A stretch of DNA of 64,000 nt from positions 20,752 through 84,751 of the forward strand of contig NZ_JASCRR010000016.1 of assembly GCF_030010215.1 (NCBI RefSeq), read 5' to 3'. The notes beneath the pieces were generated by a model. It ran no database searches, was not told the origin of the DNA, and worked only from the letters and a program-made list of their open reading frames with translations. Source of the DNA: Tianweitania sp. UT-5YL-CI-8 (lineage in GTDB: Bacteria > Pseudomonadota > Alphaproteobacteria > Rhizobiales > Rhizobiaceae). This document shows, piece by piece, positions 1 to 64,000 of the stretch. A program made the position numbers and the translations under genes. Numbering within the stretch: the first letter of the stretch is position 1; every line of letters starts with the position of its first letter.

Positions 1-2
1 AT

Positions 3-437
3 TATATCGAGATCGGCAAGAAGGAAGGCGCCAAGCTCGCCTTCGGCGGCGAGCGGCTGGAGCGCGATACGCCCGGCTTCTACCTGCAGCCCGCGCTGTT
101 CACCGAAGCGACCAACGAGATGCGTATCAGCCAGGAGGAAATCTTTGGACCGGTCGCCTCCGTCATCCGCGTCAAGGATTATGACGAGGCGCTTTCCGTG
201 GCCAACGACACGCCGTTCGGCCTGTCGGCGGGAATCGCCACCACAAGCCTGAAATACGCCACCCATTTCAAGCGCAATTCGGAGGCCGGCATGGTGATGG
301 TCAATCTGCCGACGGCGGGCGTCGATTTCCACGTGCCCTTCGGCGGCCGCAAGGCCTCGTCATTCGGCCCACGCGAACAGGGCCGCTACGCCGCCGAGTT
401 CTTCACCGTCGTGAAGACAGCCTACACGCTGCCGTAA
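3..437 (+). CDS. Aldehyde dehydrogenase, C-terminal part (gene starts before the window)
   Basis: An open frame enters from the left edge at base 3 and ends at a TAA at 435-437, giving about 144 residues. It matches the C-terminal third of NAD(P)-dependent aldehyde dehydrogenases: an EEIFGPV motif, then ANDTPFGLSAGI, and a conserved GGRKASSFGPREQG tail segment. Enzymes with this tail include 2-oxoglutarate semialdehyde dehydrogenase types that finish sugar-acid or hydroxyproline breakdown, but the substrate cannot be fixed from the fragment. The catalytic Cys and Glu lie upstream of the window. It converges on the pobA gene 33 bp away. Confidence 0.9.
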   Translation, partial: YIEIGKKEGAKLAFGGERLERDTPGFYLQPALFTEATNEMRISQEEIFGPVASVIRVKDYDEALSVANDTPFGLSAGIATTSLKYATHFKRNSEAGMVMVNLPTAGVDFHVPFGGRKASSFGPREQGRYAAEFFTVVKTAYTLP

Positions 438-470
438 GGCGAGAAGCAGCGCCGTTCCCCGACGCCGCCC

Positions 471-1640
471 TCAATACGGCAGGCCGGTGTAGTTTTCGGC
501 CATGACAGCCTGCGCGGAGGCCGAGCTCTCCAGAAAAGCGAGCTCGGTGTCTTGCATACGCCGCTCATAGGCGTTGTGTTCGGGAAAGCGATGCATCAGC
601 GTGGTCATCCACCATGAGAACCGCATCGCTTTCCACACTCGCGACAGCGCCTGCTCGGAGTAGCCATCAAGCCCTGAGCCGTCGCCGCTGCCGTAGAACA
701 GCTTCAGCGCCTCGGCCAGATAATGCACGTCCGAAACGGCCAGGTTCAGGCCCTTGGCCCCTGTCGGCGGCACGATATGAGCCGCGTCGCCGCATAGGAA
801 AAGCTTTCCCCATCGCATCGGCTCCGACACGAAGGAGCGCAGCGGCGCGATCGATTTTTCGATGGACGGGCCGGTGACGAGGCGTTCGGCAACATCCTCG
901 GGCAGGCGGCGCTTCAGCTCCTGCCAGAAGACGTCGTCCGACCAGTCTTCCACATGATCGGTCAGCGGCACCTGGATGTAATAGCGCGACAGGTTCGGGT
1001 TTCGCATCGAGGCCAGCGCGAACCCGCGCTCGTGGCTGGCATAGATCAGCTCATCGGCCAAGGGCGGCGTATGCGACAACACGCCGAGCCAGCCGAACGG
1101 GTAGACCTTTTCGAACTCGCGGCGCACCTTCTGCGGAATGGAAGGGCGGCTGACGCCATGAAAGCCGTCGCAGCCGGCGATGAAGTCGCAGTCCAACCGG
1201 AACGGTTTCCCATCATGCGCCCATGTCACGAAAGGCGTATCGCCGTCATGGCCATGCAGCGCCACCTCCTCGGCATCGTGAATGATGGTCGCGCCCATTG
1301 CATCCTGCGCCGCGTAGAGGTCGCGCGTCATCTCGGTCTGGCCGTAGATCATCACCCGGCGCCCGCAGGCATCACGAAAGTCGACCCGGAACATCCGGCC
1401 ATCATGGGCGAGATAACAGCCGTCATGCGGCATGCCTTCGCGGTCCATACGTTCGCCGATACCGATGCTGCGGAGCAGTTCCACCGTGCCCCATTCCAGC
1501 ACGCCGGCGCGAATGCGCGACAGCACGTAATCGCGTGATTTCCGCTCAAGGACCACAGTCGATATGCCGGCGCGGTTGAGAAGCTGGGATAACAGCAGGC
1601 CAGCCGGCCCGCCACCTACGATGGCAATCTGTGTCCGCAC
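471..1640 (-). CDS. pobA: 4-hydroxybenzoate 3-monooxygenase (PobA)
   Basis: This flavoprotein hydroxylates 4-hydroxybenzoate to protocatechuate with NADPH and O2, feeding the beta-ketoadipate pathway. Features seen: N-terminal FAD-binding GGGPAG just after the start, the DG motif in IAGCDGFHGVSR mid-protein, and the GD motif LCGDAAHIVPPTGAKG that contacts the FAD ribityl chain. A GTG at 1638-1640 is taken as start. It is preceded by GGAGGG six bases upstream and gives 389 residues, the usual PobA length; a longer ATG reading from 1742 would run into the divergent regulator. The gene is divergent from an AraC-type regulator with a 47-bp gap that must contain both promoters. Confidence 0.93.
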   Translation of the reverse strand: MRTQIAIVGGGPAGLLLSQLLNRAGISTVVLERKSRDYVLSRIRAGVLEWGTVELLRSIGIGERMDREGMPHDGCYLAHDGRMFRVDFRDACGRRVMIYGQTEMTRDLYAAQDAMGATIIHDAEEVALHGHDGDTPFVTWAHDGKPFRLDCDFIAGCDGFHGVSRPSIPQKVRREFEKVYPFGWLGVLSHTPPLADELIYASHERGFALASMRNPNLSRYYIQVPLTDHVEDWSDDVFWQELKRRLPEDVAERLVTGPSIEKSIAPLRSFVSEPMRWGKLFLCGDAAHIVPPTGAKGLNLAVSDVHYLAEALKLFYGSGDGSGLDGYSEQALSRVWKAMRFSWWMTTLMHRFPEHNAYERRMQDTELAFLESSASAQAVMAENYTGLPY

Positions 1641-1687
1641 GATGGACCCTCCGTCCAGAGAGGATAACGCGGCGGAGAATTCCGTGA

Positions 1688-2587
1688 ATGGACAAAGCCG
1701 TGTTGTTCCGGCACTTTTCGGACATGGTGCCCGAAATCTCACCGATCCCGTCCTACCAGCTCTATGGCGAAAAGCGCGGCTTTCCCGATGTGTTGCATAT
1801 AGAGCGTATCGTCGACCGGGCGGCGGGGCTCGACTGGAAGATCGGCCCGCACCGGCATCTCCACCTGCATCAACTGTTCCTGTTGCTGTCCGGCGAGATC
1901 ACGCTGTCGATCGACGGCGAAAGCCAGGCCGTTATGACGCCCGCTCTGCTCAACATCCCGCGCGGCTGTGTTCACGGCTTTCGGTTTTCAGCCGGCACCG
2001 AAGGCTATGTGCTGACGCTGCCGGTGGAGGAGTTTGGTGACCTGTTTGGCGAGGATAGCGAAACGGCCATGCCGGCCAGCCGCTTTTTCGTCGCTGTGCC
2101 CAGGACTGCTGCTCAGATGCTTTTCGCCGATCTCGCGCAGGAACACAGCGCGTCGCGGCCGTATCGCAAAACGCGGTTGCGCGCTTTGGCGATGCTGGTC
2201 TTGTGCAACGCCTTTTCCACCGCGGATCATGCGGACGATGACGCAATCCCACGCCCCGACCGCCGCGACCCGCGCATCGGGCGTTTCGAAGCGCTGATCG
2301 AAAAGCACCATAGGCAGCACTGGGCGGTTTCGGACTATGCCCGGGAGTTGGCAATGTCGCCGCGCCATCTCAGCCGGCTCTGCACCGCTCTCACCGGGCT
2401 TTCGGCCATGGCGCTCATCGAAGGCTACCGCATCCGCGAGGCCTGCCGGATGCTGGTCTATACCCGGATGTCAGTCTCAAGCGTGGCGTTTTCGCTCGGC
2501 TTCGACGAGGCGTCCTATTTCAGCCGCAGCTTCCAGCGCAATACTGGGCTGTCGCCCAGCGCCTACCGGGCGAGGTTCGAGGCTTAG
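1688..2587 (+). CDS. pobR: AraC-family regulator, probable PobR
   Basis: A 299-residue transcription factor. Residues 1-150 form a cupin-like sensor half (HRHLHLHQLFLLLSGE is a typical cupin strand with clustered His). Residues about 210-298 form the AraC double helix-turn-helix with the signature FDEASYFSRSFQRNTGLSPSAYR. It is transcribed away from pobA across a 47-bp gap, the arrangement of AraC-type PobR activators in rhizobia that switch on pobA when 4-hydroxybenzoate is present. The family is clear; the effector is inferred from position. The ATG at 1688 is the first in frame and keeps the whole sensor domain. Confidence 0.87.
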   Translation: MDKAVLFRHFSDMVPEISPIPSYQLYGEKRGFPDVLHIERIVDRAAGLDWKIGPHRHLHLHQLFLLLSGEITLSIDGESQAVMTPALLNIPRGCVHGFRFSAGTEGYVLTLPVEEFGDLFGEDSETAMPASRFFVAVPRTAAQMLFADLAQEHSASRPYRKTRLRALAMLVLCNAFSTADHADDDAIPRPDRRDPRIGRFEALIEKHHRQHWAVSDYARELAMSPRHLSRLCTALTGLSAMALIEGYRIREACRMLVYTRMSVSSVAFSLGFDEASYFSRSFQRNTGLSPSAYRARFEA

Positions 2588-2597
2588 CCGCAAACGG

Positions 2598-2981
2598 CTA
2601 TTCGCTGGACTTGCTCCAGCTAACCGTCTTGCACACCAGCCCTCCGATGACGCAGCCTTTCGTCGACAGGCTCGCGCCCGAGACGCTGATATCGATCTTG
2701 TAGTTCATGTTGCGCTTGGCATCGAAGGCGGTGCCGCTCAGCATGTCGCCGGATGGCTTGACGTCCATCACCAGCCTGTCGCCGACGGCCTCGCCGCCAC
2801 TGGTATCCTTGATCCAGAGATTGGTGGCGCAAAGATTGTTGCCGCAGGGAGCTATCCGCACCTTGGCGTTGCCGTCGCCGCGCATCCAGATGCCGTCGAC
2901 ATCAGGTTCGGCATGGGCGATTGACGTCGCGGCAACCAGGATGCCGAAAGCGACTGCAGTTCCGGACTTGAAAGCTTTCAT
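2598..2981 (-). CDS. DUF2147 exported small protein
   Basis: A 127-residue protein beginning at the ATG at 2979-2981, which has an AGAGAGG ribosome site and opens directly into a signal peptide (MKAFKSG, hydrophobic stretch, cleavage near AHA). The mature part resembles DUF2147: a DGIWMRGDG opening, paired cysteines in APCGNNLCATN, and a TKGCVIGGLVCKTVSW ending. Family members are small periplasmic beta-barrel-like proteins of unknown biochemical role, seen in stress or envelope contexts. A longer frame to 3041 adds a non-signal stretch and is less likely. It converges with pobR, 10 bp apart. Confidence 0.82.
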   Translation of the reverse strand: MKAFKSGTAVAFGILVAATSIAHAEPDVDGIWMRGDGNAKVRIAPCGNNLCATNLWIKDTSGGEAVGDRLVMDVKPSGDMLSGTAFDAKRNMNYKIDISVSGASLSTKGCVIGGLVCKTVSWSKSSE

Positions 2982-3160
2982 GACTGCCTCTCTGGGTGGG
3001 TCTGTCGCGAAGTCACGATCATCACGCGCCGCGAGTTTCATCCGCCTCCGAAAACAGACAAAACGGCCTGAGAGTTCCTCATACTGCGCAATGAACGATC
3101 GCAGGCGAAACCATTTCGCATCGCAGCCGTATAGAGAGAATAACAGCAGGAGCGGATGAG

Positions 3161-3565
3161 ATGAAAACCTTGGGAATCGCCTATGTCGCGACTGGACTGG
3201 TGTTTCTGGCGATAGACGCCGTATGGCTGTCGACCATGGCGAGCAGGCTCTACCGCCCGCTTCTCGGTGACATGCTGACCGATGGCTTTAACGTTGCGCC
3301 GGCGGTCCTATTCTATCTCATCTATATCGGCGGCATTCTGTTTTTTGCCTTATATCCCGCGCTGGGAACCGGACGCTGGCAGACGGCTGCCTTGAACGGC
3401 GCGGTGCTTGGTTTCGTTGCCTATGCCACCTACGACCTGACCAATCAGGCTACGCTGCGCAACTGGCCGACGATCATCACCGTAGCCGATCTGGCCTGGG
3501 GCACGTTGTTGACCGCCGCGTCTGCAACCGGCGGCTTTCTCATCACCCGCAAGCTGTTGGGATAA
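3161..3565 (+). CDS. DUF2177 inner-membrane protein
   Basis: A 134-residue protein with four predicted membrane segments, starting ATG at 3161. It has the DUF2177 features: an AIDAVWL segment after the first helix, YPAL between helices, and a YATYDLTNQATLRNWP motif. DUF2177 has no proven activity. In several proteobacteria it is found with DUF1295 and CFA-synthase-like genes, and those two families are present in the next operon here, converging on this gene with a 3-bp gap. A role in unusual membrane-lipid metabolism is therefore a reasonable inference, not shown by the sequence. Confidence 0.85.
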   Translation: MKTLGIAYVATGLVFLAIDAVWLSTMASRLYRPLLGDMLTDGFNVAPAVLFYLIYIGGILFFALYPALGTGRWQTAALNGAVLGFVAYATYDLTNQATLRNWPTIITVADLAWGTLLTAASATGGFLITRKLLG

Positions 3566-3568
3566 CCG

Positions 3569-4150
3569 TTATTTCGGTGGAACGTCGCTGCGCTCAGCGA
3601 TCATGTTCGATGCCAGAATACCGACCAACGCGGTGAGCATACCGACGCTGGTCGCATTCAACCTGATGAAAGAAGCGTATTCCTCGGCGGTGAAGCGGTG
3701 GAACGGCTCTCCGTAGCCACCATGCATCACCATGTAGACGGCGAGCGACAGTCCGGCCACCACGAAACTGTGCAGCCTCTCCCTGGGCCGAAAGACGACG
3801 AAAGCGATTAGCGCAATCGGCAGCAGGAACAGTTCCACGCCAGATTCGTCTCCGAACGCTTTCGCGCTCAGCATCGTGTTGCCGATGCCGGCGACCGGGA
3901 GCAACCCCCTGCCGGCTATCGTGTCGATCCGCGACACCATCGGTACCGCCAGGAAGAACGGCGTCGACAGGAATGTCCAATAGGCTGGTTCGAAATTCGG
4001 GCTGACGACCCAGTAGAGATAGAGCGGATAAAACGGCTGGTTGAAGACGACGACCAGCGCGATGGTGTTGGCCGCCCGGACCAGCGGGTCGGGATGGTAG
4101 GCATAGCGGCTGATCGGACCCCAGACGCGGCCTAGCAGGGCGGCGCTCAT
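3569..4150 (-). CDS. Hypothetical multi-pass membrane protein of the lipid operon
   Basis: A 193-residue protein whose ATG overlaps the stop of the upstream methyltransferase gene as ATGA. Longer readings to 4381 run inside that gene and are rejected. I see about five or six hydrophobic segments, for example ANTIALVVVFNQPFYPLYLYW, FFLAVPMV, ELFLLPIALIAFVVF, VVAGLSLAVYMVMHGGYG and VGMLTALVGILASN. I do not recognise a named family. Translational coupling implies it works with the CFA-like methyltransferase and DUF1295 protein, probably in the inner membrane. Confidence 0.72.
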   Translation of the reverse strand: MSAALLGRVWGPISRYAYHPDPLVRAANTIALVVVFNQPFYPLYLYWVVSPNFEPAYWTFLSTPFFLAVPMVSRIDTIAGRGLLPVAGIGNTMLSAKAFGDESGVELFLLPIALIAFVVFRPRERLHSFVVAGLSLAVYMVMHGGYGEPFHRFTAEEYASFIRLNATSVGMLTALVGILASNMIAERSDVPPK

Positions 4151-5184
4151 GAAGCGTTGACAGGAAGCAGGCGATAATGGCTGACGGCCCATTCCTCGCC
4201 GCCGGCATGACCGAAGAGCCCCGCTGTAGCCAGGAAAAACAGCCGCCAGCGCCGCCGCCACAAGGACGCATCCGCACCATAGACATCGCGTAGGATGCGA
4301 TCCGTGGCGTCGCGGTTGGCATCCATGTTCTTCAGCCAATCCTCGGCGGTGCGCTGGTAATGCGTGCCGTTCCAGCACCATTCCTTTTCTACGGAAAAGA
4401 GATCGGCGAATTGATGCGCCAGCCCGTGGCTGGGCATGATGCCCCCAGTGAAGAAATGCTGCGCAATCCAGTCGGACTTGTCGCGGTGGTCGAAGCGATA
4501 GCAGCGGTTGCGGTGGGTGAAGACATGCAGGAACAGCCGCCCATCCGCCTTGAGCCAGCGTCTCGCGCGTTCCAGTAAGGCACGCCAGTTGGCCATGTGC
4601 TCGAACATTTCGACCGAAACGATGCGGTCGAAGGCGCCTTCTGCCTCAAACGCGTTCATGTCGGCGGTGATGACCGTGACATTGCCGAAGCCTCGGTCGC
4701 GCGCCTGCTGCTCGATATGCAGCCGTTGCGGCGCCGAATTGGACACGGCGACGATCCGTGCATTCGGGAACCGCTCGGCCATGTAAAGCGTCAGCGATCC
4801 CCAACCGCAGCCCAGCTCCAGTATGGACTGGCCGTCGGCGAGGCCGGCATGCGCTACGGTGTCTTCCAGAGCAGCCACTTCGGCTTCGGCCAGCGTCTCA
4901 TTGCCATTGCGATACAGGCAGCATGAATATTTTCGCCGGGGGCCCAGCACCAGCCCGAAGAATTCGGGCGGCAACTCGTAATGCTGCTCGTTAGCGGCAT
5001 CGGTGTGTTCGGCGATGGGATAATGCTCCATGTCCCGCGCGAACGCGAAATCCGCATCGCCACCGGCCTCGTCGACCAGGCGCTGACGCGTCCGACCGAC
5101 AAGAAACTGGATGCCCTGACGCAGCACCGGATCGGGCAAGGGACTGCGTTCGACTAGATTGATGGCGGAGGCGATCAGGCTCAT
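4147..5184 (-). CDS. Cyclopropane-fatty-acid-synthase-like SAM methyltransferase
   Basis: A 345-residue enzyme of the CFA synthase superfamily, which transfers a methylene or methyl group from S-adenosylmethionine to double bonds of membrane phospholipid acyl chains. The SAM-binding motif ILELGCGWGSLTLYMAERFP is near residue 120 and is followed by VSVEMFEHM. The N-terminal part carries HYELPPEFF and GPRRKYSCCLY, as in the family. It is shorter than classic Cfa (about 380-400) and closer to the group that sits beside DUF1295 and related genes, some of which make methylated or furan fatty acids. ATGA overlaps couple it to both neighbours. The exact lipid product is unknown. Confidence 0.85.
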   Translation of the reverse strand: MSLIASAINLVERSPLPDPVLRQGIQFLVGRTRQRLVDEAGGDADFAFARDMEHYPIAEHTDAANEQHYELPPEFFGLVLGPRRKYSCCLYRNGNETLAEAEVAALEDTVAHAGLADGQSILELGCGWGSLTLYMAERFPNARIVAVSNSAPQRLHIEQQARDRGFGNVTVITADMNAFEAEGAFDRIVSVEMFEHMANWRALLERARRWLKADGRLFLHVFTHRNRCYRFDHRDKSDWIAQHFFTGGIMPSHGLAHQFADLFSVEKEWCWNGTHYQRTAEDWLKNMDANRDATDRILRDVYGADASLWRRRWRLFFLATAGLFGHAGGEEWAVSHYRLLPVNAS

Positions 5185-6080
5185 ATCGTGTTCTTTTGGC
5201 TTTGGCGGTTGGCGGGAGGACCGGGCCAGAACGCGTTGACGCGCGCCTGGTAGGCTCTGAATTTGTCACTTCTCGAGCGCAGCATATGCTCTTCGAGCGG
5301 TGGGATGCCGGAAGCATAGACGAGCAGCCAGTACATGAAGGCCGGCCCGGCCAAGGCCACCCAGCCCCACGGATAGCCGCCGGTAAACTCGATGGCGATC
5401 ACCGCATAGGCGACCCAGCCGAGCCACTGGAAGAAATAGTTGGGATGCCGCGAAATGGCCCACAATCCGACATCGCAGACCTCACCCTTGTGGGCAGGAT
5501 TCGAACGAAACTGCTTGAGCTGACGGTCGGCAAGCCCCTCTCCGACGACGGCGACGAGTAGCAGCGCGACACCGAACAAATCGCTCAGGCCGAGTTCCGG
5601 CGCGGGATTATGCGCCGCGGCGGCAATCGACAGCGTCAGCAGAAACGCCGCTGCCGCCTGGATCTGCAGGAACCAGAACAGCCGGCGCGGCGCTGCATCG
5701 CCCCATTCCTTCTGCAGATGCGCATAGCGCGGATCATCACCCCCGCCCAAGGTGCGCAGCAGGATGTGACCGCCAAGCCGCATCGCCCACAACACGGCCA
5801 TTGCAGCGACGAGCCATTGTCGTGCTGCGAGATCGGAAGCGCCACCCAATGGCATAAGGGCCGCGGTGGAACCCGCCGCACCCAGGGCGAACGACCAGAT
5901 CGCGTCGATCCAGCCCGACCGCCCCGTCCTGATCGCAATCGCCCAGGCGACCATCATCACGGCAGACAGACCTGCCCCAATGAGAACGATCAATATCCAA
6001 GCATCCAAAGATCGATCTCCGAAAGTCTGCGGTTTCTGCTGACTGAGATACGCGACCGATCCGGCATCGGTTTCACGCAT
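5181..6080 (-). CDS. DUF1295 membrane protein (steroid 5-alpha-reductase-like)
   Basis: First gene of a three-gene minus-strand operon. The 299-residue polytopic protein belongs to DUF1295/3-oxo-5-alpha-steroid 4-dehydrogenase-like proteins. The C-terminal region carries the conserved LWAISRHPNYFFQWLGWVAYA segment, followed by GPAFMYWLLVYASGIPPLEEHM. These are membrane NAD(P)H-type reductases or isoprenylcysteine-methyltransferase-fold proteins; the substrate is probably a lipid. The first about 30 residues are polar and the true start may lie nearer the first hydrophobic helix. Its stop overlaps the next ATG as ATGA. Confidence 0.85.
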   Translation of the reverse strand: MRETDAGSVAYLSQQKPQTFGDRSLDAWILIVLIGAGLSAVMMVAWAIAIRTGRSGWIDAIWSFALGAAGSTAALMPLGGASDLAARQWLVAAMAVLWAMRLGGHILLRTLGGGDDPRYAHLQKEWGDAAPRRLFWFLQIQAAAAFLLTLSIAAAAHNPAPELGLSDLFGVALLLVAVVGEGLADRQLKQFRSNPAHKGEVCDVGLWAISRHPNYFFQWLGWVAYAVIAIEFTGGYPWGWVALAGPAFMYWLLVYASGIPPLEEHMLRSRSDKFRAYQARVNAFWPGPPANRQSQKNTI

Positions 6081-6215
6081 ACGCGAATTTCAAACAATGG
6101 TGCGGCACTGATCCGGCCGTGTTGCCTTTTTGGCAATCGCTGATGCGAACATCGGCGCTTCTTTGCAACGCCACGGTTTGGCATAGTTCTACCAACGGCA
6201 ACGCTGGAGTGCGGC

Positions 6216-6539
6216 ATGGCCTATGTGGTGACGGAACCTTGTATCGATGTGAAGGACGGCGACTGCACGGATGTGTGCCCCGTCGACTGCATCTATGAAG
6301 GCGGCCGCACTTTCTACATCCACCCCGGGGAATGCGTAAACTGCGGCTTGTGCCTGTCCGTCTGCCCCGTCGACGCGATCATTTGGGACGAAGAGGCGAC
6401 ACCGCAGCAGGCGCCCTATATTGCCATCAACCGCGAGTTCTTCGAGGTCAGCGGCATAGGATCGCCCGGCGGCTGGGACAAGCGGCTGTCAACCGCCGCC
6501 GACCACCCCGCGGTGGCTCAATTTGAGAAGTCCGCGTGA
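6216..6539 (+). CDS. fdxA: 7Fe-type ferredoxin (FdxA-like)
   Basis: A 107-residue ferredoxin. The first cluster region has C9-x7-C-x3-CPVDC, the second ECVNCGLCLSVCPVD (CxxCxxCxxxCP). This is the [3Fe-4S][4Fe-4S] FdxA pattern with the usual C-terminal extension. It transfers low-potential electrons to a partner not identified here. The gene is immediately followed by a DapA-family aldolase gene: a GTGA overlap exists, but the aldolase more likely starts 23 bp further at an ATG with a strong ribosome site. Co-transcription suggests the ferredoxin serves the adjacent catabolic cluster, though FdxA is often a stand-alone housekeeping gene. Confidence 0.93.
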   Translation: MAYVVTEPCIDVKDGDCTDVCPVDCIYEGGRTFYIHPGECVNCGLCLSVCPVDAIIWDEEATPQQAPYIAINREFFEVSGIGSPGGWDKRLSTAADHPAVAQFEKSA

Positions 6540-6562
6540 ACGCGGCCGAATACGGAGGAAGC

Positions 6563-7462
6563 ATGCCCAACAAACTGTCCGGCGTCATAGCAGCTGTCCC
6601 CACGCCATTCGACGCACAGCGCAAGATCGATCTCGCAGCCTTCATCGAACATTGCAGCTGGTGCCTCGCCAATGGCTGCGACGGCTTGAACGTGCTGGGC
6701 ACGACCGGCGAGGCAAACTCGCTTTCAGTCGCGCAGCGCAAGTCTGTCATGGCAGAAGCCGCAAGCAAGCTGGACAAGAGCCGTCTGATGGTCGGCACCG
6801 GCACGCCCGATCTCGACACCACAGCGGAGCTGACGCGCTATGCGCACCAGCTCGGCTTTGCCGCAGCCCTCGTGCTGCCGCCCTATTACTACAAGCCGGT
6901 GTCCGACGACGGCCTGTTTGCCTGGTTCTCGGCGCTGGTGGAGATGACGGCTGACAGCCCCATCGGCATCTATCTCTACAATTTCCCGCAGCTCACCGGC
7001 ATCGAGTTCAGCCCGGCACTGGCCGAACGGCTTCTGCGCGCCTTCCCCGACCGTATCAAGGGCGCCAAGGACAGTTCGGGCAATCTCGACTATGCCGCCA
7101 AGCTGGCCCGGATCGGCGGCTTCGACGTGTTTCCGAGTAGCGAAGGCGCCTTGGGCAAGGCGAAAGCGGACAACTATGCCGGCTGCATTTCTGCTACCGT
7201 CAACATCGACCCGGCTTCATCAGCCGAACTGTTGAAGCGTCAGAACGACGCTGTCCTGCACAAGCAAGTGCTCGGCCTGCGCCAGTCGATCTCGGCCAAC
7301 CCGCTGATTCCGGCGATCAAATATCTCGTTGCGAAACGTACGGGAAATCCAGTCTGGCTCAATGTCACGCCGCCGCAACTGCCGATCGCGGACAAGGCTC
7401 ATGTCACGGCCCTCGACAGGATTGCAGAGGACTTGAAAGAGCGGCTTCACCAGCCGGCATAA
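6563..7462 (+). CDS. Dihydrodipicolinate synthase/N-acetylneuraminate lyase family aldolase
   Basis: A 299-residue class I aldolase. Seen: GTTGEANSLS (the pyruvate carboxylate-binding GTTGE), the Tyr in YLYNFPQLTG, and the Schiff-base Lys in IKGAKDSSGNLDY. Family reactions are condensation or cleavage of 2-oxo acids, or dehydration; members within catabolic clusters are usually not the lysine-pathway DapA. The ATG at 6563 is chosen because GGAGGAA sits four bases upstream; a GTG at 6536 overlapping the ferredoxin stop is possible. The 3' end overlaps the convergent amidohydrolase gene by 16 bp, suggesting a tightly packed catabolic locus. Confidence 0.87.
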   Translation: MPNKLSGVIAAVPTPFDAQRKIDLAAFIEHCSWCLANGCDGLNVLGTTGEANSLSVAQRKSVMAEAASKLDKSRLMVGTGTPDLDTTAELTRYAHQLGFAAALVLPPYYYKPVSDDGLFAWFSALVEMTADSPIGIYLYNFPQLTGIEFSPALAERLLRAFPDRIKGAKDSSGNLDYAAKLARIGGFDVFPSSEGALGKAKADNYAGCISATVNIDPASSAELLKRQNDAVLHKQVLGLRQSISANPLIPAIKYLVAKRTGNPVWLNVTPPQLPIADKAHVTALDRIAEDLKERLHQPA

Positions 7463-8847
7463 TAGGCGCGGGTGGCCTCGGCCAGGGCGCGGCTTCGTCC
7501 GCGTTCCTGTTGCAGGCGTGGCAAGTCCGCCCGCGCCTGATCCATCAGTTCGCGGCGGGCGGCCTCGAAATCGACGCTGACAAGCTTGCCGTTCGCCACG
7601 ATCTCGCGCTCCTCGACATACAGCGCACGCACATGACCCGCCGTCATGCGCACAAGCAGAACCTCTGCTTCGTCGACATCGCCGAACAGGCTGTCTTTGG
7701 TCAGGCCGGTATAGTCGATGACAACCTGATCGCGACCTTCGGGAGCGCCGACGATATGGGCCGCCGTCGAGGTGACGGCATTGAACAGGCCCTCGGCCGT
7801 AAAGCCTCGCGTCAGCTCGCGCCCGCCATGCAGGAGATAGGCAACCCGCATCTCGCGCCACAGATCTTGGTCGTCGTCCATGCCGGTCCCGTCGAGCCCG
7901 ATGCCGAACCACAGTCCGCGCGCCACCGCCTCTCTCAGCGGGGCAATGCCCGAACGCAGCCGCAGATTGGCCGAAGGGTTGGAGGCGAGCTGCACGCCGC
8001 GTTGGGCAAGCAGCTCATATTCATCTGGCCGCAGTTGGACACCATGCGCAACCGCCAGCCGGGGCGACAGAAAACCGATCTCGTCGAGATAGGTCACGAC
8101 GCCTTGCGGAAAGCGCCGGTCCAGCCAGTGCCGCTGCCTTGGGCTTTCAAGCAGGTGCATATGAATGCGCCGGTCGTTCAGGGCCGACGCCTCGGCGATG
8201 CGCTCCAGCAGGGCATTCGAACACCATTGCGGGCCGATCGGACCATACTGCACGGTCACCAGTGAATTGATATTCGCCGCTGCCACCGCATCCACCGCGG
8301 CGATCTGCGCCTCGACAGGAGCATAGCGCGGAATGGTCTGCGACAGGTCGCCCCAGTCAGCTTGGGACAGAAACGGCTTCAGCCGTTCCGGCCCTCCGTC
8401 ATAGGCCCAGGCGTCGAAATCGAGCATCGGGCAGGACAGGCCGAGCCTCATGCCGACATCGCCCGCGGCGCGGATCACCGCGAGCGCCTCGTCGACCATC
8501 CGGTCGACATTGAGCGAGTTGTGGCAGTGGATCGCGCCGGCAATGCCGCCCTTGGCCATCCGGCCGAAGGCGACCAGCGTCTCCAGATAGGGATCGGTGC
8601 GCGGCCTCAACCGCAGGCTTGGGATCCAGGCTTCGAGCGCATCGTCGATGCCGCCGAAATCCAGCGTGCGGACGCCATAGCCGTGGTCATGGGCATTGAA
8701 CGGTGCTGCCATCACCAAGTCGCCGGTTGCGGGCGCCACGGCGCCTTTCGGCAGCAGAGGTTGCAGGTCGGCAACGCGGTCGGCCTTCGAACGACCCGGC
8801 TGGTTCAACAGCCTGCCCGGTACGGTCTCATTTTCGAACGATGTCAT
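7447..8847 (-). CDS. Metal-dependent amidohydrolase (cytosine deaminase/TrzA-like)
   Basis: A 466-residue amidohydrolase-superfamily enzyme that hydrolyses C-N bonds in cyclic or linear amides or deaminates ring amines. Metal ligands are visible as HDH in APFNAHDHGYG, His in RIHMHLLES, His in LAVAHGVQL and Asp in FGIGLDGTGMDDD. The C-terminal DEAEVLLVRMTAGHVRALYVEEREIVANGKL closes the composite domain. It is the last gene of a long minus-strand operon: its start lies inside the 3' end of the LysR gene (20-bp overlap) and its end overlaps the convergent aldolase. The substrate is unknown. Confidence 0.86.
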   Translation of the reverse strand: MTSFENETVPGRLLNQPGRSKADRVADLQPLLPKGAVAPATGDLVMAAPFNAHDHGYGVRTLDFGGIDDALEAWIPSLRLRPRTDPYLETLVAFGRMAKGGIAGAIHCHNSLNVDRMVDEALAVIRAAGDVGMRLGLSCPMLDFDAWAYDGGPERLKPFLSQADWGDLSQTIPRYAPVEAQIAAVDAVAAANINSLVTVQYGPIGPQWCSNALLERIAEASALNDRRIHMHLLESPRQRHWLDRRFPQGVVTYLDEIGFLSPRLAVAHGVQLRPDEYELLAQRGVQLASNPSANLRLRSGIAPLREAVARGLWFGIGLDGTGMDDDQDLWREMRVAYLLHGGRELTRGFTAEGLFNAVTSTAAHIVGAPEGRDQVVIDYTGLTKDSLFGDVDEAEVLLVRMTAGHVRALYVEEREIVANGKLVSVDFEAARRELMDQARADLPRLQQERGRSRALAEATRAYYAGW

Positions 8848-9751
8848 CGATTTCCCGGCTGAATTTGTCGAGCTCCTGGCTGAGGAACTCGATCACGGAT
8901 TCCGTCGCATGGGTCAGCTGCCGGTCGCGCGGCGCAACGATGCCGACCTGCATGTTCTGCAGATTCGAGCCGGCTATCGGCACCGCCACCATGTCGCCCG
9001 CGCGCAGTTCGTCGACCAGACCCAGGGGCGTGAAGAAGGCGACGCCCAGCCCCGACAGGATCAAAGGCTTCAGCATCATCTGGTTGTTGGTGGCGACGAG
9101 CGTGCGGCCAATACGGTCGAGCGAGGCGAGCTCGAAGGCGATCATCGAGCTCATCACCTCGTTGTCGAGCTGCAGCAAAAGCTTGAACTGAGCGCATTCC
9201 TGCAGCGTGACCGACTTGAGCTTGGCGATAGGGTGATTGCGCGCCACGATAACCATCAGCGGCATCGCCACGCCGTAGACCAGCTTGATGTCCTGTGGCC
9301 GGGCAAGATCGAAGGTGATGCCTATATCGACGTCGCCTTCCGCCACGAACCGGAAGATGTTGTTGTAGTTGTCTGTGCGGATGCGGAAATCGACGGCCGG
9401 GTGTTTCTTGTGAAACGCCATGATTTGCGTCGGCATGAAATGGATCGCCAGGCTGTCGAGGCAGGCGATGTGAACGCGGCCGGTCTTCTTGCCGCGCAAA
9501 TCGCCGAGGTCGCTTTTCATCACCTCATATTGCTGCAGCGTCTCGCGCGCATGGCGCAGCACGATCTTGCCCGTAGTCGTCAGCCTGAGACCGTCGGAAA
9601 AGCGGTCGAACAGCGGCGTGCCGAGCTCGTCCTCGAGCTTCTTGATCTGGCGGCTGACGGCGGAGGTGGCGACATGCAGATCCTCCGACGCCTTGCGGAT
9701 CGAGCCCGACCGGGCCACGGCGACGAAGTATTTGAGAATGCTGGCGTGCAT
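8828..9751 (-). CDS. LysR-type transcriptional regulator
   Basis: A 307-residue LTTR. The N-terminal winged helix-turn-helix (residues 1-60) contains GSIRKASEDLHVATSAVSRQ and LEDELGTPLFDR; residues 90-295 form the periplasmic-binding-like effector domain. It lies within the operon between the enoyl-CoA hydratase (36 bp upstream) and the amidohydrolase (20-bp overlap). It probably controls the cluster, sensing the substrate or a CoA intermediate. Being co-directional and internal, rather than divergent, is less usual for LTTRs. Confidence 0.9.
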   Translation of the reverse strand: MHASILKYFVAVARSGSIRKASEDLHVATSAVSRQIKKLEDELGTPLFDRFSDGLRLTTTGKIVLRHARETLQQYEVMKSDLGDLRGKKTGRVHIACLDSLAIHFMPTQIMAFHKKHPAVDFRIRTDNYNNIFRFVAEGDVDIGITFDLARPQDIKLVYGVAMPLMVIVARNHPIAKLKSVTLQECAQFKLLLQLDNEVMSSMIAFELASLDRIGRTLVATNNQMMLKPLILSGLGVAFFTPLGLVDELRAGDMVAVPIAGSNLQNMQVGIVAPRDRQLTHATESVIEFLSQELDKFSREIDDIVRK

Positions 9752-9787
9752 CTGCGGCCCCCGGATAGCTCTCCGGCTATACCATGC

Positions 9788-10561
9788 TCACCGGCCGCGC
9801 CAAACAGGCGCCCGTTTCTCCTGGAACGCCGCCACCCCTTCCAGCGCATCCTCGCTGGTCAGCGCCCTCACCAGAGCCGGGGTCCGTAGCGACTGCGCCT
9901 CTGAAGGGCTGAGATGGCCGGTGCGGTTGACCGTTTGCTTGATCGCCCTGAGCGACAGCGGCGCGCAGGCGACGATATCCGTCGCCCAGCGGTCGACGGC
10001 GGAATCGAGGTCGGCCGCATCCACAACCTCGTTGACAATGCCGAAGCCGAACATTTCCTCGGCGCTAAATTGGCGGCCGGTCAGCATGACAGCCATGGCG
10101 CGGTTGAACGGGATCTTGCGTTGCAGAAGCACCATTCCGCCATCCAGCGGCATGCGGCCGACGCGTGCTTCCGGCAGGCCGAATTTGGCCGTGCGCGCCG
10201 CCACGACGATGTCGCAGCCCAGCACCATCTCGAAGCCGCCACCCAGTGCATAGCCGTTGACGCGCGCGATCACCGGCACGTCCAGGCTGCGCCGGAACGA
10301 CAGACCGCCAAAGCCGTTCGGCCGGCTTTCCGCCCAATAGTCGAGCCCGGACTTTTCGACACCCTTGAGGTCGGCGCCAGCGCAGAAGGCTTTCTCGCCC
10401 GCACCCGTCAGCACAACGCAGCTGATGTCGTCGCGGCCTTCGATCTCGCTCCAGATGGTTTCGAGCTGTCGTTCGGCTTCGCCATTGACGGCGTTCAGCC
10501 GATCCGGCCGGTTGAGCGTGACGCGGGCAATGCGGCCTTCGACCGAGAATTCGACACTCAT
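9788..10561 (-). CDS. Enoyl-CoA hydratase/isomerase family (CaiD-like)
   Basis: A 257-residue crotonase-fold enzyme. The oxyanion hole is visible in CAGADLKG and in NGYALGGGFEMVLGCD, and the acid region in GLPEARVGRMPLDGG. Crotonases hydrate or isomerise enoyl-CoA thioesters. The pairing with a class III CoA transferase (ATGA overlap) recalls caiB-caiD of carnitine metabolism, and the AESRPNGFGGL insert is similar to CaiD-type proteins, but the wider cluster does not encode the carnitine-specific transporter. The thioester substrate is probably made by that CoA transferase. Confidence 0.88.
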   Translation of the reverse strand: MSVEFSVEGRIARVTLNRPDRLNAVNGEAERQLETIWSEIEGRDDISCVVLTGAGEKAFCAGADLKGVEKSGLDYWAESRPNGFGGLSFRRSLDVPVIARVNGYALGGGFEMVLGCDIVVAARTAKFGLPEARVGRMPLDGGMVLLQRKIPFNRAMAVMLTGRQFSAEEMFGFGIVNEVVDAADLDSAVDRWATDIVACAPLSLRAIKQTVNRTGHLSPSEAQSLRTPALVRALTSEDALEGVAAFQEKRAPVWRGR

Positions 10562-11715
10562 GCCGCGTTGCCTCTGACAAGCCGGGTCTCGGCCAAGATT
10601 TCCTCATTGTGCTGGCCGAGCGTGGGCGGAGCCAGGCGAACGGAAACCGGCACCGCCGACATGTCGATGGGCGAGCCGATGAGCCTAACCGGCCCGGCAG
10701 CGGTTTCACCAGCTTCGAGGATCATCTTGTTGATGAAGGTTTGCTCGTCCTGCAGCGCCTCTGGCAGCGACCGAACCGGCGCGCAGAGGATGTCGACCTC
10801 TTCGAGCCGCTTCAGCCAGTGCGCCGTCGTGTTCTTGGCGAAGTTCTCGCGGAACACGGCTTGAAGGTCGGGCCGATTCAGCATCTGCTGGTCGAAGTCC
10901 TTGTATTCGGGCTTGGCTGACAAATCCTCGATTTCGAGCGCGTTGCAGATGTCCTGCAGCGGGTTCTGCTTGAAGGCGCCGACCATGACCAGCGCGCCGT
11001 CGGTGGTGTCGAACACGCCCGTCAGCGGGAATGCACCCCAGTTGAGGTCCTTGCCGCGCATCATATGCGTGGCGCCTTCCTGCATCTGCATCGCCAGCAT
11101 GGAGCTGTAGAGGCTGACGGCGACCTGCTGGCCTTCGCCCGTCTTGTTCCGGTGCAGCAGCGCCAGGAGGATGCCCTGCACCAGATGCATGCCAGCGGAA
11201 TAGTCGGCCAGCGGCGTGGCATAGATCGAGGTCGGATGCGAACTGTCGGACTTGCGCCGCATCACACCCGACAGCGCCTGGGCCAGGATGTCCTGTCCGC
11301 CCTTGTGCCGGTAGGGACCTTCAAGGCCGAAGCCGGTGCCGACGGCAAAGATGATGCCACGGTTGAGCTTTTTCAAATCCTCATAGCCGAAACCCATCCG
11401 TTCCATGACACCGGGGCGGAAATTGTTGACCACCACATCGGCGGTTTCCAGGAGCGCCAGCACCGCCTGCCGCGCATCTTTCTGCTTCAGGTCGAGCGCC
11501 AGGCTCTTCTTGTTGCGGTTGAGCGAGCAGAAGACCGGATTGTTGAGCCCGTCCGGATCGGAGCCGAGCGACCAGCGCGACAGGTCGCCGATGCCGTTCT
11601 TCTCGATCTTGATGACCTCGGCGCCATAATCCGCCAGCATCTGGGTGCAGCACGGCCCGAGCATGACTTGGGTGAAATCGACGACGCGAATGCCGTCCAG
11701 GGGTAGAACGCTCAT
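10558..11715 (-). CDS. CaiB/BaiF (family III) CoA transferase
   Basis: A 385-residue family III CoA transferase. It moves CoA between carboxylic acids through an aspartyl-CoA anhydride. Seen: the opening LPLDGIRVVDFTQVMLGPCC, DYGAEVIKIEKNGIGDLSR, LDLKQKDAR and NFRPGVMERMGF. The catalytic Asp is expected in GQDILAQALSGVM. ATGA overlaps join it to the FAD oxidoreductase upstream and the enoyl-CoA hydratase downstream. It likely activates an acid produced by the pathway so that the hydratase can act. Confidence 0.9.
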   Translation of the reverse strand: MSVLPLDGIRVVDFTQVMLGPCCTQMLADYGAEVIKIEKNGIGDLSRWSLGSDPDGLNNPVFCSLNRNKKSLALDLKQKDARQAVLALLETADVVVNNFRPGVMERMGFGYEDLKKLNRGIIFAVGTGFGLEGPYRHKGGQDILAQALSGVMRRKSDSSHPTSIYATPLADYSAGMHLVQGILLALLHRNKTGEGQQVAVSLYSSMLAMQMQEGATHMMRGKDLNWGAFPLTGVFDTTDGALVMVGAFKQNPLQDICNALEIEDLSAKPEYKDFDQQMLNRPDLQAVFRENFAKNTTAHWLKRLEEVDILCAPVRSLPEALQDEQTFINKMILEAGETAAGPVRLIGSPIDMSAVPVSVRLAPPTLGQHNEEILAETRLVRGNAA

Positions 11716-13076
11716 TCTGCGGCCTCCAGGTAAGTGGCGTTTTCAGACGGGGTATCGCCGGGATCGGCTCCTTGCGCCCGCATCTGTTGTTGAATCTTGG
11801 CAACATTGGCATGCCGCGCGACCACGCCCGCATTGAGCGCAACGGTTGCGGCAACGCCTGCCGCCTCACCCATCGCCATGCAGGGCGGGATTTCGCGGCT
11901 CGATTTCTGCGCCTGCGGCGTCGCCGAATAGTGCCGGCCGGCGACGATGAGCTGGTCGATCTCACGCGGCAGCATGGCGCGGTATGGCGTATAATAATCG
12001 CGGCCGCGGCACACCGTATCGGCGAAATGCCTGCGGTTCATCACATCGTCCTTGGTCACGACATAGGCGCCTTCGAGCAGGCGGGTCTGCCGCACACCGG
12101 TCTGCGGCGCGAAGTCGACGATGTAGGCTTTTTCGAAGCCTGGGAAGTTGGCCCGTGCGAAGTCCAGAAGGTTCTGGATGCGGTTGCGGCCTTCGACCTC
12201 GGCACGGGTGAGGTCCTCGACCTTCAACCCGCTCAGCTTGGGGATATGCGGGCAGTTGAGCCAGACGATGCCGGGCAACGGCGTCTTCAGCCACCAGAAC
12301 GACCAGCAGCCGCCGATCAGGCGCTTGGCCTCGTGGTCGAGCCGCTTGAAGCGTTCCGGTTCCTCGAATTCGAAGCGCTCTGCAGCCTCGGTGTCGACAC
12401 CGCCCCAGCGGGATACATTGGTCAGGATGAACGAGCCTTCCGTGTGCTGCGCGCCAGCACTTGCTGCGACGTCCAGGTCGCCCGTGGTGTCAATCACGAT
12501 GTCGCCCATAATGGCCTCGCGGCCCGACTTGGTCTGGCAGATCACACCCTTGATGGTGTTGCCTTCCATGATTGAGGACGAGAACCAGCTGTGGGTGCGC
12601 AGCTTAACGCCGGATTCGCGGATCACATCATAGGCCGCGCGCTTGAAGCCGTCCGGATCGAAGGCTGCTGAATAGCAGATCGGATGCGGCATGGACTGGG
12701 TGTGGAAGTCGAACAGGCCCCAGCGCGCCCAGCGCCGCCAGGCTTCTGGCGTGTCGCGCATGTCGAGCTCGCGGTCGCGGTCGGTCGGTGTGACGCAGAG
12801 GTCCCATTTTTTCATGCGCTCGATCATCTCCATGCAGATGCCCTGCACGGTGATCTCGAGCTTGTTGGTCATGTCGTCGAGCACCAAGACCATGCCGCCG
12901 GCGGCAAGGCCTCCTACATAGGGATAGCGTTCGAGCAGCGTCACGCTCGCGCCGTTGCGGGCCGCCGAGACGGCCGCCGAGATGCCGGCAGGCCCGCCGC
13001 CGACGACGACGACATCGGAGCGGTCGACGATGCGGACATCTCCGCCGGGTTCGCTGATGGTTGCAGTCATGTCCAA
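11712..13076 (-). CDS. FAD-dependent oxidoreductase (FAD_oxidored family)
   Basis: A 454-residue flavoprotein. The N-terminal Rossmann motif is VVVVGGGPAGISAAVSAARNG, ending in the acidic LLERY that binds the FAD ribose. Later segments, GDIVIDTTGDLDVAASAGA and QLIVAGRHYSATPQAQ, with a Met/Gly-rich AMGEAAGVAATVAL, fit FAD_oxidored proteins that often start catabolic pathways. It is separated from the ABC permease gene by 74 bp and overlaps the CoA transferase gene by ATGA. The substrate is unknown; it is the likely first enzyme on the imported compound. Confidence 0.86.
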   Translation of the reverse strand: MDMTATISEPGGDVRIVDRSDVVVVGGGPAGISAAVSAARNGASVTLLERYPYVGGLAAGGMVLVLDDMTNKLEITVQGICMEMIERMKKWDLCVTPTDRDRELDMRDTPEAWRRWARWGLFDFHTQSMPHPICYSAAFDPDGFKRAAYDVIRESGVKLRTHSWFSSSIMEGNTIKGVICQTKSGREAIMGDIVIDTTGDLDVAASAGAQHTEGSFILTNVSRWGGVDTEAAERFEFEEPERFKRLDHEAKRLIGGCWSFWWLKTPLPGIVWLNCPHIPKLSGLKVEDLTRAEVEGRNRIQNLLDFARANFPGFEKAYIVDFAPQTGVRQTRLLEGAYVVTKDDVMNRRHFADTVCRGRDYYTPYRAMLPREIDQLIVAGRHYSATPQAQKSSREIPPCMAMGEAAGVAATVALNAGVVARHANVAKIQQQMRAQGADPGDTPSENATYLEAAE

Positions 13077-13150
13077 TTCCTCCTGTTTGAGGCAGCAAAA
13101 GGCCGGGCTGTCAGCAATGACAGCGCGCTAAGCCTCGCGAAAACTTCGGT

Positions 13151-13987
13151 TTAGTGTTGAGCGTCAGGCTTCCAGCGGACCACCTTGGATTCGATGAAGG
13201 AGACGACGAAGAACAATGCCACAGCCAGTCCGGCGGCAATGACCACGGTGGCGTAGAGCAGCGGCGAGCGAAAATTGTAGGTCGCCTCGATGATCAGCGC
13301 GCCGAGCCCATAGCTCGAACCGATCCATTCGGCCACGATGGCCCCCATCACGCTGCTCGTCGCCGCGATCTTCAAGGCTGCGAACAGGAAGGGGAGCGAC
13401 GCCGGCAGGCGCACCTTCCAGAACACCTCGGAATTGCTCGCCGACAGCACCCGCATCAGGTCGAGCATTGCCGGGCTCGCCGCTTTCAACCCTTGGACCA
13501 TGTTGACCAGTGTCGGGAAGAAGCAGATCAGGCCGGCGATGATGATCTTGGGTGCGATGCCATTGCCGAAGATCAGCACCAGGATCGGGGCCAGTGCTAT
13601 GATCGGGATCGACTTGATGATCACGGCGATGGGATAGAACGCCTTCTCGGCCGTCGAGCTGTAGACGAACCAGACGGCCAGGAGGATGGCGATGAGGTTG
13701 CCGAAGATGAAGCCGAGGAAGGCTTCCAGCAGCGTCGGCAGCAAATTGGCCCAAAGGATCGCGCCATTCTCGCCGAAGGCATAAAACACCTCGACGGGGC
13801 TTGGTGCCATAAAGGTCGGAACAGCGAAGAACCAGACCACGAACTGCCACAGCGCGACGCAACCGGCGACGGCGAGGATCGCCGGATAATGGTTGGCGAA
13901 GAAGCCTAAAATGGCGTCCGTGACGCCGCTGCGTTTTGCGTCGGAAACGGAGACGCCTTGCTTGGAGCCTTGTACGACATCGGACAT
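13151..13987 (-). CDS. ABC transporter permease (SsuC/TauC/ThiX type)
   Basis: A 278-residue inner-membrane permease with about six helices. The BPD-type loop lies around GLKAASPAMLDLMRVLSASNSEVFWKVRLPASLPFLFAALKIA. It belongs to the nitrate/sulfonate/taurine/thiamine-precursor permease group. The ATG at 13985-13987 overlaps the ATPase stop by one base (TGATG); a longer reading to 14203 lies inside the ATPase gene. It works with the ATPase and Tat-exported binding protein encoded upstream. Confidence 0.9.
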   Translation of the reverse strand: MSDVVQGSKQGVSVSDAKRSGVTDAILGFFANHYPAILAVAGCVALWQFVVWFFAVPTFMAPSPVEVFYAFGENGAILWANLLPTLLEAFLGFIFGNLIAILLAVWFVYSSTAEKAFYPIAVIIKSIPIIALAPILVLIFGNGIAPKIIIAGLICFFPTLVNMVQGLKAASPAMLDLMRVLSASNSEVFWKVRLPASLPFLFAALKIAATSSVMGAIVAEWIGSSYGLGALIIEATYNFRSPLLYATVVIAAGLAVALFFVVSFIESKVVRWKPDAQH

Positions 13988-14808
13988 CAGCATTCCTCCA
14001 GCAAAGCGCGCAGCTTGGCGGTGATGCGGATGAACTCGACCGTGTCGCGCATCGCAAGCTTGCGGGGATAGGGCAGGTCGACCTTCATGAATTCCTTCAC
14101 CCGGCCGGGATGCGATTCCAGCATCAGCACGTATTGGCCCAGGAACACCGCTTCCGGAATGGAGTGGGTGACGAACAGGATCGTCGTGCCGGTCTCCTGC
14201 CACAGCCGCAGCAGCTCTTCGTTGAGCTTGTCGCGGGTGATCTCGTCCAGCGCCCCGAAGGGCTCGTCCATCAACAGGATGCGCGGCCGGGTGATCAGCG
14301 CGCGGGCAATCGCCACGCGCTGGCGCATGCCGCCCGAAAGCTCATGCGGCAAAGCCTTTTCACGGCCTTTCAGCCCCACCAGAGCCAGCATTTCCTCCGG
14401 ATCGGCCGTCCGCTGGGAGGAGCTGTGCTTGCCGACTTCCAGCGGCAGGCTGACATTGTCGATAGCACTGCGCCAAGGCAGCAACGTTGCTTCCTGGAAC
14501 ACGAAGGCGAAGTCGCGGCCCTCGCGCGCTTTCTTGGGCGGCTGTCCTAGCACCGAGATCGAGCCGTCCGAGACATGAACCAGATCGGCCACGGCTCGCA
14601 GCAGCGTGGACTTGCCGCAGCCCGAAGGCCCCAGCATGGTGACCAGCGCGCCTTCCGGAACCTCGACGGAAACATCGGAAAGCGCGGTGAATTCCGAACC
14701 CTTGCTGCCGAAGCGGATATGCAGGTTCTTGACCGACACTGCCGAACCCGCTGCCTCAGTGTGCCGCACGGGTTGCATCATCTGAGCGGCGCCAAGCATC
14801 TCGCTCAC
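13987..14808 (-). CDS. ABC transporter ATP-binding protein (SsuB/TauB type)
   Basis: A 273-residue ATPase. Walker A GPSGCGKSTLL, Q-loop in FVFQEATLLPW, signature LSGGMRQRVAIARAL, Walker B ILLMDEPFGALD and H-loop FVTHSIPEA are all present. The GTG at 14806-14808 overlaps the binding-protein stop as GTGA; an internal ATG three codons later is an alternative. It powers import by the neighbouring permease. The closest functional group is sulfonate/nitrate/taurine/pyrimidine-precursor importers. Confidence 0.92.
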   Translation of the reverse strand: MSEMLGAAQMMQPVRHTEAAGSAVSVKNLHIRFGSKGSEFTALSDVSVEVPEGALVTMLGPSGCGKSTLLRAVADLVHVSDGSISVLGQPPKKAREGRDFAFVFQEATLLPWRSAIDNVSLPLEVGKHSSSQRTADPEEMLALVGLKGREKALPHELSGGMRQRVAIARALITRPRILLMDEPFGALDEITRDKLNEELLRLWQETGTTILFVTHSIPEAVFLGQYVLMLESHPGRVKEFMKVDLPYPRKLAMRDTVEFIRITAKLRALLEEC

Positions 14809-15842
14809 CCGACCTTCTTGCGGATATCGGTGGTGGCGTCGAGAAGAGCCAGGCTCATCACGTCGTCCACCGTCGGCACCGTGCCCTTGAACTGGCCGAG
14901 ATCGGCATATGTCTTGAGCTGGGCTTCCCAGTTTTCCTTGCTCATCGCACCCCAGCCATTGGCGACCGTCGTTTCGTTGAAGGCGAAGGTCATCAGAGGA
15001 CCGATGGCCTCCAACTCGCTCGCCTTGTCGAGGTTCGGATAGGCCTTGACCAAGATATCCACGGCTTCCGCCTGGTTGTCGCGGGCATAACCCCAGCCTT
15101 TGGCGGTGGCGGCGATGAAGCCGGTCAGGTCCTTGGTGTTGTTCGCGAGCTGGTCGTCGGTGGTGTAATAAACGTTGGCGTAAAGCTGGATACCGGTGTC
15201 CCAGAGCAGCATGTCGGTACGGTCGTCGCCCAACACCTTGAGCGCGTTGACGTTGGTCAGCCAGCCCACGACGGCATCGGCCTGGCCGGTCACCAGCTGG
15301 TTCATGTCGGCGCCCATATTGACTACCGTGACCTGATCCTCCGCGATGCCGTTCTTGGCCAGGAGCGCACGCAGCAGGATGGCGCCCGTGGGCTGGATCG
15401 CGACCGTCTTGCCGACCATGTCGGCGGGCTTTTCGATCGGCTTGGATTTCTTGGAGAAGTAGGCGTAGGGGTGCTTCTGGTAGCCTGCAGCAATCGCCTT
15501 GATCGGAACGCCGGCCGAACGCGCCAGCATCACTGAGGGGCTGGACGAAATCTGGCCGACATTGGACTGGCCTGACGCGACGCCGGCAACGCCGTCGACA
15601 TTCGGTCCGCCGGGCACGATTTCGAGCTCGATGTCCTGTTCGGCATAAAAGCCCTTCTCGATGGCGACCACTTCGCCGAGCAGACCGTTGGAGGCGAGCC
15701 AGCCGAGCTGCATGCGGATTTTGGCGAGACCCTGCGCATTCGCGCCGGAAACGGTGAGCATGGTCTGGCTTGCTGCCGCCAGCCCGCCCAACAGGGCTGC
15801 ATTGGTCAGGAAGCCACGGCGGTTCATGGTGAAGTTCGACAT
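14805..15842 (-). CDS. ABC transporter substrate-binding protein, NMT1/SsuA-like, Tat signal
   Basis: First gene of the catabolic operon. From the ATG at 15840-15842 (AAGGGG ribosome site) it encodes 345 residues. The N terminus MNRRGFLTNAALLGGLAAA, just after MSNFT, is a twin-arginine signal (RRGFLT) followed by a hydrophobic stretch and an ANA cleavage site, so the protein is probably folded before export. The body (IRMQLGWLASNGLLGEVVAIEKGFY) is the NMT1/SsuA/TauA class that binds sulfonates, pyrimidines or aromatic acids. The ligand cannot be named. A frame extending to 16064 is unlikely to be translated. Confidence 0.88.
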   Translation of the reverse strand: MSNFTMNRRGFLTNAALLGGLAAASQTMLTVSGANAQGLAKIRMQLGWLASNGLLGEVVAIEKGFYAEQDIELEIVPGGPNVDGVAGVASGQSNVGQISSSPSVMLARSAGVPIKAIAAGYQKHPYAYFSKKSKPIEKPADMVGKTVAIQPTGAILLRALLAKNGIAEDQVTVVNMGADMNQLVTGQADAVVGWLTNVNALKVLGDDRTDMLLWDTGIQLYANVYYTTDDQLANNTKDLTGFIAATAKGWGYARDNQAEAVDILVKAYPNLDKASELEAIGPLMTFAFNETTVANGWGAMSKENWEAQLKTYADLGQFKGTVPTVDDVMSLALLDATTDIRKKVG

Positions 15843-16051
15843 TGTATTCCCCTTTGTCGGTGCTGGATCGATGCGGCTTCTTATCTGCCTAGGGGAGCCG
15901 TTCATCGGACTGAGAGGGATGATGATCCGCTTTCGCGTTCGATAAAAGAACAATTTTTCGGAAGTTGAATTGCCGAAACGGCAACGCGCTGAAAATGCGT
16001 GGTGAGCCCGGATCATTGAACCGACGGCCCGAAGCGACACGAAGTCCAAAG

Positions 16052-16080
16052 AAAAAGGCGCCAACGCGGCGCCATTTTTA
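16052..16080 (-). terminator. Rho-independent terminator after tolB
   Basis: Read on the minus strand, a GGCGCC-GCGTT-GGCGCC hairpin is followed by TTTTTC, beginning 24 bp after the tolB stop. The A-run on the other side means it may also act weakly in the other direction. Confidence 0.8.
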
Positions 16081-16103
16081 AGAGGTGAGATTCTTGGCGG
16101 ACA

Positions 16104-17411
16104 CTAATCCAGCAAGGGCGACCAGGCCGGGTCGGACGCAAAGCCCTGAGCCGGAATTGCCTGCTCGTTGCGGCCCGTCAGGTCTATCGAGTACAGCTTC
16201 GGACCGCCGCCGCCCGCCGCCTCGCGGAAGAACATCAGCACCCGGCCATTCGGCGCCCAGGTCGGGCCTTCCTGCTGGAAGCCGGATGACAGGATACGCT
16301 CGCCGGAGCCGTCCGTGCGCATCACGCCGATCTGGAACTCGCCGCCGCTCTGCTTGGTGAAGGCGATGAGGTCGCCGCGCGGCGACCAAACCGGCGTCGA
16401 GTAGGAGCCGCCGCCGAAAGAGATGCGGTTCTGGCCGGAACCGTCCGCGCCCATCACATAGATCTGCGGCTGGCCGCCACGGTCGGAGGTGAAGACTACT
16501 TGGGAACCGTCAGGCGAATAGGACGGCGAGGTGTCGATGGCGCTGGAATTGGTCAGGCGCGTGGTGTTGCGGCTGCGCAGGTCCATCGCATAGATGTTGG
16601 AGTTACCGTCGTCGCGCAGCAGGCTCATGATCACCCGCTGCCCGTCCGGCGAAAAGCGCGGCGCGAATGTCATGCCGGGGAAATTGCCGACGAGTTCGCG
16701 CTGGCCGGTCTCGAGTTGCAGCAGGTAGACCCTGGGCTCGCCGCTCTCATAAGACATATAGGTGATTTCCTGCCGGCTCGGCGAAAAGCGCGGTGTCATC
16801 ACAATAGCGCGGCCATCCGACAGATAGCGCACATTGGCGCCATCCTGGTCCATGATGGCGAGGCGCTTCTTACGCTGGTTCTTCGGGCCGCTCTCGTCGA
16901 CATAGACGACGCGGGTGTCGAAATAGCCTTTTTCGCCGGTCAGCCGCTCATAGATGGCGTCGGCGATGATATGTGCGACGCGGCGGTAGTTGGCCTTGGT
17001 GGCGAAGAACTGCTCGCCGATCAGCTGCTGGCCGGCGAACGTGTCCCACAGGCGGAACTCGGCGCGCACGCGCCCGTCCGCCTCCTGGCTGACGCGGCCC
17101 GTCACCAGCGCCTGAGCGTTGATGACCTTCCAGTCCTCGAAGCGCGGTGCGGCATCGGGGTTGGAAATCTTTTCGATGAAGGCCCCCTTGTCGATCGGCG
17201 CGAACAGGCCGGAGCGCTTGAGGTCGGCGGAGACGATCTGCGAAATCTCCGCGCCCATCTTGTCGCCCGAGAGGAAATCGGTGATCGCGATGGGCAGCGG
17301 CTCGACATTACCCCTGTTGACGTCGATGACGATGTCGGCCCGCGCCGCGCCCGCGGCGAAGCCGCCGGCCAGAACCAGCCCGAGCATCAGGGCTTTTAAA
17401 ACTGCTTTCAT
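16104..17411 (-). CDS. tolB: Tol-Pal system protein TolB
   Basis: Periplasmic beta-propeller of the Tol-Pal envelope complex, which keeps the outer membrane attached during division. The ATG at 17409-17411 gives a 435-residue protein with a clean signal peptide ([17 protein letters not shown] to AARA); an upstream in-frame ATG at 17441 adds ten polar residues. The N-terminal D1 domain precedes repeated propeller blades, with [19 protein letters not shown] and [22 protein letters not shown] clearly periodic. It is fourth in tolQRAB. Unusually for the order, no pal gene follows: a terminator comes 24 bp after the stop. Confidence 0.95.
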
Positions 17412-17444
17412 AGGTGGAACCTTGCCTCTGTGAATCGTCATGGC

Positions 17445-18611
17445 TCAGAACATTTCGGCGGGGTCGAAATTGATGACGAACTGATCCCATTCGCCGTTTG
17501 CCGGGGGCAGCTTGAGCCCCTGATTGTCGCACTTCTGAACGGCGCGGATCGCGCTTTCGTCGAAAGGCCTGTTGCCGCTTGATGTCTCGACCGTCGGCCT
17601 GCCGTCGATCTTACCAGCTTGCGTGACCTTGAAACGGATCGAAACCTTGAGATTGTCAGTTTCAACGCCACCGACCGGAATGGTCCAGCAATCTCCCAAT
17701 TGCGAGGAAAGGGCTGCCTTGTCGCTCTGCGACAGCGTCTGGCCGGTGGTTTTCTTTGCGCCCAACGCGGCCTGCTCGGTCGAGCGCTTGGCGCCACCGC
17801 CCGACGGCTTGGCCTTATTGAGCAAAGCGGTGATCTCGTCGGTGCTGAACTGCTTTTCGTCCGACTTCGGACGCACCGCGGCCTGTTCGCTCGACTGCGA
17901 CGTCGACGGCTTCGTCTCGCTGGCCTTGGTGGCGGTCTGCTGCGCAGGCGCCGGATCGGGCCGTGCCGCTGGTGCCGGCGCGGAGTTCGGCAATTGCACG
18001 GCCTCGGTCGGCGCGGGCTCCTGGGCGATGGTCTCTGCCACAGGATCAGGCGTGGTTTCCTCAGCCGGTTCCGGCTTGGCTTCCTGCACGGGAGCGGGCG
18101 TCGGCTCCGGCTTGGGTTCCGGCTGCTTGACGGGCTCAGGCTTGGGGACAGGCTCAGGCACGGGTTCCGGTTTCGGCGCGGGTTGCTCCACCGGTTCCGG
18201 TTTGGGCTCAGGCTTGGGTTCGGGTTGCTTTGCCGGCGCGGGCTTGGCCTCGTCGGCTACCTTGTCCTGCGGCTTGGGTTCGGGTGCCGGAGGCGGTGCG
18301 GCGGAGGGCTCGACCGGGCGCGGGCTGGCCTCCGGTGTGATCGGGGCGTCGGTATCGACACTGTTGTTGCCGACCTTCTGGGCATCGGCGACGACGTCGG
18401 GGCGCTGGGTGGGCACGGGAGCCGGCTTTTCGGCCTTCTCCGCCTTGCGTTCGCCCAGGACGGATTGCGGCACCTCCGACAAAGGCACCAGCTCGACCGG
18501 GAACGACTCGACGTTCTCCACCTGCATCGCGCTCGGCGCGGACATCGTCACCAGCCCGACGGCCAGCAGCGAGGCGTGCAAGACAACAGATGTGGTGAGC
18601 CCGGCCTTCAT
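17445..18611 (-). CDS. tolA: TolA-like energy-transducing protein
   Basis: A 388-residue inner-membrane-anchored protein that links the TolQR motor to TolB/Pal. It has a single N-terminal membrane helix (TTSVVLHASLLAVGLVTM), a long Pro/Glu/Lys-rich rod (about residues 55-230, dominated by PEPKPEP-type repeats rather than the Ala/Lys helix of E. coli), and a compact C-terminal domain with GDCWTIPVGG, VSIRFKVTQAGKIDG and ESAIRAVQKC. The position between tolR and tolB confirms the assignment. The Pro-rich rod could form an extended polyproline spacer. Confidence 0.9.
   Translation of the reverse strand: MKAGLTTSVVLHASLLAVGLVTMSAPSAMQVENVESFPVELVPLSEVPQSVLGERKAEKAEKPAPVPTQRPDVVADAQKVGNNSVDTDAPITPEASPRPVEPSAAPPPAPEPKPQDKVADEAKPAPAKQPEPKPEPKPEPVEQPAPKPEPVPEPVPKPEPVKQPEPKPEPTPAPVQEAKPEPAEETTPDPVAETIAQEPAPTEAVQLPNSAPAPAARPDPAPAQQTATKASETKPSTSQSSEQAAVRPKSDEKQFSTDEITALLNKAKPSGGGAKRSTEQAALGAKKTTGQTLSQSDKAALSSQLGDCWTIPVGGVETDNLKVSIRFKVTQAGKIDGRPTVETSSGNRPFDESAIRAVQKCDNQGLKLPPANGEWDQFVINFDPAEMF
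18050..18300 (-). repeat. Low-complexity Pro-Glu-Pro-Lys repeats within tolA
   Basis: The coding DNA here is built from imperfect repeats of a ggttccggctt/ggctcaggctt type (plus-strand reading), encoding alternating PEPKPEP and PVPEP units. Such tracts are prone to slippage, so length variation between strains is likely. Confidence 0.75.
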
Positions 18612-18618
18612 CGCAGTA

Positions 18619-19071
18619 TCAGCTGCCCTGTTCTTGAAGCGTCACGAGACCGATGTTGCGATATCCGGCCGCGGAAATCTGCGCCATGACGCGCATCACT
18701 GTGCCATAGTCGGCAGCCTTGTCGCCGCGCACATAGATGCGTTCGTCATAGCCCGTCTTGGCGATGGCCTGCAGCCTAGGCACCACTTCCTCGATCGGAA
18801 TTTCGGTCTCCTGCAAATGAATCTGGCCGGCCTGGTTCACCGAGACGGTGATCGGCTGCGTCTCCGAATTCATCGCATTGGCCTGGGTTTCAGGCAGATC
18901 GATGGGCACGCCCACCGTCAACAACGGCGCCGCCACCATGAAGATGATGAGCAGCACCAGCATCACGTCCACGAAGGGCGTGACGTTGATTTCCGACATC
19001 AGGCCGTGCTTGCGCCCGCGGCGTCCGCCGCGGCGTCGCCCGCCTCCGCCCGTGCTTATCGACATGCCCAT
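18619..19071 (-). CDS. tolR: TolR, ExbD/TolR family
   Basis: A 150-residue proton-channel partner of TolQ. It has one membrane helix ([19 protein letters not shown]) with the essential Asp in the preceding [10 protein letters not shown], followed by a periplasmic domain ending in [15 protein letters not shown]. The N terminus carries a basic, Gly/Arg-rich stretch ([14 protein letters not shown]) typical of the cytosolic side. It sits 23 bp after tolQ and 7 bp before tolA in the operon. Confidence 0.93.
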
Positions 19072-19094
19072 GGTTCAATCCAACCCCTGAAGTT

Positions 19095-19811
19095 TCAGGC
19101 CCGTTGCGGGACCTTTTCATCGATTTGCCGCGAGAGTATGGCGGAGAACTCGTCGGCGAAGCCTTCCATCCGCGAGGCCAGCTTGGATGCGTCGGTCGAC
19201 AGCTTGTTGTAGGCGATGACGGCGGGAATAGCCGCCAGCAGGCCGATGGCGGTGGCCAGCAGCGCTTCTGCGATGCCGGGCGCAACCACTGCGAGGTTGG
19301 TCGACTTCGATCCGGCAATGGCCTGGAACGAGGTCATGATGCCGACGACCGTGCCGAACAGGCCGATGAAGGGTGCCGCCGAGCCGATGGTGGCGAGAAA
19401 GCCGAGCCGGCTTTCCATGCGCTCCATCTCGCGGCTGAGCGCCAGATCCATGGCCTTGTCGATGCGGGTTTGCAGCGCCAGCGCCGACTTCGCGCCCTTT
19501 TCGAACGACTTCTTCCACTCGCGCATGGCGGCGATGAAGATCGAGGCCATGCCGGTGGTCTTGCGGTCGGACAGGGTGCGGTACAGTTCCTCAAGCGACT
19601 GACCCGACCAGAACACCTGCTCGAAACGGTTAAGCGCCGAGCGCATCCGGCCATAGGAAATGAGCTTGTCGACAATGATCGCCCAGGTCCAGACCGAGGC
19701 CACGAGCAGGCCGATCATGACCAGCTTGACGACCCAGCCGGCCTGCCAGAAGAGCGCCCAGATCGACAGCTGGGCGGCCGGCTCGACAAGTGTAAGGTTT
19801 TCCATATCCAA
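19095..19811 (-). CDS. tolQ: TolQ, MotA/TolQ/ExbB proton channel
   Basis: A 238-residue inner-membrane protein, the stator-like ion channel of the Tol motor. Three membrane segments are visible: residues about 18-43, and the paired helices LGFLATIGSAAPFIGLFGTVVGIM and IAEALLATAIGLLAAIPAVIAYN, which carry the conserved proton-path residues. It is the first gene of tolQRAB. The 259 bp upstream (19812-20070) hold no gene and should contain the operon promoter; I could not fix a -35/-10 pair. Confidence 0.95.
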   Translation of the reverse strand: MDMENLTLVEPAAQLSIWALFWQAGWVVKLVMIGLLVASVWTWAIIVDKLISYGRMRSALNRFEQVFWSGQSLEELYRTLSDRKTTGMASIFIAAMREWKKSFEKGAKSALALQTRIDKAMDLALSREMERMESRLGFLATIGSAAPFIGLFGTVVGIMTSFQAIAGSKSTNLAVVAPGIAEALLATAIGLLAAIPAVIAYNKLSTDASKLASRMEGFADEFSAILSRQIDEKVPQRA

Positions 19812-20070
19812 ACTGTCCCTAACATCTCCGGACCCGGCTCACCGTCCCGTCCATGCATACCGTCAATTCAAGGAGGCCATTTCGCGCAGACCTTAGGAAA
19901 GTCCCGAAATACGCGTTTGCCGCCTTGTCCAAGCCAAATTTGGTGAAAGGAAGGCCGCGACCACTCCTTACCATTTTCATTGATTCCTTCATGATCCGTT
20001 ATGGTTAAGGATCGGTTAGGATCGATGCGTTGGGGAATGGCGCTTTGTCGCAGTGACGGCTTCAGCGGCC

Positions 20071-20541
20071 TTATGCCGAGCTGGTGAGATCAGGCAGAAA
20101 AGCGGCGATCCACTCCTTGGGAAACCGCCGCGGCCGGCCATTTTCGCCGATGATGGCGGCCTCGACCCGCGCCTCGATCAAGAGTTCGTCGCCACGCCGG
20201 ATCTGCTGGCCCATGACGATGCGAGCGCCCGAAATGTCGAGCGTCCGCGTATCCACGGTCAAGATATCGTCGATGCGGGCCGGACTTCGAAAATCGATCT
20301 CCATCCGCCTGACGATCCAGACGATCTTTTCGCCATGCTTGCCATCGGCCAGTTCGGTGTGATGCACTCCAGCCAGCCGCAGGAAATCCGATCGGCCGCG
20401 TTCGAGAAATTCGAGATAGCGCGCATGATAGACGACGCCGGAAAAATCCGTATCGGCGTAATACACCCGCGCCATCAGGCGATGTCCGGACGGCGTCAGG
20501 GCACCAGAGAGGCTGGCTTCCAGGGAGGCGTCCATAGTCAC
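20071..20541 (-). CDS. ybgC: Acyl-CoA thioesterase YbgC
   Basis: A 156-residue hotdog-fold thioesterase. The catalytic Asp lies in [30 protein letters not shown], the 4-hydroxybenzoyl-CoA thioesterase motif. YbgC hydrolyses short acyl-CoA or acyl-ACP esters and interacts with lipid synthesis in bacteria where it neighbours tol-pal, as here. Its ATG overlaps the ruvB stop (ATGA), so it is the tail of the ruv operon; tolQ begins 259 bp further. Confidence 0.93.
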
Positions 20542-21578
20542 TCCTCTTCCTGGAACAGGTTGATCTGCTGCTGGGCGATCTCGTTCGGCGCGTCGAGGCC
20601 TAGATGCCGCCAGGCGTTGGCCGTCAGCACCCGGCCGCGCGGCGTGCGCTGGATGAAACCCTGCTGGATCAGATAGGGCTCGATGATGTCCTCGATTGCG
20701 TCGCGCGGCTCGGAAAGACCTGCCGCGATCGTTTCGATGCCGACGGGGCCGCCGCCGAAATTCATCGCGATCATCGACAGATAGCGCCGGTCGAGCTGGT
20801 CGAGACCAAGCGCATCGACCTCCAGTCGCTGCAGCGCCTCGTCGGCTGCCTTGCGGTCGACGATCGGCGCGTTGGCAACCGAGGCGAAGTCGCGCACCCT
20901 GCGCAACAGACGCCCGGCGATACGCGGCGTGCCGCGAGAGCGGCGAGCGATTTCCAGCGCACCGTCGTCCGACATCGGCAGGTTCATGATGCGGGCGCCG
21001 CGCCGCACGATCAGTTCGAGTTCTTCCACGGTATAGAAGTTGAGCCGGACCGGAATGCCGAACCGGTCGCGCAACGGGTTGGTCAGGAGGCCGAGCCGCG
21101 TGGTGGCGGCGACCAGGGTGAACTTCGCCAAGTCTATCTTGACCGAACGCGCTGCCGGCCCCTCCCCGATGATCAGGTCGAGCTGATAATCCTCCATTGC
21201 GGGATACAGGATTTCCTCCACTGCCGGGCTCAGCCGGTGGATCTCGTCGATGAACAGCACGTCGCGCTCTTCGAGATTGGTCAGGAGTGCTGCGAGGTCT
21301 CCTGCCTTGGCGATCACCGGGCCAGAGGTGGAGCGGAAATTAACGCCGAGTTCGCGCGCCATGATCTGCGCCAGCGTCGTCTTGCCTAGACCTGGTGGGC
21401 CTACGAACAGCACATGGTCGAGCGCCTCGCCCCGCCCCTTTGCCGCCTCGATGAAGATACGCAGATTGGCCCGCGCCGCAGCCTGGCCGACGAAATCGTC
21501 CAGCATCTGCGGTCGCAGCGACGAATCGATGTCCTCGCCGCGCTTTTCCGGGGTGATGAGGCGGGGGGAAAGGCTCAC
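20538..21578 (-). CDS. ruvB: Holliday junction branch-migration ATPase RuvB
   Basis: The hexameric motor that, with RuvA, moves Holliday junctions. The start is a GTG at 21576-21578 that overlaps the stop of the vapC-type toxin gene as GTGA. This gives 346 residues beginning [16 protein letters not shown], exactly the normal RuvB N terminus; the longer ATG frame from 21644 lies inside the toxin gene. Walker A is GPPGLGKTT, Walker B FIDEIHRL, sensor 1 AATTR, sensor 2 [14 protein letters not shown], and the C-terminal winged helix ends [16 protein letters not shown]. Coupling to the toxin gene makes RuvB translation depend on the inserted module. Confidence 0.95.
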
Positions 21579-21973
21579 GAAAGAAGTTCCATCGAAGAAA
21601 GCAATCGCGCCGAGCGCTTGTCGAACGTCACGACCGTATCGCATTTCGCAGCTTCACACGACCATGCCACAAGAGCGTCCGGCAGGTCGGATGCGGTAAT
21701 GTCCGCCCTTTCCAAAAAGCTGCGCAGTTTCTCGCCATGCTCGAAACGGAATTCTGCGCTTTGCGTCATTGTACGAACCGCGGCCAGGATGTTGTCGCCA
21801 TCGTAATGGAGCCGCCTTTTCAACAGCCAGAGGAGTTCCACCAGCGAGACGGCGCTGACAAAAGCCGGGCTTCGGGCCGTTCGCCGTGCAAAGAAAGCGC
21901 GAGATTTCGCGCACTGCTCAGGATCGTCATCGACCAGCAGCCTCAGGAGAATGTTAGTGTCGACGCCGATCAC
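21575..21973 (-). CDS. PIN-domain toxin (VapC type), copy 1, inserted between ruvA and ruvB
   Basis: A 132-residue PIN-domain ribonuclease. The first acidic residue is in [16 protein letters not shown], the later ones around [22 protein letters not shown] and [11 protein letters not shown]. VapC toxins cleave initiator tRNA or rRNA when freed from their antitoxin. The antitoxin gene upstream overlaps by ATGA, and the stop overlaps the ruvB GTG. It looks intact: all four expected acidic positions appear to be present. The placement inside the ruv operon is unusual. Confidence 0.88.
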
Positions 21974-22248
21974 GTTTCGCGCTCCCTTGCCTCAAACTCG
22001 GCCCATTCCTCAGCGACCGCATCCGCGATTGCATCGTCGAATTCCTCGATTGCCAAGCTCTTCCCCGAAGGCGGCTTTCCAAGAATACCCGCAAGGTCTA
22101 TGGCCCTGATTTTTCGAGGACGGACATAGGTTCGCCCTCCCTCCTCAACAAATTCGACGGTATCGCCGGCTTTGAGATCGTGTCTCAGGCGAACTTCCTT
22201 AGGGATGGTAATCTGACCTTTTGAGGTGATCGTCGCCAAAACGCTCAT
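21970..22248 (-). CDS. AbrB/MazE-type antitoxin, copy 1
   Basis: A 92-residue antitoxin. The N-terminal swapped-hairpin DNA-binding domain is SVLATITSKGQITIPKEVRLRHDLKAGDTVEFVEEG. The C-terminal tail (GKSLAIEEFDDAIADAVAEEW) is the toxin-neutralising arm. It lies directly upstream of its PIN toxin (ATGA overlap) and 62 bp after ruvA. A promoter and inverted repeat in that gap support separate, autoregulated expression. Confidence 0.88.
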   Translation of the reverse strand: MSVLATITSKGQITIPKEVRLRHDLKAGDTVEFVEEGGRTYVRPRKIRAIDLAGILGKPPSGKSLAIEEFDDAIADAVAEEWAEFEARERET

Positions 22249-22267
22249 GTCTTACACCTGAATTTTT

Positions 22268-22306
22268 CTTACTTATAATAATAGTAAGGAATTTTACTGT
22301 ACGCAA
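22268..22306 (-). promoter_or_regulatory. Promoter and operator of toxin-antitoxin pair 1
   Basis: Read on the minus strand: -35 TTGCGT (22306-22301), 17-bp spacer, -10 TATTAT (22283-22278). A 6-bp inverted repeat, CTTACT at 22268-22273 and AGTAAG at 22283-22288, brackets the -10 and is AT-rich compared with its surroundings. This is where an AbrB-type antitoxin would bind to repress its own operon. ruvA ends at 22311, so the promoter lies in the ruvA-vapB gap. Confidence 0.6.
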
Positions 22307-22310
22307 CACT

Positions 22311-22928
22311 TCACCGCGCCAGCTCCTTCAGCCCGAGCCGGATGAGCTGGGAGGAATCGGCATCCTCGCCTGCAGTTTTCAGGGCCGATGCGATGGCGTT
22401 CGCGGCGATGTCGCGGGAGTAGCCGAGATTGACCAGCGCCGACACAGCATCGGCTATCGGTGCCGGCGCCACGCCCTCGCCGAGTTCCTGCTTGAGCCCT
22501 ATGGTGCCCGTCGCCTCGCCCGTGAAGGCCGGCGCCTTGGTCTTGAGTTCGGTGACGATGCGCTCCGCCACTTTCTTGCCGACTCCAGGCGCGCGGCTGA
22601 CCATGGCGATGTCGCGCAGCGCAATAGCATTGGCCAGTTCAGGCGGTGTCAGCGTCGACAGCACGGCCAGTGCCACCTTGGCTCCGACGCCCTGGACGTT
22701 GTTCAAAAGCAGCCGGAACCATTCGCGCTCGAGCTGCGACTGGAATCCATAGAGCCGGATCATGTCCTCGCGCACATAGGTTTCGATGAAAAGCACTACC
22801 GCCTCGCCGGCATGCATCGTTGCCAGCGTGCGCGTCGAGCAAAACGCGACATAACCCACGCCGTGCACGTCGACGACGCATGAGTCCTCGCCGATCTCGT
22901 CGACCGTGCCTTTAAGCTTGCCGATCAT
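22311..22928 (-). CDS. ruvA: Holliday junction DNA-binding protein RuvA
   Basis: A 205-residue protein that forms tetramers around four-way junctions and loads RuvB. It starts [25 protein letters not shown], the canonical RuvA domain I. Two helix-hairpin-helix motifs follow ([17 protein letters not shown] and [15 protein letters not shown]), then a linker and the RuvB-binding domain III ([20 protein letters not shown]). The ATG at 22926-22928 begins 7 bp after the stop of the second PIN toxin, and its AGG ribosome site lies just inside the end of that toxin gene (TGAGGTTCAG). The longer frame to 22961 is rejected. Confidence 0.95.
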
Positions 22929-22935
22929 CTGAACC

Positions 22936-23349
22936 TCATGAGTGGCTATCGGGAGAAACAAGCTCCACCTGCGGGAAATAGGTGCGGTAGCGGCGGGTAT
23001 CGCGCGTCATGAGGCGATGCCCGGCCACGGTGGCATGCGCGCCGATTAGAAAATCCGGCAAGGTCTGCGCACGTCCGCCGCCTCTGGCACGGTAGTCGCG
23101 ATGCGCCCAACCCGCGATCGGCGCAGCGTCCGCTGGTATATTCTCGAACGTCCACAATGCGGAGACGAAGACAGCGTTGAAGTTTTCCAACGTTTTGAAC
23201 GCGTGTGCGACCTCGGCCGCGATGACGACGTTGTAGACCAACCCGCCACGCGACAACGCACTGCCGATTGCGCCTCTAGCCCAATCCTTCCAAGGCGATT
23301 CAGGCTCCAGAAGGTCGATGATGATGTTGGAGTCAATCAGCGTAGCCAT
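22936..23349 (-). CDS. PIN-domain toxin (VapC type), copy 2, inserted between ruvC and ruvA
   Basis: A 137-residue PIN-domain protein: [17 protein letters not shown] contains the first Asp, [14 protein letters not shown] a conserved acidic Glu, and [30 protein letters not shown] the C-terminal acidic cluster. It differs from copy 1 in sequence, so the two modules are independent arrivals rather than a duplication. It overlaps its antitoxin gene by 17 bp and ends 7 bp before ruvA. Confidence 0.87.
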
Positions 23350-23593
23350 CGCCGCCTCGGGTCAGGGTCATGATCTCGTCCGAGGTGAGGCCGCCGTCAC
23401 TTGTGCCTTCCACTTTGGCGAACCAATCCTCCAGGCTGCGGTGCAAAACGCTTTCCCGCCCGCCCGGTACCCTTACAAGTTCTACGACGCCATCCGCACG
23501 CTGGACGAAATCGACCTCCGTGCCCGGCATGATGCCGAGCTTGAGCCGGATGTTCCGGGGAATCGTAACCTGGCCTTTTTCCGTCACGCGCAT
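23333..23593 (-). CDS. AbrB/MazE-type antitoxin, copy 2
   Basis: An 86-residue antitoxin with a SpoVT/AbrB domain at the N terminus (MRVTEKGQVTIPRNIRLKLGIMPGTEVDFVQ). The C-terminal part (RSLEDWFAKVEGTSDGGLTSDEIMTLTRG) binds the toxin. It is followed by its PIN toxin with a 17-bp overlap. A perfect 9-bp inverted repeat ends immediately before the ATG. Confidence 0.88.
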   Translation of the reverse strand: MRVTEKGQVTIPRNIRLKLGIMPGTEVDFVQRADGVVELVRVPGGRESVLHRSLEDWFAKVEGTSDGGLTSDEIMTLTRGGDGYAD

Positions 23594-23641
23594 GGTAATA
23601 CCTCTGCGGTATTACCTATCCGACGACCGTGAACAAGTCAA
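23594..23641 (-). promoter_or_regulatory. Promoter and palindromic operator of toxin-antitoxin pair 2
   Basis: GGTAATACC at 23594-23602 and GGTATTACC at 23608-23616 form a perfect 9-bp inverted repeat with a 5-bp centre, touching the antitoxin ATG and covering its AGAGG ribosome site. Upstream on the minus strand, TTGACT (23641-23636) and TAGGTA (23618-23613) are 17 bp apart, so the -10 overlaps the palindrome. This fits antitoxin autorepression. Confidence 0.65.
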
Positions 23642-23657
23642 GAACATGCCGACAGCT

Positions 23658-24173
23658 TCATCCTGCCAGTTCGGCCCTGAGCCGGTAGGCCGGGCTTTGT
23701 CGGTGATGTGCATGGCAGATGGCGATAGCCAGTGCGTCGGCGGCATCCTCGGTATCGAAGCTCGCCTTGGGCATCAGTACCTTGACCATCATGACGATCT
23801 GCTTCTTGTCGCCGTGACCGACGCCGATCACCGCCTTCTTCACCGCATTTGGCGCGTATTCGGCAACCGTCAGGCCCGCCAGTGCCGGCACCAGCATGGC
23901 GATGCCCCGCGCCTGCCCGAGCTTCAAGGTCGCCGCGGCGTCGCGATTGACGAAAGTGGCTTCGACAGCCGCTTCATGCGGCTTCAGCGAATGGATGACT
24001 TCGGAAAGCCCGTCATGCAACTGGCACAGCCGCGTCGCCAGGCTCATCTTTTCATCGGACCGGACCGTGCCGGCAGCGACGAAACGCAACGAGTTCCCCA
24101 GACTTTCCACAACGCCCCAACCGGTGCGGCGCAGGCCGGGATCGATGCCGATGATACGAATCGCTTCCGTCAT
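23658..24173 (-). CDS. ruvC: Holliday junction resolvase RuvC
   Basis: A 171-residue endonuclease that cuts Holliday junctions symmetrically. The RNase-H-fold active site is visible: Asp in [14 protein letters not shown], Glu in AAVEATFVN, and the C-terminal acidic pair in [21 protein letters not shown]. It is first in the ruvC-TA-ruvA-TA-ruvB-ybgC string. The DUF1465/rcdA gene ends 59 bp upstream. Confidence 0.95.
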
Positions 24174-24232
24174 GCCCGAACCTTATCTTTCGAGCGCCAC
24201 GAAGCCAGCGAAATGTGAACAAACCGAAAACG

Positions 24233-24772
24233 TCAGCCGCGGCCGAAAGCCGTGTTCAGCAGCGTGATCTGGTCGGAAACCGGGTTCTGCGACCGGTGCG
24301 GAAACGGCGTGAACCCGTTGCCGTAAATTTCGTCGTCCATGCGCCGCACCAGCGATTGCAGACGGAGCGAACGGCGGACGAGGCCGATGAAGTCTTCGGG
24401 CAACTCGCCCCAGCCGAGCGCGTCTTCATGCGCCGATGCGGTATCGAGCCGAACCTTGGCCTTCTCGGACGCAACCTGGTCGCGGGTCATTTCGCCAGAA
24501 TTGGCGGCACGCTGAAGCAACAGCCAGGAGGCAACCTGCATGAGCCGCGTGGTCAGCCGCATCGATTCCGCCGCATACAGCGTCGCCGCGTTGCGCGACA
24601 GCCGCTTGGCTTCGGCGCGACCCTTGCCGTCGAGATATTCGGCTGCATTCTCAACCAGCCCCATGCCCTCTTCATAAAGCGGCTTGAAGGATTGCGAAAA
24701 CACGCGATGCTCGGCCAGCTTGATCGTGTTCGGGCTCGTGGCGAAAGGCTCGTTCATCAAAAATTCCTGCAT
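24233..24772 (-). CDS. rcdA: DUF1465 protein, RcdA-like ClpXP adaptor
   Basis: A 179-residue protein (174 if the second ATG, at 24755-24757, is used). The sequence LAEHRVFSQSFKPLYEEGMGLVENAAEYLDGKGR, with SRNAATLYAAESMRLTTRLMQVASWLL, is the DUF1465 signature. In Caulobacter the family member RcdA helps deliver the cell-cycle regulator CtrA and other substrates to ClpXP at the cell pole. The mostly helical composition fits a three-helix-bundle adaptor. It is a single gene between ruvC and a 213-bp gene-free stretch (24773-24985). Confidence 0.85.
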   Translation of the reverse strand: MQEFLMNEPFATSPNTIKLAEHRVFSQSFKPLYEEGMGLVENAAEYLDGKGRAEAKRLSRNAATLYAAESMRLTTRLMQVASWLLLQRAANSGEMTRDQVASEKAKVRLDTASAHEDALGWGELPEDFIGLVRRSLRLQSLVRRMDDEIYGNGFTPFPHRSQNPVSDQITLLNTAFGRG

Positions 24773-24985
24773 CCCCGCTAAACGGCATATCAGCCTGTTC
24801 CGGCTGTTTCGACCGCTTCGACCCCAACTCTTGCGAGAAGATGGTGGAAAATGCGCTTACCCCCCATTGAAGGCAAGCTTATGTTTAACAGAAGGTTAAC
24901 GGGAATAAATGAACAGCCTCAGGCTGTGATAAAAATGAAAAATCCGTTCTGAAACGGCACAATGTGTGACTTGAAATGGGACGCC

Positions 24986-25759
24986 CTACTGCGGTGCGGC
25001 GGCCGAATCAAAGTTACGCACAACCACCGCGCCGAGAATGGCGCCCGGCAGTCCATCCTTGTCGACTTCCTGCAGCAAGACGGCGCATCCGCCCTTTTTG
25101 CCCATCAGTTTTTTCGGCAGTTCGAAGCGTGAAGCCTTGCCATGCCACATGCCTACCGTCTGGATGTCAGTGACGGAATTCCAGTAGGTGACTTGGCGAC
25201 CCTGGTTCTCGCCGCGATCGATGGTGATGGGCCGCGGCGCATCGAAATGCACTAGGACAAGGTGGGCTTCTTTGTCACTGGGAAACTGGCCATCAGCCGA
25301 TGCTCCGGTTTCGATCAGCATGCTGTCGCCCTGCTTGCTGATGCTGATCGGCACACTCAAGCCATTACCGTCAGACTGCATCTTGCCCAGCGTGTCGGCA
25401 AGCGCCTGCCTCTTCGCGCCATTGACGTGAGCGCGGCCATTGACCACGGCTTGTGGTGTATATACCGACCGCGACTTGAAAGACCGCATATAGTCGTTCT
25501 GGCGCGCCGTGTTGTCCTCGGTCGCAAGCGTGTCGCGCCAGCCGAGATAGTCCCAATAGTTGACGTGATAAGCGAGCGCAACGATGTCGGGGCGCTTGGC
25601 ATATTCGGAAAACAGCGCGTCGGCAGGCGGGCAGGAATTGCAGCCCTGACTGGTGAACAGCTCGACCACGCCCACAGGCTTGCTGTCTTCGGCACAAGCC
25701 GAACCCGCAAAGGCCGATGCTGCCAGCATAACTGCCAGCTTGATGAAAATGCGCCTCAT
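24986..25759 (-). CDS. DUF1223 secreted thioredoxin-like protein
   Basis: A 257-residue exported protein. The chosen ATG (25757-25759) opens a signal peptide (MRRIFIKLAVMLAASAFAGSACA); frames from 25834 add a polar leader. The mature N terminus has VELFTSQGCNSCPPADALF, a thioredoxin-fold CxxC-PP motif characteristic of DUF1223, then YHVNYWDYLGWRDTLA and YTPQAVVNGRAHVNGA. Function is unproven; a periplasmic redox or metal role is plausible. It is an isolated gene. Confidence 0.87.
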   Translation of the reverse strand: MRRIFIKLAVMLAASAFAGSACAEDSKPVGVVELFTSQGCNSCPPADALFSEYAKRPDIVALAYHVNYWDYLGWRDTLATEDNTARQNDYMRSFKSRSVYTPQAVVNGRAHVNGAKRQALADTLGKMQSDGNGLSVPISISKQGDSMLIETGASADGQFPSDKEAHLVLVHFDAPRPITIDRGENQGRQVTYWNSVTDIQTVGMWHGKASRFELPKKLMGKKGGCAVLLQEVDKDGLPGAILGAVVVRNFDSAAAPQ

Positions 25760-25935
25760 GATCGTTCCGCTATTCCCGCAGCTTTTCGCTGACATTGTTT
25801 TTGTCGCCGGATGTTTGTCAGAAGACAGCATCAACAGGAAGTCACGTTGCGGTGAAATTTTTCATGCGACGTTGAAAGTGCCTGGCCCACACTAACGGAA
25901 AGTTGGCGAATCCTTTCTAAAGCTCACATTTCAGG

Positions 25936-26619
25936 ATGAGGATGACCGGCATGGACCTTTTCGCCTCGATCGACCTTTATTGCGAACGGCTCGACGCCGG
26001 CTTCTGGTCGGAGCCGGTCAATTTCCTGTCCAACCTGTTCTTCGTCGCTGCCGGTCTCTGGGGCATCCACCAGGTTCGCCGGCGCCGAACGGGCGGCTTT
26101 GCTGAACTGATGGGCTGGTGGGTGGTCGCCATAGGCATCGGCTCGGGCCTGTTCCACAGCTTCGCCAACCGCCTCACTATCTGGGCCGATATCGTCCCCA
26201 TCGCCACCTTCACCCTCGCCTACACGCTGTTCTGCCTGCGGCGTTTCATGGGCATGCGCTGGGGCATGGCGATTGCGATCTTCCTGGCGTTTTATGCCGT
26301 CGTCGGATTCGCGACCTATATGGTGCCGGAATGGTTGCGGCTCGCCACCAACGGCAGCACCGGCTACCTGCCGCCCTTCCTGGCGCTGATCTTCTTCGGC
26401 ATTCTCGTCATCCGCAGCGGCAATCCGGCTGGATGGTACAACATCATGGCTGCGATGATCTTCATCGGGTCGGTCAGCTTCCGGATGATCGATCCGGTCG
26501 TCTGCGAGGCGCTGCCGATCGGCACGCACTTCCTCTGGCACACATTCAACGCCCTGATGCTCGGCGTCGTTCTCGCCGCGGTCGCCAAATACGGCGCCCC
26601 GCGCAGAGTGTACCACTGA
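25936..26619 (+). CDS. Ceramidase-family membrane hydrolase
   Basis: A 227-residue polytopic protein of the alkaline ceramidase/CREST group. Conserved zinc-site features are visible: YCERL and SEPVNFLSNLFF near the N terminus, GSGLFHSFAN with Ser/His, ADIVPIATF, and a C-terminal HFLWHTFNAL pair of His. Members hydrolyse amide-linked lipids; the bacterial substrate is not known. The start may be the second ATG at 25951 (MDLFASIDLY). It converges on purH, 27 bp apart. Confidence 0.83.
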   Translation: MRMTGMDLFASIDLYCERLDAGFWSEPVNFLSNLFFVAAGLWGIHQVRRRRTGGFAELMGWWVVAIGIGSGLFHSFANRLTIWADIVPIATFTLAYTLFCLRRFMGMRWGMAIAIFLAFYAVVGFATYMVPEWLRLATNGSTGYLPPFLALIFFGILVIRSGNPAGWYNIMAAMIFIGSVSFRMIDPVVCEALPIGTHFLWHTFNALMLGVVLAAVAKYGAPRRVYH

Positions 26620-26646
26620 AAGGCTTAGCGGACCAACAGCCGGGCA

Positions 26647-28263
26647 CTAGTGCCGGAAGTGCCGAACGCCGGTGAACACCATGGCGATGCCGCGTTCGTC
26701 GGCAGCGGCGATGACCTCGTCGTCACGCATCGAGCCCCCGGGCTGGATCGCAGCGGTCGCGCCCGCGTCGATGGCTGAAAGCAAGCCGTCGGCAAAGGGG
26801 AAGAAAGCGTCTGAGGCCACCACCGAACCAACGGTCAACGCCTCTTTTAGTCCGGCTGCCTCGGCGGCATCGAACGCCTTACGAGCAGCGATGCGCGAGG
26901 AATCCACCCGGCTCATCTGGCCGGCGCCAATGCCGACCGTGGCAAGGTCCTTGGCGTAGACGATTGCGTTGGACTTGACGTGCTTTGCGATGCGGAAGGC
27001 GAATTTCAGGTCTTCCCATTCGCGCTGCGTCGGCTGGCGCTTGGTCACCACGCTCAGTTCCAGATTGTCGACGATGGCGTTGTCACGCGACTGCACCAGC
27101 AATCCACCCGCCACCGATTTGACCGTCAGGCCGGCGCGGTCCGCATCCGGCAATCCGCCGGTGACCAGAAGGCGCAGGTTCTTCTTGGAGGCCACGATGG
27201 CGCGCGCTTCCTCGGTGGCGTCGGGGGCGATGATCACCTCGGTAAAGATCTTGACGATCTCCTCGGCCGCCTCGGCGTCGAGAATGCGGTTCAGCGCCAC
27301 GATACCGCCGAAGGCCGATACCGGGTCGCAGGCCAGCGCCTTCTCATAGGCGGCCTTCAGCGTAACGCCTTCCGCCACGCCGCAGGGGTTGGCATGCTTG
27401 ATGATGGCGACGGCCGCCGTGCGGACGGGATCGAACTCACCGACCAGTTCGAAGGCGGCATCCGTGTCGTTGATGTTGTTGTAGGACAGCTGCTTGCCCT
27501 GAAGCTGCCGTGCGGTGGCGACGCCCGGACGCTGATCGCCGGTCAGGTAGAAGCCGGCGTTCTGGTGCGGGTTTTCGCCGTAGCGCATCACGCTTTCCAG
27601 CGTGCCGCCGAAAGCGCGCCATTTCGGCTGATTGATGTCCAGTGTCTCGGCGAACCAGTTCGAGATTGCCGCATCATAGGCGGCGGTGCGCGAAAACGCC
27701 TTGGCGGCGAGTTCCTTGCGCAGGGACAGCGGCAGGCTGCCATTGTTGGCCTTGATCGCCTCGATCACGCGGGGATAGTCGGCCGGGTCGGTGACAACAG
27801 CGACATAGGCATGGTTCTTGGCCGATGCCCGCACCATGGCTGGGCCGCCTATGTCGATGTTCTCGACCACCGAGGCATAGTCGCCGCCCGAACGCATCAC
27901 CTCTTCGAACGGATAGAGGTTCACCACCACCAGATCGATCGGCTGGATGTTGTGCTCAGTCATGGCAGCCGCGTGCTCGGCGTCGTCACGGATGGCCAGC
28001 AGCCCGCCATGCACCGACGGATGCAGCGTCTTGACCCGGCCGTCCATGATCTCAGGAAACCCGGTCAGATCCGAGACGTCTCGAACGGCGATGCCGGCTT
28101 CCGCGATGCTTTTGGCCGTACCGCCGGTCGACACCAGCTCGACGTCGATATTGCTCAGCGCCCTGGCAAAATCGACGAGACCGGTCTTGTCGGACACCGA
28201 CAGCAGCGCACGCCGCAGTGGGACGAGATCGGGAGCGGGAATTCTTTTGGAAGCGACGGCCAT
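26647..28263 (-). CDS. purH: Bifunctional AICAR transformylase/IMP cyclohydrolase PurH
   Basis: Catalyses the last two steps of IMP synthesis. Residues 1-200 form the IMP cyclohydrolase (MGS-like) domain with [20 protein letters not shown] and [14 protein letters not shown]. The C-terminal two-thirds form the transformylase, with [36 protein letters not shown] and the final [29 protein letters not shown]. The ATG at 28261-28263 gives 538 residues, the usual length. In several rhizobia purH follows the rsmB and heparinase-like genes as here. Confidence 0.97.
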
Positions 28264-28418
28264 GCCGGAAACGCCTTTCGGAAGTTGCTGGCGCGCTCCA
28301 AAACCATGGGACGCCCGCTGGAAACGGATGGCGGGGCCGTACCACATGGAGCCGGGAAATCAAGGTTTTCAGCCGCTTTGGCCACACCGGACTATGGCTT
28401 TCGACAGTTTATGTCGTG

Positions 28419-30218
28419 TTATGCCTTGCCGGGGCTTTCGATCCGCTCAAAACGCCAGTTGACCGTGCTGACTTCCTGCAAGGGCAGGGCCAGTACCAGT
28501 TGGCGGCAGCGGCGCGGTCCGCTCAACCCGGCGAAATAGATCGACTCTTCGATCTGCGGCTCGACCTCGTCGGCGGTGAACACCCAGCCGTCGCCCCCCG
28601 GCGCGCGCAGAATGAGGCGGTCGCCTGGCTGCCGGTATAGGTCGATATCGGGATGGATGTGGAACCGGATGGCGGCATGGTCGCCCTCGGCACGCGCGGC
28701 GACCCGGCCGCTGGTGAGGAAGCTGTCGGTGCCCGAAAGCACCGCGCCGCCTTCGGACAGTACTAGCGCGCGCTCGTGATACAGCCCGAAGCGCGAGGCA
28801 TAGCCGTCATGGCGGGCAAAGAAGCTCTGGGTACTTTGCGTATCTGTGCGCTCGCAGGTCACCACGCGCGGTCCCGCTACCAGCGGCTCACCGAGCATCT
28901 CGCTGATGCGCTGCGAATGGGCGAAGCGGGCCGACGATGTGTCGTTGATGGTCGCGGTCGAATGCGCCGCCGTCGCCCTTGCCAGCGGCCGGAACTCAGG
29001 CGCGCCGAAGGTGTCAGTGCCGGCATTGACGACATAATGGTGCCTCCCTAGGGAAAGCTCGAAGGAGAGGCAGCCGGCATGGGCCGCACCCGAGACCTCG
29101 AGAGGAGGGGCAGCACCCGTATCGGCGATGACGGTCGCGTCGCCCATCGACAGCCGCTCATAGCCCGAATGCGGTGCATGCAGCAGCGGCGCCCCGCCGG
29201 TCTCGTCATGGCGCAGTATGGCGGCCAGCCGGTCTGCAATGGTCACGCCCATGCCGTTAAACCGGGCGAGACTGCCGTCGCGGTGCCGGAAGAAGCGCAG
29301 CGCCGGCAGCATGCGCTCGATAGCGTTGACCAGCGCGTCCGGCGGCGTCTCGGCCTGGTTGGCATAGGTCTGGCGCAGCGGCAGGAGGTCGGCGAGGATT
29401 TCCAGAACCGCCATGGGATTGCGCGAGATATGGCCGCCATCAGGCAGGATTTGTCGGTCGAGCTCTTCCGCGAGGTTGCGTGTCGCCGCCCGCAGGGCCG
29501 AGGCGGATGTCGGCAGCGACAGCGCCGAGAAGGCGAGCGCGATGCGCGCCCGCAGCCTGTCTTCGCTGCGCGGCATGCCGCGCACGGTGGAGCGGAGATA
29601 GCGGATCTGCAGGGCGAGCGAGCGCAGGAAGCTGCGATAGACCCGCAGTTCCGCGCCTTGCAGCACGACCGAGGAATGCTGCAGCCATGAAATGATGCGG
29701 CGCGCGGTTACGGCGGGGTCCCAGGCCTCTCCGGAAATACGGCCTCCATGCATCGCGATCCAGTCCGAAACCAGCGCGCGCGCATTGGCCGACGACAGCT
29801 CGGTGCCGGCCGCGCGCATGTGGCGCAGCCAGCGGAAGCCATGCAGGCTGCGCAGCCAACCGCGATGCGCGACCTCCATCTGGAAGGGCGAGTTGCCGCT
29901 GGTTTCGACCAGATAGCCCGACAGCGGAAAACGTCCGTAATAGATTTCGAGCGCGATCTGCGGATCGGCAAGGCGCAAATCGGGCGGCGCGATCAGCACG
30001 CGTTCGGGCGTGCGGCCGGAATACCGCCAGCGATAGGTCGGTCCGGCTCGCAGGCGTCGTCGCGTCTTGCGCCAAAACTCTCTGGCGACGAGCGCCCAAA
30101 GGCGCGTCGTATCCTCCGCCAAAATGGTCAATAATCCTCCTGCCGTCTGATTTGAGCGGCAGAACACTCTATTTGATTCCCCGCTTGGTGCGACAGCCCC
30201 CAAAGAGGCATCATCCAC
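28419..30218 (-). CDS. Heparinase II/III family protein
   Basis: A 599-residue protein with the heparinase II/III-like architecture: an N-terminal alpha-barrel (about 100-330, with LQIRYLRSTVRGMPRSEDRLRARIAL and DGGHISRNPMAVLEIL) and a C-terminal beta-sandwich (SFELSLGRHHYVVNAGTD, HSTATINDTSSA). Enzymes of this family are polysaccharide lyases; this conserved rhizobial version lies between rsmB and purH and its polysaccharide is unknown. The start at 30218 is the first ATG; the first about 35 residues are poorly family-like and a later start is possible. Confidence 0.86.
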   Translation of the reverse strand: MDDASLGAVAPSGESNRVFCRSNQTAGGLLTILAEDTTRLWALVAREFWRKTRRRLRAGPTYRWRYSGRTPERVLIAPPDLRLADPQIALEIYYGRFPLSGYLVETSGNSPFQMEVAHRGWLRSLHGFRWLRHMRAAGTELSSANARALVSDWIAMHGGRISGEAWDPAVTARRIISWLQHSSVVLQGAELRVYRSFLRSLALQIRYLRSTVRGMPRSEDRLRARIALAFSALSLPTSASALRAATRNLAEELDRQILPDGGHISRNPMAVLEILADLLPLRQTYANQAETPPDALVNAIERMLPALRFFRHRDGSLARFNGMGVTIADRLAAILRHDETGGAPLLHAPHSGYERLSMGDATVIADTGAAPPLEVSGAAHAGCLSFELSLGRHHYVVNAGTDTFGAPEFRPLARATAAHSTATINDTSSARFAHSQRISEMLGEPLVAGPRVVTCERTDTQSTQSFFARHDGYASRFGLYHERALVLSEGGAVLSGTDSFLTSGRVAARAEGDHAAIRFHIHPDIDLYRQPGDRLILRAPGGDGWVFTADEVEPQIEESIYFAGLSGPRRCRQLVLALPLQEVSTVNWRFERIESPGKA

Positions 30219-30246
30219 CGGCCTTTTGCGGTAGCTCGGATTGGGC

Positions 30247-31614
30247 TCAAAGCCGGCGGAAACGGGCGGCGAAGAAGCCGTCGAGCCCGGAAAGCTCCGG
30301 CCTCTCCAGTGCGAGCCCTGCCGGTGTGGTCCTGAGCCAGCCTCGATCGGTCACGAAGGCTTCCGCGCCCGGCACCTCATCGGTGGAGAAGGCCATCGGC
30401 TCGATGCGTCCAGCATGATCGGCGAGAAAGGCGGTCGCCAAGACCTCGCCTTCGGCAGGATCGAGCGAACAGTTGGAAAACACGATCGTGCCGCCCTGCC
30501 GCACAAGATCGATGGAACGGTCGAGCAGCTTGCGCTGCACTGTGGCCAGCTTGACGATGTCTTCCGGCGTCTTGATCCAAGGCACATCGGGATGCCGCCG
30601 CACCGTGCCGGTGGACGAACATGGCGCATCGAGCAGCACGGCGTCGAAAAGCTCTTTTGGCTCGAAGGCGAGAATATCGCTGACAACCGTCTCGGCTTGC
30701 AGTCCCAGTCGTTCCAGATTGCCGGTCAGCCGCTTGAGCCGGTTGCGCGAAGTGTCGACCGCCGTAACCTCGGCTCCCGAAAGGATCAGCTGCGCGGTCT
30801 TGCCGCCGGGCGCCGCGCACAGATCGGCGACGCGCTTGCCCTTGATATCGCCGAGCAGCCTGGCCGGAAGAGCGGCGGCGGCATCCTGCACCCACCACGC
30901 ACCTTCGGTGAAGCCCGGCAGTTCGGTCACCCCCGCCGAAAGCTTCTCGACACGCACCGAACCGGTCGGCAGCACGATGCCGCCAAGCTTTTCGGCCCAT
31001 CCGGCAGCGTCCGACTTCACCGAGAAATCCACCGGCGCCTCGCTGCGATGGATGGCCAGGATGGCATCCGCGTGATCCTGGCCATAGGCTTCGCGCAGGC
31101 GCCCGGCAAACCAGTCCGGCGCATCGCGCATTCTGTCGAGCACAGGCGCAAGCTCTGCAGCCTTGGCGCGCGCCAGGCTGCGCAGCACGCCGTTGACCAG
31201 CCCGGAAAACCGCACCGTGCGCGGATCTTCCTTGGCGTGGGTGACGGCGAGATCGACGGCGGCACTGTCGGGCACATCGAGGAACAGGATCTGGGCGGCT
31301 GCGACATGCAGGATATGCGACAGCGCTGTGGCATTGGCCGGCAGCGGCCTTTCCAGGCGCTTGGTCAAAAGTGCTGCGATGGTGCCGCGATAGCGCAGCG
31401 CCGTCACCAATATGGCCCGCACCAGAGCGCGGTCACGCGGCTCTAGCGCACGATATTGCGGATGGCCGTGTTCCTGGTCGGTCATGCCGTCGAGCGGCGT
31501 CTTGACGTCGATCACGGCGGCCAGAAGCTTGGCAGCCGTCATGCGCGCCGCCAGGCCTGGAACGTTGGATCCGGGCCTGGCGGCGTAATGCTTGTGGAAG
31601 GGGGCTTCGCTCAA
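30247..31614 (-). CDS. rsmB: RsmB/NOP-family RNA cytosine-5 methyltransferase
   Basis: A 455-residue enzyme with an N-terminal NusB-like RNA-binding domain ([15 protein letters not shown] to [12 protein letters not shown]) and a C-terminal SAM methyltransferase. Seen: [15 protein letters not shown] (SAM site), [15 protein letters not shown] and [11 protein letters not shown], the two catalytic Cys motifs of 16S rRNA m5C967-type enzymes. Its ATG overlaps the htpX stop by ATGA. The substrate is presumed 16S rRNA by family. Confidence 0.92.
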
Positions 31615-32660
31615 GACCTCGGCCTCTTCGGGCCGGTGGGATTACGACCCCAGGGATTGGGGCGCGGCTGCTCAGGCGCCATCGGCTGCTTCGGCTGGGA
31701 GGGGCGGCCGCCCCATGGGCCGGCAGTCGGCGTCTCCGGTTGGCGCGGTGCGGACTGGCGCGGCTGGACGGATGCGCTTGGCGCGGGCTGGTTTGTCGCC
31801 TGCGGTTGCCTCCCCACGCCCGCGCGCGCCATCTCCTGAAGCGCTGCGATGCGGTTGTCGGTGTTGGGATGGGTGGAGAACAGATTGTCCATGCGCTGAC
31901 CGGACAGCGGATTGATGATGAACATATGCGCCGCAGCTGGGTTGCGTTCCGCATCGGGATTGTGGATCTGCTGAACGCTGCGGGCGATCTTGTCCAAAGC
32001 CGAGGCGAGCCATAACGGGTTGCCGCAAATCTCCGCGCCGCGCCGGTCGGCGGAATATTCCCGCGTCCGGCTGATGGCCATCTGCACGACCATCGCCGCC
32101 AGGGGCGCGACGATCATCGCCACCAGCACACCGACGAAGCCGAGCGGATTGTTGTTGTCGCGGTTGCCGCCGAAGAAGAAGGCGAAGTTGCCGAGCATGG
32201 AAATCGCGCCGGCAAGCGTCGCGGTGATCGTCATGATCAGCGTGTCGCGGTTCTGCACATGGGCGAGCTCATGCGCCATGACGCCGGCGACTTCCTCTTG
32301 CGACAGCCGCTGCAAAAGCCCCGTCGTGGCGGCAACCGCGGCATTCTGCGGATTGCGGCCGGTGGCAAAGGCGTTGGGCTGCGGATTGTCGATCAGATAC
32401 ACCTTCGGCATCGGCAGTTCGGCACGCTCGGCCAAAGCCTTCACGATACCGAAATATTCCGGGGCGTTGCGCTCGTCGACCTCCACCGCATGGTTCATGC
32501 GCAGAACCATCTTGTCGGCATTCCAATAGCTGAACAGGTTCATGCCGGCTGCGACCACAAACGCGATCATCATGCCGCCCGATCCGCCGATGAGATAGCC
32601 GACACCCATGAACAGCGCCGTCATTGCCGCTAGAAGCATCGCCGTCCGCATGATGTTCAT
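31611..32660 (-). CDS. htpX: Membrane metalloprotease HtpX
   Basis: A 349-residue M48 zinc protease that degrades misfolded membrane proteins with FtsH. Two N-terminal helices ([19 protein letters not shown] and [17 protein letters not shown]), the HExxH site in [13 protein letters not shown], then two further helices and the third ligand in [12 protein letters not shown]. After about residue 290 comes a long Pro/Gln-rich tail ([18 protein letters not shown]) seen in rhizobial HtpX and probably disordered. It is divergent from the DUF1674 gene and upstream of rsmB. Confidence 0.94.
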
Positions 32661-32774
32661 CGCCTACTCCATATCCGTGGCGCCGCTTTTGCCCGATTGG
32701 GGTCGAATGCGGCACGCGCCTCCGCTATATGATGGGAGATAGGTGCACATGTTTCAATTGTTGCGGGAAGTCCA

Positions 32775-32996
32775 GTGACGAAAATAGAAAACCCCGATAC
32801 CACGCCGGAACCGGAGCAAATCCCGGCAAAAGAGCTGTCGCCGGTGGCCAAACGTGCGCTTGCCGAAGCCGAAGAGCGTCGCAAGGCCTATGAGGCAGCG
32901 GCGGCGGCCTTGCCGAAGGAGATCGGCGGGCGCGGCGGCAAGGAACCCGGACGCTATGGCGACTGGGAGGTAAAGGGCCTGACGAGCGACTTTTGA
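32775..32996 (+). CDS. DUF1674 protein, succinate dehydrogenase assembly factor 4-like
   Basis: A 73-residue protein with the conserved C terminus KEPGRYGDWEVKGLTSDF and a GGRGG linker, the SDHAF4/DUF1674 signature. Its eukaryotic relative binds flavinylated succinate dehydrogenase subunit A and promotes complex II assembly. The N-terminal half is charged and probably flexible. It is divergent from htpX (114-bp gap). Confidence 0.88.
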   Translation: MTKIENPDTTPEPEQIPAKELSPVAKRALAEAEERRKAYEAAAAALPKEIGGRGGKEPGRYGDWEVKGLTSDF

Positions 32997-33098
32997 CCGG
33001 TAACGCGATGCGGAATTTTGTCTTACGGTGCGGAACCGCAAATCCTCGGCTGCGTTGAATAGGCTGATATTTTTCAGTCAGCGCACCGGAGCTACGCC

Positions 33099-33968
33099 AT
33101 GCTGATCCGACTCGGCTACGAAATTGCCATCGAATGTCAGCAGGCGATGCCCGTCATCTCGCTTCTCGATATCCACCCAGACCGCCAGGGCGACATCAAG
33201 CGGCAGACCAAGGTGCTGACCTCGCCCACCGTTCCCAGCGATACTTACAGCGATATTTTCGGCAATACGTGCCGCCGCTTCAGCGTTCCCGCGGGTGGGT
33301 TCCGCGTGCTGTACGACGCCGTGGTGGAGGATTCGGGCCAGCACGACCTTGCCAATCCGCTTGCGCAGGAAACGCCGATCGAAAAACTCCCGCCTGAAAC
33401 GGTCGGCTTCCTTCTCGGCAGCCGCTATTGCGAGACCGATCACCTCTCCGACCTGGCGTGGAGCCTGTTCGGCAGCGTCCCGTCCGGCTGGGCCAGGGTT
33501 CAGGCGATCTGCGACTATGTCCATAACCGCCTGTCCTTCGGCTACAGCTATGCCCGTTCCACCCGGACCGCCGCACAGGCGCATGACGAACGCGTCGGCG
33601 TCTGCCGCGACTTCGCGCATCTCGCGATCACGCTGTGCCGCTGCATGAACATCCCCGCCCGGTATGTAAATGGTTATCTCGGCGACATCGGTATCCCCGC
33701 CGATCCCGCCCCGATGGATTTTTCCGCCTGGTTCGAGGCCTTTTTGGACGGCAAATGGTATTCGTTCGACGCCCGCCACAATGTGCCCCGCATCGGCCGC
33801 ATCGTCGTCGCGCGCGGCCGCGATGCGACGGATGTTCCGCTGCTGCACAGCTTCGGTCCGCACCGCCTGTCCCTGTTCAAGGTCTGGACATATGAGCAGG
33901 GCGAATCTCCTGCCCAGCCGCCATATCGCGATTTTAACCGCGTGCAGGACGCCCGGATGCTTGCGTGA
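33099..33968 (+). CDS. Transglutaminase-like cysteine protease family protein
   Basis: A 289-residue protein. The transglutaminase-core catalytic triad is visible: Cys169 in ERVGVCRDFAHLAI, His/Asp region PMDFSAWFEAFLDGKWYSFDARHN. An N-terminal beta domain (residues 1-100, LIRLGYEIAIECQQAMPVISLL) precedes the core, as in the bacterial group often linked to peptide or amide hydrolysis. No signal peptide is visible, so it is cytosolic. An isolated gene with no clear operon partner; function unproven. Confidence 0.86.
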   Translation: MLIRLGYEIAIECQQAMPVISLLDIHPDRQGDIKRQTKVLTSPTVPSDTYSDIFGNTCRRFSVPAGGFRVLYDAVVEDSGQHDLANPLAQETPIEKLPPETVGFLLGSRYCETDHLSDLAWSLFGSVPSGWARVQAICDYVHNRLSFGYSYARSTRTAAQAHDERVGVCRDFAHLAITLCRCMNIPARYVNGYLGDIGIPADPAPMDFSAWFEAFLDGKWYSFDARHNVPRIGRIVVARGRDATDVPLLHSFGPHRLSLFKVWTYEQGESPAQPPYRDFNRVQDARMLA

Positions 33969-34012
33969 TTTTTTATATTGCCTAAGCACGGATATAGGAA
34001 TAAATACCCTGA

Positions 34013-34456
34013 ATGGTATCAGGAAAATATTCCTTTTTCGCACTATGTGTCCTGCTGGTGATAGACACGCCTGCACTGGCAGAGAATCGGTCGTTTGCCG
34101 GGCCGGTCGAGGCTGTCGTCATTGATGTCTTGGACGGGGATACGTTTCTGGCCGAAGCCAAAGTATGGCCCGGCCATTCTGTCCGGGTAAACATACGCAT
34201 CCGCGGCATCGACGCCCCTGAAATGCGGAGCCGCTGCGAAAGCGAACGAGAGGCGGCTCAACGGGCCCGCGATGCGCTCGCCGCATTGCTCGGCGCGCAG
34301 CGAATCCTGCTATCCAACATCGGCGGCGCCAAATATTACGGCCGCGTTCTGGCTGATGTCGAAAGCAGCAGCGGTGATATGGTCGCCGGTGCCATGCTGG
34401 CGTCAGGCAATGTGCGGGCCTATGACGGTCGTCGCCGGTCCAGTTGGTGCGGGTGA
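34013..34456 (+). CDS. Secreted thermonuclease-like (SNase) protein
   Basis: A 147-residue protein with a signal peptide (YSFFALCVLLVIDTPALA) and a staphylococcal-nuclease OB fold: VVIDVLDGDTFLAEAKVWPG, IRIRGIDAPEMRSRCESER. The Asp/Arg pair in GIDAPEMR and the Asp in DGDTF match active-site positions. It is shorter than nuclease A, and the C-terminal Arg motif (usually YGR) appears as YYGRVLADV. It may act on extracellular nucleic acid, or be a non-enzymatic OB protein as in many rhizobia. Confidence 0.83.
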   Translation: MVSGKYSFFALCVLLVIDTPALAENRSFAGPVEAVVIDVLDGDTFLAEAKVWPGHSVRVNIRIRGIDAPEMRSRCESEREAAQRARDALAALLGAQRILLSNIGGAKYYGRVLADVESSSGDMVAGAMLASGNVRAYDGRRRSSWCG

Positions 34457-34519
34457 ACGGGTTATTATCACCTCCACCGCACCTTCAGTGTGTATAAACG
34501 TCATCGCCGACCCGACAAA

Positions 34520-34864
34520 TCAGAAAATATTGGGCCGGCTCTGGTCGGGCATCCCTGCTGGAATCAACCTGATCCGCTCGCGCTTCGCAGCCGTCTTTGT
34601 TTCGTGGAGAATGGCGACCAGGCATTCGCCCGCTTCCGTACCCCAGGCTTGCCCTTCGCAGGCAAGGTCGGTCTGGCTCGGCTCGCGCGCATCGTCCACC
34701 CTCTCCCGCAGTGCATTGGAGATGGTGTCGCTTGCAGCCGGCGAGATCAGCCCGGGGCCTGCGACCGGCGTCAAGAGGATTGCCCCGAAAGCGCCCAAAG
34801 CGAAAATAGCGAACATCGACAGCGGATGTTCGTGCGACCGGCGGCGCAAAGCCAGCTTTGGCAT
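34520..34864 (-). CDS. Small hypothetical membrane-anchored protein
   Basis: A 114-residue protein from the ATG at 34862-34864, or 136 residues from an ATG at 34930. It has one hydrophobic segment near the N terminus (MFAIFALGAFGAILLTPVAG) after a basic RRRSHEH stretch, then a soluble tail with two Cys (LACEGQAWGTEAGECLVAI) that could pair outside the cytoplasm. I do not recognise a named family. It converges with the SNase gene. Confidence 0.6.
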   Translation of the reverse strand: MPKLALRRRSHEHPLSMFAIFALGAFGAILLTPVAGPGLISPAASDTISNALRERVDDAREPSQTDLACEGQAWGTEAGECLVAILHETKTAAKRERIRLIPAGMPDQSRPNIF

Positions 34865-35121
34865 GGCATACACTGCTGAGTTCTGGCTTGAGCGGTTGGC
34901 GCTCTGGATAGGATTGGAGAAGCGAAACATGGAACCCCGCCTGTTCGTTATCGTTCATTTTTGTATGAAACGAAGATAACCGCGCTGTGTAACAACTCCA
35001 TGCCGCTGCGTAAGATTTTTCAGGTGTGGGCTCATCCAAATTCTCGGCCTTGAAACACGGCGCTATACAACCGGCGCAGCCGCCGTTAGCTTTCCAGTCA
35101 CTTATGGCAGTGGGAGGGAGC

Positions 35122-35571
35122 ATGGCCGGTCTATATCTGGAAGAGTTTGTAGTCGGCCAGGTCATCCGGCATACGCTGACCAAATCCGTGACCGAAAGCG
35201 ACAATATGTTCTTTTCGGTGATGACGCTGAACCCGCAGCCGCTGCATATCGATTTCGACTTCGCCGCCAAAAGCGAATGGGGCAAGCCGCTGGTCAACTC
35301 CCTGTTCACGCTTGGCCTGATGGTCGGCATCTCTGTCCATGACACCACCTTGGGCACCACCATCGGCAATCTGGGCATGACCGACACCACCTTCCCGCAC
35401 CCCGTCTTCCACGGCGATACCATCCGGGTCGAGACCGAGATCAAATCCGTACGGGCATCGAAATCCAAGCCCGACCGGGGTGTGGTCGAGTTCGAGCACT
35501 GCGCTTACAACCAACATGGCGTCCTGGTCGCCCGATGCACCCGCCAAGCCATGATGATGAAGAGGCCCTGA
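35122..35571 (+). CDS. MaoC-family dehydratase
   Basis: A 149-residue hotdog-fold enoyl-CoA hydratase. The ATG at 35122 has a strong GGGAGGGAG ribosome site; a reading from 35026 adds 32 unlikely residues. The hydratase core SDNMFFSVMTLNPQPLHIDFDFA, with WGKPLVNSLFTLGLMVG, matches MaoC catalytic Asp/His and substrate-cover motifs. Its stop lies 3 bp before a CoA-lyase gene, so the two form an operon, suggesting consecutive steps on a hydroxyacyl/enoyl-CoA. Confidence 0.87.
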   Translation: MAGLYLEEFVVGQVIRHTLTKSVTESDNMFFSVMTLNPQPLHIDFDFAAKSEWGKPLVNSLFTLGLMVGISVHDTTLGTTIGNLGMTDTTFPHPVFHGDTIRVETEIKSVRASKSKPDRGVVEFEHCAYNQHGVLVARCTRQAMMMKRP

Positions 35572-35574
35572 ACG

Positions 35575-36444
35575 ATGCGCTCCCTGCTCTTCGTGCCCGG
35601 CGATTCCGAAAAAAAGCTGGAGAAGGGTTTTTCCAGCGGCGCCGACGTCGTCATCCTCGATCTCGAGGATTCCGTCTCGTTCGACAACAAACCTCGTGCC
35701 CGAACGATTGCCGCCGCCGCCATCGCGGCTCACCAGGCATCGGCATGCGCCAAAATTTACGTCCGCATCAACGATTTCTCGACCGGACTGAGCGATGACG
35801 ATCTGGCAGCCCTCATCCCTGCCCGACCCGACGGCATCATGCTGCCCAAATGCAACAGCGGCGCGGATGTGCAGGATCTTGCAGCGCGGCTGCGGGTCTT
35901 CGAAGCCGAAAGCGGTTGGGAAGAGGGGACAACCGCCATTCTGCCCATCGTGACGGAGACGGCGGCGGGCGTGCTCTCCGCTGCCAGCTATGCCGAGACG
36001 ACACATCCACGCCTTGCCGGCCTGACCTGGGGCGCCGAAGACCTCGCCGCAGCCATAGGCGCCCGCACCAACCGCGACGAACGCGGCCGCTACACCGACG
36101 TCTTCCGGCTGGCCCGGTCGTTGACGGTGCTGGGCGCTTCGAATGCCGGCGTGGCCGCGATAGACACCGTATTCGTCGACTTCCGCGATATGGATGGGTT
36201 GCGCAACGAATGCGTCGAGGCCGAACGCGACGGCTTTACCGGCAAGATGGCGATCCATCCCGCCCAGGTGGCGGTGATCAACGAGGTCTTCACACCGAGC
36301 GAGGAAGCCATAGCCCACGCCCGCGACGTGGTCGCCGCCTTCGAGCAGGCCGGCAATCCCGGCGTGCTCGCCATCGGCGGCAAGATGTATGACAGACCGC
36401 ATCTGCGCGGCGCACAGCGACTGCTCTCGCGTGCCCGCGGCTGA
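35575..36444 (+). CDS. HpcH/HpaI-family CoA ester lyase (citrate lyase beta-like)
   Basis: A 289-residue TIM-barrel lyase. Seen: RSLLFVPGDSEKKLEKGFSSGADVVILDLEDSV, LPKCNSGADV, EDLAAAIGARTNRD and KMAIHPAQVAVINEVFTPS, the malyl-CoA/beta-methylmalyl-CoA/citramalyl-CoA lyase signature with Mg2+-binding Glu and Asp. It is paired with the MaoC gene (3-bp gap), an arrangement used for splitting beta-hydroxy-dicarboxyl-CoA esters. Precise substrate unknown. The gene ends 91 bp before the tRNA. Confidence 0.88.
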   Translation: MRSLLFVPGDSEKKLEKGFSSGADVVILDLEDSVSFDNKPRARTIAAAAIAAHQASACAKIYVRINDFSTGLSDDDLAALIPARPDGIMLPKCNSGADVQDLAARLRVFEAESGWEEGTTAILPIVTETAAGVLSAASYAETTHPRLAGLTWGAEDLAAAIGARTNRDERGRYTDVFRLARSLTVLGASNAGVAAIDTVFVDFRDMDGLRNECVEAERDGFTGKMAIHPAQVAVINEVFTPSEEAIAHARDVVAAFEQAGNPGVLAIGGKMYDRPHLRGAQRLLSRARG

Positions 36445-36572
36445 GGGGTTTTGCACCAACTGGGACGTTCGCCATAGCGCAGGCGCGTTTCAAGTCTTGA
36501 TCCAAGACGTGCGAGGCTGTACAGCCGTTTTCAGTGTCCACGTAGCTCAGTCGGATAGAGCACAGGATTCCT

Positions 36573-36792
36573 AAGGTGAATTGGGCGTTGCGACGGGAAA
36601 CTCCGCAACGGATCTGCTCAAAGTCGGGGAACGCTTCGCCGCGCATGCGGCATGCCGATCCCGAGCCAAGCCGGCGATTTTGCCGGAAGGTGTAGAGACT
36701 GGACGGGCAGCACCTAACGGCTTCGGCCCAGGGTGAAGGGACAGTCCAGACCACGAACGCCGCGAGGCGGCGGCGAAAGCCGAAGTGGGATG
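36573..36792 (+). ncRNA. Self-splicing group I intron (IC3-like) in tRNA-Arg
   Basis: A 220-nt intron inserted after the third anticodon base. The 5' exon ends in U (TTCCT) and can pair with GGG at 36583-36585 to form a short P1 with the expected G-U wobble; the last intron base is G (36792). The core shows the Q-like segment GAGCCAAGCC (36663-36672), the R-like GGTGTAGAGACTGGACGGGC from 36689, and P7 pairing GACTG (36697-36701) with CAGTC (36742-36746). The same intron type is known in Agrobacterium tRNA-Arg(CCU). No homing endonuclease is encoded. Confidence 0.9.
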
Positions 36793-36817
36793 AATCCTGG
36801 GGTCGGAGGTTCGAATC

Positions 36818-36832
36818 CTCTCGTGGACGCCA
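36818..36832 (+). repeat. attL: 15-bp direct repeat (tRNA 3' end)
   Basis: CTCTCGTGGACGCCA, the last 15 bases of tRNA-Arg including CCA. The match with the right copy extends to 20 bases from GAAT with one mismatch (C versus G at the fifth base). Confidence 0.88.
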
Positions 36833-36901
36833 CTACAAGCTGCTTGCCACAGCTAAGGCACTGATTACATTGGCATTGCCACCATATTTGACTTGAACGA
36901 C

Positions 36902-36919
36902 GGTACCCAGTCCGGTACC
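36902..36919 (+). repeat. Left-end GGTACC pair (possible integrase arm sites)
   Basis: GGTACC at 36902-36907 and 36914-36919, 12 bp apart, just inside attL and 9 bp before the integrase ATG. The same motif occurs three times with 11-12-bp spacing just inside attR. Confidence 0.5.
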
Positions 36920-36927
36920 TTTCCACC

Positions 36928-38253
36928 ATGGCGAAATCCAGATCACTCGATACGGTTCCGTACCTGAAACGGGTTGGGCGCTCTTGGCAGTTCCGACGCA
37001 AAATCCCTGCGGCTCTTTCAAGGGCTAAGCAAGGTTATGAGTTCAAATACATACTCTGCCCGGTTGGCACCCCGGAGAGTGAGGTTCTCCGGCTGTATCA
37101 AATCCGCTTTCAGGAGTATGAAGAAGCGAAGAGAGCTGGGGACTTTCGAAGGTCAAAGTCACCACCCTTGACCTACACAGCGCTTGACTCAATCGCCAGA
37201 GAATCCGGCTTTCATTACAGGTCTCTCGCGGATCACCAAAGCAGGCCTGACCCAGGAGACTACCTGAAACGAGTATCAGCCGCGTTTGAAGGCACGCGGC
37301 CTGTCGAATCTCGTTTCAACGCCCTGCTCGGCGCAAACGACGTAGCAGTCAGAATAAGCGACTTGTTCGACTTCTTCGAATCATCACTTGCGGATGAACT
37401 CATCGGCCTCAACAAACGAGAGCGCAATAAAAAGTTAAACCCCGTAAAACTAGCAGCCAATGAAGCTATTGCATTCTTCGGAAACGTCAAGGTTGATGAT
37501 CTTTCAAGAAGAGAGGCTAATCGCTATCGTAGTTTCCTAATCGAACGGGTGAATGCTGAAGATATGATTGCTGCGACGGCTAACAAGCGCAGTGCAAACA
37601 TGCGTCGATTAATAAATCGATATAACAAATTTCATGGAACTAGCTTCATTAATTCTTTTACCAACATGGCTCTTAAGGAGGATGACCCCGATGGAGTTTC
37701 CTATAGTATTTCATTTCTAAAGGAACGCTGGCTGACAGGAAACCCGTTTTCTTCATTGAATGATGAGGCAAACGCAATCTTAATGGCGATGGTTAATACC
37801 GGCTGCGGGGGGAAAGAGCTGATAGGCCTGGAACCCTCCGACATTAGGCTGGATGGCGATGTTCCGCATATATCTATCCAGCCCAACAAGTTCCGAAAGC
37901 TGAAAGCCAAGGATCGGAAAAGAACTATCCCACTTGTCGGTGTGTCTCTCGACGCTTTTAAGAAGTTTCGCTTTGGGTTCACTAATTATAGGCGTGAGAA
38001 TGGTCCCGACACCTTTTCTTCTGACGCAATGAAGTATCTTCGCCAGAGTGGACTTTTGGAGTCTGACCGGCACTGCGTATACAGTCTTCGACATACCTTC
38101 AAAACGCGGATGCGTTCGCATTTTATGCCCGAAGAGATGCAAAATAGACTGATGGGCCACTCCAATAATACCATGGCCAGCAGATATGGCGAGCAACACT
38201 CCCTTGCGCAATGCCATAGTATTCTTATTAATATGAACAAAGATTTTGATTAA
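36928..38253 (+). CDS. int: Tyrosine site-specific integrase of the island
   Basis: A 441-residue tyrosine recombinase with an N-terminal SAM-like/DUF6538-type arm region (PYLKRVGRSWQFRRKIPAAL) and a C-terminal catalytic domain. Catalytic features seen: Lys in KAKDRKRTIPL, Arg in YSLRHTFKTR, His in LMGHSNNTM and Tyr in ASRYGEQHS. The first Arg motif, normally T-G-x-R-x-x-E-L, here reads NTGCGGKELIGL, with Gly in the Arg place (codon GGG). Unless the alignment is shifted, this could impair catalysis. The gene begins 96 bp inside attL. Confidence 0.87.
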   Translation: MAKSRSLDTVPYLKRVGRSWQFRRKIPAALSRAKQGYEFKYILCPVGTPESEVLRLYQIRFQEYEEAKRAGDFRRSKSPPLTYTALDSIARESGFHYRSLADHQSRPDPGDYLKRVSAAFEGTRPVESRFNALLGANDVAVRISDLFDFFESSLADELIGLNKRERNKKLNPVKLAANEAIAFFGNVKVDDLSRREANRYRSFLIERVNAEDMIAATANKRSANMRRLINRYNKFHGTSFINSFTNMALKEDDPDGVSYSISFLKERWLTGNPFSSLNDEANAILMAMVNTGCGGKELIGLEPSDIRLDGDVPHISIQPNKFRKLKAKDRKRTIPLVGVSLDAFKKFRFGFTNYRRENGPDTFSSDAMKYLRQSGLLESDRHCVYSLRHTFKTRMRSHFMPEEMQNRLMGHSNNTMASRYGEQHSLAQCHSILINMNKDFD

Positions 38254-38342
38254 GTTAATTATGGACTTAAAATTGACAAACTTATTCGGTATACAATGAA
38301 GGACATTTATTCAACTAACATTATTTAAAACGGAGTATATTG

Positions 38343-38516
38343 ATGAATGACAATTTCGACTGGCTTACGCTTAAGAAGACATGCAAAAAAATAATGAATC
38401 ACGCATTTAAGACAGGCAATCGTGAGGCTGAACGTATCGCCGGACTTTATCATGGTCTAGCTGAAGAAAACCTCGCACGCGAAAACCAATATGCGCTCTG
38501 GCGAAACGCAGCGTAG
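38343..38516 (+). CDS. Small 57-aa island ORF
   Basis: ATG at 38343, TAG at 38514-38516, preceded by GGAG about 8 bases upstream. The product is MNDNFDWLTLKKTCKKIMNH followed by an Ala/Glu-rich helix ending ALWRNAA. It is basic at the N terminus and likely helical; I do not recognise a family. The position after the integrase is where small excisionases or regulators of such islands lie, but no helix-turn-helix is evident. Confidence 0.55.
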   Translation: MNDNFDWLTLKKTCKKIMNHAFKTGNREAERIAGLYHGLAEENLARENQYALWRNAA

Positions 38517-38865
38517 GCTCACTTTCCTAATAAATTTATTTAAGTTATCTTCTAGAATTCAGAGAATTCTATAAATACTAATACCCGGTCGTTGATTGCA
38601 CTTGGTCCAATCGCTTTTTGCGACATCGAAGCTATCCAGCCGCTCAACTTCCATACGGGCATACTAACATCGATATGCACGCAGGCCTTTCACCTGAACG
38701 ATGCATACTACCATCCCTGAGCGCTCTGGGTGATTTTTCCCTCGCGCAATAGCTTCATCGGGGTCAAAAAGCGGGAAATCCCGCTATTGGATAGTATAAC
38801 CTATTTAATTAAAAGATAATTTGTTCTTTCAATTAATTACTTAAAAATTAGAATGGAAAATAAAA
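38517..38865. other. Gene-free AT-rich stretch in the island
   Basis: 349 bp without a convincing ORF. The right part (38790-38865) is very AT-rich and leads into the Rep-like gene; it may hold its promoter or an origin. No clear tandem repeats were seen. Confidence 0.5.
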
Positions 38866-39489
38866 TTGAGCGTGAGTAATTTATCTAACAGCTATCAGAC
38901 TTTCTACTCCTCGACCATTCGCGAAAAAGCAGTTTTTGATATTATTGGAGTCGGGGGTATCCCGGCCAATGTAGAAACTCATCTAGCCAAGCACACATTC
39001 ATGGTAACGATGAACTTCAGGGCTCCAGCTTCTCGACATAACAAGTGGTCTATAGATACTCATTTTCATTTCAAATTATTTCGAAAATGGTATTTGTCCC
39101 TGTGTACAACAGTTCTTGGACGCCATATTCATAAAAAGATTTCTAAACAGCCGTTCTGTTCTGCACATTTTGATGTCTCGGGGACACGTAAGCACGAGGA
39201 AGAGCTTCAAATCCAGAATCCGCATATCCATGCGATGTTGCTGCTACACCCCCACACGTTGGATGCATTCGAGTCCAACCTCAATCAAAGGCGCATAAAG
39301 CAACCTCCAAATACGTTGGTGAGAGATATTCACATACAGAAGGTCGCTGACCTGGACGCTTACAAGACCGCCTCGTCATATTGTTCCAAGTTCGACGCAC
39401 GGAACTCGAAGTGTCATAATAATTTTTGGCAGTGCTACCCGGATGATCACACTCTGAAATATCCGTTCTACGCCCGACACTTTAACTGA
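38866..39489 (+). CDS. HUH-type Rep-like endonuclease
   Basis: A 207-residue protein. A hydrophobic strand (HTFMVTMNF) is followed by the metal-binding HUH motif in NPHIHAMLLLHP, near residue 125, and by DAYKTASSYCSKF, a YxxK motif holding the nicking Tyr. This order (motif I, HUH, YxxK) is that of rolling-circle replication initiators and related single-strand nickases. It could allow the excised island to replicate or move as ssDNA. The start is TTG at 38866 or GTG at 38872; both lack a strong ribosome site. Confidence 0.7.
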   Translation: MSVSNLSNSYQTFYSSTIREKAVFDIIGVGGIPANVETHLAKHTFMVTMNFRAPASRHNKWSIDTHFHFKLFRKWYLSLCTTVLGRHIHKKISKQPFCSAHFDVSGTRKHEEELQIQNPHIHAMLLLHPHTLDAFESNLNQRRIKQPPNTLVRDIHIQKVADLDAYKTASSYCSKFDARNSKCHNNFWQCYPDDHTLKYPFYARHFN

Positions 39490-39600
39490 AACACTATTGT
39501 GAATTCTGTTTCAATAAAGGGGTTCCGGAGAGGCTGTTGGGGCCCGCAAGGCTTCTAACCGCGCCAAATCTGAAACACTTCTCATAAGAAGTGTTTCAGT
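39488..39600. repeat. Two nested TGAAACA palindromes after the Rep-like gene
   Basis: CTGAAACACTTCT (39570-39582), loop CATA, AGAAGTGTTTCAG (39587-39599) is a perfect 13-bp inverted repeat. A weaker arm pair, TGAAACA at 39488 and TGTTTCA about 20 bp later, shares the same half-site. They lie between the convergent Rep-like and XRE genes. Possible roles: nick site or single-strand origin, a bidirectional terminator (no long T-run), or repressor operator. Confidence 0.7.
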
Positions 39601-39612
39601 CACGGAGACCGT

Positions 39613-39882
39613 TCATTTCGGAACTCGTGGCGTCCTTTGTTTCACCCGAACGTCTACGAGAACTTCTCCGTCCGGCACGGGGGCTAGCAACGCATCAGGC
39701 TTGCAACCCAAAGTGTGTGCCAGCAAGTCTAGCATATCCAGAGTGATGTTAACTTGCCCCCTCTCAATCCGCGAAACATAAGCCCGTGCTACGCCCGATT
39801 TCGCCGCAAGGGTTTCTTGCGAAAGGCCGCGCATGCGGCGTTGCTGAATGAGATTGAATATAATCGTAGCTCTTAGGCTCAA
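39613..39882 (-). CDS. XRE-family regulator 2
   Basis: An 89-residue protein that is mostly a helix-turn-helix domain: FNLIQQRRMRGLSQETLAAKSGVARAYVSRIERGQ, the Cro/CI pattern with a short tail (RVKQRTPRVPK). It is coupled by ATGA overlap to another XRE gene. It is a candidate switch for excision or replication of the island. Confidence 0.88.
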   Translation of the reverse strand: MSLRATIIFNLIQQRRMRGLSQETLAAKSGVARAYVSRIERGQVNITLDMLDLLAHTLGCKPDALLAPVPDGEVLVDVRVKQRTPRVPK

Positions 39883-40166
39883 TCGATCCTCTCCGGGTCT
39901 TTGAGGTTCTTCGGCTTACGTCCTGGCTTCAAGGGAGGCGCTTTTGTTGCACCTTCCACCGGTTCCGCGAAGAGTTCCGTAATGTCGCATTCCAAGGCGT
40001 CTGCAAGCTTTTCAACAATCCTGAGGGTAGGATTTCGCTCTCCCCTCTCTAATCGTCCCGCATAGGCTCGTTCCACTTCCGACTGATAGGCAAGTTCGTC
40101 AAGCGAGAGGCCTTTAGCCGTTCGCAATCGCCGAAGATTCCAGGCCAGTTTTGCAACCACATCCAT
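39879..40166 (-). CDS. XRE-family regulator 1
   Basis: A 95-residue Cro/CI-like regulator: LAWNLRRLRTAKGLSLDELAYQSEVERAYAGRLERGERNPTL, then a basic tail (KPGRKPKNLKDPERID). Its sequence differs from the partner but the fold is the same, so the two may form heterodimers or a paired switch. It is divergent from the second recombinase gene; the intergenic region has AACGTCC repeats. Confidence 0.88.
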   Translation of the reverse strand: MDVVAKLAWNLRRLRTAKGLSLDELAYQSEVERAYAGRLERGERNPTLRIVEKLADALECDITELFAEPVEGATKAPPLKPGRKPKNLKDPERID

Positions 40167-40200
40167 AGCAAGAGCTAAGACGGAGCGCAGCTTATAAATG

Positions 40201-40287
40201 AACGTCCAATCAGACCCGAAATCGGATGGTCTGCCGCGACTGTTGAGGAACTGAAGCCATCTTGAAATCTATAAAATAACGTCCTAT
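40201..40287. promoter_or_regulatory. AACGTCC(A/T)AT repeats between the XRE and recombinase genes
   Basis: AACGTCCAAT at 40201-40210 and AACGTCCTAT at 40278-40287 are direct copies in the divergent control region. They are candidate operators for the XRE proteins. The spacing of 77 bp (about seven turns) would allow looping. Confidence 0.4.
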
Positions 40288-40342
40288 TGAACGCATATAG
40301 CGCGGCGATGTATCGAATTTTCGCTTGGTCGGGGGGGACGTG

Positions 40343-40912
40343 ATGATAAACGACAGCAACGGGATGAGGCTCTATCTCACAGCCGATGAGCGCAAAGCTT
40401 TTCTAGCGGCAGCTTCTAAAAAGTCAGGCGAAGTGAGATCGTTCTGCGAAACACTTCATTTTACGGGATGTCGCATCAGCGAGGCTCTGAACCTCACTAT
40501 TGAGAGGATCGATCTCGACAACGAGATGATCGTATTCGAAACGTTGAAGAAGCGGCGGTCGGGCGTTTATCGGCACGTCCCTGTACCCTATAGCTTGCTG
40601 AACACTCTGGAGCTTGTGCATCAGATACGCGCCACTAGAAGGCTCAATACGCCTCTTTGGTCGTTTTCGCGGCCCACTGCTTGGCGAATTATCAAGGCAG
40701 TGATGCAGGAAGCTGGAATCCGGTCCGGCCCCCATTCAACGTCCAAGGGCCTCCGCCATGCATTTGGCGTCAATGCGATCTCGCAAGGCATTCCATTGAA
40801 CCTGCTTTCACGTTGGATGGGCCACAGCGCTATCGAAGTGACGGCGATTTACGCCAACGCCATCGGAGCCGAGCAGAAGGCAATCGCTTCCAAAATGTGG
40901 CAGGGCGCATAG
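40343..40912 (+). CDS. Second, compact tyrosine recombinase
   Basis: A 189-residue catalytic domain only (core-binding arm missing). Active-site motifs: TGCRISEALNL (Arg I), LKKRRSGVYRHVPVP (Lys), SKGLRHAFGV (Arg II, with Lys where His is usual), RWMGHSAIEVTAIYANA (His III and Tyr). The KGLRHAFG variant occurs in a group of small integrases on mobile elements, so it may be active. A TTG at 40325 or GTG at 40340 are alternative starts. It could act as resolvase or act together with the large integrase. Confidence 0.85.
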   Translation: MINDSNGMRLYLTADERKAFLAAASKKSGEVRSFCETLHFTGCRISEALNLTIERIDLDNEMIVFETLKKRRSGVYRHVPVPYSLLNTLELVHQIRATRRLNTPLWSFSRPTAWRIIKAVMQEAGIRSGPHSTSKGLRHAFGVNAISQGIPLNLLSRWMGHSAIEVTAIYANAIGAEQKAIASKMWQGA

Positions 40913-40967
40913 CCGTCCACCACGCCTTTTGGCGATGATCAAACCCACAGCAGAATATGGAAGAAGT

Positions 40968-41591
40968 ATGAGACAGATCAGTTCAATAGCTGCATCTTTG
41001 GCTAGCGATGCCATGTCGGGTGTTGGCTTTTCGATGGGCCGTGACGCCTGGCGTTCAACGAAGAAGAACCAAGACACCCTTTACTTGATTGCGATTGCTG
41101 GCTTCATAGTAGTAGCTCCATTCTTTGCAGGCAGGAGCCTCACGCGCGGCCATAATCGTGGGCTCGCCGGAACAATCTTTAAGACCTACCTTTGGAACGT
41201 GTTCCTGCTAATCGTCGCGGGTGCCCTGCCGTTTATACTTCCAAACAGCCACTACCTAAGCGGCAAGAGGGACATATTCGTTTTTTGGCCGCTGCTCGTG
41301 TTCACCGTGGCACCGCTAGCTATTGGTCTTTCTGTCGGACTCATGCAGAGGCCAAAACGTCTCCTGAAGTTCCAAATCGAGAACAAGAACCAAGAGTTCC
41401 TGGCGAAAATTGGCATTCAAGAATCGAAAGCACCGGCATCGACCCACGTTGACCAGAATGGGAACTACCTAGCCTTTCGCGGTGCCGCTGGAGACAAATT
41501 GCTGTTCGATGCTGTGGGCGAACGAGGAAGGAAAGCTTTCATCTCCGTAGATGGAAACGGCCTGATGACCTCGTACTCTGGATTGGTCTAG
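40968..41591 (+). CDS. Hypothetical membrane protein of the island
   Basis: 207 residues from the ATG at 40968 (GGAAG upstream); a TTG at 40929 would add 13 residues. Three hydrophobic segments are seen: YLIAIAGFIVVAPFFAG, FKTYLWNVFLLIVAGALPFIL and IFVFWPLLVFTVAPLAIGLSVGL. The C-terminal soluble part (QNGNYLAFRGAAGDKLLFDAV) is weakly structured. No family recognised. It follows the small recombinase with a 55-bp gap. Confidence 0.65.
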   Translation: MRQISSIAASLASDAMSGVGFSMGRDAWRSTKKNQDTLYLIAIAGFIVVAPFFAGRSLTRGHNRGLAGTIFKTYLWNVFLLIVAGALPFILPNSHYLSGKRDIFVFWPLLVFTVAPLAIGLSVGLMQRPKRLLKFQIENKNQEFLAKIGIQESKAPASTHVDQNGNYLAFRGAAGDKLLFDAVGERGRKAFISVDGNGLMTSYSGLV

Positions 41592-41717
41592 TAGAACCAG
41601 AAGTCTACGAATGCGATCCGTACCGATTTACACCTCTACAACCCTAGCATAGATTATGATTCAGAGATTATTCGCAATGATTGTTGCGACTTGAATCGCT
41701 ATGGGGGGAGGAAAAGG

Positions 41718-42635
41718 TTGGCATTTTCTATCGGCTTGCGAATCTATAAGATTGAAATTCAGCCTGACGGAGGAAAAGGTGCCCTCCCACTCACTAGGGA
41801 TCAAAGCACCAGTGATTTGTACCAGTTCTTTTCCGATTTCATTGCGTCACACGGCGCTTCGAATGATCGTGATGACATCCAGAGGAGTTGGGATATTGAG
41901 CCTCCGAAAGACAATTCCGTAAACTATCTACGCGGATTTATCAATTATGGAACTTTTGGATTCCGCAGCAAGTTTCGCGATAGGAAAACAAAAAAGTCTA
42001 AGTACCAGCGTCAAGTTAATGATGTCGAAGAAATACCTCTATACTACCAATTCTGGTTTCCAGATAAGGTAAATTACGCGTTTTTAGCACTTCAGTCTTT
42101 TCAGACACGCTCTTGTGTTACTTTAGTCTTAAAAACTTCCACTGAGTTTTTCCGGGCTCGTAACAGCAATCGCAGGCTTTCATTCAAAAAGCTTATGCCA
42201 GAGGACTTAAAAGGCAGTGCGTTCTACTCTTCGCCTGTAAAAAAAGTCACGCTGATCAGAAAGTCTGTCCCTAGCGATGTGCCGGATCAATATCTGAACG
42301 GCACCTCGCGGTCTGAGGCAGAATACCAGGTCTCCATAGTCGCAAAGCGTAGAAGGAAACTTGGAACTCTGTTTGACTTCATGAAAAAAGAGACGGCCAA
42401 GGATACATCGCTCTTGGAATTCGATGGCGAGACATTTGACGAGGCGTCGGTAGAGATTGCAGTGGGCAACAAACGCCGCAAAATCGGCGTGCTGGGCTTT
42501 AATAGCGACGCGGGTGTAATCGAACTGGGGGAAAGTGTAACCATTGGACCCGAAGGCCATCCCACGTATGAATCGATGAAGAAGGAGACAGACACCATAA
42601 TGGCTGATTTCTTCAAGACTCTCAGAGAAAAATGA
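41718..42635 (+). CDS. Cargo protein A, unknown function
   Basis: 305 residues from a TTG at 41718, preceded by GGAGGAAAAG; a TTG at 41691 is an alternative. The sequence begins MAFSIGLRIYKIEIQPDG. It is rich in Lys/Arg patches (FRSKFRDRKTKKSKYQR) and short beta-prone segments, with no membrane helix or recognised catalytic motif. Its ATGA overlap with the next membrane-protein gene marks a two-gene cassette at the right end of the island, where cargo is usually placed. A defence role is plausible but unproven. Confidence 0.65.
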   Translation: MAFSIGLRIYKIEIQPDGGKGALPLTRDQSTSDLYQFFSDFIASHGASNDRDDIQRSWDIEPPKDNSVNYLRGFINYGTFGFRSKFRDRKTKKSKYQRQVNDVEEIPLYYQFWFPDKVNYAFLALQSFQTRSCVTLVLKTSTEFFRARNSNRRLSFKKLMPEDLKGSAFYSSPVKKVTLIRKSVPSDVPDQYLNGTSRSEAEYQVSIVAKRRRKLGTLFDFMKKETAKDTSLLEFDGETFDEASVEIAVGNKRRKIGVLGFNSDAGVIELGESVTIGPEGHPTYESMKKETDTIMADFFKTLREK

Positions 42636-43162
42636 TAAAAATAAACGTCCTTGGGATAGTTTCTGGGCATCTGCGGACTATTCGCTCTGCCGAAAGCAAC
42701 AAATTTGAAAAAGATGACCTTATTGTCTTTTTCGCTATACCAATCGTAGGAGGTCTCACCTCATACTATTTTGGCATCACTTTGAAAAATGATGTATTTA
42801 ATACTTCCATATCAGTATTTTCAATATTTTCAGCGCTGCTTCTAAATGTTCAAATTGCGCTTTTCAGCATTTATCAGCGAAATTGGGGGAGGTCTAATGA
42901 TGAGATAGTAGAACTCATGCAAAAAGAGGACATAGGACTCAAGAAGCGGTTACTTTCGGAGTTGAATACAAATATATCCTATATGGTTCTGTTTTCTATC
43001 GTGTCGGTAATTTTATTTGTCATATTTTATTCGTTTGAATTCGCTATTGCCTTCCGTGGACCTGTCACCGTATTTATCTATTTGCACTTTGTACTTACGT
43101 TGATGATGGTTGTCAAAAGATCACATGCGCTATTCCAGAAGGAATATGATTTAGAGCAATAA
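42632..43162 (+). CDS. Cargo protein B, predicted membrane protein
   Basis: A 176-residue protein coupled by ATGA overlap. Four hydrophobic segments: LIVFFAIPIVGGLTSYYFGI, SISVFSIFSALLLNVQIALFSIY, ISYMVLFSIVSVILFVIFYS and VTVFIYLHFVLTLMMVV. A charged middle (NWGRSNDEIVELMQKEDIGLKKRL) lies between pairs. Low-GC codon use differs sharply from the chromosome. A membrane effector partnered with a soluble sensor is a common design in abortive-infection systems, so this is a candidate toxic partner to protein A. Confidence 0.65.
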   Translation: MIKINVLGIVSGHLRTIRSAESNKFEKDDLIVFFAIPIVGGLTSYYFGITLKNDVFNTSISVFSIFSALLLNVQIALFSIYQRNWGRSNDEIVELMQKEDIGLKKRLLSELNTNISYMVLFSIVSVILFVIFYSFEFAIAFRGPVTVFIYLHFVLTLMMVVKRSHALFQKEYDLEQ

Positions 43163-43211
43163 CAACTTTTGCGTAGTTCTGATTGGTCTCGCAGTGGAGT
43201 TCAGTAGAGTA

Positions 43212-43240
43212 GGTACCCAATTGGTACCCATTAAGGTACC
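43212..43240 (+). repeat. Right-end GGTACC triplet (possible integrase arm sites)
   Basis: GGTACC at 43212-43217, 43223-43228 and 43235-43240, spaced by 11-12 bp, mirroring the pair at the left end. They lie between the last cargo gene and attR. Confidence 0.5.
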
Positions 43241-43322
43241 CGACTACGCATTTGTGAATAAGAAAAAATACCTATCTTCAATATTATCAATGACTTATGG
43301 CCCCGGCAAAGAGATAAGAATG

Positions 43323-43337
43323 CTCTCGTGGACGCCA
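43323..43337 (+). repeat. attR: 15-bp direct repeat
   Basis: CTCTCGTGGACGCCA, identical to the tRNA-Arg 3' end at 36818-36832. Sequence to the right is GC-rich chromosome. Confidence 0.88.
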
Positions 43338-43546
43338 TTTCTCAAAAAAGTCGAACCTGCGGGTAGGCCGCGAGAGCGGTTCATGACATTCAGATGAAAT
43401 TTTTGGCGTGGCGTTGTCGCTGCTTCCGGCCGCTCCATATGTACAAGGTCGCGGCGGCGATTCCGGTGCGACCGTCAATCGATCATGCCCGCGTGCCCGC
43501 GCCGATACGTCTCCGCACGCCGCAGCATCCATCCGGAGAAATCTTC

Positions 43547-44596
43547 ATGCGTTATAATCAGCTCGGCCGCACAGGCCTGTTTGTTTCCGAAATCTGCCTC
43601 GGCACCATGACCTTCGGCGACCCCGGCGGCGAGGGCCAGTGGGGCACCATCGCCAGCGTCGATCAGAATGCCGCCGATGAGATCGTCGAGCGCTCGCTTG
43701 CCGCCGGCGTCAATTTCATCGACACCGCCAATGTCTATTCCTTCGGCGCGTCCGAGCGCATTCTGGGCCAGTCGCTGATCAATCTCGGCGTCAAGCGCCA
43801 TGATGTCGTCATCGCCACCAAGGTCTACGGCTCGATAGGCAACGGCCCGAACGACCGGGGCGCCTCGCGTGGCCATATCATGGACCAGGTCGAAGCCAGC
43901 CTCGACCGGCTACAGACCGACCATATCGACCTTTATCAAATCCACGGCACCGACCCGGTGACCCGCATCGACGAGACGCTGAAAGCCCTCGACGACATCG
44001 TCTCCAGCGGTCTGGTGCGTTATGTCGGCGTCTCCAATTGGCAGGCCTGGCGCATCGCCAAGGCGCTCGGCATTTCCGAAGCCAAAGGGTACGCCCGCTT
44101 CGAGACGCTGCAAGCCTATTACTCCATCGCCGGCCGCGACCTCGAACGCGACATAGTCCCGCTGCTCAATGAGGAAAAGCTCGGCTTGATGGTCTGGTCG
44201 CCGCTGGCCGGCGGGTTGCTCTCGGGCAAATACGGTCCCGGCGCTCCGGGCAATGGCGAAGGCCGCCGCGCCAGCTTCAACTTCCCGCCGGTCGACGAAA
44301 CCAGAGGCTGGGCCTGCGTCGCCGAAATGCGCGAGGTGGCAAAAAAACACGATGTCAGCGTCGCCACGGTAGCGCTGGGCTACGTCCTGGCCAAACCCTT
44401 CGTCATGTCCGTCATCATCGGCGCCAGTCGTCTGGACCAGCTTGAGCAGAATCTGGCCGCCACGGGTCTCGAGCTGGATGCCGAGGATATCGCCCGCCTC
44501 GACAAGGTGAGCGCCCTCCCACCGGAATATCCGGGCTGGATGCTGGAGCGGCAGACAGCGGGGCGCCGTCCCGTGCCGTTCGATCCAAAAGCCTGA
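43547..44596 (+). CDS. Aldo/keto reductase
   Basis: A 349-residue NADPH-dependent oxidoreductase of the AKR superfamily. The catalytic tetrad is visible: Asp/Tyr in FIDTANVYSFG, Lys in VVIATKVYG, His in DLYQIHGTD. The NADPH-binding C-terminal region is VIIGASRLDQLEQNLAA. The ATG at 43547 has GGAGAA upstream; the frame continues upstream but would not be translated. It resembles plant-type and YajO-like reductases; the substrate is unknown. Confidence 0.92.
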   Translation: MRYNQLGRTGLFVSEICLGTMTFGDPGGEGQWGTIASVDQNAADEIVERSLAAGVNFIDTANVYSFGASERILGQSLINLGVKRHDVVIATKVYGSIGNGPNDRGASRGHIMDQVEASLDRLQTDHIDLYQIHGTDPVTRIDETLKALDDIVSSGLVRYVGVSNWQAWRIAKALGISEAKGYARFETLQAYYSIAGRDLERDIVPLLNEEKLGLMVWSPLAGGLLSGKYGPGAPGNGEGRRASFNFPPVDETRGWACVAEMREVAKKHDVSVATVALGYVLAKPFVMSVIIGASRLDQLEQNLAATGLELDAEDIARLDKVSALPPEYPGWMLERQTAGRRPVPFDPKA

Positions 44597-44686
44597 GAGC
44601 TTAGGGGTACCGGTCGTCCACCCTTGAGAGCTTTCTGAGGGAGCTATCGCCACGACGATGCAGGCTCTTTGCAGTCCAGAAAGACA

Positions 44687-44711
44687 AAAGCCGGGCGCTA
44701 GGCCCGGCTTT
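44687..44711. terminator. Bidirectional terminator between AKR and LivK-like genes
   Basis: AAAGCCGGG and CCCGGCTTT around a CGCTAGG loop: perfect 9-bp stem. On the minus strand it is followed by TTGTCTTTC, serving the binding-protein gene; on the plus strand it may end the aldo/keto reductase transcript. Confidence 0.78.
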
Positions 44712-44730
44712 CGCAAATATGCACCTGTGC

Positions 44731-45837
44731 TTATTCGGCAGCGACGATCTTGCCGCCTTCCCACTTGAACAGCGAGAAGCTCGGCGAACTGAGATCGCCG
44801 GTTTCGCCATAGGTGAGCTTGCCGATTGCGGTCGGGATCGGCTCGCCGCCCTTGAGCACTGTGGCAACCGCCTCGGCATCCTCGGCGCTGCCCGCCTTCT
44901 CGATGCCGGCTTTGAGCACCTCGACAGCAGCATAGGCGTTGAGCGTGAAGGCTTCGGGCGGAATGCCCTTGTCGTTCAACGCTTCCACGGCCGCCGCCGA
45001 GTCCGGGTTCTTCAGCGCGTCCGTGGCGTTGGTGAACAGCGTGCCGGCTGCCGCCTCGTTGCCGATGGCCCAGAACTCGGTGTTGGATAGGCCTTCGCCG
45101 CCGATGATGGTGGCGTTGACCGCCGCATCCTTGAGCTGGCGCGCCAGAAGCCCGCCTTCAGGGTGATAGCCGCCGAAATAGATCACTTCGACATTGTCCG
45201 CCTTCAGCCGTGTGATCAGCGCGGAAAAGTCCTTTTCGCCGGGGTTGAGCGAATTGGCGGCGACTTCCGTCACCCCACCCGCGTTGATCGCCGCTTTAAA
45301 CGCGTCGGCGAGGCCTTTACCATAGGTACCCTTGTCGTCGACGATGGCGATGCGCTTGTCCTTCAGGTTCTTCAGGACGTATGCAGCCGCCACTTCGGCC
45401 TGCTGGTCGTCGCGGCCGCAGGTGCGCAGCACATTGGTAAGCCCGCGCGCGGTCAGGTTTGGGGCGGTCGCGGTCGGCGTCACCATTAGGATGCCGTTTT
45501 CGGCAAACACGTCCGATGCCGGTACAGCGACGCCTGATGTCACCGGTCCGACGACGAAGCGGATGCCCTCGCCGACCAGTTGGTTGGCGGCCGACACGCC
45601 CTGCTTGGGGTCGCCCGCATCGTCGGCGAGCTTGAGCGTGACCTGTTCGCCGAGAATGCCGCCATTCTTGTTGATCACCTCGACTGCGGTCTGGGCGCCG
45701 TTCTTGACCTGCTCGCCATAGGCAGCGACTGGTCCCGTCAGCGGCGCGACGAGGCCGATGACGATCTCCGCATAGGCAGTCGAGGACATGAGCAGGGATG
45801 TGGCGAGCGCGAGCCCGGCCAGTGTCTTTTTCTTCAT
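44731..45837 (-). CDS. Branched-chain amino-acid-type ABC binding protein (LivJ/LivK-like)
   Basis: A 368-residue periplasmic binding protein. A signal peptide ([22 protein letters not shown]) precedes the type I fold: [32 protein letters not shown] and [25 protein letters not shown] are typical LivJ/K segments. It binds leucine/isoleucine/valine or other amino acids; the permease and ATPase genes are not adjacent, so this is an orphan. No ligand can be named. The upstream gap of 148 bp holds no gene. Confidence 0.9.
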
Positions 45838-45985
45838 TTGGTTTCCTCCTTGTAGGCGTGCCGGGATGGCTCCCGGCTTCGACTCAAACCGAACCCTTCA
45901 CTTAGGAGGAAGCCTGCTCCTGCACAATCGACCAGCCGCCGGCGGTTTGTCGTCCAGCGCCGCCTAGAACGGAGGTGGCGATGGT

Positions 45986-46258
45986 TCAGTGCAGCACGAT
46001 CTCACCGTCGACCTTGCGCCATTCGCTGGCGGAAATCAGTTTCTTGTGGGTATAGCGCACCGAATGCAACGGGCCGTCCAGCTTCGCCTTCCAGAAATCG
46101 ATAAAGCTAAACAGGACAGGAAATTTGGGAGCGAGGTCGTAGTCCTGCCAGACGAATGTCTGCAGGACGTAAGGGTGGTCTGGCATGCGGTAGAGAATTT
46201 CAGCGGTGGTCAGGCCGTAGCCCTTCATCATCAGTTCGAGTTCAGGAGTGCCGCGCAT
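45986..46258 (-). CDS. Usg family protein
   Basis: A 90-residue protein of the Usg family (known beside tryptophan genes in Caulobacter and common in alphaproteobacteria). Conserved: YGLTTAEILYRMPDHPYVLQTFVWQDYDLAPKFP and SVRYTHKKLISASEWRKVDGEI. The ATG at 46256-46258 is preferred because GGAAGG sits 7 bases upstream; one at 46273 is possible. Function unknown. Confidence 0.87.
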   Translation of the reverse strand: MRGTPELELMMKGYGLTTAEILYRMPDHPYVLQTFVWQDYDLAPKFPVLFSFIDFWKAKLDGPLHSVRYTHKKLISASEWRKVDGEIVLH

Positions 46259-46565
46259 TGCAAGTCCTTCCATGATGAACCATCCTCCCAGATTGAGAGT
46301 GTGCGACTCGATGGTTAACCGTCTATTGAAATCGGCTGATGCGAGCGTGGGATTCCATCATGAAATCATATGGTTGGCAGCCCTCTCCGGCGGCTGCTAA
46401 TTCAACGCCGAAGGACTAGACCCGTTCTCGGACGCGGCAGGCTGTCACCTGCCGAATGTCTAATGTCGCTGGGTTGGAAGGCTTGCTAGAACAGCCGAAT
46501 TCGCCGTAATCAGGCGAGTGCCGCGCGGGAGACGCGGCAACCGAGCTTTGGAGGAATAAGGTCAA
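46259..46565. other. Gene-free 307-bp region upstream of acsA
   Basis: No convincing ORF. A perfect 7-bp inverted repeat (CGGCAGG-CTGTCA-CCTGCCG, 46435-46454) may be an operator or leader hairpin for acsA. Confidence 0.4.
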
Positions 46566-48521
<1,956 letters not shown>

Positions 48522-48591
48522 GGGAGCGTTCCGCGCAGCGCTCAGGAAGCCAACGATTTGGCTTCCTGTCCGATGCCCCAGCCACCACAGC

Positions 48592-48882
48592 TCAGCAGTC
48601 GATCTCTTCCCTGATGGCGTCGACTTCCGCCTTGTTGCGGCAGATGTTCTCGCACGGAATACCATCGTTATCGGCATCGGCGCGCCGGTACCCGCCGCAC
48701 CAGAGTTGGACGGCTTCGCGACAGCTGGAAACCTGCTTGCAGGTCCGCGCTGTTTGGATGGATGTCAGCGGCAAGCCGACTTCCCCTCGAGTATCAAGCC
48801 GGACGCCCGCACTCGCAAAATTTGGATAGGCAGCTACGAGGAGCGCCACCATAACCGTAATCCATTGAAAAAATCTGCGCAT
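48592..48882 (-). CDS. Secreted excalibur-like small protein
   Basis: A 96-residue protein with a signal peptide (FFQWITVMVALLVAAYPNFASA) and a Cys-rich body. ADADNDGIPCENIC is the excalibur-type calcium-binding loop with Asp/Asn and Cys. Six Cys in the mature part may form disulfides. Excalibur domains occur in extracellular nucleases and envelope proteins; no enzymatic part is present here. Confidence 0.8.
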   Translation of the reverse strand: MRRFFQWITVMVALLVAAYPNFASAGVRLDTRGEVGLPLTSIQTARTCKQVSSCREAVQLWCGGYRRADADNDGIPCENICRNKAEVDAIREEIDC

Positions 48883-49001
48883 TTACCCTGCCGCAGGCCA
48901 TCATAGTCAACCACTCCCGCAACGCAAATTTCGCCCTTGCGCAGCCGCGAAAATCATCCCACATTGACGTCGTGTTCAACGAACTGAAAGGAGGTGATCC
49001 G

Positions 49002-49073
49002 ATGTCGAGTGATTTCGTTTTCCAGAACGTAGGCTCAGCGGATTGCACTTTCGGGAAGCAGTCTTCCCGTTAA
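49002..49073 (+). CDS. 23-aa ORF with extended Shine-Dalgarno
   Basis: ATG at 49002 to TAA at 49071-49073: MSSDFVFQNVGSADCTFGKQ and three further residues. It is preceded by AAAGGAGGTGATCC, a near-full match to the 16S rRNA anti-Shine-Dalgarno, which is rare for a random ORF. Structured RNA and a strong terminator follow. It is either a genuine microprotein or a leader peptide; no partner gene follows on this strand. Confidence 0.55.
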   Translation: MSSDFVFQNVGSADCTFGKQSSR

Positions 49074-49174
49074 GGCGCGAGATGCGCGGTCGGTGACCTC
49101 GGTCACTGCCACTGAGCCGCGCCATGGACGGAAACACGGAGGCGCTTGCTGCAAGGCAAGCGCCTTTTCCTTTT
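49074..49174 (+). ncRNA. Structured 3' RNA and terminator of the small unit
   Basis: GGCGCG (49074-49079) pairs with CGCGCC (49118-49123), enclosing GTGACC-TC-GGTCAC (49093-49106). A perfect 9-bp stem (GGCGCTTGC/GCAAGCGCC, 49141-49164) with TTTTCCTTTT follows. Together with the ORF this makes an independent short transcript of about 180 nt. Confidence 0.6.
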
Positions 49175-49194
49175 GTGGATGGCTCTGAACCGCC

Positions 49195-49497
49195 TCAACC
49201 CGCCGGCTTTTCCGCCTTGGTTCTGCGGTCGGAATGACCAAGATCGCGATTGGGGTCGATCACGTCGCGCACGAGCTGCTTGAGCTTCGCCGCATCGGGA
49301 AAGCCGCCATCGCGCTTGCGTTCCCAGATCACATGCCCGTCGCAGGTGATCTCGAAGATGCCGCCGGTGCCCGGCACCAACGTAACCTCGCCGAGATCGG
49401 TGCCGAAGGTCGACAAAAGCTCCTGCGCCATCCAGCCAGCCCGCAACAGCCAGTTGCATTGGGTGCAGTAGCTGATCCTTATTGTATGTTCCGTCAT
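49195..49497 (-). CDS. SelT/SelW/SelH-family redox protein
   Basis: A 100-residue Rdx-family protein. The redox motif CTQC is at residues 10-13 (ISYCTQCNWLLRAGWMAQELL), with Cys in place of selenocysteine. TGGIFEITCDGHVIWERKRDGGFPDAAKLKQLVRD is the family's beta-alpha segment. Its ATG overlaps the stop of the RDD-family gene (ATGA), so they are one operon. Role: likely thiol redox. Confidence 0.9.
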   Translation of the reverse strand: MTEHTIRISYCTQCNWLLRAGWMAQELLSTFGTDLGEVTLVPGTGGIFEITCDGHVIWERKRDGGFPDAAKLKQLVRDVIDPNRDLGHSDRRTKAEKPAG

Positions 49498-50248
49498 TGC
49501 CGCCTCAACACCGCCGTGCCCGCCAGGCGATCATAAATCGGATCCCGCTTGCGCGCGACATCGACGATGATCCAGACGAACCAGGCGAACACTAGCGCCA
49601 GGCCGACAGCCAACAGCGGGAAGAACAGCCCGCTTTGCTGAACGCTGGACATGTCCCAAAGCATCCATTGATACAGAAGCAGACCGGGTATCAGCGCAAG
49701 ATGCTTGGCTATTTCTCGAAGCAGCGCGATCTTGACGCCCACTCCGATATGATCGGGCTGACTCCTTCTGATGGTACGGATACGAGTGATCACCTTGCCC
49801 ACTGTGGCGCCCCGCAAAGCTTCGCAAGCGATGACGTAGATGAAGAGAATGAGTACAGCGGCCAGATCAAGCGTGATTGCGTTGTTGGGGTTGCCATCGG
49901 CGTCGAGCGTATAGGCTTGGGTGAATGTCGTCGTCATTGCGCCATCACGGGTGACCGCCGAAACCTCCAGAACATGCGCGGTAGGGAGCCCGAAAAGCCC
50001 GACACGGCAGACCAAGGCTGCGTTGGCACCCTCGGGCGGTGGCGGCTGGAGCCCTTGGGGCAATGTCTGAACCGGCTGACAATTCTGCGTGACGAATCCG
50101 AAGCTGCCTTGGCCCCACCTCCGGTCAGCGAGAAAAGGACAACCACCACGATTTGCAGCGGCACCAGAACGAAAAGGCCGTCGAGCAGCCACGCCCCGAA
50201 CCGCCGCCAGAAGCCGGCGCGCGGCATAGCAAGTATTGACTCTGTCAT
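49494..50248 (-). pseudogene. RDD-family membrane protein gene with a frameshift
   Basis: The start (MTESILAMPRAGFWRRFGAWLLDGL, ATG at 50246-50248) is the RDD opening, with Arg/Asp/Asp positions. After LFSLTGGG the reading frame must shift by one base near 50112-50120 to continue as QGSFGFVTQNCQPV and the membrane segments LAAVLILFIYVIACEALRGATVGK. Either a single-base deletion in the G-rich GGAGGTGGGG stretch inactivated the gene, or the sequence carries an error. Otherwise complete and coupled to the SelW-like gene. Confidence 0.75.
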
Positions 50249-50395
50249 GAGTACCTTCCCCCGAATGACCCATGGGGAAAGTGAAACACTCATTGCGCGA
50301 ATGCAATCGAGCACCAGTGCGGCGTGCGTAAAAATTTGCAATGCTGCTAAGCCAGGGCGGACGTCGGCCCGCCCCGTGTACTCGCTTATGTCGAT

Positions 50396-51145
50396 TTAAG
50401 CCGCGCTCAGCTTGGCCATGGTCTCATCGTCGATCTCGAAATTGGCGTAGACGTTCTGCACGTCGTCGTCATCTTCGAGCGTGCCGACCAGCTTCATCAG
50501 CGACTGCGCGCGGTCTTCGTCGACCGGAATCGAGTTCTGCGGCTTCCAGATCACCTTGACCGAGCTTGCCTCGCCAAGGGCTGCTTCCAGCGCCTTCGAC
50601 GTCTCGCCCAGTGCTTCGAAACCGCAGATGATGGTGTGACCGTCCTCGTCGGACTGCACGTCATCGGCACCGGCTTCGATGGCTGCGTCCATCACCTTGT
50701 CGGCATCGCCGACGGAAGCGGGATAGACGATCTCGCCGACGCGGTCGAACATGAAGGCGACCGAGCCGGTTTCGCCCAGCGCCCCGCCCGACTTGGTGAA
50801 GGCGGCGCGCACATTGGAGGCCGAGCGGTTGCGGTTGTCGGTCAGGACCTCAACGATGACCGCCACACCGCCAGGGCCGTAGCCCTCGTAGCGCACCTCT
50901 TCATAATTGTCCGCGTCGCCGCCGGAAGCCTTGTTGATCGCCCGCTGGATGTTGTCCTTGGGCATCGATTCCGCTTTGGCGTTCTGCACCGCGAGCCTGA
51001 GGCGCGGGTTCATCGCCGGGTCGGGCAGGCCCTGCTTGGCGGCAACGGTGATTTCGCGTGCAAGTTTGGAGAACATCTTGGACCGGACGGCATCCTGCCG
51101 CCCCTTGCGGTGCATGATGTTCTTGAACTGTGAATGGCCGGCCAT
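50396..51145 (-). CDS. yebC: YebC/PmpR family protein
   Basis: A 249-residue conserved protein starting [23 protein letters not shown], the YebC signature. Domains: [13 protein letters not shown] N-terminal helices, [44 protein letters not shown], and the C-terminal acidic repeat. Recent work links YebC proteins to relief of ribosome stalling at prolines as well as transcription control. The frame to 51364 is upstream read-through. Confidence 0.95.
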
Positions 51146-51284
51146 GAAACCCCTGCAGTGGTCGTCGATCGTGTCTGGATGGCGCGCTATATAGAGAAAA
51201 CCCGCCAAAACGTCCAGCGCAACGCATCGAGAAGTGACGCCGGCTGAACTTTGGCCTTTGCCCCGGCTGACAACGCGTCTGGCG

Positions 51285-52907
51285 TCAGCTCCGCAGGCCG
51301 GGCGCTTCCTGGCCGGTGCGCTCGACATACTCCGTATAGCCGCCGCCGTAGGTGTGGATGCCATCGGGCGTCAGTTCGAGCACGCGGTTGGAGAGTGCGG
51401 CGAGGAAATGGCGGTCGTGGCTGACGAACAGCATCGTGCCCTCATATTGCGACAGCGCGGTGATCAGCATTTCCTTGGTGGCGATGTCGAGATGGTTGGT
51501 CGGCTCGTCCAGCACGAGAAGGTTCGGCGGATCGAACAGCATGATCGCCATGACCAGCCGCGCCTTTTCGCCGCCGGACAGCACCCGGCATTTCTTCTCG
51601 ATCTCATCGCCGGAAAAGCCGAAGCAGCCGGCCAAGGCGCGCAACGGCGCCTGGCCCGCCTGCGGGAAATTGTCTTCCAGTATCTGGAACACGGTGCGCT
51701 CGCCGTCGAGCAGATCCATCGCATGCTGCGCGAAATAGCCCATCTTGACGCTGGGACCGCGCGCCACCGTGCCATTGTCGGGGTCGGACGCGCCGGCGAC
51801 CAGTTTCAAGAGTGTCGACTTGCCCGCACCGTTGATGCCCATGATGCACCAGCGTTCCTTGCGGCGCACCTGGAAGTCCAGCCCTTCGTAGATCGTGCGC
51901 TTGCCATAGCTTTTGTGGACATTCTTCAGCGTCACGACATCCTCGCCGGAGCGCGGCGCAGGCTGGAACTCGAAAGAGACCGTCTGGCGGCGCTTGGGCG
52001 GCTCGACCTTGTCGATCTTCTCAAGCTTCTTGACCCGGCTCTGTACCTGGGCGGCATGCGAGGCGCGTGCCTTGAAGCGGGCGATAAAGTCCAGTTCCTT
52101 GGCCAGCATGGCCTGCTGCCGCTCGAACTGCGCCTGCTGATTCTTTTCGCTGATGGCGCGCTGCTGCTGGTAGAACTCGTAGTTGCCAGAATAGGTGGTG
52201 AGCGAACCGACGTCGATCTCGACGATCTTGGTGCAGATGCGGTTCATGAATTCGCGGTCGTGCGAGGTCATGAACAGCGCGCCGGAATAATTCTGCAGGA
52301 AATCTTCCAGCCAGATCAGCGATTCGAGGTCCAGGTGGTTGCTCGGTTCGTCGAGCAGCAGCGCGTCGGGCCGCATCAGGAGGATGCGAGCGAGTGCGAC
52401 GCGCATCTTCCAGCCGCCCGAGAGCTTGCCGACGTCGCCATCCATCATCTCCTGACTGAAGCCAAGGCCGTCGAGCACTTCGCGCGCCCTCCCGTCGAGC
52501 GAATAGCCGTCGAGTTCCTCGAAACGTCCCTGCGCCTCGCCGTAACGCTCAATGATCTCGTCCATCTCGTCGGCACGCTCGGGGTCGCCCATCGCGGCTT
52601 CCAACGCGGTCATCTCGGCAATCAGCGCGCTGATCGGACCGGCGCCGTCCATCGTTTCGGCCACCACACTGCGACCCGCCATCTCGCCGACATCCTGGCT
52701 GAAATAGCCGATGGTCACGCCGCGATCGACCGCCACCTGGCCTTCGTCGGGCTGTTCCTGGCCGGTGATCATGCGAAACAGCGTGGTCTTGCCGGCGCCG
52801 TTGGGTCCGACGAGGCCGACCTTCTCGCCCTTCTGGATCGCAGCCGAAGCTTCGATGAAGACGATCTGCTTGCCGTTCTGCTTGCCGATGTTTTCGAGAC
52901 GGATCAT
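51285..52907 (-). CDS. ABC-F ATPase (YbiT-like)
   Basis: A 540-residue tandem ABC protein without membrane helices. First ABC domain: [44 protein letters not shown] charged linker follows ([31 protein letters not shown]), then the second: [44 protein letters not shown] proteins bind the ribosomal E site to rescue stalled translation. Length and motifs are nearest YbiT. Confidence 0.93.
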
Positions 52908-53143
52908 GGATTTCAGGCCCTGGAAAAAGATCGGGCCATGACGTCATCGCTCGCGCCCGCGAAGAACACGCCGTAAATCATGCCCCGCGCCTATGCGCAA
53001 TGGCGCGACGCGGGAATTTCGAACACCCCGGCATATCCCGTTTCTTATGGCGTGTGGGCAGCATGGCTCGCGAAAACGTGAGTGTGCAGGCAAGCCGCGC
53101 AGCGGTCATAGTGCGCTCAACAGCCCCAAGCCGGAAAGACGCC

Positions 53144-53971
53144 ATGTCCGCCACCCGCTTCGCCGCCGTTCTCGCACAGTTCCTGCTGGTGCCCATGGCC
53201 GGAACCGTCTTCGCCCAGGACGATCCGGTGCCGAGCCAGTGCTTGGCCATCGCTCAGTCGATCCCCAAGGCGACCTATGCCAATTTCACAGTGCCCGCGG
53301 CGACACCGGTTCAGGCACGCGCAGATGGCGACGTCACCATCACCTATGCCGGCCACTCCACCTATATCATCGAAACACCTGCCGGCGTCCGCATCGCCAC
53401 TGACTATTCCGGCGTCTACGGCTCCGATCCGCTGCCGCGCGTAGCCACCATGAACAAGGCGCACCGCACCCACTTCACCGATGCGCCCGATCCCGGAATC
53501 GAACATGTGCTGCGCGGCTGGAACCCGGAAGGCGGGCCGGCAAAACATGCCGTGGTGATCGACGACGTCTATGTCCGCAACGTGCCGACCGACATCCGCC
53601 GCTGGGGCGAGATGGAGGAGGGCGGCAACTCGATCTTTGTCTTCGAGGTCGCCGGCCTGTGCATCGGCCACCTCGGCCATTTGCACCACCGGCTTGAAAA
53701 CGAGCATTACGGCGCCATCGGCCGGCTCGACATCGTCATGGTGCCGGTCGATGGCGGCATGACGCTCTCCATCGATGCGATGACCGAGATCACCACCCGG
53801 CTCTATTCGTCGATGATCCTGCCCATGCATCGCCACGCCACGCCGATGGGCGAGTTCACCGGCCGCATGGGTGAGGGTTTCGCCGTCGACTACCGCGACG
53901 GCCCTTCGCTGACGGTCTCGCTGCGCTCTTTGCCGAGCCGCCCAACCATCGTGGTGCTGAAGGGGGTGTAG
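53144..53971 (+). CDS. Exported MBL-fold metallo-hydrolase (UlaG-like)
   Basis: 275 residues from the ATG at 53144 (GGAAAG upstream), opening a signal peptide (TRFAAVLAQFLLVPMAGTVFA). The metallo-beta-lactamase fold shows ADGDVTITYAGHSTYIIETPAGVRIATDYSG and LCIGHLGHLHHRLE, but the usual HxHxDH is replaced by an H-rich GHLGHLHH further on, as in the UlaG-like branch. Activity and substrate unknown; the metal site is altered relative to lactamases. Converges on brnA. Confidence 0.8.
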   Translation: MSATRFAAVLAQFLLVPMAGTVFAQDDPVPSQCLAIAQSIPKATYANFTVPAATPVQARADGDVTITYAGHSTYIIETPAGVRIATDYSGVYGSDPLPRVATMNKAHRTHFTDAPDPGIEHVLRGWNPEGGPAKHAVVIDDVYVRNVPTDIRRWGEMEEGGNSIFVFEVAGLCIGHLGHLHHRLENEHYGAIGRLDIVMVPVDGGMTLSIDAMTEITTRLYSSMILPMHRHATPMGEFTGRMGEGFAVDYRDGPSLTVSLRSLPSRPTIVVLKGV

Positions 53972-53976
53972 CGGCC

Positions 53977-54261
53977 TCAGGCCCGCCGCTTTTCCTGCTG
54001 GGCAACATAGTGCCGAAGCACCTTGTTGATTTCAGTTTGGTAGCCGCGCTGTTCCGCATGCTCCTTGAACCAGGCAAGAATATCGGAATCGAGACGGATG
54101 GTAACAGGCTGCTTGAGCGGGCGGTGAAGACCGCGGCGCGCATCGACCCAATTTTCGGCCGGCGCCTCGGGAATGTCGTTGGTATCGATCTGGCTGTCGT
54201 CGAGGGCCGCCAGACTTGCGAGCTGCGCTTTTTGCGCCGCGTCAAGCTCAGTCTTCTTCAT
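53977..54261 (-). CDS. brnA: BrnA antitoxin
   Basis: A 94-residue antitoxin of the BrnT/BrnA type II module. The ribbon-helix-helix DNA-binding domain is C-terminal: KQPVTIRLDSDILAWFKEHAEQRGYQTEINKVLRHYV. The start (54259-54261) overlaps the toxin end by 14 bp; an upstream ATG at 54297 is inside the toxin gene. BrnA represses the brnTA promoter. Confidence 0.9.
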   Translation of the reverse strand: MKKTELDAAQKAQLASLAALDDSQIDTNDIPEAPAENWVDARRGLHRPLKQPVTIRLDSDILAWFKEHAEQRGYQTEINKVLRHYVAQQEKRRA

Positions 54262-54532
54262 AACGCCTCCTTTCGTGCGGCGTCGCCTTTCGCGCACCGA
54301 TGATTCTTATCCGGTCCTTGTCTTCGGCATCCCGATAGCTATGCACAACAAGCAGGATCAAAACTCCGCCGACAAGACCGACCGCATGCCAACGCTGCTC
54401 GCCATCTTCGAAACGGTCGGGGACTACGATATGGAGCGGATCGTCGAACACATACTTCGCAACGTCGAACGAAATGCGGTGCTTGGCAAGATTGCGACGG
54501 GCCTTATCAGCATCCCATTCAAATTCCATCAT
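54248..54532 (-). CDS. brnT: BrnT toxin
   Basis: A 94-residue RelE-fold ribonuclease: EFEWDADKARRNLAKHRISFDVAKYVFDDPLH and the C-terminal DRIRIIGARKATPHERRRYE are the BrnT signature. Tandem ATGs at 54532 and 54529. It precedes its antitoxin, the usual BrnTA order. Homologues are induced by stress. Confidence 0.9.
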   Translation of the reverse strand: MMEFEWDADKARRNLAKHRISFDVAKYVFDDPLHIVVPDRFEDGEQRWHAVGLVGGVLILLVVHSYRDAEDKDRIRIIGARKATPHERRRYEED

Positions 54533-54556
54533 GCATTCGCCAAGACGGTAATGTAC

Positions 54557-54577
54557 GTACAATTTGTACGACGTCAA
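54557..54577 (-). promoter_or_regulatory. brnTA promoter/operator
   Basis: Perfect inverted repeat GTACAA-T-TTGTAC (54557-54569), placed between TTGACG (-35, 54577-54572 on the minus strand) and a TACATT -10 with 16-bp spacer. A palindrome here fits RHH repression by BrnA. Confidence 0.6.
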
Positions 54578-54626
54578 TCTCTCATGGGTCAATCACCCAT
54601 GGATTGTCGCTCGACCCCAAAAAAGA

Positions 54627-54654
54627 TTGCCTGCCGGAAGAATCCGGCAGGCAA
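54627..54654 (-). terminator. Terminator after terC
   Basis: On the minus strand, an 11-bp stem (TTGCCTGCCGG/CCGGCAGGCAA) around a 6-nt loop is followed by TCTTTTTT. It begins 9 bp after the terC stop. Confidence 0.88.
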
Positions 54655-54662
54655 TAAGCGTA

Positions 54663-55421
54663 TCAGTGGCCGCCGTCGCTCCTCTTCGACCTCTTCCGCG
54701 CCAGCATGTTCAGCGCTTCGACCAGCGCCGAGAACGCCATGGCCGCGTAGATGTAGCCCTTTGGCACGTGGAAGCCCATGCCTTCGGCAATCAGCGTGGT
54801 TCCGATCATCAGCAGGAAGCCAAGCGCCAGCATGACGATGGTCGGGTTCTTCTCAATAAAATTGGCGAGCGGGGTCGCGGCCAGCAGCATCACGGACACG
54901 GCAACGATGACGGCGATGTACATGATGGCGATTTCGTCGGTCATGCCGACCGCGGTGATGATCGAGTCGATCGAGAACACTAGGTCGAGCAACAGGATCT
55001 GGAAGATGGCGCCGCCCAGCGAGAGCTGCAGCGTCTTCGACATCATGCCGTCCTTGTGATCCACGGGGTCGACCGTGTGGTGGATCTCCTTGGTCGCCTT
55101 CCAGACCAGGAACAGGCCGCCGGCGATCAGAATAATATCCCGCCACGAAAAAGCATGGCCGAACGCCGTAAACAGGGGCTGCGTCAGCGCAACGATGTAG
55201 GAGATCGTGGCCAGAAGTACCAGCCGCATGACCAGCGCCGCCGAAATGCCGAGGCGGCGGGCGGGCACGCGTTGATGTTCAGGCAGCTTGTTGGTCAGGA
55301 TCGAAATGAAAATAAGGTTATCGATGCCGAGCACGACTTCGAGTATGACAAGCGTTATCAAGGCTACCCATGCCGTCGGATCGTTCACGAAGGCAAAATA
55401 GGGTGCCAGAAATTCAATCAT
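54663..55421 (-). CDS. TerC-family integral membrane protein
   Basis: A 252-residue TerC/YkoY-like protein with seven to eight helices. [22 protein letters not shown] carries the Asp-rich membrane motif ('GIDN'), and [16 protein letters not shown] the second. TerC proteins act in metal (Mn2+) export coupled to secretion. It stands alone between ymdB-like and the BrnTA module. Confidence 0.93.
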
Positions 55422-55503
55422 TGCGGGGTTCCCTCTCCGGAATCTCTAACAAATTCTGACAATGGTCGCGGGCAAGTAGGTATGCCGCGAACTCCCGTCA
55501 ATG

Positions 55504-56328
55504 TCAGGACCAGAAAGAAGGCGCGGTTTCTTCCAATCTAGGGCCGCGACGCAATGGCGCAACGCGCTCGGCCAAACCGGTGCGATCGGAGATGTCGACG
55601 CCTACGCCGCAGATCGTCGCCGGGCCGCTCGCCACCTCGAAACGCCCTTTTGGCACTTTCGACAGGAAGCGGCTCAGCGGCTCCTCCTTGTCCATGCCGA
55701 GCGATGAATCGTAATCGCCGCACATCCCGGCATCGCTCATATAGGCAGTGCCGCCGTTGAGTATCTGATGATCGGCTGTTGGTTGGTGTGTGTGGGTGCC
55801 GACCACCAGGCTGGCGCGCCCATCGACAAAATGCGCGAAGCACATCTTTTCGCTCGTCGCCTCAGCATGGAAGTCGATCACGACGGCATCGGCCTGCTCG
55901 CCGAGCGGACAGGCGGCAAGCTCGCGTTCGCCGGCCTGGAACGGATCGTCCAGTTCGGGATGCATGAACACCCGGCCCATGATGTTGGACACCAGCACGC
56001 GTGCGCCGTTCTTGGCGATGTAGAGCCCGGAGCCGCGCCCAGGCGTGCCCTTCGGAAAATTCGCCGGGCGCAGGAATCGATCCTCGCGCGGCGCGAAATT
56101 CAAAGCGTCGCGCTGGTCCCAGACATGGTTGCCGGTGGTCACCACATCGGCGCCGGCCTGGATCGTGTTCTGGAAAATCTCTTCGGTGATACCGAAACCG
56201 CCGGCGGCGTTCTCGCCATTGACGATCACGAAGTCGAGCCGGAAATCCGAGATCAGTCCGGGCAGTTGCTGCCAGACGGCCGTCCGCCCGGTCTTGCCCA
56301 CCATGTCGCCGAGAAAAAGAAGTCGCAT
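55504..56328 (-). CDS. YmdB-like metallophosphoesterase
   Basis: A 274-residue enzyme of the TIGR00282/YmdB family. Metal ligands: Asp in LFLGDMVGKTGR, Asn/Glu in VNGENAAGGFGI, His in TTGNHVWDQ, and the C-terminal HTHQPTADH. In Bacillus, YmdB hydrolyses cyclic nucleotides in vitro and controls motility/biofilm. It follows the 5-formyl-THF cyclo-ligase gene by 17 bp, so they are co-transcribed. Confidence 0.9.
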   Translation of the reverse strand: MRLLFLGDMVGKTGRTAVWQQLPGLISDFRLDFVIVNGENAAGGFGITEEIFQNTIQAGADVVTTGNHVWDQRDALNFAPREDRFLRPANFPKGTPGRGSGLYIAKNGARVLVSNIMGRVFMHPELDDPFQAGERELAACPLGEQADAVVIDFHAEATSEKMCFAHFVDGRASLVVGTHTHQPTADHQILNGGTAYMSDAGMCGDYDSSLGMDKEEPLSRFLSKVPKGRFEVASGPATICGVGVDISDRTGLAERVAPLRRGPRLEETAPSFWS

Positions 56329-56345
56329 GGCGCTCTCATGCCGCC

Positions 56346-56921
56346 TTATGCGAAGCGGCGCAAGCCGGACTCGGTGAGGATTTCCGGAATTATCACGTCA
56401 TGCGGCTCGTCCGGCACGCGCTCGACCTCCTGGCAATCGAAGGCGATGCCGACCAGCCGCGGCAGCGCGCCCTTGGCCTCCAGCCTAGCAATCGCGCGGT
56501 CGTAATAGCCCGCGCCATAGCCGATCCGATGCCCGCGCCCATCGAAAGCCGCCAGCGGCACCAGCATCAGCGCGGGATCCAGCACCGCGGCCTCCTCGCT
56601 GGGACCGGCGGTGCCGAACCCCATATCGACCAGTCCAGCACCGCGCACCAACTCGCGAAACACGATGGTCGTTTTGTCGAGAATGGCAGGCAAGGCAAGC
56701 CGCGCCCCGCTTTCGCGCAGCGCAAACAGCAGCGGTCGCACATCCACCTCCGACCGCATCGGCCAGAAGCCGGAGACGACCGCGCCGGGCTCGACGTCTA
56801 TGGTTTTGGCCGCATCCGCCATCGCCAGCGACATTTCGATCCGCCATTGCGGATCGAGCGCATCGCGCCGCGCAAGCGCTTCCTGGCGAAGCTGTTTTTT
56901 TCGGTCTTTAGGAGAGATCAT
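56346..56921 (-). CDS. ygfA: 5-formyltetrahydrofolate cyclo-ligase
   Basis: A 191-residue enzyme that converts 5-formyl-THF to methenyl-THF with ATP. Motifs: SPKDRKKQLRQEALARRDAL near the N terminus, MLVPLAAFDGRGHRIGYGAGYYDRAIARL (the ATP-binding and active region). The ATG at 56919-56921 is preferred over one at 56954. It lies directly downstream of the 6S RNA, the conserved proteobacterial ssrS-ygfA arrangement. Confidence 0.93.
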   Translation of the reverse strand: MISPKDRKKQLRQEALARRDALDPQWRIEMSLAMADAAKTIDVEPGAVVSGFWPMRSEVDVRPLLFALRESGARLALPAILDKTTIVFRELVRGAGLVDMGFGTAGPSEEAAVLDPALMLVPLAAFDGRGHRIGYGAGYYDRAIARLEAKGALPRLVGIAFDCQEVERVPDEPHDVIIPEILTESGLRRFA

Positions 56922-56949
56922 GTGAGGTGTTTTGTGAGGCAAGCGACGA

Positions 56950-57100
56950 TCCACGCAACCGATGGAGAAGTCGATCCCGGGAACCTACAAAGTAGGTGGG
57001 CGCCGTATGACGGGACCCACGGGTCCAATCAGGGACAGCTCCCTAAGGATCGTTAAGGCCCCGGGGAAAATGTCTCTCCTGTCGCGAAGCACAGACCGTC
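56950..57100 (-). ncRNA. ssrS: 6S RNA (RNA-polymerase regulator)
   Basis: Read on the minus strand, an outer stem (CGCGAC-A-GGAGA pairing TCTCC-ATCG-GTTGCG), then CCCCGGGG/CCCGGG inner stem arms surrounding a large bubble, gives the open-promoter mimic of 6S. The inner arm has a TTAACGATCCTTAGGGAGC segment. A TATATT -10 (57112-57107) lies about 8 bp before the RNA. Position upstream of ygfA on the same strand is diagnostic. Ends are approximate. Confidence 0.8.
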
Positions 57101-57216
57101 ACCCCCAATATAAAGGTCCGGCCCGTTCCCCGCCAGTGGCAGGCAAAACTTTCCTTTGCCCGCCTTGCCCCCGAAAAGCGCGGTCCCTAAAGTCACCGCC
57201 GACACAGGAGCATGGA

Positions 57217-58056
57217 ATGCGTTTTGAAGGGACAGCGGCCTATATCGCCGACAAGGATCTGATGGTGGCGGTGAATGCGGCCATCGCGCTGGAGCGGCCG
57301 CTGCTGGTCAAGGGCGAGCCCGGCACCGGCAAGACGGAGCTGGCGCGGCAGGTGGCCGAAGGCCTCGGGCTCGAGATGATCGAGTGGAACGTCAAATCCA
57401 CCACTCGCGCCCAACAGGGGCTTTATGAATACGACGCCGTCTCCCGCCTGCGCGACAGCCAGCTCGGCGACGACCGCTTCAACGACATCCGGAACTACAT
57501 CCGGCGCGGCAAGCTGTGGGAGGCCTTCGCCGCCGGCAAGAAGGTGGTGCTGCTGATCGACGAAATCGACAAGGCCGATATCGAGTTCCCCAACGACCTC
57601 TTGCAGGAACTCGACCGCATGGAGTTCTTCGTCTACGAGACCGGCGAGACGGTCAAGGCGGCAGTAAGACCCATCGTCATCATCACCTCCAACAACGAGA
57701 AGGAACTGCCTGACGCCTTCCTGCGCCGCTGTTTCTTCCACTATATCCGCTTCCCCGAAGTCGAGACGCTGCAGAAGATCGTCGACGTGCATTATCCCGG
57801 CATCAAACAGGCTCTGGTCCGCGCCGCGCTGACCCAGTTCTACGAGATCCGCGACGTGCCCGGCCTGAAGAAGAAGCCGTCGACCTCCGAGGCGCTGGAT
57901 TGGATCCGGCTTCTGGTGTCGGACGACATTGCGCCCGAGGATTTGCGCACCGACGCCAAGAACGCCTTGCCCAGGCTGCACGGCGCGCTGCTCAAGAACG
58001 AGCAGGACGTGCATCTGTTCGAACGCCTCGCCTTCATGGCGCGGCGCAACGGGTAA
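57217..58056 (+). CDS. MoxR-family AAA+ ATPase
   Basis: A 279-residue MoxR/RavA-like ATPase. Walker A LVKGEPGTGKTELARQVAEGL, Walker B VVLLIDEIDKADIEFPNDLLQELD, sensor 1 ITSNNEKELPDAFLRRCFFHY. MoxR ATPases act as chaperones for metalloprotein or VWA-domain partners; the usual VWA partner gene would follow, but here the downstream DNA is decayed. The ATG at 57217 has GGAG at the proper distance. Confidence 0.92.
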   Translation: MRFEGTAAYIADKDLMVAVNAAIALERPLLVKGEPGTGKTELARQVAEGLGLEMIEWNVKSTTRAQQGLYEYDAVSRLRDSQLGDDRFNDIRNYIRRGKLWEAFAAGKKVVLLIDEIDKADIEFPNDLLQELDRMEFFVYETGETVKAAVRPIVIITSNNEKELPDAFLRRCFFHYIRFPEVETLQKIVDVHYPGIKQALVRAALTQFYEIRDVPGLKKKPSTSEALDWIRLLVSDDIAPEDLRTDAKNALPRLHGALLKNEQDVHLFERLAFMARRNG

Positions 58057-58065
58057 TCTGCCGCG

Positions 58066-58260
58066 CTAAGCCAGAACAGCACGCAGCATGCCGGCATCGG
58101 GCGCGGCCCAGGCGAGGTCACCCGCCAGATCATGTAACTGACGTGAGCATGCCACTTCGGAGAACGCGAAGGAAAGCTGGTGCGCGTCGAGCTGGCGGCG
58201 AAACAGCACCGGGACCGGCGATGTCACGTTGTTGGCAACTGGCCGCGCTGATAGCTGCGG
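58066..58260 (-). pseudogene. C-terminal fragment of an MBL-fold hydrolase
   Basis: A reading with SPVPVLFRRQLDAHQLSFAFSEV resembles the C-terminal winged-helix end of MBL-fold hydrolases. The tail after it does not match and no N-terminal part is near on this strand. It is cut on the right by the IS6-type remnant. Low-certainty call. Confidence 0.4.
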
Positions 58261-58268
58261 GGTCGATT

Positions 58269-58787
58269 TCAGGCCAGCGTTCGGGTCACGGCTTTCCATT
58301 CCGCCATGGCCTGCAGGCGGTGGAGGTGGACGGCGAATGCTGAGCGTTCTGAATGGGGAGCAACGAAGAGATTGCGAACAGCGGAGAAGATTGAGACGAA
58401 CCGCTGCAGGGATCCTGGTGAACGGAAGCCCTGCATTGTTCGGTCCCGTTTTCGCAGCGGCACAAGGAGCGGAGCTTGTCAGTGATCATGCGCTTCGGTG
58501 CGACGCCTTGCTTTCTCAAGAGCCGGGTGAACAATCGTTTGGCGGCCTTGGTGTTGCGCCGGGTCTGGACGATCTCATCGAGCACATGGTCATCCTGATC
58601 GACGGCACGCCACAACCAGTGCTTCTTGCCGGTGATGGTGATGACGACTTCATCGAGATGCCAAATGTCATGGTGGCCTGGCGGCTTGCGGCGCAAGCGA
58701 CGAGCATAGACAGGACCGAACTTCTTTGCCCCCGCGGCGGATCGTTTCGTATGAGACCACGATACCGCGCTCAAGGGGCGTGTCACG
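58269..58787 (-). pseudogene. IS6-family transposase remnant
   Basis: Spread over three frames: RDTPLERGIVVSYETIRR (58787-58734), then KKFGPVYARRLRRK, IWHLDEVVITITGKKHWLWR (DDE domain, first Asp) and RKQGVAPKRMITDKLRS. The C terminus is in a third frame, TMQGFRSPGSLQRFVSIFSA. At least two frameshifts and no intact ends: a decayed IS26-like element. Terminal inverted repeats were not found. Confidence 0.8.
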
Positions 58788-58855
58788 CCCGCTGACGAAG
58801 CCGATCGCATAGACCGTGCCCCCATGCCGCACGGCCGCCAGCGATCGGGCGAAGG
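58788..58855 (-). pseudogene. Zinc-alcohol-dehydrogenase fragment
   Basis: About 22 residues, FARSLAAVRHGGTVYAIGFVSG, match the Rossmann strand of medium-chain dehydrogenases, directly abutting the IS6-like N terminus. Marks an insertion or deletion breakpoint. Confidence 0.45.
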
Positions 58856-58856
58856 T

Positions 58857-59144
58857 CTGGGCGACGCCCTTGCGGCGCTGCTGCAGGGCAAGGTGCAACT
58901 CGGCGGTCGCTGGACGGTTCGTCGCACTCTGGCGTCCCAACTGGCCGAACTGGGGCTGCGCCCGGACGACATCGACTATGTCGCCTTGTCGCACCTTCAT
59001 GCGGACCACAGCGGCAACATCGGTCTGTTCCCAACGGCGACCTGGCTGCTGCCGGCGGAGGAACTGCGGCCAAGCGCGATTGCCGCCGCAACGGCCTCCG
59101 GTACGACCGCCGCCGCTCGGCGGGCTCCCCCGCGCGTGGATTAG
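58857..59144 (+). pseudogene. MBL-fold hydrolase N-terminal fragment
   Basis: The plus-strand reading has LRPDDIDYVALSHLHADHSGNIGLFPTATWLL, with the HxHxDH metal motif (HLHADH). It is truncated on both sides by unrelated sequence; no active enzyme is encoded. Confidence 0.6.
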
Positions 59145-59266
59145 GATTACTCCGTCACGCCGTTGGGAGAGTCGCTCAACGACGCGCTGACGCCGCTCTG
59201 CGAATAGGGGAACGGAATCTGGTGGAGCGATAAGCCATTTGATCGGGTTTGAGAGCGAGGCGAGTT

Positions 59267-59500
59267 TCAATCGGCCTGCTCGACGGCGTAGCTGTCCTCC
59301 AGCATGCGATAGCGGACGATCAACCCGTCGCGCACAGTGAGGTCGAAGGCGAATTCCATTTCGATCAGCTTGCCCGTGGCCTTCACCAGCGAGGCGAGAC
59401 CTCCGAGAATGACGGCGGTGTCACTGGAGGCGAGAATAGTGCGGACCGCGAACTGCTGCGGCTCGATATGACGGAGCAGATCTGTGAAGAATGCTGCCAA
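59267..59500 (-). pseudogene. NTF2/SnoaL-like protein, C-terminal part
   Basis: A 77-codon frame ending MEFAFDLTVRDGLIVRYRMLEDSYAV, the usual C-terminal strands of SnoaL-like ketosteroid-isomerase-fold proteins. It lacks the N-terminal helices, so it looks truncated. It overlaps nothing on the plus strand before the M42 gene. Confidence 0.5.
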
Positions 59501-59548
59501 GCTCGACGCATTTCAAGATTACGCTCTCGGTCAGCCTTGGAGACTCCA

Positions 59549-60361
59549 ATGCGCGACGCATCCCTCGAACATCTGAAGACGCTGGTTGCGACGCCTTCTC
59601 CCAGTGGTTTCGAACAACCGGTCGCTCACCTCTACCGAAACTACGTCTCTGAATTCGCCGGCAAGGTGATAACCGACGTCATGGGCAATGTGAGCGCCTG
59701 CATACATCCACAGGCGGCAATGCGGATCATGTATGCGAGCCACATGGATGAGATCGGCTTTATCGTTTATTTTATCGATGAAGATGGCTTTCTTTTCTTC
59801 AACACAATCGGCGGCACCGATGTGGCGACTGAGATCGGCCAACGGGTGTGGGTGCATGGGAAAGAGCGGGGCCAGGGCGTTATTGGCCGTAAGGCAATCC
59901 AGACATTAAAGTCTGAGGAAAGCAAGCAGACTCCAAATTTGAAGGATCTTTGGATCGACATCGGCGCAATGTCACGTGAGCAAGCCGAAACCGTTGTCAA
60001 GATTGGCAGCCCGGTTACCCTGCAGACCGAATTCGCCGCGCTCCTCGGTAACCATGCCACCGCGCGGGCGTTTGACAACAAGGCCGGCTTGTTCATCGGC
60101 GGGGAAATCATACGACGCCTCGTTGAAGAGGGCGGGCTCCATCCCGATGTCGATCTCTATGCGCTGGGCACCGTCCAAGAGGAAAGTGGGTCTCGAGGCG
60201 ACCGAAAAAATCCGCTAGTTCCGACTGAGTCACAGGAAAGTTTAACTTACCATTGTCGGCGAGACCGATCACAAGCAGGCGTATATACAATTCGCAAATC
60301 AAATGTGCGAGCCGTTCTGCGGGGGGTGTTGCGTCCGACCAAAGCAGTCCACCTTCTTTAG
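59549..60361 (+). pseudogene. M42-family aminopeptidase, truncated
   Basis: Starts at ATG 59549 with GGAG upstream. It matches M42/FrvX peptidases through TLVATPSPSGFEQPVAHLYRNY, YASHMDEIGFIVYFID (metal His/Asp), ARAFDNKAGLFIGGEIIRRL and ALGTVQEESGSRG. After about codon 216 (60195) the reading is unrelated to the family, so the last third with the remaining metal ligand is missing. Likely inactive. Confidence 0.75.
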
Positions 60362-60497
60362 ATAGCGGCATCGATTGTGGTCGATAGCCACAAGACGCGG
60401 GTCAGATGGGGGGCGATCTCGGTGATCATGCGGAGATTTTCGTGCGGCAAGAACACTGCGATGCCATCGCTCCAGCTCCACGTTGGAGGCCTTTTTG

Positions 60498-60722
60498 TCA
60501 GCGTTTCGTAAGGTCAAACCTGTCGTAAAGTCCCATCTCGAAGACATGCTTGGCGATCATCTCTGCAAGGGCGCTATCGGAGAGGTCCGTCACGGGGACA
60601 GCAAAGCGAAGAGCTTTGATCGTGTCAGCGATCGAAAGTGGCAACTGTCGCTCCACGCGCACGGTAATATAATTACCGACGAAACCATCAACATCGAACA
60701 CCGTAAAATGTTGCATACCCAA
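60498..60722 (-). CDS. Small protein of a 74-79-aa paralogous family, copy A
   Basis: A 74-residue protein. RVERQLPLSIADTIKALRFA and DLSDSALAEMIAKHVFEMGLYDRFD are shared with the gene at 63273-63512 (KWQMPLSTADAVRTIRLVIP, DHDLVEMIAKYAIERNL). No known domain recognised. Probably cytosolic and helical. It is isolated in a decayed region. Confidence 0.6.
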   Translation of the reverse strand: MGMQHFTVFDVDGFVGNYITVRVERQLPLSIADTIKALRFAVPVTDLSDSALAEMIAKHVFEMGLYDRFDLTKR

Positions 60723-60930
60723 ATCCTTCTGGGCGAAATGTAGATCTATGCAGGAAAGAGTCGAGCAACATTCGAGCTAGGAGATGAATTGTACGGAACC
60801 GTTCAAAGCTCGACGGAAAGCATCTAACGATTGTGCAGAGGTATAGATCGTATACAATAGGAAAGCATTGCCACAGATACGACTGAAAACTCTCAGTGAG
60901 CGTGAACTACTACGCTCTTGGAGGTGCGGA

Positions 60931-61188
60931 ATGTCCTCCACCTATAATAATGTGTCTGCGGAAGGTATGGAGGTTCTGCGTTCGACCCTTTCCGCATTGG
61001 TACAGTCAGGATTGTTTTCGAAAGCGGATGCGGAGGCTGAGGCACGAGAGCTTCTCGCGTTGCTTTACTCGGATGCCGATGCCGATGATGAAATGGTAGC
61101 CGCGATCGTGAATGCCCTTTTACCTAGCGCATCTTCACCGAAGCAATCCGTCGACTTAAGGTCGTCTTTGCAGCTGACAGGCCCATGA
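60931..61188 (+). CDS. Small acidic hypothetical protein
   Basis: An 85-residue protein from the ATG at 60931 (GGAGG upstream); a frame from 60868 is longer. It is helical: EVLRSTLSALVQSGLFSKADAEAEARELLALLYSDADADDEMVAAIVNALL. No family recognised. It may be a real small gene. Confidence 0.5.
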   Translation: MSSTYNNVSAEGMEVLRSTLSALVQSGLFSKADAEAEARELLALLYSDADADDEMVAAIVNALLPSASSPKQSVDLRSSLQLTGP

Positions 61189-61224
61189 CAGCAAACCCGC
61201 CGCCACCATGCTGGATGACTCCAG

Positions 61225-61440
61225 CCCAATGCTATCCTTCTCGCTAATCGCTCCTACGGCGGCAATGCCATTCATGCCCTGGCCGCAGAGCGAGGGCATG
61301 GGCAACATTCCGCCCAAGAAGACCAGATTTGGTCGTCGCTTTCGGCAGATGGGTCTACAGGCAGCGTAATGTCGCCGAGCGGTATTTCAACAAGCTCAGA
61401 CAGTTCAGAAACATAGCCACTCGATACATTCTCGATCGTC
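61225..61440 (+). pseudogene. IS5-family transposase remnant
   Basis: ANRSYGGNAIHALAAERG, then in another frame NIPPKKTR, then in the first again VYRQRNVAERYFNKLRQFRNIATRY: the end of IS5-type transposases (R-N-x-x-E-R-x-F catalytic Glu). Frameshifted and without 5' part or inverted repeats. Confidence 0.75.
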
Positions 61441-61506
61441 CAGACTGCTCGCTCGAACCTGGGCTATTGATATGAATATGCCTGGGGGACAGGCAGCAAC
61501 ATCAGC

Positions 61507-62235
61507 TCAGGTGGAACGTCTTATCTGGAAGCCGATGTGGCGTTCGTATTCGTCTTCTGGGATGCCGTAGGAGCCGGCGGCAACGTCTTCCAGCCTTGGC
61601 CTGTCGAGGACTTTAATGTTCCCGCGAGTTGCCTTGATCGCATGATAGCCTTCGAGGATGTGGATTTCGTTGGTGACGCCGGATCTTCGAACACCCAACA
61701 TCAGCGAGAGGAATTCATGGGTGAGCGGCAGATCGTCGTTCCTCAGGCGGTCATGGCACATCAGCAACCATCGAGCCAATCGCTCAGGCATGTTGTAACG
61801 GGCATTCGCCAGGGCTGAATGCGAAAGCTGTAGCTCGCAGCAATAGACATATCTCAGAAGAAGATCATTGGCAGCGGGGTATTGTTCGACCATAGACAGG
61901 AGCGCCGATACGGGGACCGAGATCGAGGTTCCTTCGGCTTGCATGAAGGTCTTTGTCGAGCTTTGAGCGACTTTCAGCAGGATATGCGCTCCAGACATGC
62001 CCTCATAGCCGATATGGCCCACTTCAACGGCTTCATTTTCCGAGTTGGTTGCAACGATCGATGCCAGTCCGCTTTCCAGGAAGTGAACCAGTTCCGTTGG
62101 AACATCGACTGTCACCAATTCCGATCTGAGCGGCAATTCCACGTGGCTCATCACCGGACGCAGGACTTCGAACGCTTCAGCCGGTAGCGCGCGCAGAAGA
62201 AGATTCTGCATCTCGGATTGTAAAAAATCGGACAT
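61507..62235 (-). CDS. Crp/Fnr-family transcription regulator
   Basis: A 242-residue regulator from ATG at 62233-62235. The N-terminal cyclic-nucleotide-type beta-roll includes EAVEVGHIGYEGMSG, and the C-terminal HTH has LPLTHEFLSLMLGVRRSGVTNEIHIL. No Cys cluster for an FNR iron-sulfur centre is visible, so it senses something else. Rhizobial genomes have many such proteins. The frame extending to 62463 is not expected to be used. Confidence 0.88.
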   Translation of the reverse strand: MSDFLQSEMQNLLLRALPAEAFEVLRPVMSHVELPLRSELVTVDVPTELVHFLESGLASIVATNSENEAVEVGHIGYEGMSGAHILLKVAQSSTKTFMQAEGTSISVPVSALLSMVEQYPAANDLLLRYVYCCELQLSHSALANARYNMPERLARWLLMCHDRLRNDDLPLTHEFLSLMLGVRRSGVTNEIHILEGYHAIKATRGNIKVLDRPRLEDVAAGSYGIPEDEYERHIGFQIRRST

Positions 62236-62365
62236 GATCCAGGCTCCGGCGGGATCGAGCCCGTGCTCATGCCAACGAACAGCAACGCGAAAGCATCTTG
62301 AGCTTATGCGCCAAACAACCTTGCTGGGCCAAGAGCCACAGGAGTTCTGTGCGGTTTTGACATTT

Positions 62366-62638
62366 CTAGGGTGCCGCAGGCGTCGTCGCTGCGATCCCGA
62401 CATGTTCGATGATCTTAACAGCCGCCGAAAACGACAGGACAATGACCGTGAAGCCGTGCTCATCCGTGACGTTCATCAGCCAGGCCGAGACATCGACCTT
62501 TTTCAGCAAAGTCCCCTTCAGGCGCTCCGCGATGGTTTCGACGGCTTCGCTGCGAGCACTTTGCAGGTCTGGATGTTCAGACCCTACCGTGTCGGGTATG
62601 GAGATGCCGTCATGAAGATTGAAAAAGTACCGCGCCAT
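62366..62638 (-). CDS. DUF6894-type small protein 1
   Basis: A 90-residue protein starting MARYFFNLHDGISIPDTVGSEHPDL, the DUF6894 opening, then ARSEAVETIAERL. It is related to the gene at 62914-63153. DUF6894 proteins are abundant in rhizobia, of unknown function. A start at 62725 is possible but has no family resemblance. Confidence 0.8.
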   Translation of the reverse strand: MARYFFNLHDGISIPDTVGSEHPDLQSARSEAVETIAERLKGTLLKKVDVSAWLMNVTDEHGFTVIVLSFSAAVKIIEHVGIAATTPAAP

Positions 62639-62913
62639 TATCTCGCACCTGAAAAAGGCGGGAGCAAAGCGGTCTCTCAGCCACCCGCGCCCTAAATCAT
62701 CAGCGAGTGATAAAACCTTTTTCACACGGAATAGCGGTTGAAAGAAGGCGTAACCACCTCACCAGACTTCAGTCCGATGTCGAAAGACTCGACGGCCGCC
62801 GTCTAAGGTGCGGAACTGTACAAATCCAGAGCTTGGTTTCGCGGCAGAGGCGAACAAGGTAGACCATAGACGATCGCTAAACTTTAAGCGGGCCTACATC
62901 AGACGAGAGCACG

Positions 62914-63153
62914 ATGCCTAGATACTTCTTCCATCTGGTGAAAAGGACCGAGGTTCTCCGCGACGACGAGGGCAGCGAGCTACCTGACCTCGAGCAAGCG
63001 CGTCTTGAAGCGCTTAATGACGCCCGTCACCTGATGGCGGAGGCAATTCGATCCGGCAAAGATATCTCCTCGCGAAGTGTGCAGATCTGTGACGAAGCGG
63101 GCAACATTCTTCTGCTGCTTCCGTTTGTCGACGCCCTCACAGCAGACGACTGA
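62914..63153 (+). CDS. DUF6894-type small protein 2
   Basis: 79 residues: MPRYFFHLVKRTEVLRDDEG, SELPDLEQARLEALNDARHLMAEAIRSG, and SVQICDEAGNILLLLPFVDAL. Same family as the opposite-strand protein 1. The 275-bp gap between them has no gene and must include both promoters. Confidence 0.82.
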   Translation: MPRYFFHLVKRTEVLRDDEGSELPDLEQARLEALNDARHLMAEAIRSGKDISSRSVQICDEAGNILLLLPFVDALTADD

Positions 63154-63272
63154 TCGAACCATTTGCCAAGGGACGGATGCAACCAGGACTGCCCATCAAA
63201 GTCAGACCTTACCGCCGCAAGAATGGAATACCAGCCCGGCCGCCTCGGTCGGGCCGGCTGCATGAACTTGGA

Positions 63273-63512
63273 TCACTGTTGGCCTATAGAGATCGCCGTC
63301 GCGCCATGATCGAAGTGGATATTCAGATTGCGTTCGATGGCGTACTTGGCGATCATCTCCACCAGATCATGATCCGGTATGACCGCTTCCGGGATGACAA
63401 GTCGTATGGTTCTTACCGCGTCGGCAGTCGAGAGCGGCATCTGCCACTTCGCGCGCGCACCAACGTATTGATCAACAACACCATCTGCTTGGAACCTGGT
63501 AAACGCTTGCAT
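63273..63512 (-). CDS. Small protein of a 74-79-aa paralogous family, copy B
   Basis: 79 residues, related to the protein at 60498-60722 over RTIRLVIPEAV and DLVEMIAKYAIERNLNIHFDHG. No known domain. It may pair functionally with DUF6894, since the types alternate here. Confidence 0.6.
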   Translation of the reverse strand: MQAFTRFQADGVVDQYVGARAKWQMPLSTADAVRTIRLVIPEAVIPDHDLVEMIAKYAIERNLNIHFDHGATAISIGQQ

Positions 63513-63784
63513 GTATTTCTCCCTTCGTTGAAGAGAAAGAGTACGCCGTCTCCAAGCAAAGTCACGAAATTATCGCAGATTGCGTCGAACAGTACGAAAC
63601 CGATCCTTTGTTGGACGGACCTTCACTAAAACTGCAGAAGGCCGCGCCAGAGGGATAACGCGGGCCTCCCAAGTAGGCCACCAAGCAGGTATGCGGCCTC
63701 CGGTCGAACCTTCGGATCGGAGGTATGTTCCATTAAGACCTCCATCAGAGCGCGGATCACCCACCTGCCTTGCCGGGTGCCGGA

Positions 63785-63868
63785 TCAATGCAGGTCTGCG
63801 TGGTACTCCTCCCCGCTGTGATCGAAGGCGATAACAAGCCTCCGCTCGATCGCGTAATGTACAATCAT
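63785..63868 (-). pseudogene. C-terminal fragment of the 74-79-aa family
   Basis: The minus-strand reading MIVHYAIERRLVIAFDHSGE matches copy B (MIAKYAIERNLNIHFDHG). No N-terminal half is convincing upstream. A third family member, decayed. Confidence 0.5.
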
Positions 63869-63889
63869 GTTCACTGTGATTAGGCATGG

Positions 63890-63987
63890 AATAAGGACCC
63901 CGCATTTGGGGTGATCGGCGTCCAAACGGGACCCCCATCTGCGATGGGGTTACAACAGCCTCCGGTTTCATCGGGGGCTTTTTATTT
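63890..63987 (+). ncRNA. Three-hairpin small RNA candidate with terminator
   Basis: Hairpins CCCC-GCATTT-GGGG (63898-63911), CCCCAT-CTGCG-ATGGGG (63933-63949) and GCCTCCG/CGGGGGC (63958-63978) are followed by TTTTTATTT. No ORF. The layout resembles rhizobial trans-acting sRNAs. The 5' end is unknown. Confidence 0.55.
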
Positions 63988-64000
63988 GGATGCTTGTTGT

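Follow-up and report, generated by a model that had tools for sequence, protein, structure and literature searches.

The ruvCAB operon of Tianweitania sp., a relative of rhizobia, harbors two VapBC-type pairs, one at each gene joint, and the upstream pair probably serves ruvA(B) as a promoter cassette that responds to SOS and is tuned by the antitoxin, because a consensus LexA-like box precedes its antitoxin gene. Gene order, overlapping stops and starts, palindromes, the box itself, a toxin tree with one branch per joint, flickering occupancy and decay scars are all read directly from sequence.

The open reading frames and profile searches of the window (the whole 64,000-nucleotide stretch analyzed) give the minus-strand order ruvC, AbrB1-PIN1, ruvA, AbrB2-PIN2, ruvB, ybgC. 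The crossover junction endonuclease gene ruvC (23658..24173, 171 aa; PF02075, 146.5 bits) is followed at the ruvC/ruvA (CA) joint by AbrB1, a VapB/MazE-type antitoxin of 86 aa (23333..23593; PF04014, 33.9 bits; TIGR01439, 41.3 bits), and PIN1, a VapC-type toxin of 137 aa (22936..23349; PF01850). The ATG of ruvA (22311..22928, 205 aa; TIGR00084, 190.1 bits; RuvA_N, HHH_5 and RuvA_C in Pfam) lies 7 nt past the PIN1 stop codon, which is overlapped by a GAGG that is the likely ruvA ribosome-binding site (22934..22937). The ruvA/ruvB (AB) joint holds the antitoxin AbrB2 (21970..22248, 92 aa; PF04014, 47.6 bits) and the toxin PIN2 (21575..21973, 132 aa; PF01850), whose stop codon overlaps the start of ruvB in a common GTGA (21575..21578). 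The stop of ruvB (20538..21578, 346 aa; NF000868, 516.2 bits; RuvB_N, 265.1 bits) is in turn overlapped by the thioesterase gene ybgC (20071..20541; TIGR02799, 156.9 bits). Pfam matches of the ruv, AbrB and PIN genes all exceed their curated cut-offs. Coordinates and profile matches agree with the one-strand order originally predicted, and the insertions are exact at the gene joints, as had been claimed.

In sequence terms, both pairs are distinct toxin-antitoxin (TA)-type modules of the VapBC type, with an AbrB antitoxin and a PIN toxin. Each shows an antitoxin-first, two-gene layout with overlapping genes (17 nt for AbrB1/PIN1, 4 nt for AbrB2/PIN2), matches above cut-off to AbrB/MazE-type DNA-binding antitoxins (PF04014, TIGR01439) and a PIN domain scoring 28.6 (PIN1) or 47.5 bits (PIN2) against a Pfam cut-off of 23.6. 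Acidic residues that we take to be catalytic are conserved: D6, E46, D99 and D117 occur in 36, 37, 37 and 37 of 37 CA toxins, and D5, E46, D99 and D118 in 39, 39, 36 and 36 of 39 AB toxins. Because the narrower NCBIfam VapC cut-offs are not reached (20.3 of 80 bits for PIN1 with NF047959; 21.4 of 73.6 bits for PIN2 with TIGR00028), the toxins are named VapC-type rather than NCBI VapC equivalogs. A look-up of solved structures by sequence returned nothing useful. The pairs were said to differ in sequence, and their toxins indeed fall on different branches of the toxin tree.

Upstream of the CA antitoxin gene lies the consensus LexA-like box GTTCTTGACTTGTTC (23631..23645, minus strand), which contains the likely -35 element (TTGACT) of the first module; the -10 element is poor. 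Directly before the AbrB1 ATG lies the palindrome GGTAATACC-N5-GGTATTACC (23594..23616, minus strand), a likely antitoxin operator of a type found before 24 of 39 CA modules. In a survey of relatives (121 family genomes searched, 118 read), an exact GTTC-N7-GTTC is present at 39 of 40 filled CA joints, ahead of the antitoxin gene, versus 3 of 61 empty ones, and is absent from 111 ruvC and 118 ruvA stretches. A LexA box in the AB module was considered and rejected: within the first 90 nt, none of 39 modules has an exact copy and two come within one mismatch, so that the LexA-regulon box is found at the CA module and not at the AB modules. The AB module has its own palindrome, CTTACTATTATTATAAGTAAG (22268..22288, minus strand), likely the AbrB2 operator, and a CTTAC...GTAAG element occurs at 26 of 39 AB modules.

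The consensus match to the LexA binding site makes it likely that the first module is switched on together with repair. To credit the module with placing ruv under SOS control would be too strong, as a near-consensus box already lies in the ruvC promoter whether or not a module is present, and SOS control of the operon therefore needs none. In the window this box (GTTT-N7-GTTC; 24217..24231, minus strand) lies 58 nt upstream of ruvC. When one mismatch is allowed, a box precedes ruvC at 50 of 60 loci with an empty and 30 of 38 with a filled joint (14% and 11% in shuffles), and the GTTT-N7-GTTC variant accounts for 66 of the 90 loci in a spread set that have such a box in the 200 nt before ruvC. 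Putative LexA sites have also been reported for the ruvCAB promoter of Alphaproteobacteria (PMC3323433).

In the proposed mechanism, LexA would occupy the CA box until DNA damage, after which the module and ruvA(B) would be transcribed. AbrB1 would damp transcription through its palindrome, as would AbrB2 in the case of ruvB. Under stress, antitoxin breakdown would increase transcription of ruvAB and release the toxin, which may slow growth during junction processing. The TA and ruv genes are tightly spaced. Seven terminator-like sites were counted (shuffles: mean 4.7, sd 2.3), none of them where PIN1 meets ruvA or PIN2 meets ruvB and a single one in the interval from ruvC to AbrB1, in a scan that performs near chance. 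A sigma-70 scan found no minus-strand promoter at either module and one plus-strand match, near chance. The original prediction was that translation of ruvA and ruvB could tie recombination repair to toxin expression. A transcriptional link appears likelier than one by translation alone, in view of the palindromes before both antitoxin genes and the consensus LexA box before the CA one.

An order kept throughout the genus with no empty sites, which the original prediction had named as its weak point, was not what the survey of relatives returned. Of 113 readable CA joints, 40 contain a whole or partial AbrB-PIN module and 61 are empty; of 116 at AB, 40 are filled in this way and 55 are empty, which is why occupancy is described as flickering. 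Since many other genera also have modules at these two joints, the arrangement is beyond chance. A 4-nt overlap of toxin stop and ruv start is found in 32 of 39 AB modules and 16 of 36 CA modules. Among joints lacking an intact toxin, 14 of 281 still end in a toxin tail (6 of 139 at CA, 8 of 142 at AB; 0.00 and 0.02 in shuffles), and 13 of these 14 scars still overlap the ruv start. The earlier suggestion that this coupling anchors the TA genes holds only in part: toxin ends are coupled to ruv starts and scars keep the overlap, but module loss is tolerated, given that the CA joint stands empty in more than half of the readable cases and the AB joint in almost half.

These patterns also bear on a rival that we regard as unlikely, though deserving of weight, namely that the modules are selfish residents: addiction genes lodged safely within an important operon, where loss can hurt a ruv gene and the SOS box only aids spread or persistence of the module under stress, doing nothing for RuvAB. 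Patchy occupancy, with 27 changes at each joint on the Ruv tree, fits such residents, as do a joint that holds tandem modules of two sub-branches (L232) and the overlap kept in scars. So do toxin N-halves with less than 75% identity in 35 of 125 close strain pairs (overlapping pairs from 25 loci), 30 of which have ruvC ends at least 85% alike. The box, however, is tied to residence at ruv, being absent from all 30 distinct AbrB1-PIN1 relatives found elsewhere. A wider count of CA joints (288 readable of 297 loci; 20 of its 80 named loci have a ruvA identical to that of a G locus) found it in 108 of 109 modules, in 6 of 6 relics (4 genomes) lacking an intact toxin, in 5 of 157 empty joints and in 9 of 16 joints occupied by some other sequence, where it precedes ruvA. 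Its presence in relics and in joints filled otherwise points to use by ruvA. By length of the ruvC-ruvA gap, the box occurs in 48 of 61 joints above 60 nt and in 0 of 52 at or below it. Gaps of at most 60 nt leave scant room for a box plus promoter.

It is improbable that the 15-mer is only a strong -35 element (TTGACT) and no LexA site, with each module under its own AbrB-controlled promoter. The inner TTGACTT is near-invariant in the family, as expected of a -35, but conservation extends to the outer GTTC halves. In other families, 9 of 9 CA modules have a box within one mismatch (2 exact; 0.44 in shuffles), and GTT(T/C/G)-N7-GTTC is retained with different spacers. Moreover, lexA scores above cut-off in genome G000 and the exact motif stands upstream of lexA in 6 of 6 genomes, from which we infer that LexA of the same genome uses a GTTC-N7-GTTC box. 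The same motif is given as the alphaproteobacterial (PMC3323433) and the Caulobacter (PMC9578287) LexA box in the sections of those papers that were consulted.

On a toxin tree with 31 non-ruv PIN proteins, 36 CA toxins lie on one side of a branch with an SH-aLRT of 99, and 39 AB toxins on one side of a branch with an SH-aLRT of 74, a value that supports AB monophyly weakly, and the open fork there also takes in the non-ruv PIN L008. For either joint, none of 500 shuffles gave a value as low. The tree was used instead of profile classes, since these mixed: a first classing by iterated HMMs assigned 89 of 89 CA toxins to PIN1 and 79 of 79 AB toxins to PIN2 with models trained on the same sequences, but in a second one both models had 210 matches (CA, 54 PIN1 and 58 PIN2; AB, 12 and 86), so that this classing was dropped. 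Repeated independent capture at a hotspot, with ordinary mobile VapBC modules as the source, would suit the filled and empty sites found among close strains and the joints with tandem modules or a relic plus a module, yet it is very improbable against one branch per joint and against other families of the order, whose good matches sit again at the same joint (CA: L399-L403, L407-L409, L412; AB: L428, L429). In place of the recent independent captures first envisaged, the best reading of the tree is two long-resident, joint-specific VapBC-type lineages among the sampled sequences. The class search outside the order gave 16 loci (L470-L485), none of them at ruv.

Agreement of toxin trees with Ruv trees is only weak (Mantel r 0.37, p 0.0005 and r 0.35, p 0.004; 4 of 31 and 3 of 35 splits common), and with toxins this short the weak agreement is hard to ascribe to transfer alone. 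Modules probably persist by descent together with replacement, the latter through recombination in the ruv flanks; internal deletions probably remove some of them.

The toxins of the E. coli yafN-yafO and Caulobacter HigAB systems belong to families other than those of PIN1 and PIN2. Like the CA module, E. coli dinB-yafN-yafO-yafP and Caulobacter HigAB are described as type II TA systems under SOS control, the former within an operon holding a DNA polymerase gene (PMC9578287, in part). Each of these has one TA system, whereas here there is one per ruvCAB gene joint. The ruvAB genes of Vibrionaceae can possess a LexA site separate from that of ruvC, and some species have one or two genes inserted in the ruv operon; the portion consulted does not call these genes TA modules, nor does it mention a LexA site inside a TA promoter (PMC3323433). 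VapC10 of the related rhizobium Sinorhizobium meliloti is reported to target tRNA-Ser, in an account whose consulted part has nothing on the ruv operon (PMC10945364). Closest is R. leguminosarum 3841, where RL3987-RL3990 (vapB-vapC-ruvA-ruvB) likewise place VapBC directly upstream of ruvA with overlapping frames, although as a single pair (PMC11406972, in part). That single CA pair is therefore already known. Recurrence, joint-specific lineages and a module-borne LexA box were not found in our literature search; among the papers listed there, this is the one in which VapBC was noted beside ruvA, and its consulted sections mention none of the three, nor a second joint. Insertions in its vapB, vapC, ruvA and ruvB all belong to the core attachment set, which favors the cassette reading, but in a later-stage table vapB differs in class from the other three (PMC11406972, in part). 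Polarity could explain the shared attachment set.

If the promoter-cassette reading is true, a core machine of recombination repair is coupled in many genera to a TA system through location, promoter and translation, and ruvAB phenotypes in species with modules may partly be TA phenotypes. Natural empty sites, scars and swapped alleles provide ready-made controls, so that the role of chromosomal TA modules becomes directly testable in laboratory rhizobia. More tentatively, and with the odds against it, both VapBC lineages may be dedicated regulatory cassettes for Holliday-junction repair throughout Hyphomicrobiales. The CA module would then be an SOS switch in which the antitoxin sets the RuvAB level and an RNase toxin links the arrest of growth to the processing of junctions; the AB module would tune RuvB alone, and strains would exchange TA pairings but retain the LexA box and the coupled stop and start. 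In a mosaic test of 60 of the 125 close pairs, median identities were 0.80-0.92 and no sharp general pattern emerged. A duplicated ruvA start adjoining the module, a possible mark of arrival, occurs at two loci only (L074 and L095).

On the minus strand of the window, the genes run ruvC, AbrB1-PIN1, ruvA, AbrB2-PIN2, ruvB, and ybgC, with one antitoxin-toxin pair at the ruvC-ruvA (CA) joint and another at the ruvA-ruvB (AB) joint. The original prediction of insertions exact to the gene joint holds in the window sequence: 7 nt separate the PIN1 stop from ruvA, a GAGG motif overlaps that stop, and PIN2 overlaps ruvB by GTGA. RuvA is 98% identical both to that of one congener compared and to that of the closest named record found, Oryzicola mucosus ROOL2 (L039). 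The toxins are called VapC-type on the strength of a Pfam match and active-site residues; both score below the cut-offs of NCBI's narrower VapC models. Genome-wide, this strain carries 21 PIN-domain matches (20 above cut-off), two of which lie within ruvCAB.

Occupancy of the two joints was surveyed in 121 genomes across the 109 genera of the Rhizobiaceae, 118 of which yielded a readable locus; three genomes were left out, namely G002 (RuvA match absent), G110 (RuvA match of 35 residues), and G009. A joint was scored as empty when it measured 130 nt or less and contained no AbrB or PIN ORF. Among 113 readable CA joints, 40 held a whole or partial module, 61 were empty, and 12 held other sequence; the corresponding figures for 116 AB joints were 40, 55, and 21. 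Per genome, neither joint was filled in 36, AB only in 12, CA only in 13, and both in 20, an association above chance (Fisher p 0.0024) between genomes that are not independent. Mapped onto a Ruv protein tree (101 CA and 95 AB rows), each joint requires at least 27 changes of state, and strains with ruvA genes 91-96% identical can differ in whether a joint is filled or empty. Inserts of other kinds include, by eye, a minus-strand sodium/bile-acid symporter-like ORF at the CA joint of loci L164, L165, and L178, which still carry an exact LexA-like box near ruvA despite this ORF; a 1.4 kb AB insert with an RNA ligase-like ORF (L055); and a radical-SAM-like ORF between ruvA and ruvB at the AB joint of L195.

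The modules fall into joint-specific lineages. In a tree built from 75 toxins of the ruv joints plus 31 non-ruv PIN toxins (usable PINs from 31 of 40 loci), a single branch (support 99) has all 36 CA toxins on the same side, and a second branch (support 74) does so for all 39 AB toxins. One non-ruv PIN shares the open fork of the AB toxins, and eight non-ruv pairs, retrieved as PIN1 relatives, adjoin the CA branch. An order-wide search placed a PIN1 match directly before ruvA in 9 of 23 loci from outside the family; in 8 of those 9, ruvC flanked the match on the opposite side. For PIN2, 2 of 27 new loci outside the window's genome (L428 and L429, both from a single other family) sat at the AB joint, and a class-wide search found 0 of 16 examined loci at ruv. 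The ruv address of the modules is thus old within the Rhizobiales as sampled.

Decay and exchange have left traces at this address. Toxin-like last residues persist at the joint end, with an intact toxin absent, at 6 of 139 CA and 8 of 142 AB joints among 217 loci from the numbered genomes (shuffle expectation 0.00 and 0.02); most empty joints are thus scar-free. In 13 of the 14 scarred joints, the tail still overlaps the ruv start. Some AB joints retain an antitoxin without a toxin, a lone antitoxin relic precedes a module in five loci (L016, L024, L025, L028, and L057), and one genome (L232) carries two complete CA modules in tandem from different sub-branches. Across 125 pairs of close strains with a CA module in both (ruvA 90-99.5% identical), toxin N-halves were less than 75% identical in 35 pairs (25 loci); in these, ruvC ends remained at least 85% identical in 30 and toxin C-ends at least 80% in 16. 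This pattern looks like replacement at a fixed site. In L074 and L095, a near-copy of the opening 16 nt of ruvA (15/16 and 14/16 nt) stands just upstream of that gene at the 3' edge of the CA module, as if the module had arrived with a piece of ruvA.

The CA module begins with GTTCTTGACTTGTTC, in which TTGACT, likely a -35 element, is nested within GTTC-N7-GTTC, the repeat given for alphaproteobacteria in PMC3323433 and for Caulobacter in PMC9578287. At CA joints, an exact box occurs in 39 of the 40 that are filled, 3 of the 61 that are empty, and 6 of the 12 with other sequence, versus 1 of 40, 0 of 55, and 0 of 21 at AB joints; for each joint, chance alone would give about one among the filled cases. 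By ruvC-ruvA distance, the box is present in 48 of 61 joints longer than 60 nt and 0 of 52 at or below it, the latter partly because there is little room. In a wider set of 297 loci (217 from the numbered genomes and 80 named, 20 of the latter with ruvA identical to one of the former), 288 were readable, and the exact box accompanied 108 of the 109 modules, all six relic loci (from 4 genomes), 5 of the 157 empty joints, and 9 of the 16 with other sequence. In other families, all nine CA modules have it within one mismatch (exact in two). Distinct AbrB1-PIN1 relatives outside ruv lack it (0 of 30, even allowing one mismatch), as did a hand-picked first set (0 of 12). With at most one mismatch, the 15-mer gave one ruv match in each of three genomes and one extra match in one; the backwards control matched once, in the window's genome. 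Within the window itself, the three exact repeats do not exceed the number expected at random, so the case for the box rests on cross-genome comparison. Upstream of lexA, the exact box was present in 6 of 6 genomes. Upstream of ruvC it is exact at 3 of 39 loci with filled, 1 of 60 with empty, and 1 of 11 with other CA joints. A box within one mismatch, mostly GTTT-N7-GTTC (66 of 90), nevertheless precedes ruvC with or without a module (30 of 38 filled, 50 of 60 empty), which counts against a simple story.

Each module also has a palindrome upstream: GGTAATACC-N5-GGTATTACC before AbrB1 and CTTAC...GTAAG before AbrB2 in the window. By pattern, 39 CA modules divide into 24 with the AbrB1-type palindrome, 10 with the GTAAG/CTTAC type, and 5 with neither; the AB-type palindrome occurs at 26 of 39 AB modules. 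A sigma-70 scan of the window listed no minus-strand promoter at either module. A likely mechanism is that LexA and AbrB1 would both hold the CA promoter. DNA damage would lift LexA, transcription would proceed across AbrB1-PIN1 to ruvA, perhaps reaching ruvB as well, and AbrB1 would damp the induced transcription. AbrB2 would act likewise before ruvB, without LexA, and the toxin would slow growth when antitoxin runs short. Caulobacter ruvCAB goes up on damage, according to PMC9578287. In Rhizobium leguminosarum 3841, vapB, vapC, ruvA, and ruvB insertions all belong to the core attachment set, in which the accessible portion of PMC11406972 does not name ruvC; its later-stage table classes vapB apart from vapC, ruvA, and ruvB. 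These data lend the mechanism some outside support, and polar effects could underlie the remaining insertion pattern.

Several of these elements are known already. PMC9578287 and PMC3323433 between them describe TA systems under SOS control, ruvCAB operons with inserted genes and a LexA site ahead of ruvAB, and putative LexA sites in the ruvCAB promoters of alphaproteobacteria; for one strain, a VapBC pair upstream of ruvA has been published. Literature searches did not find two joint-specific VapBC-type lineages with flickering occupancy, nor the box that travels with the CA module, nor the coupled decay scars.

Antitoxins are frequent targets of proteases. The protease adaptor RcdA is encoded immediately upstream of ruvC (24233-24772; NF051867, 206.6 bits), as in several relatives. 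Between ruvC and AbrB1, a terminator-like stem lies at 23649-23669 on the minus strand, found by a scan that performs near chance; if it is a real terminator, the stretch from module to ruvA would form a separate unit.
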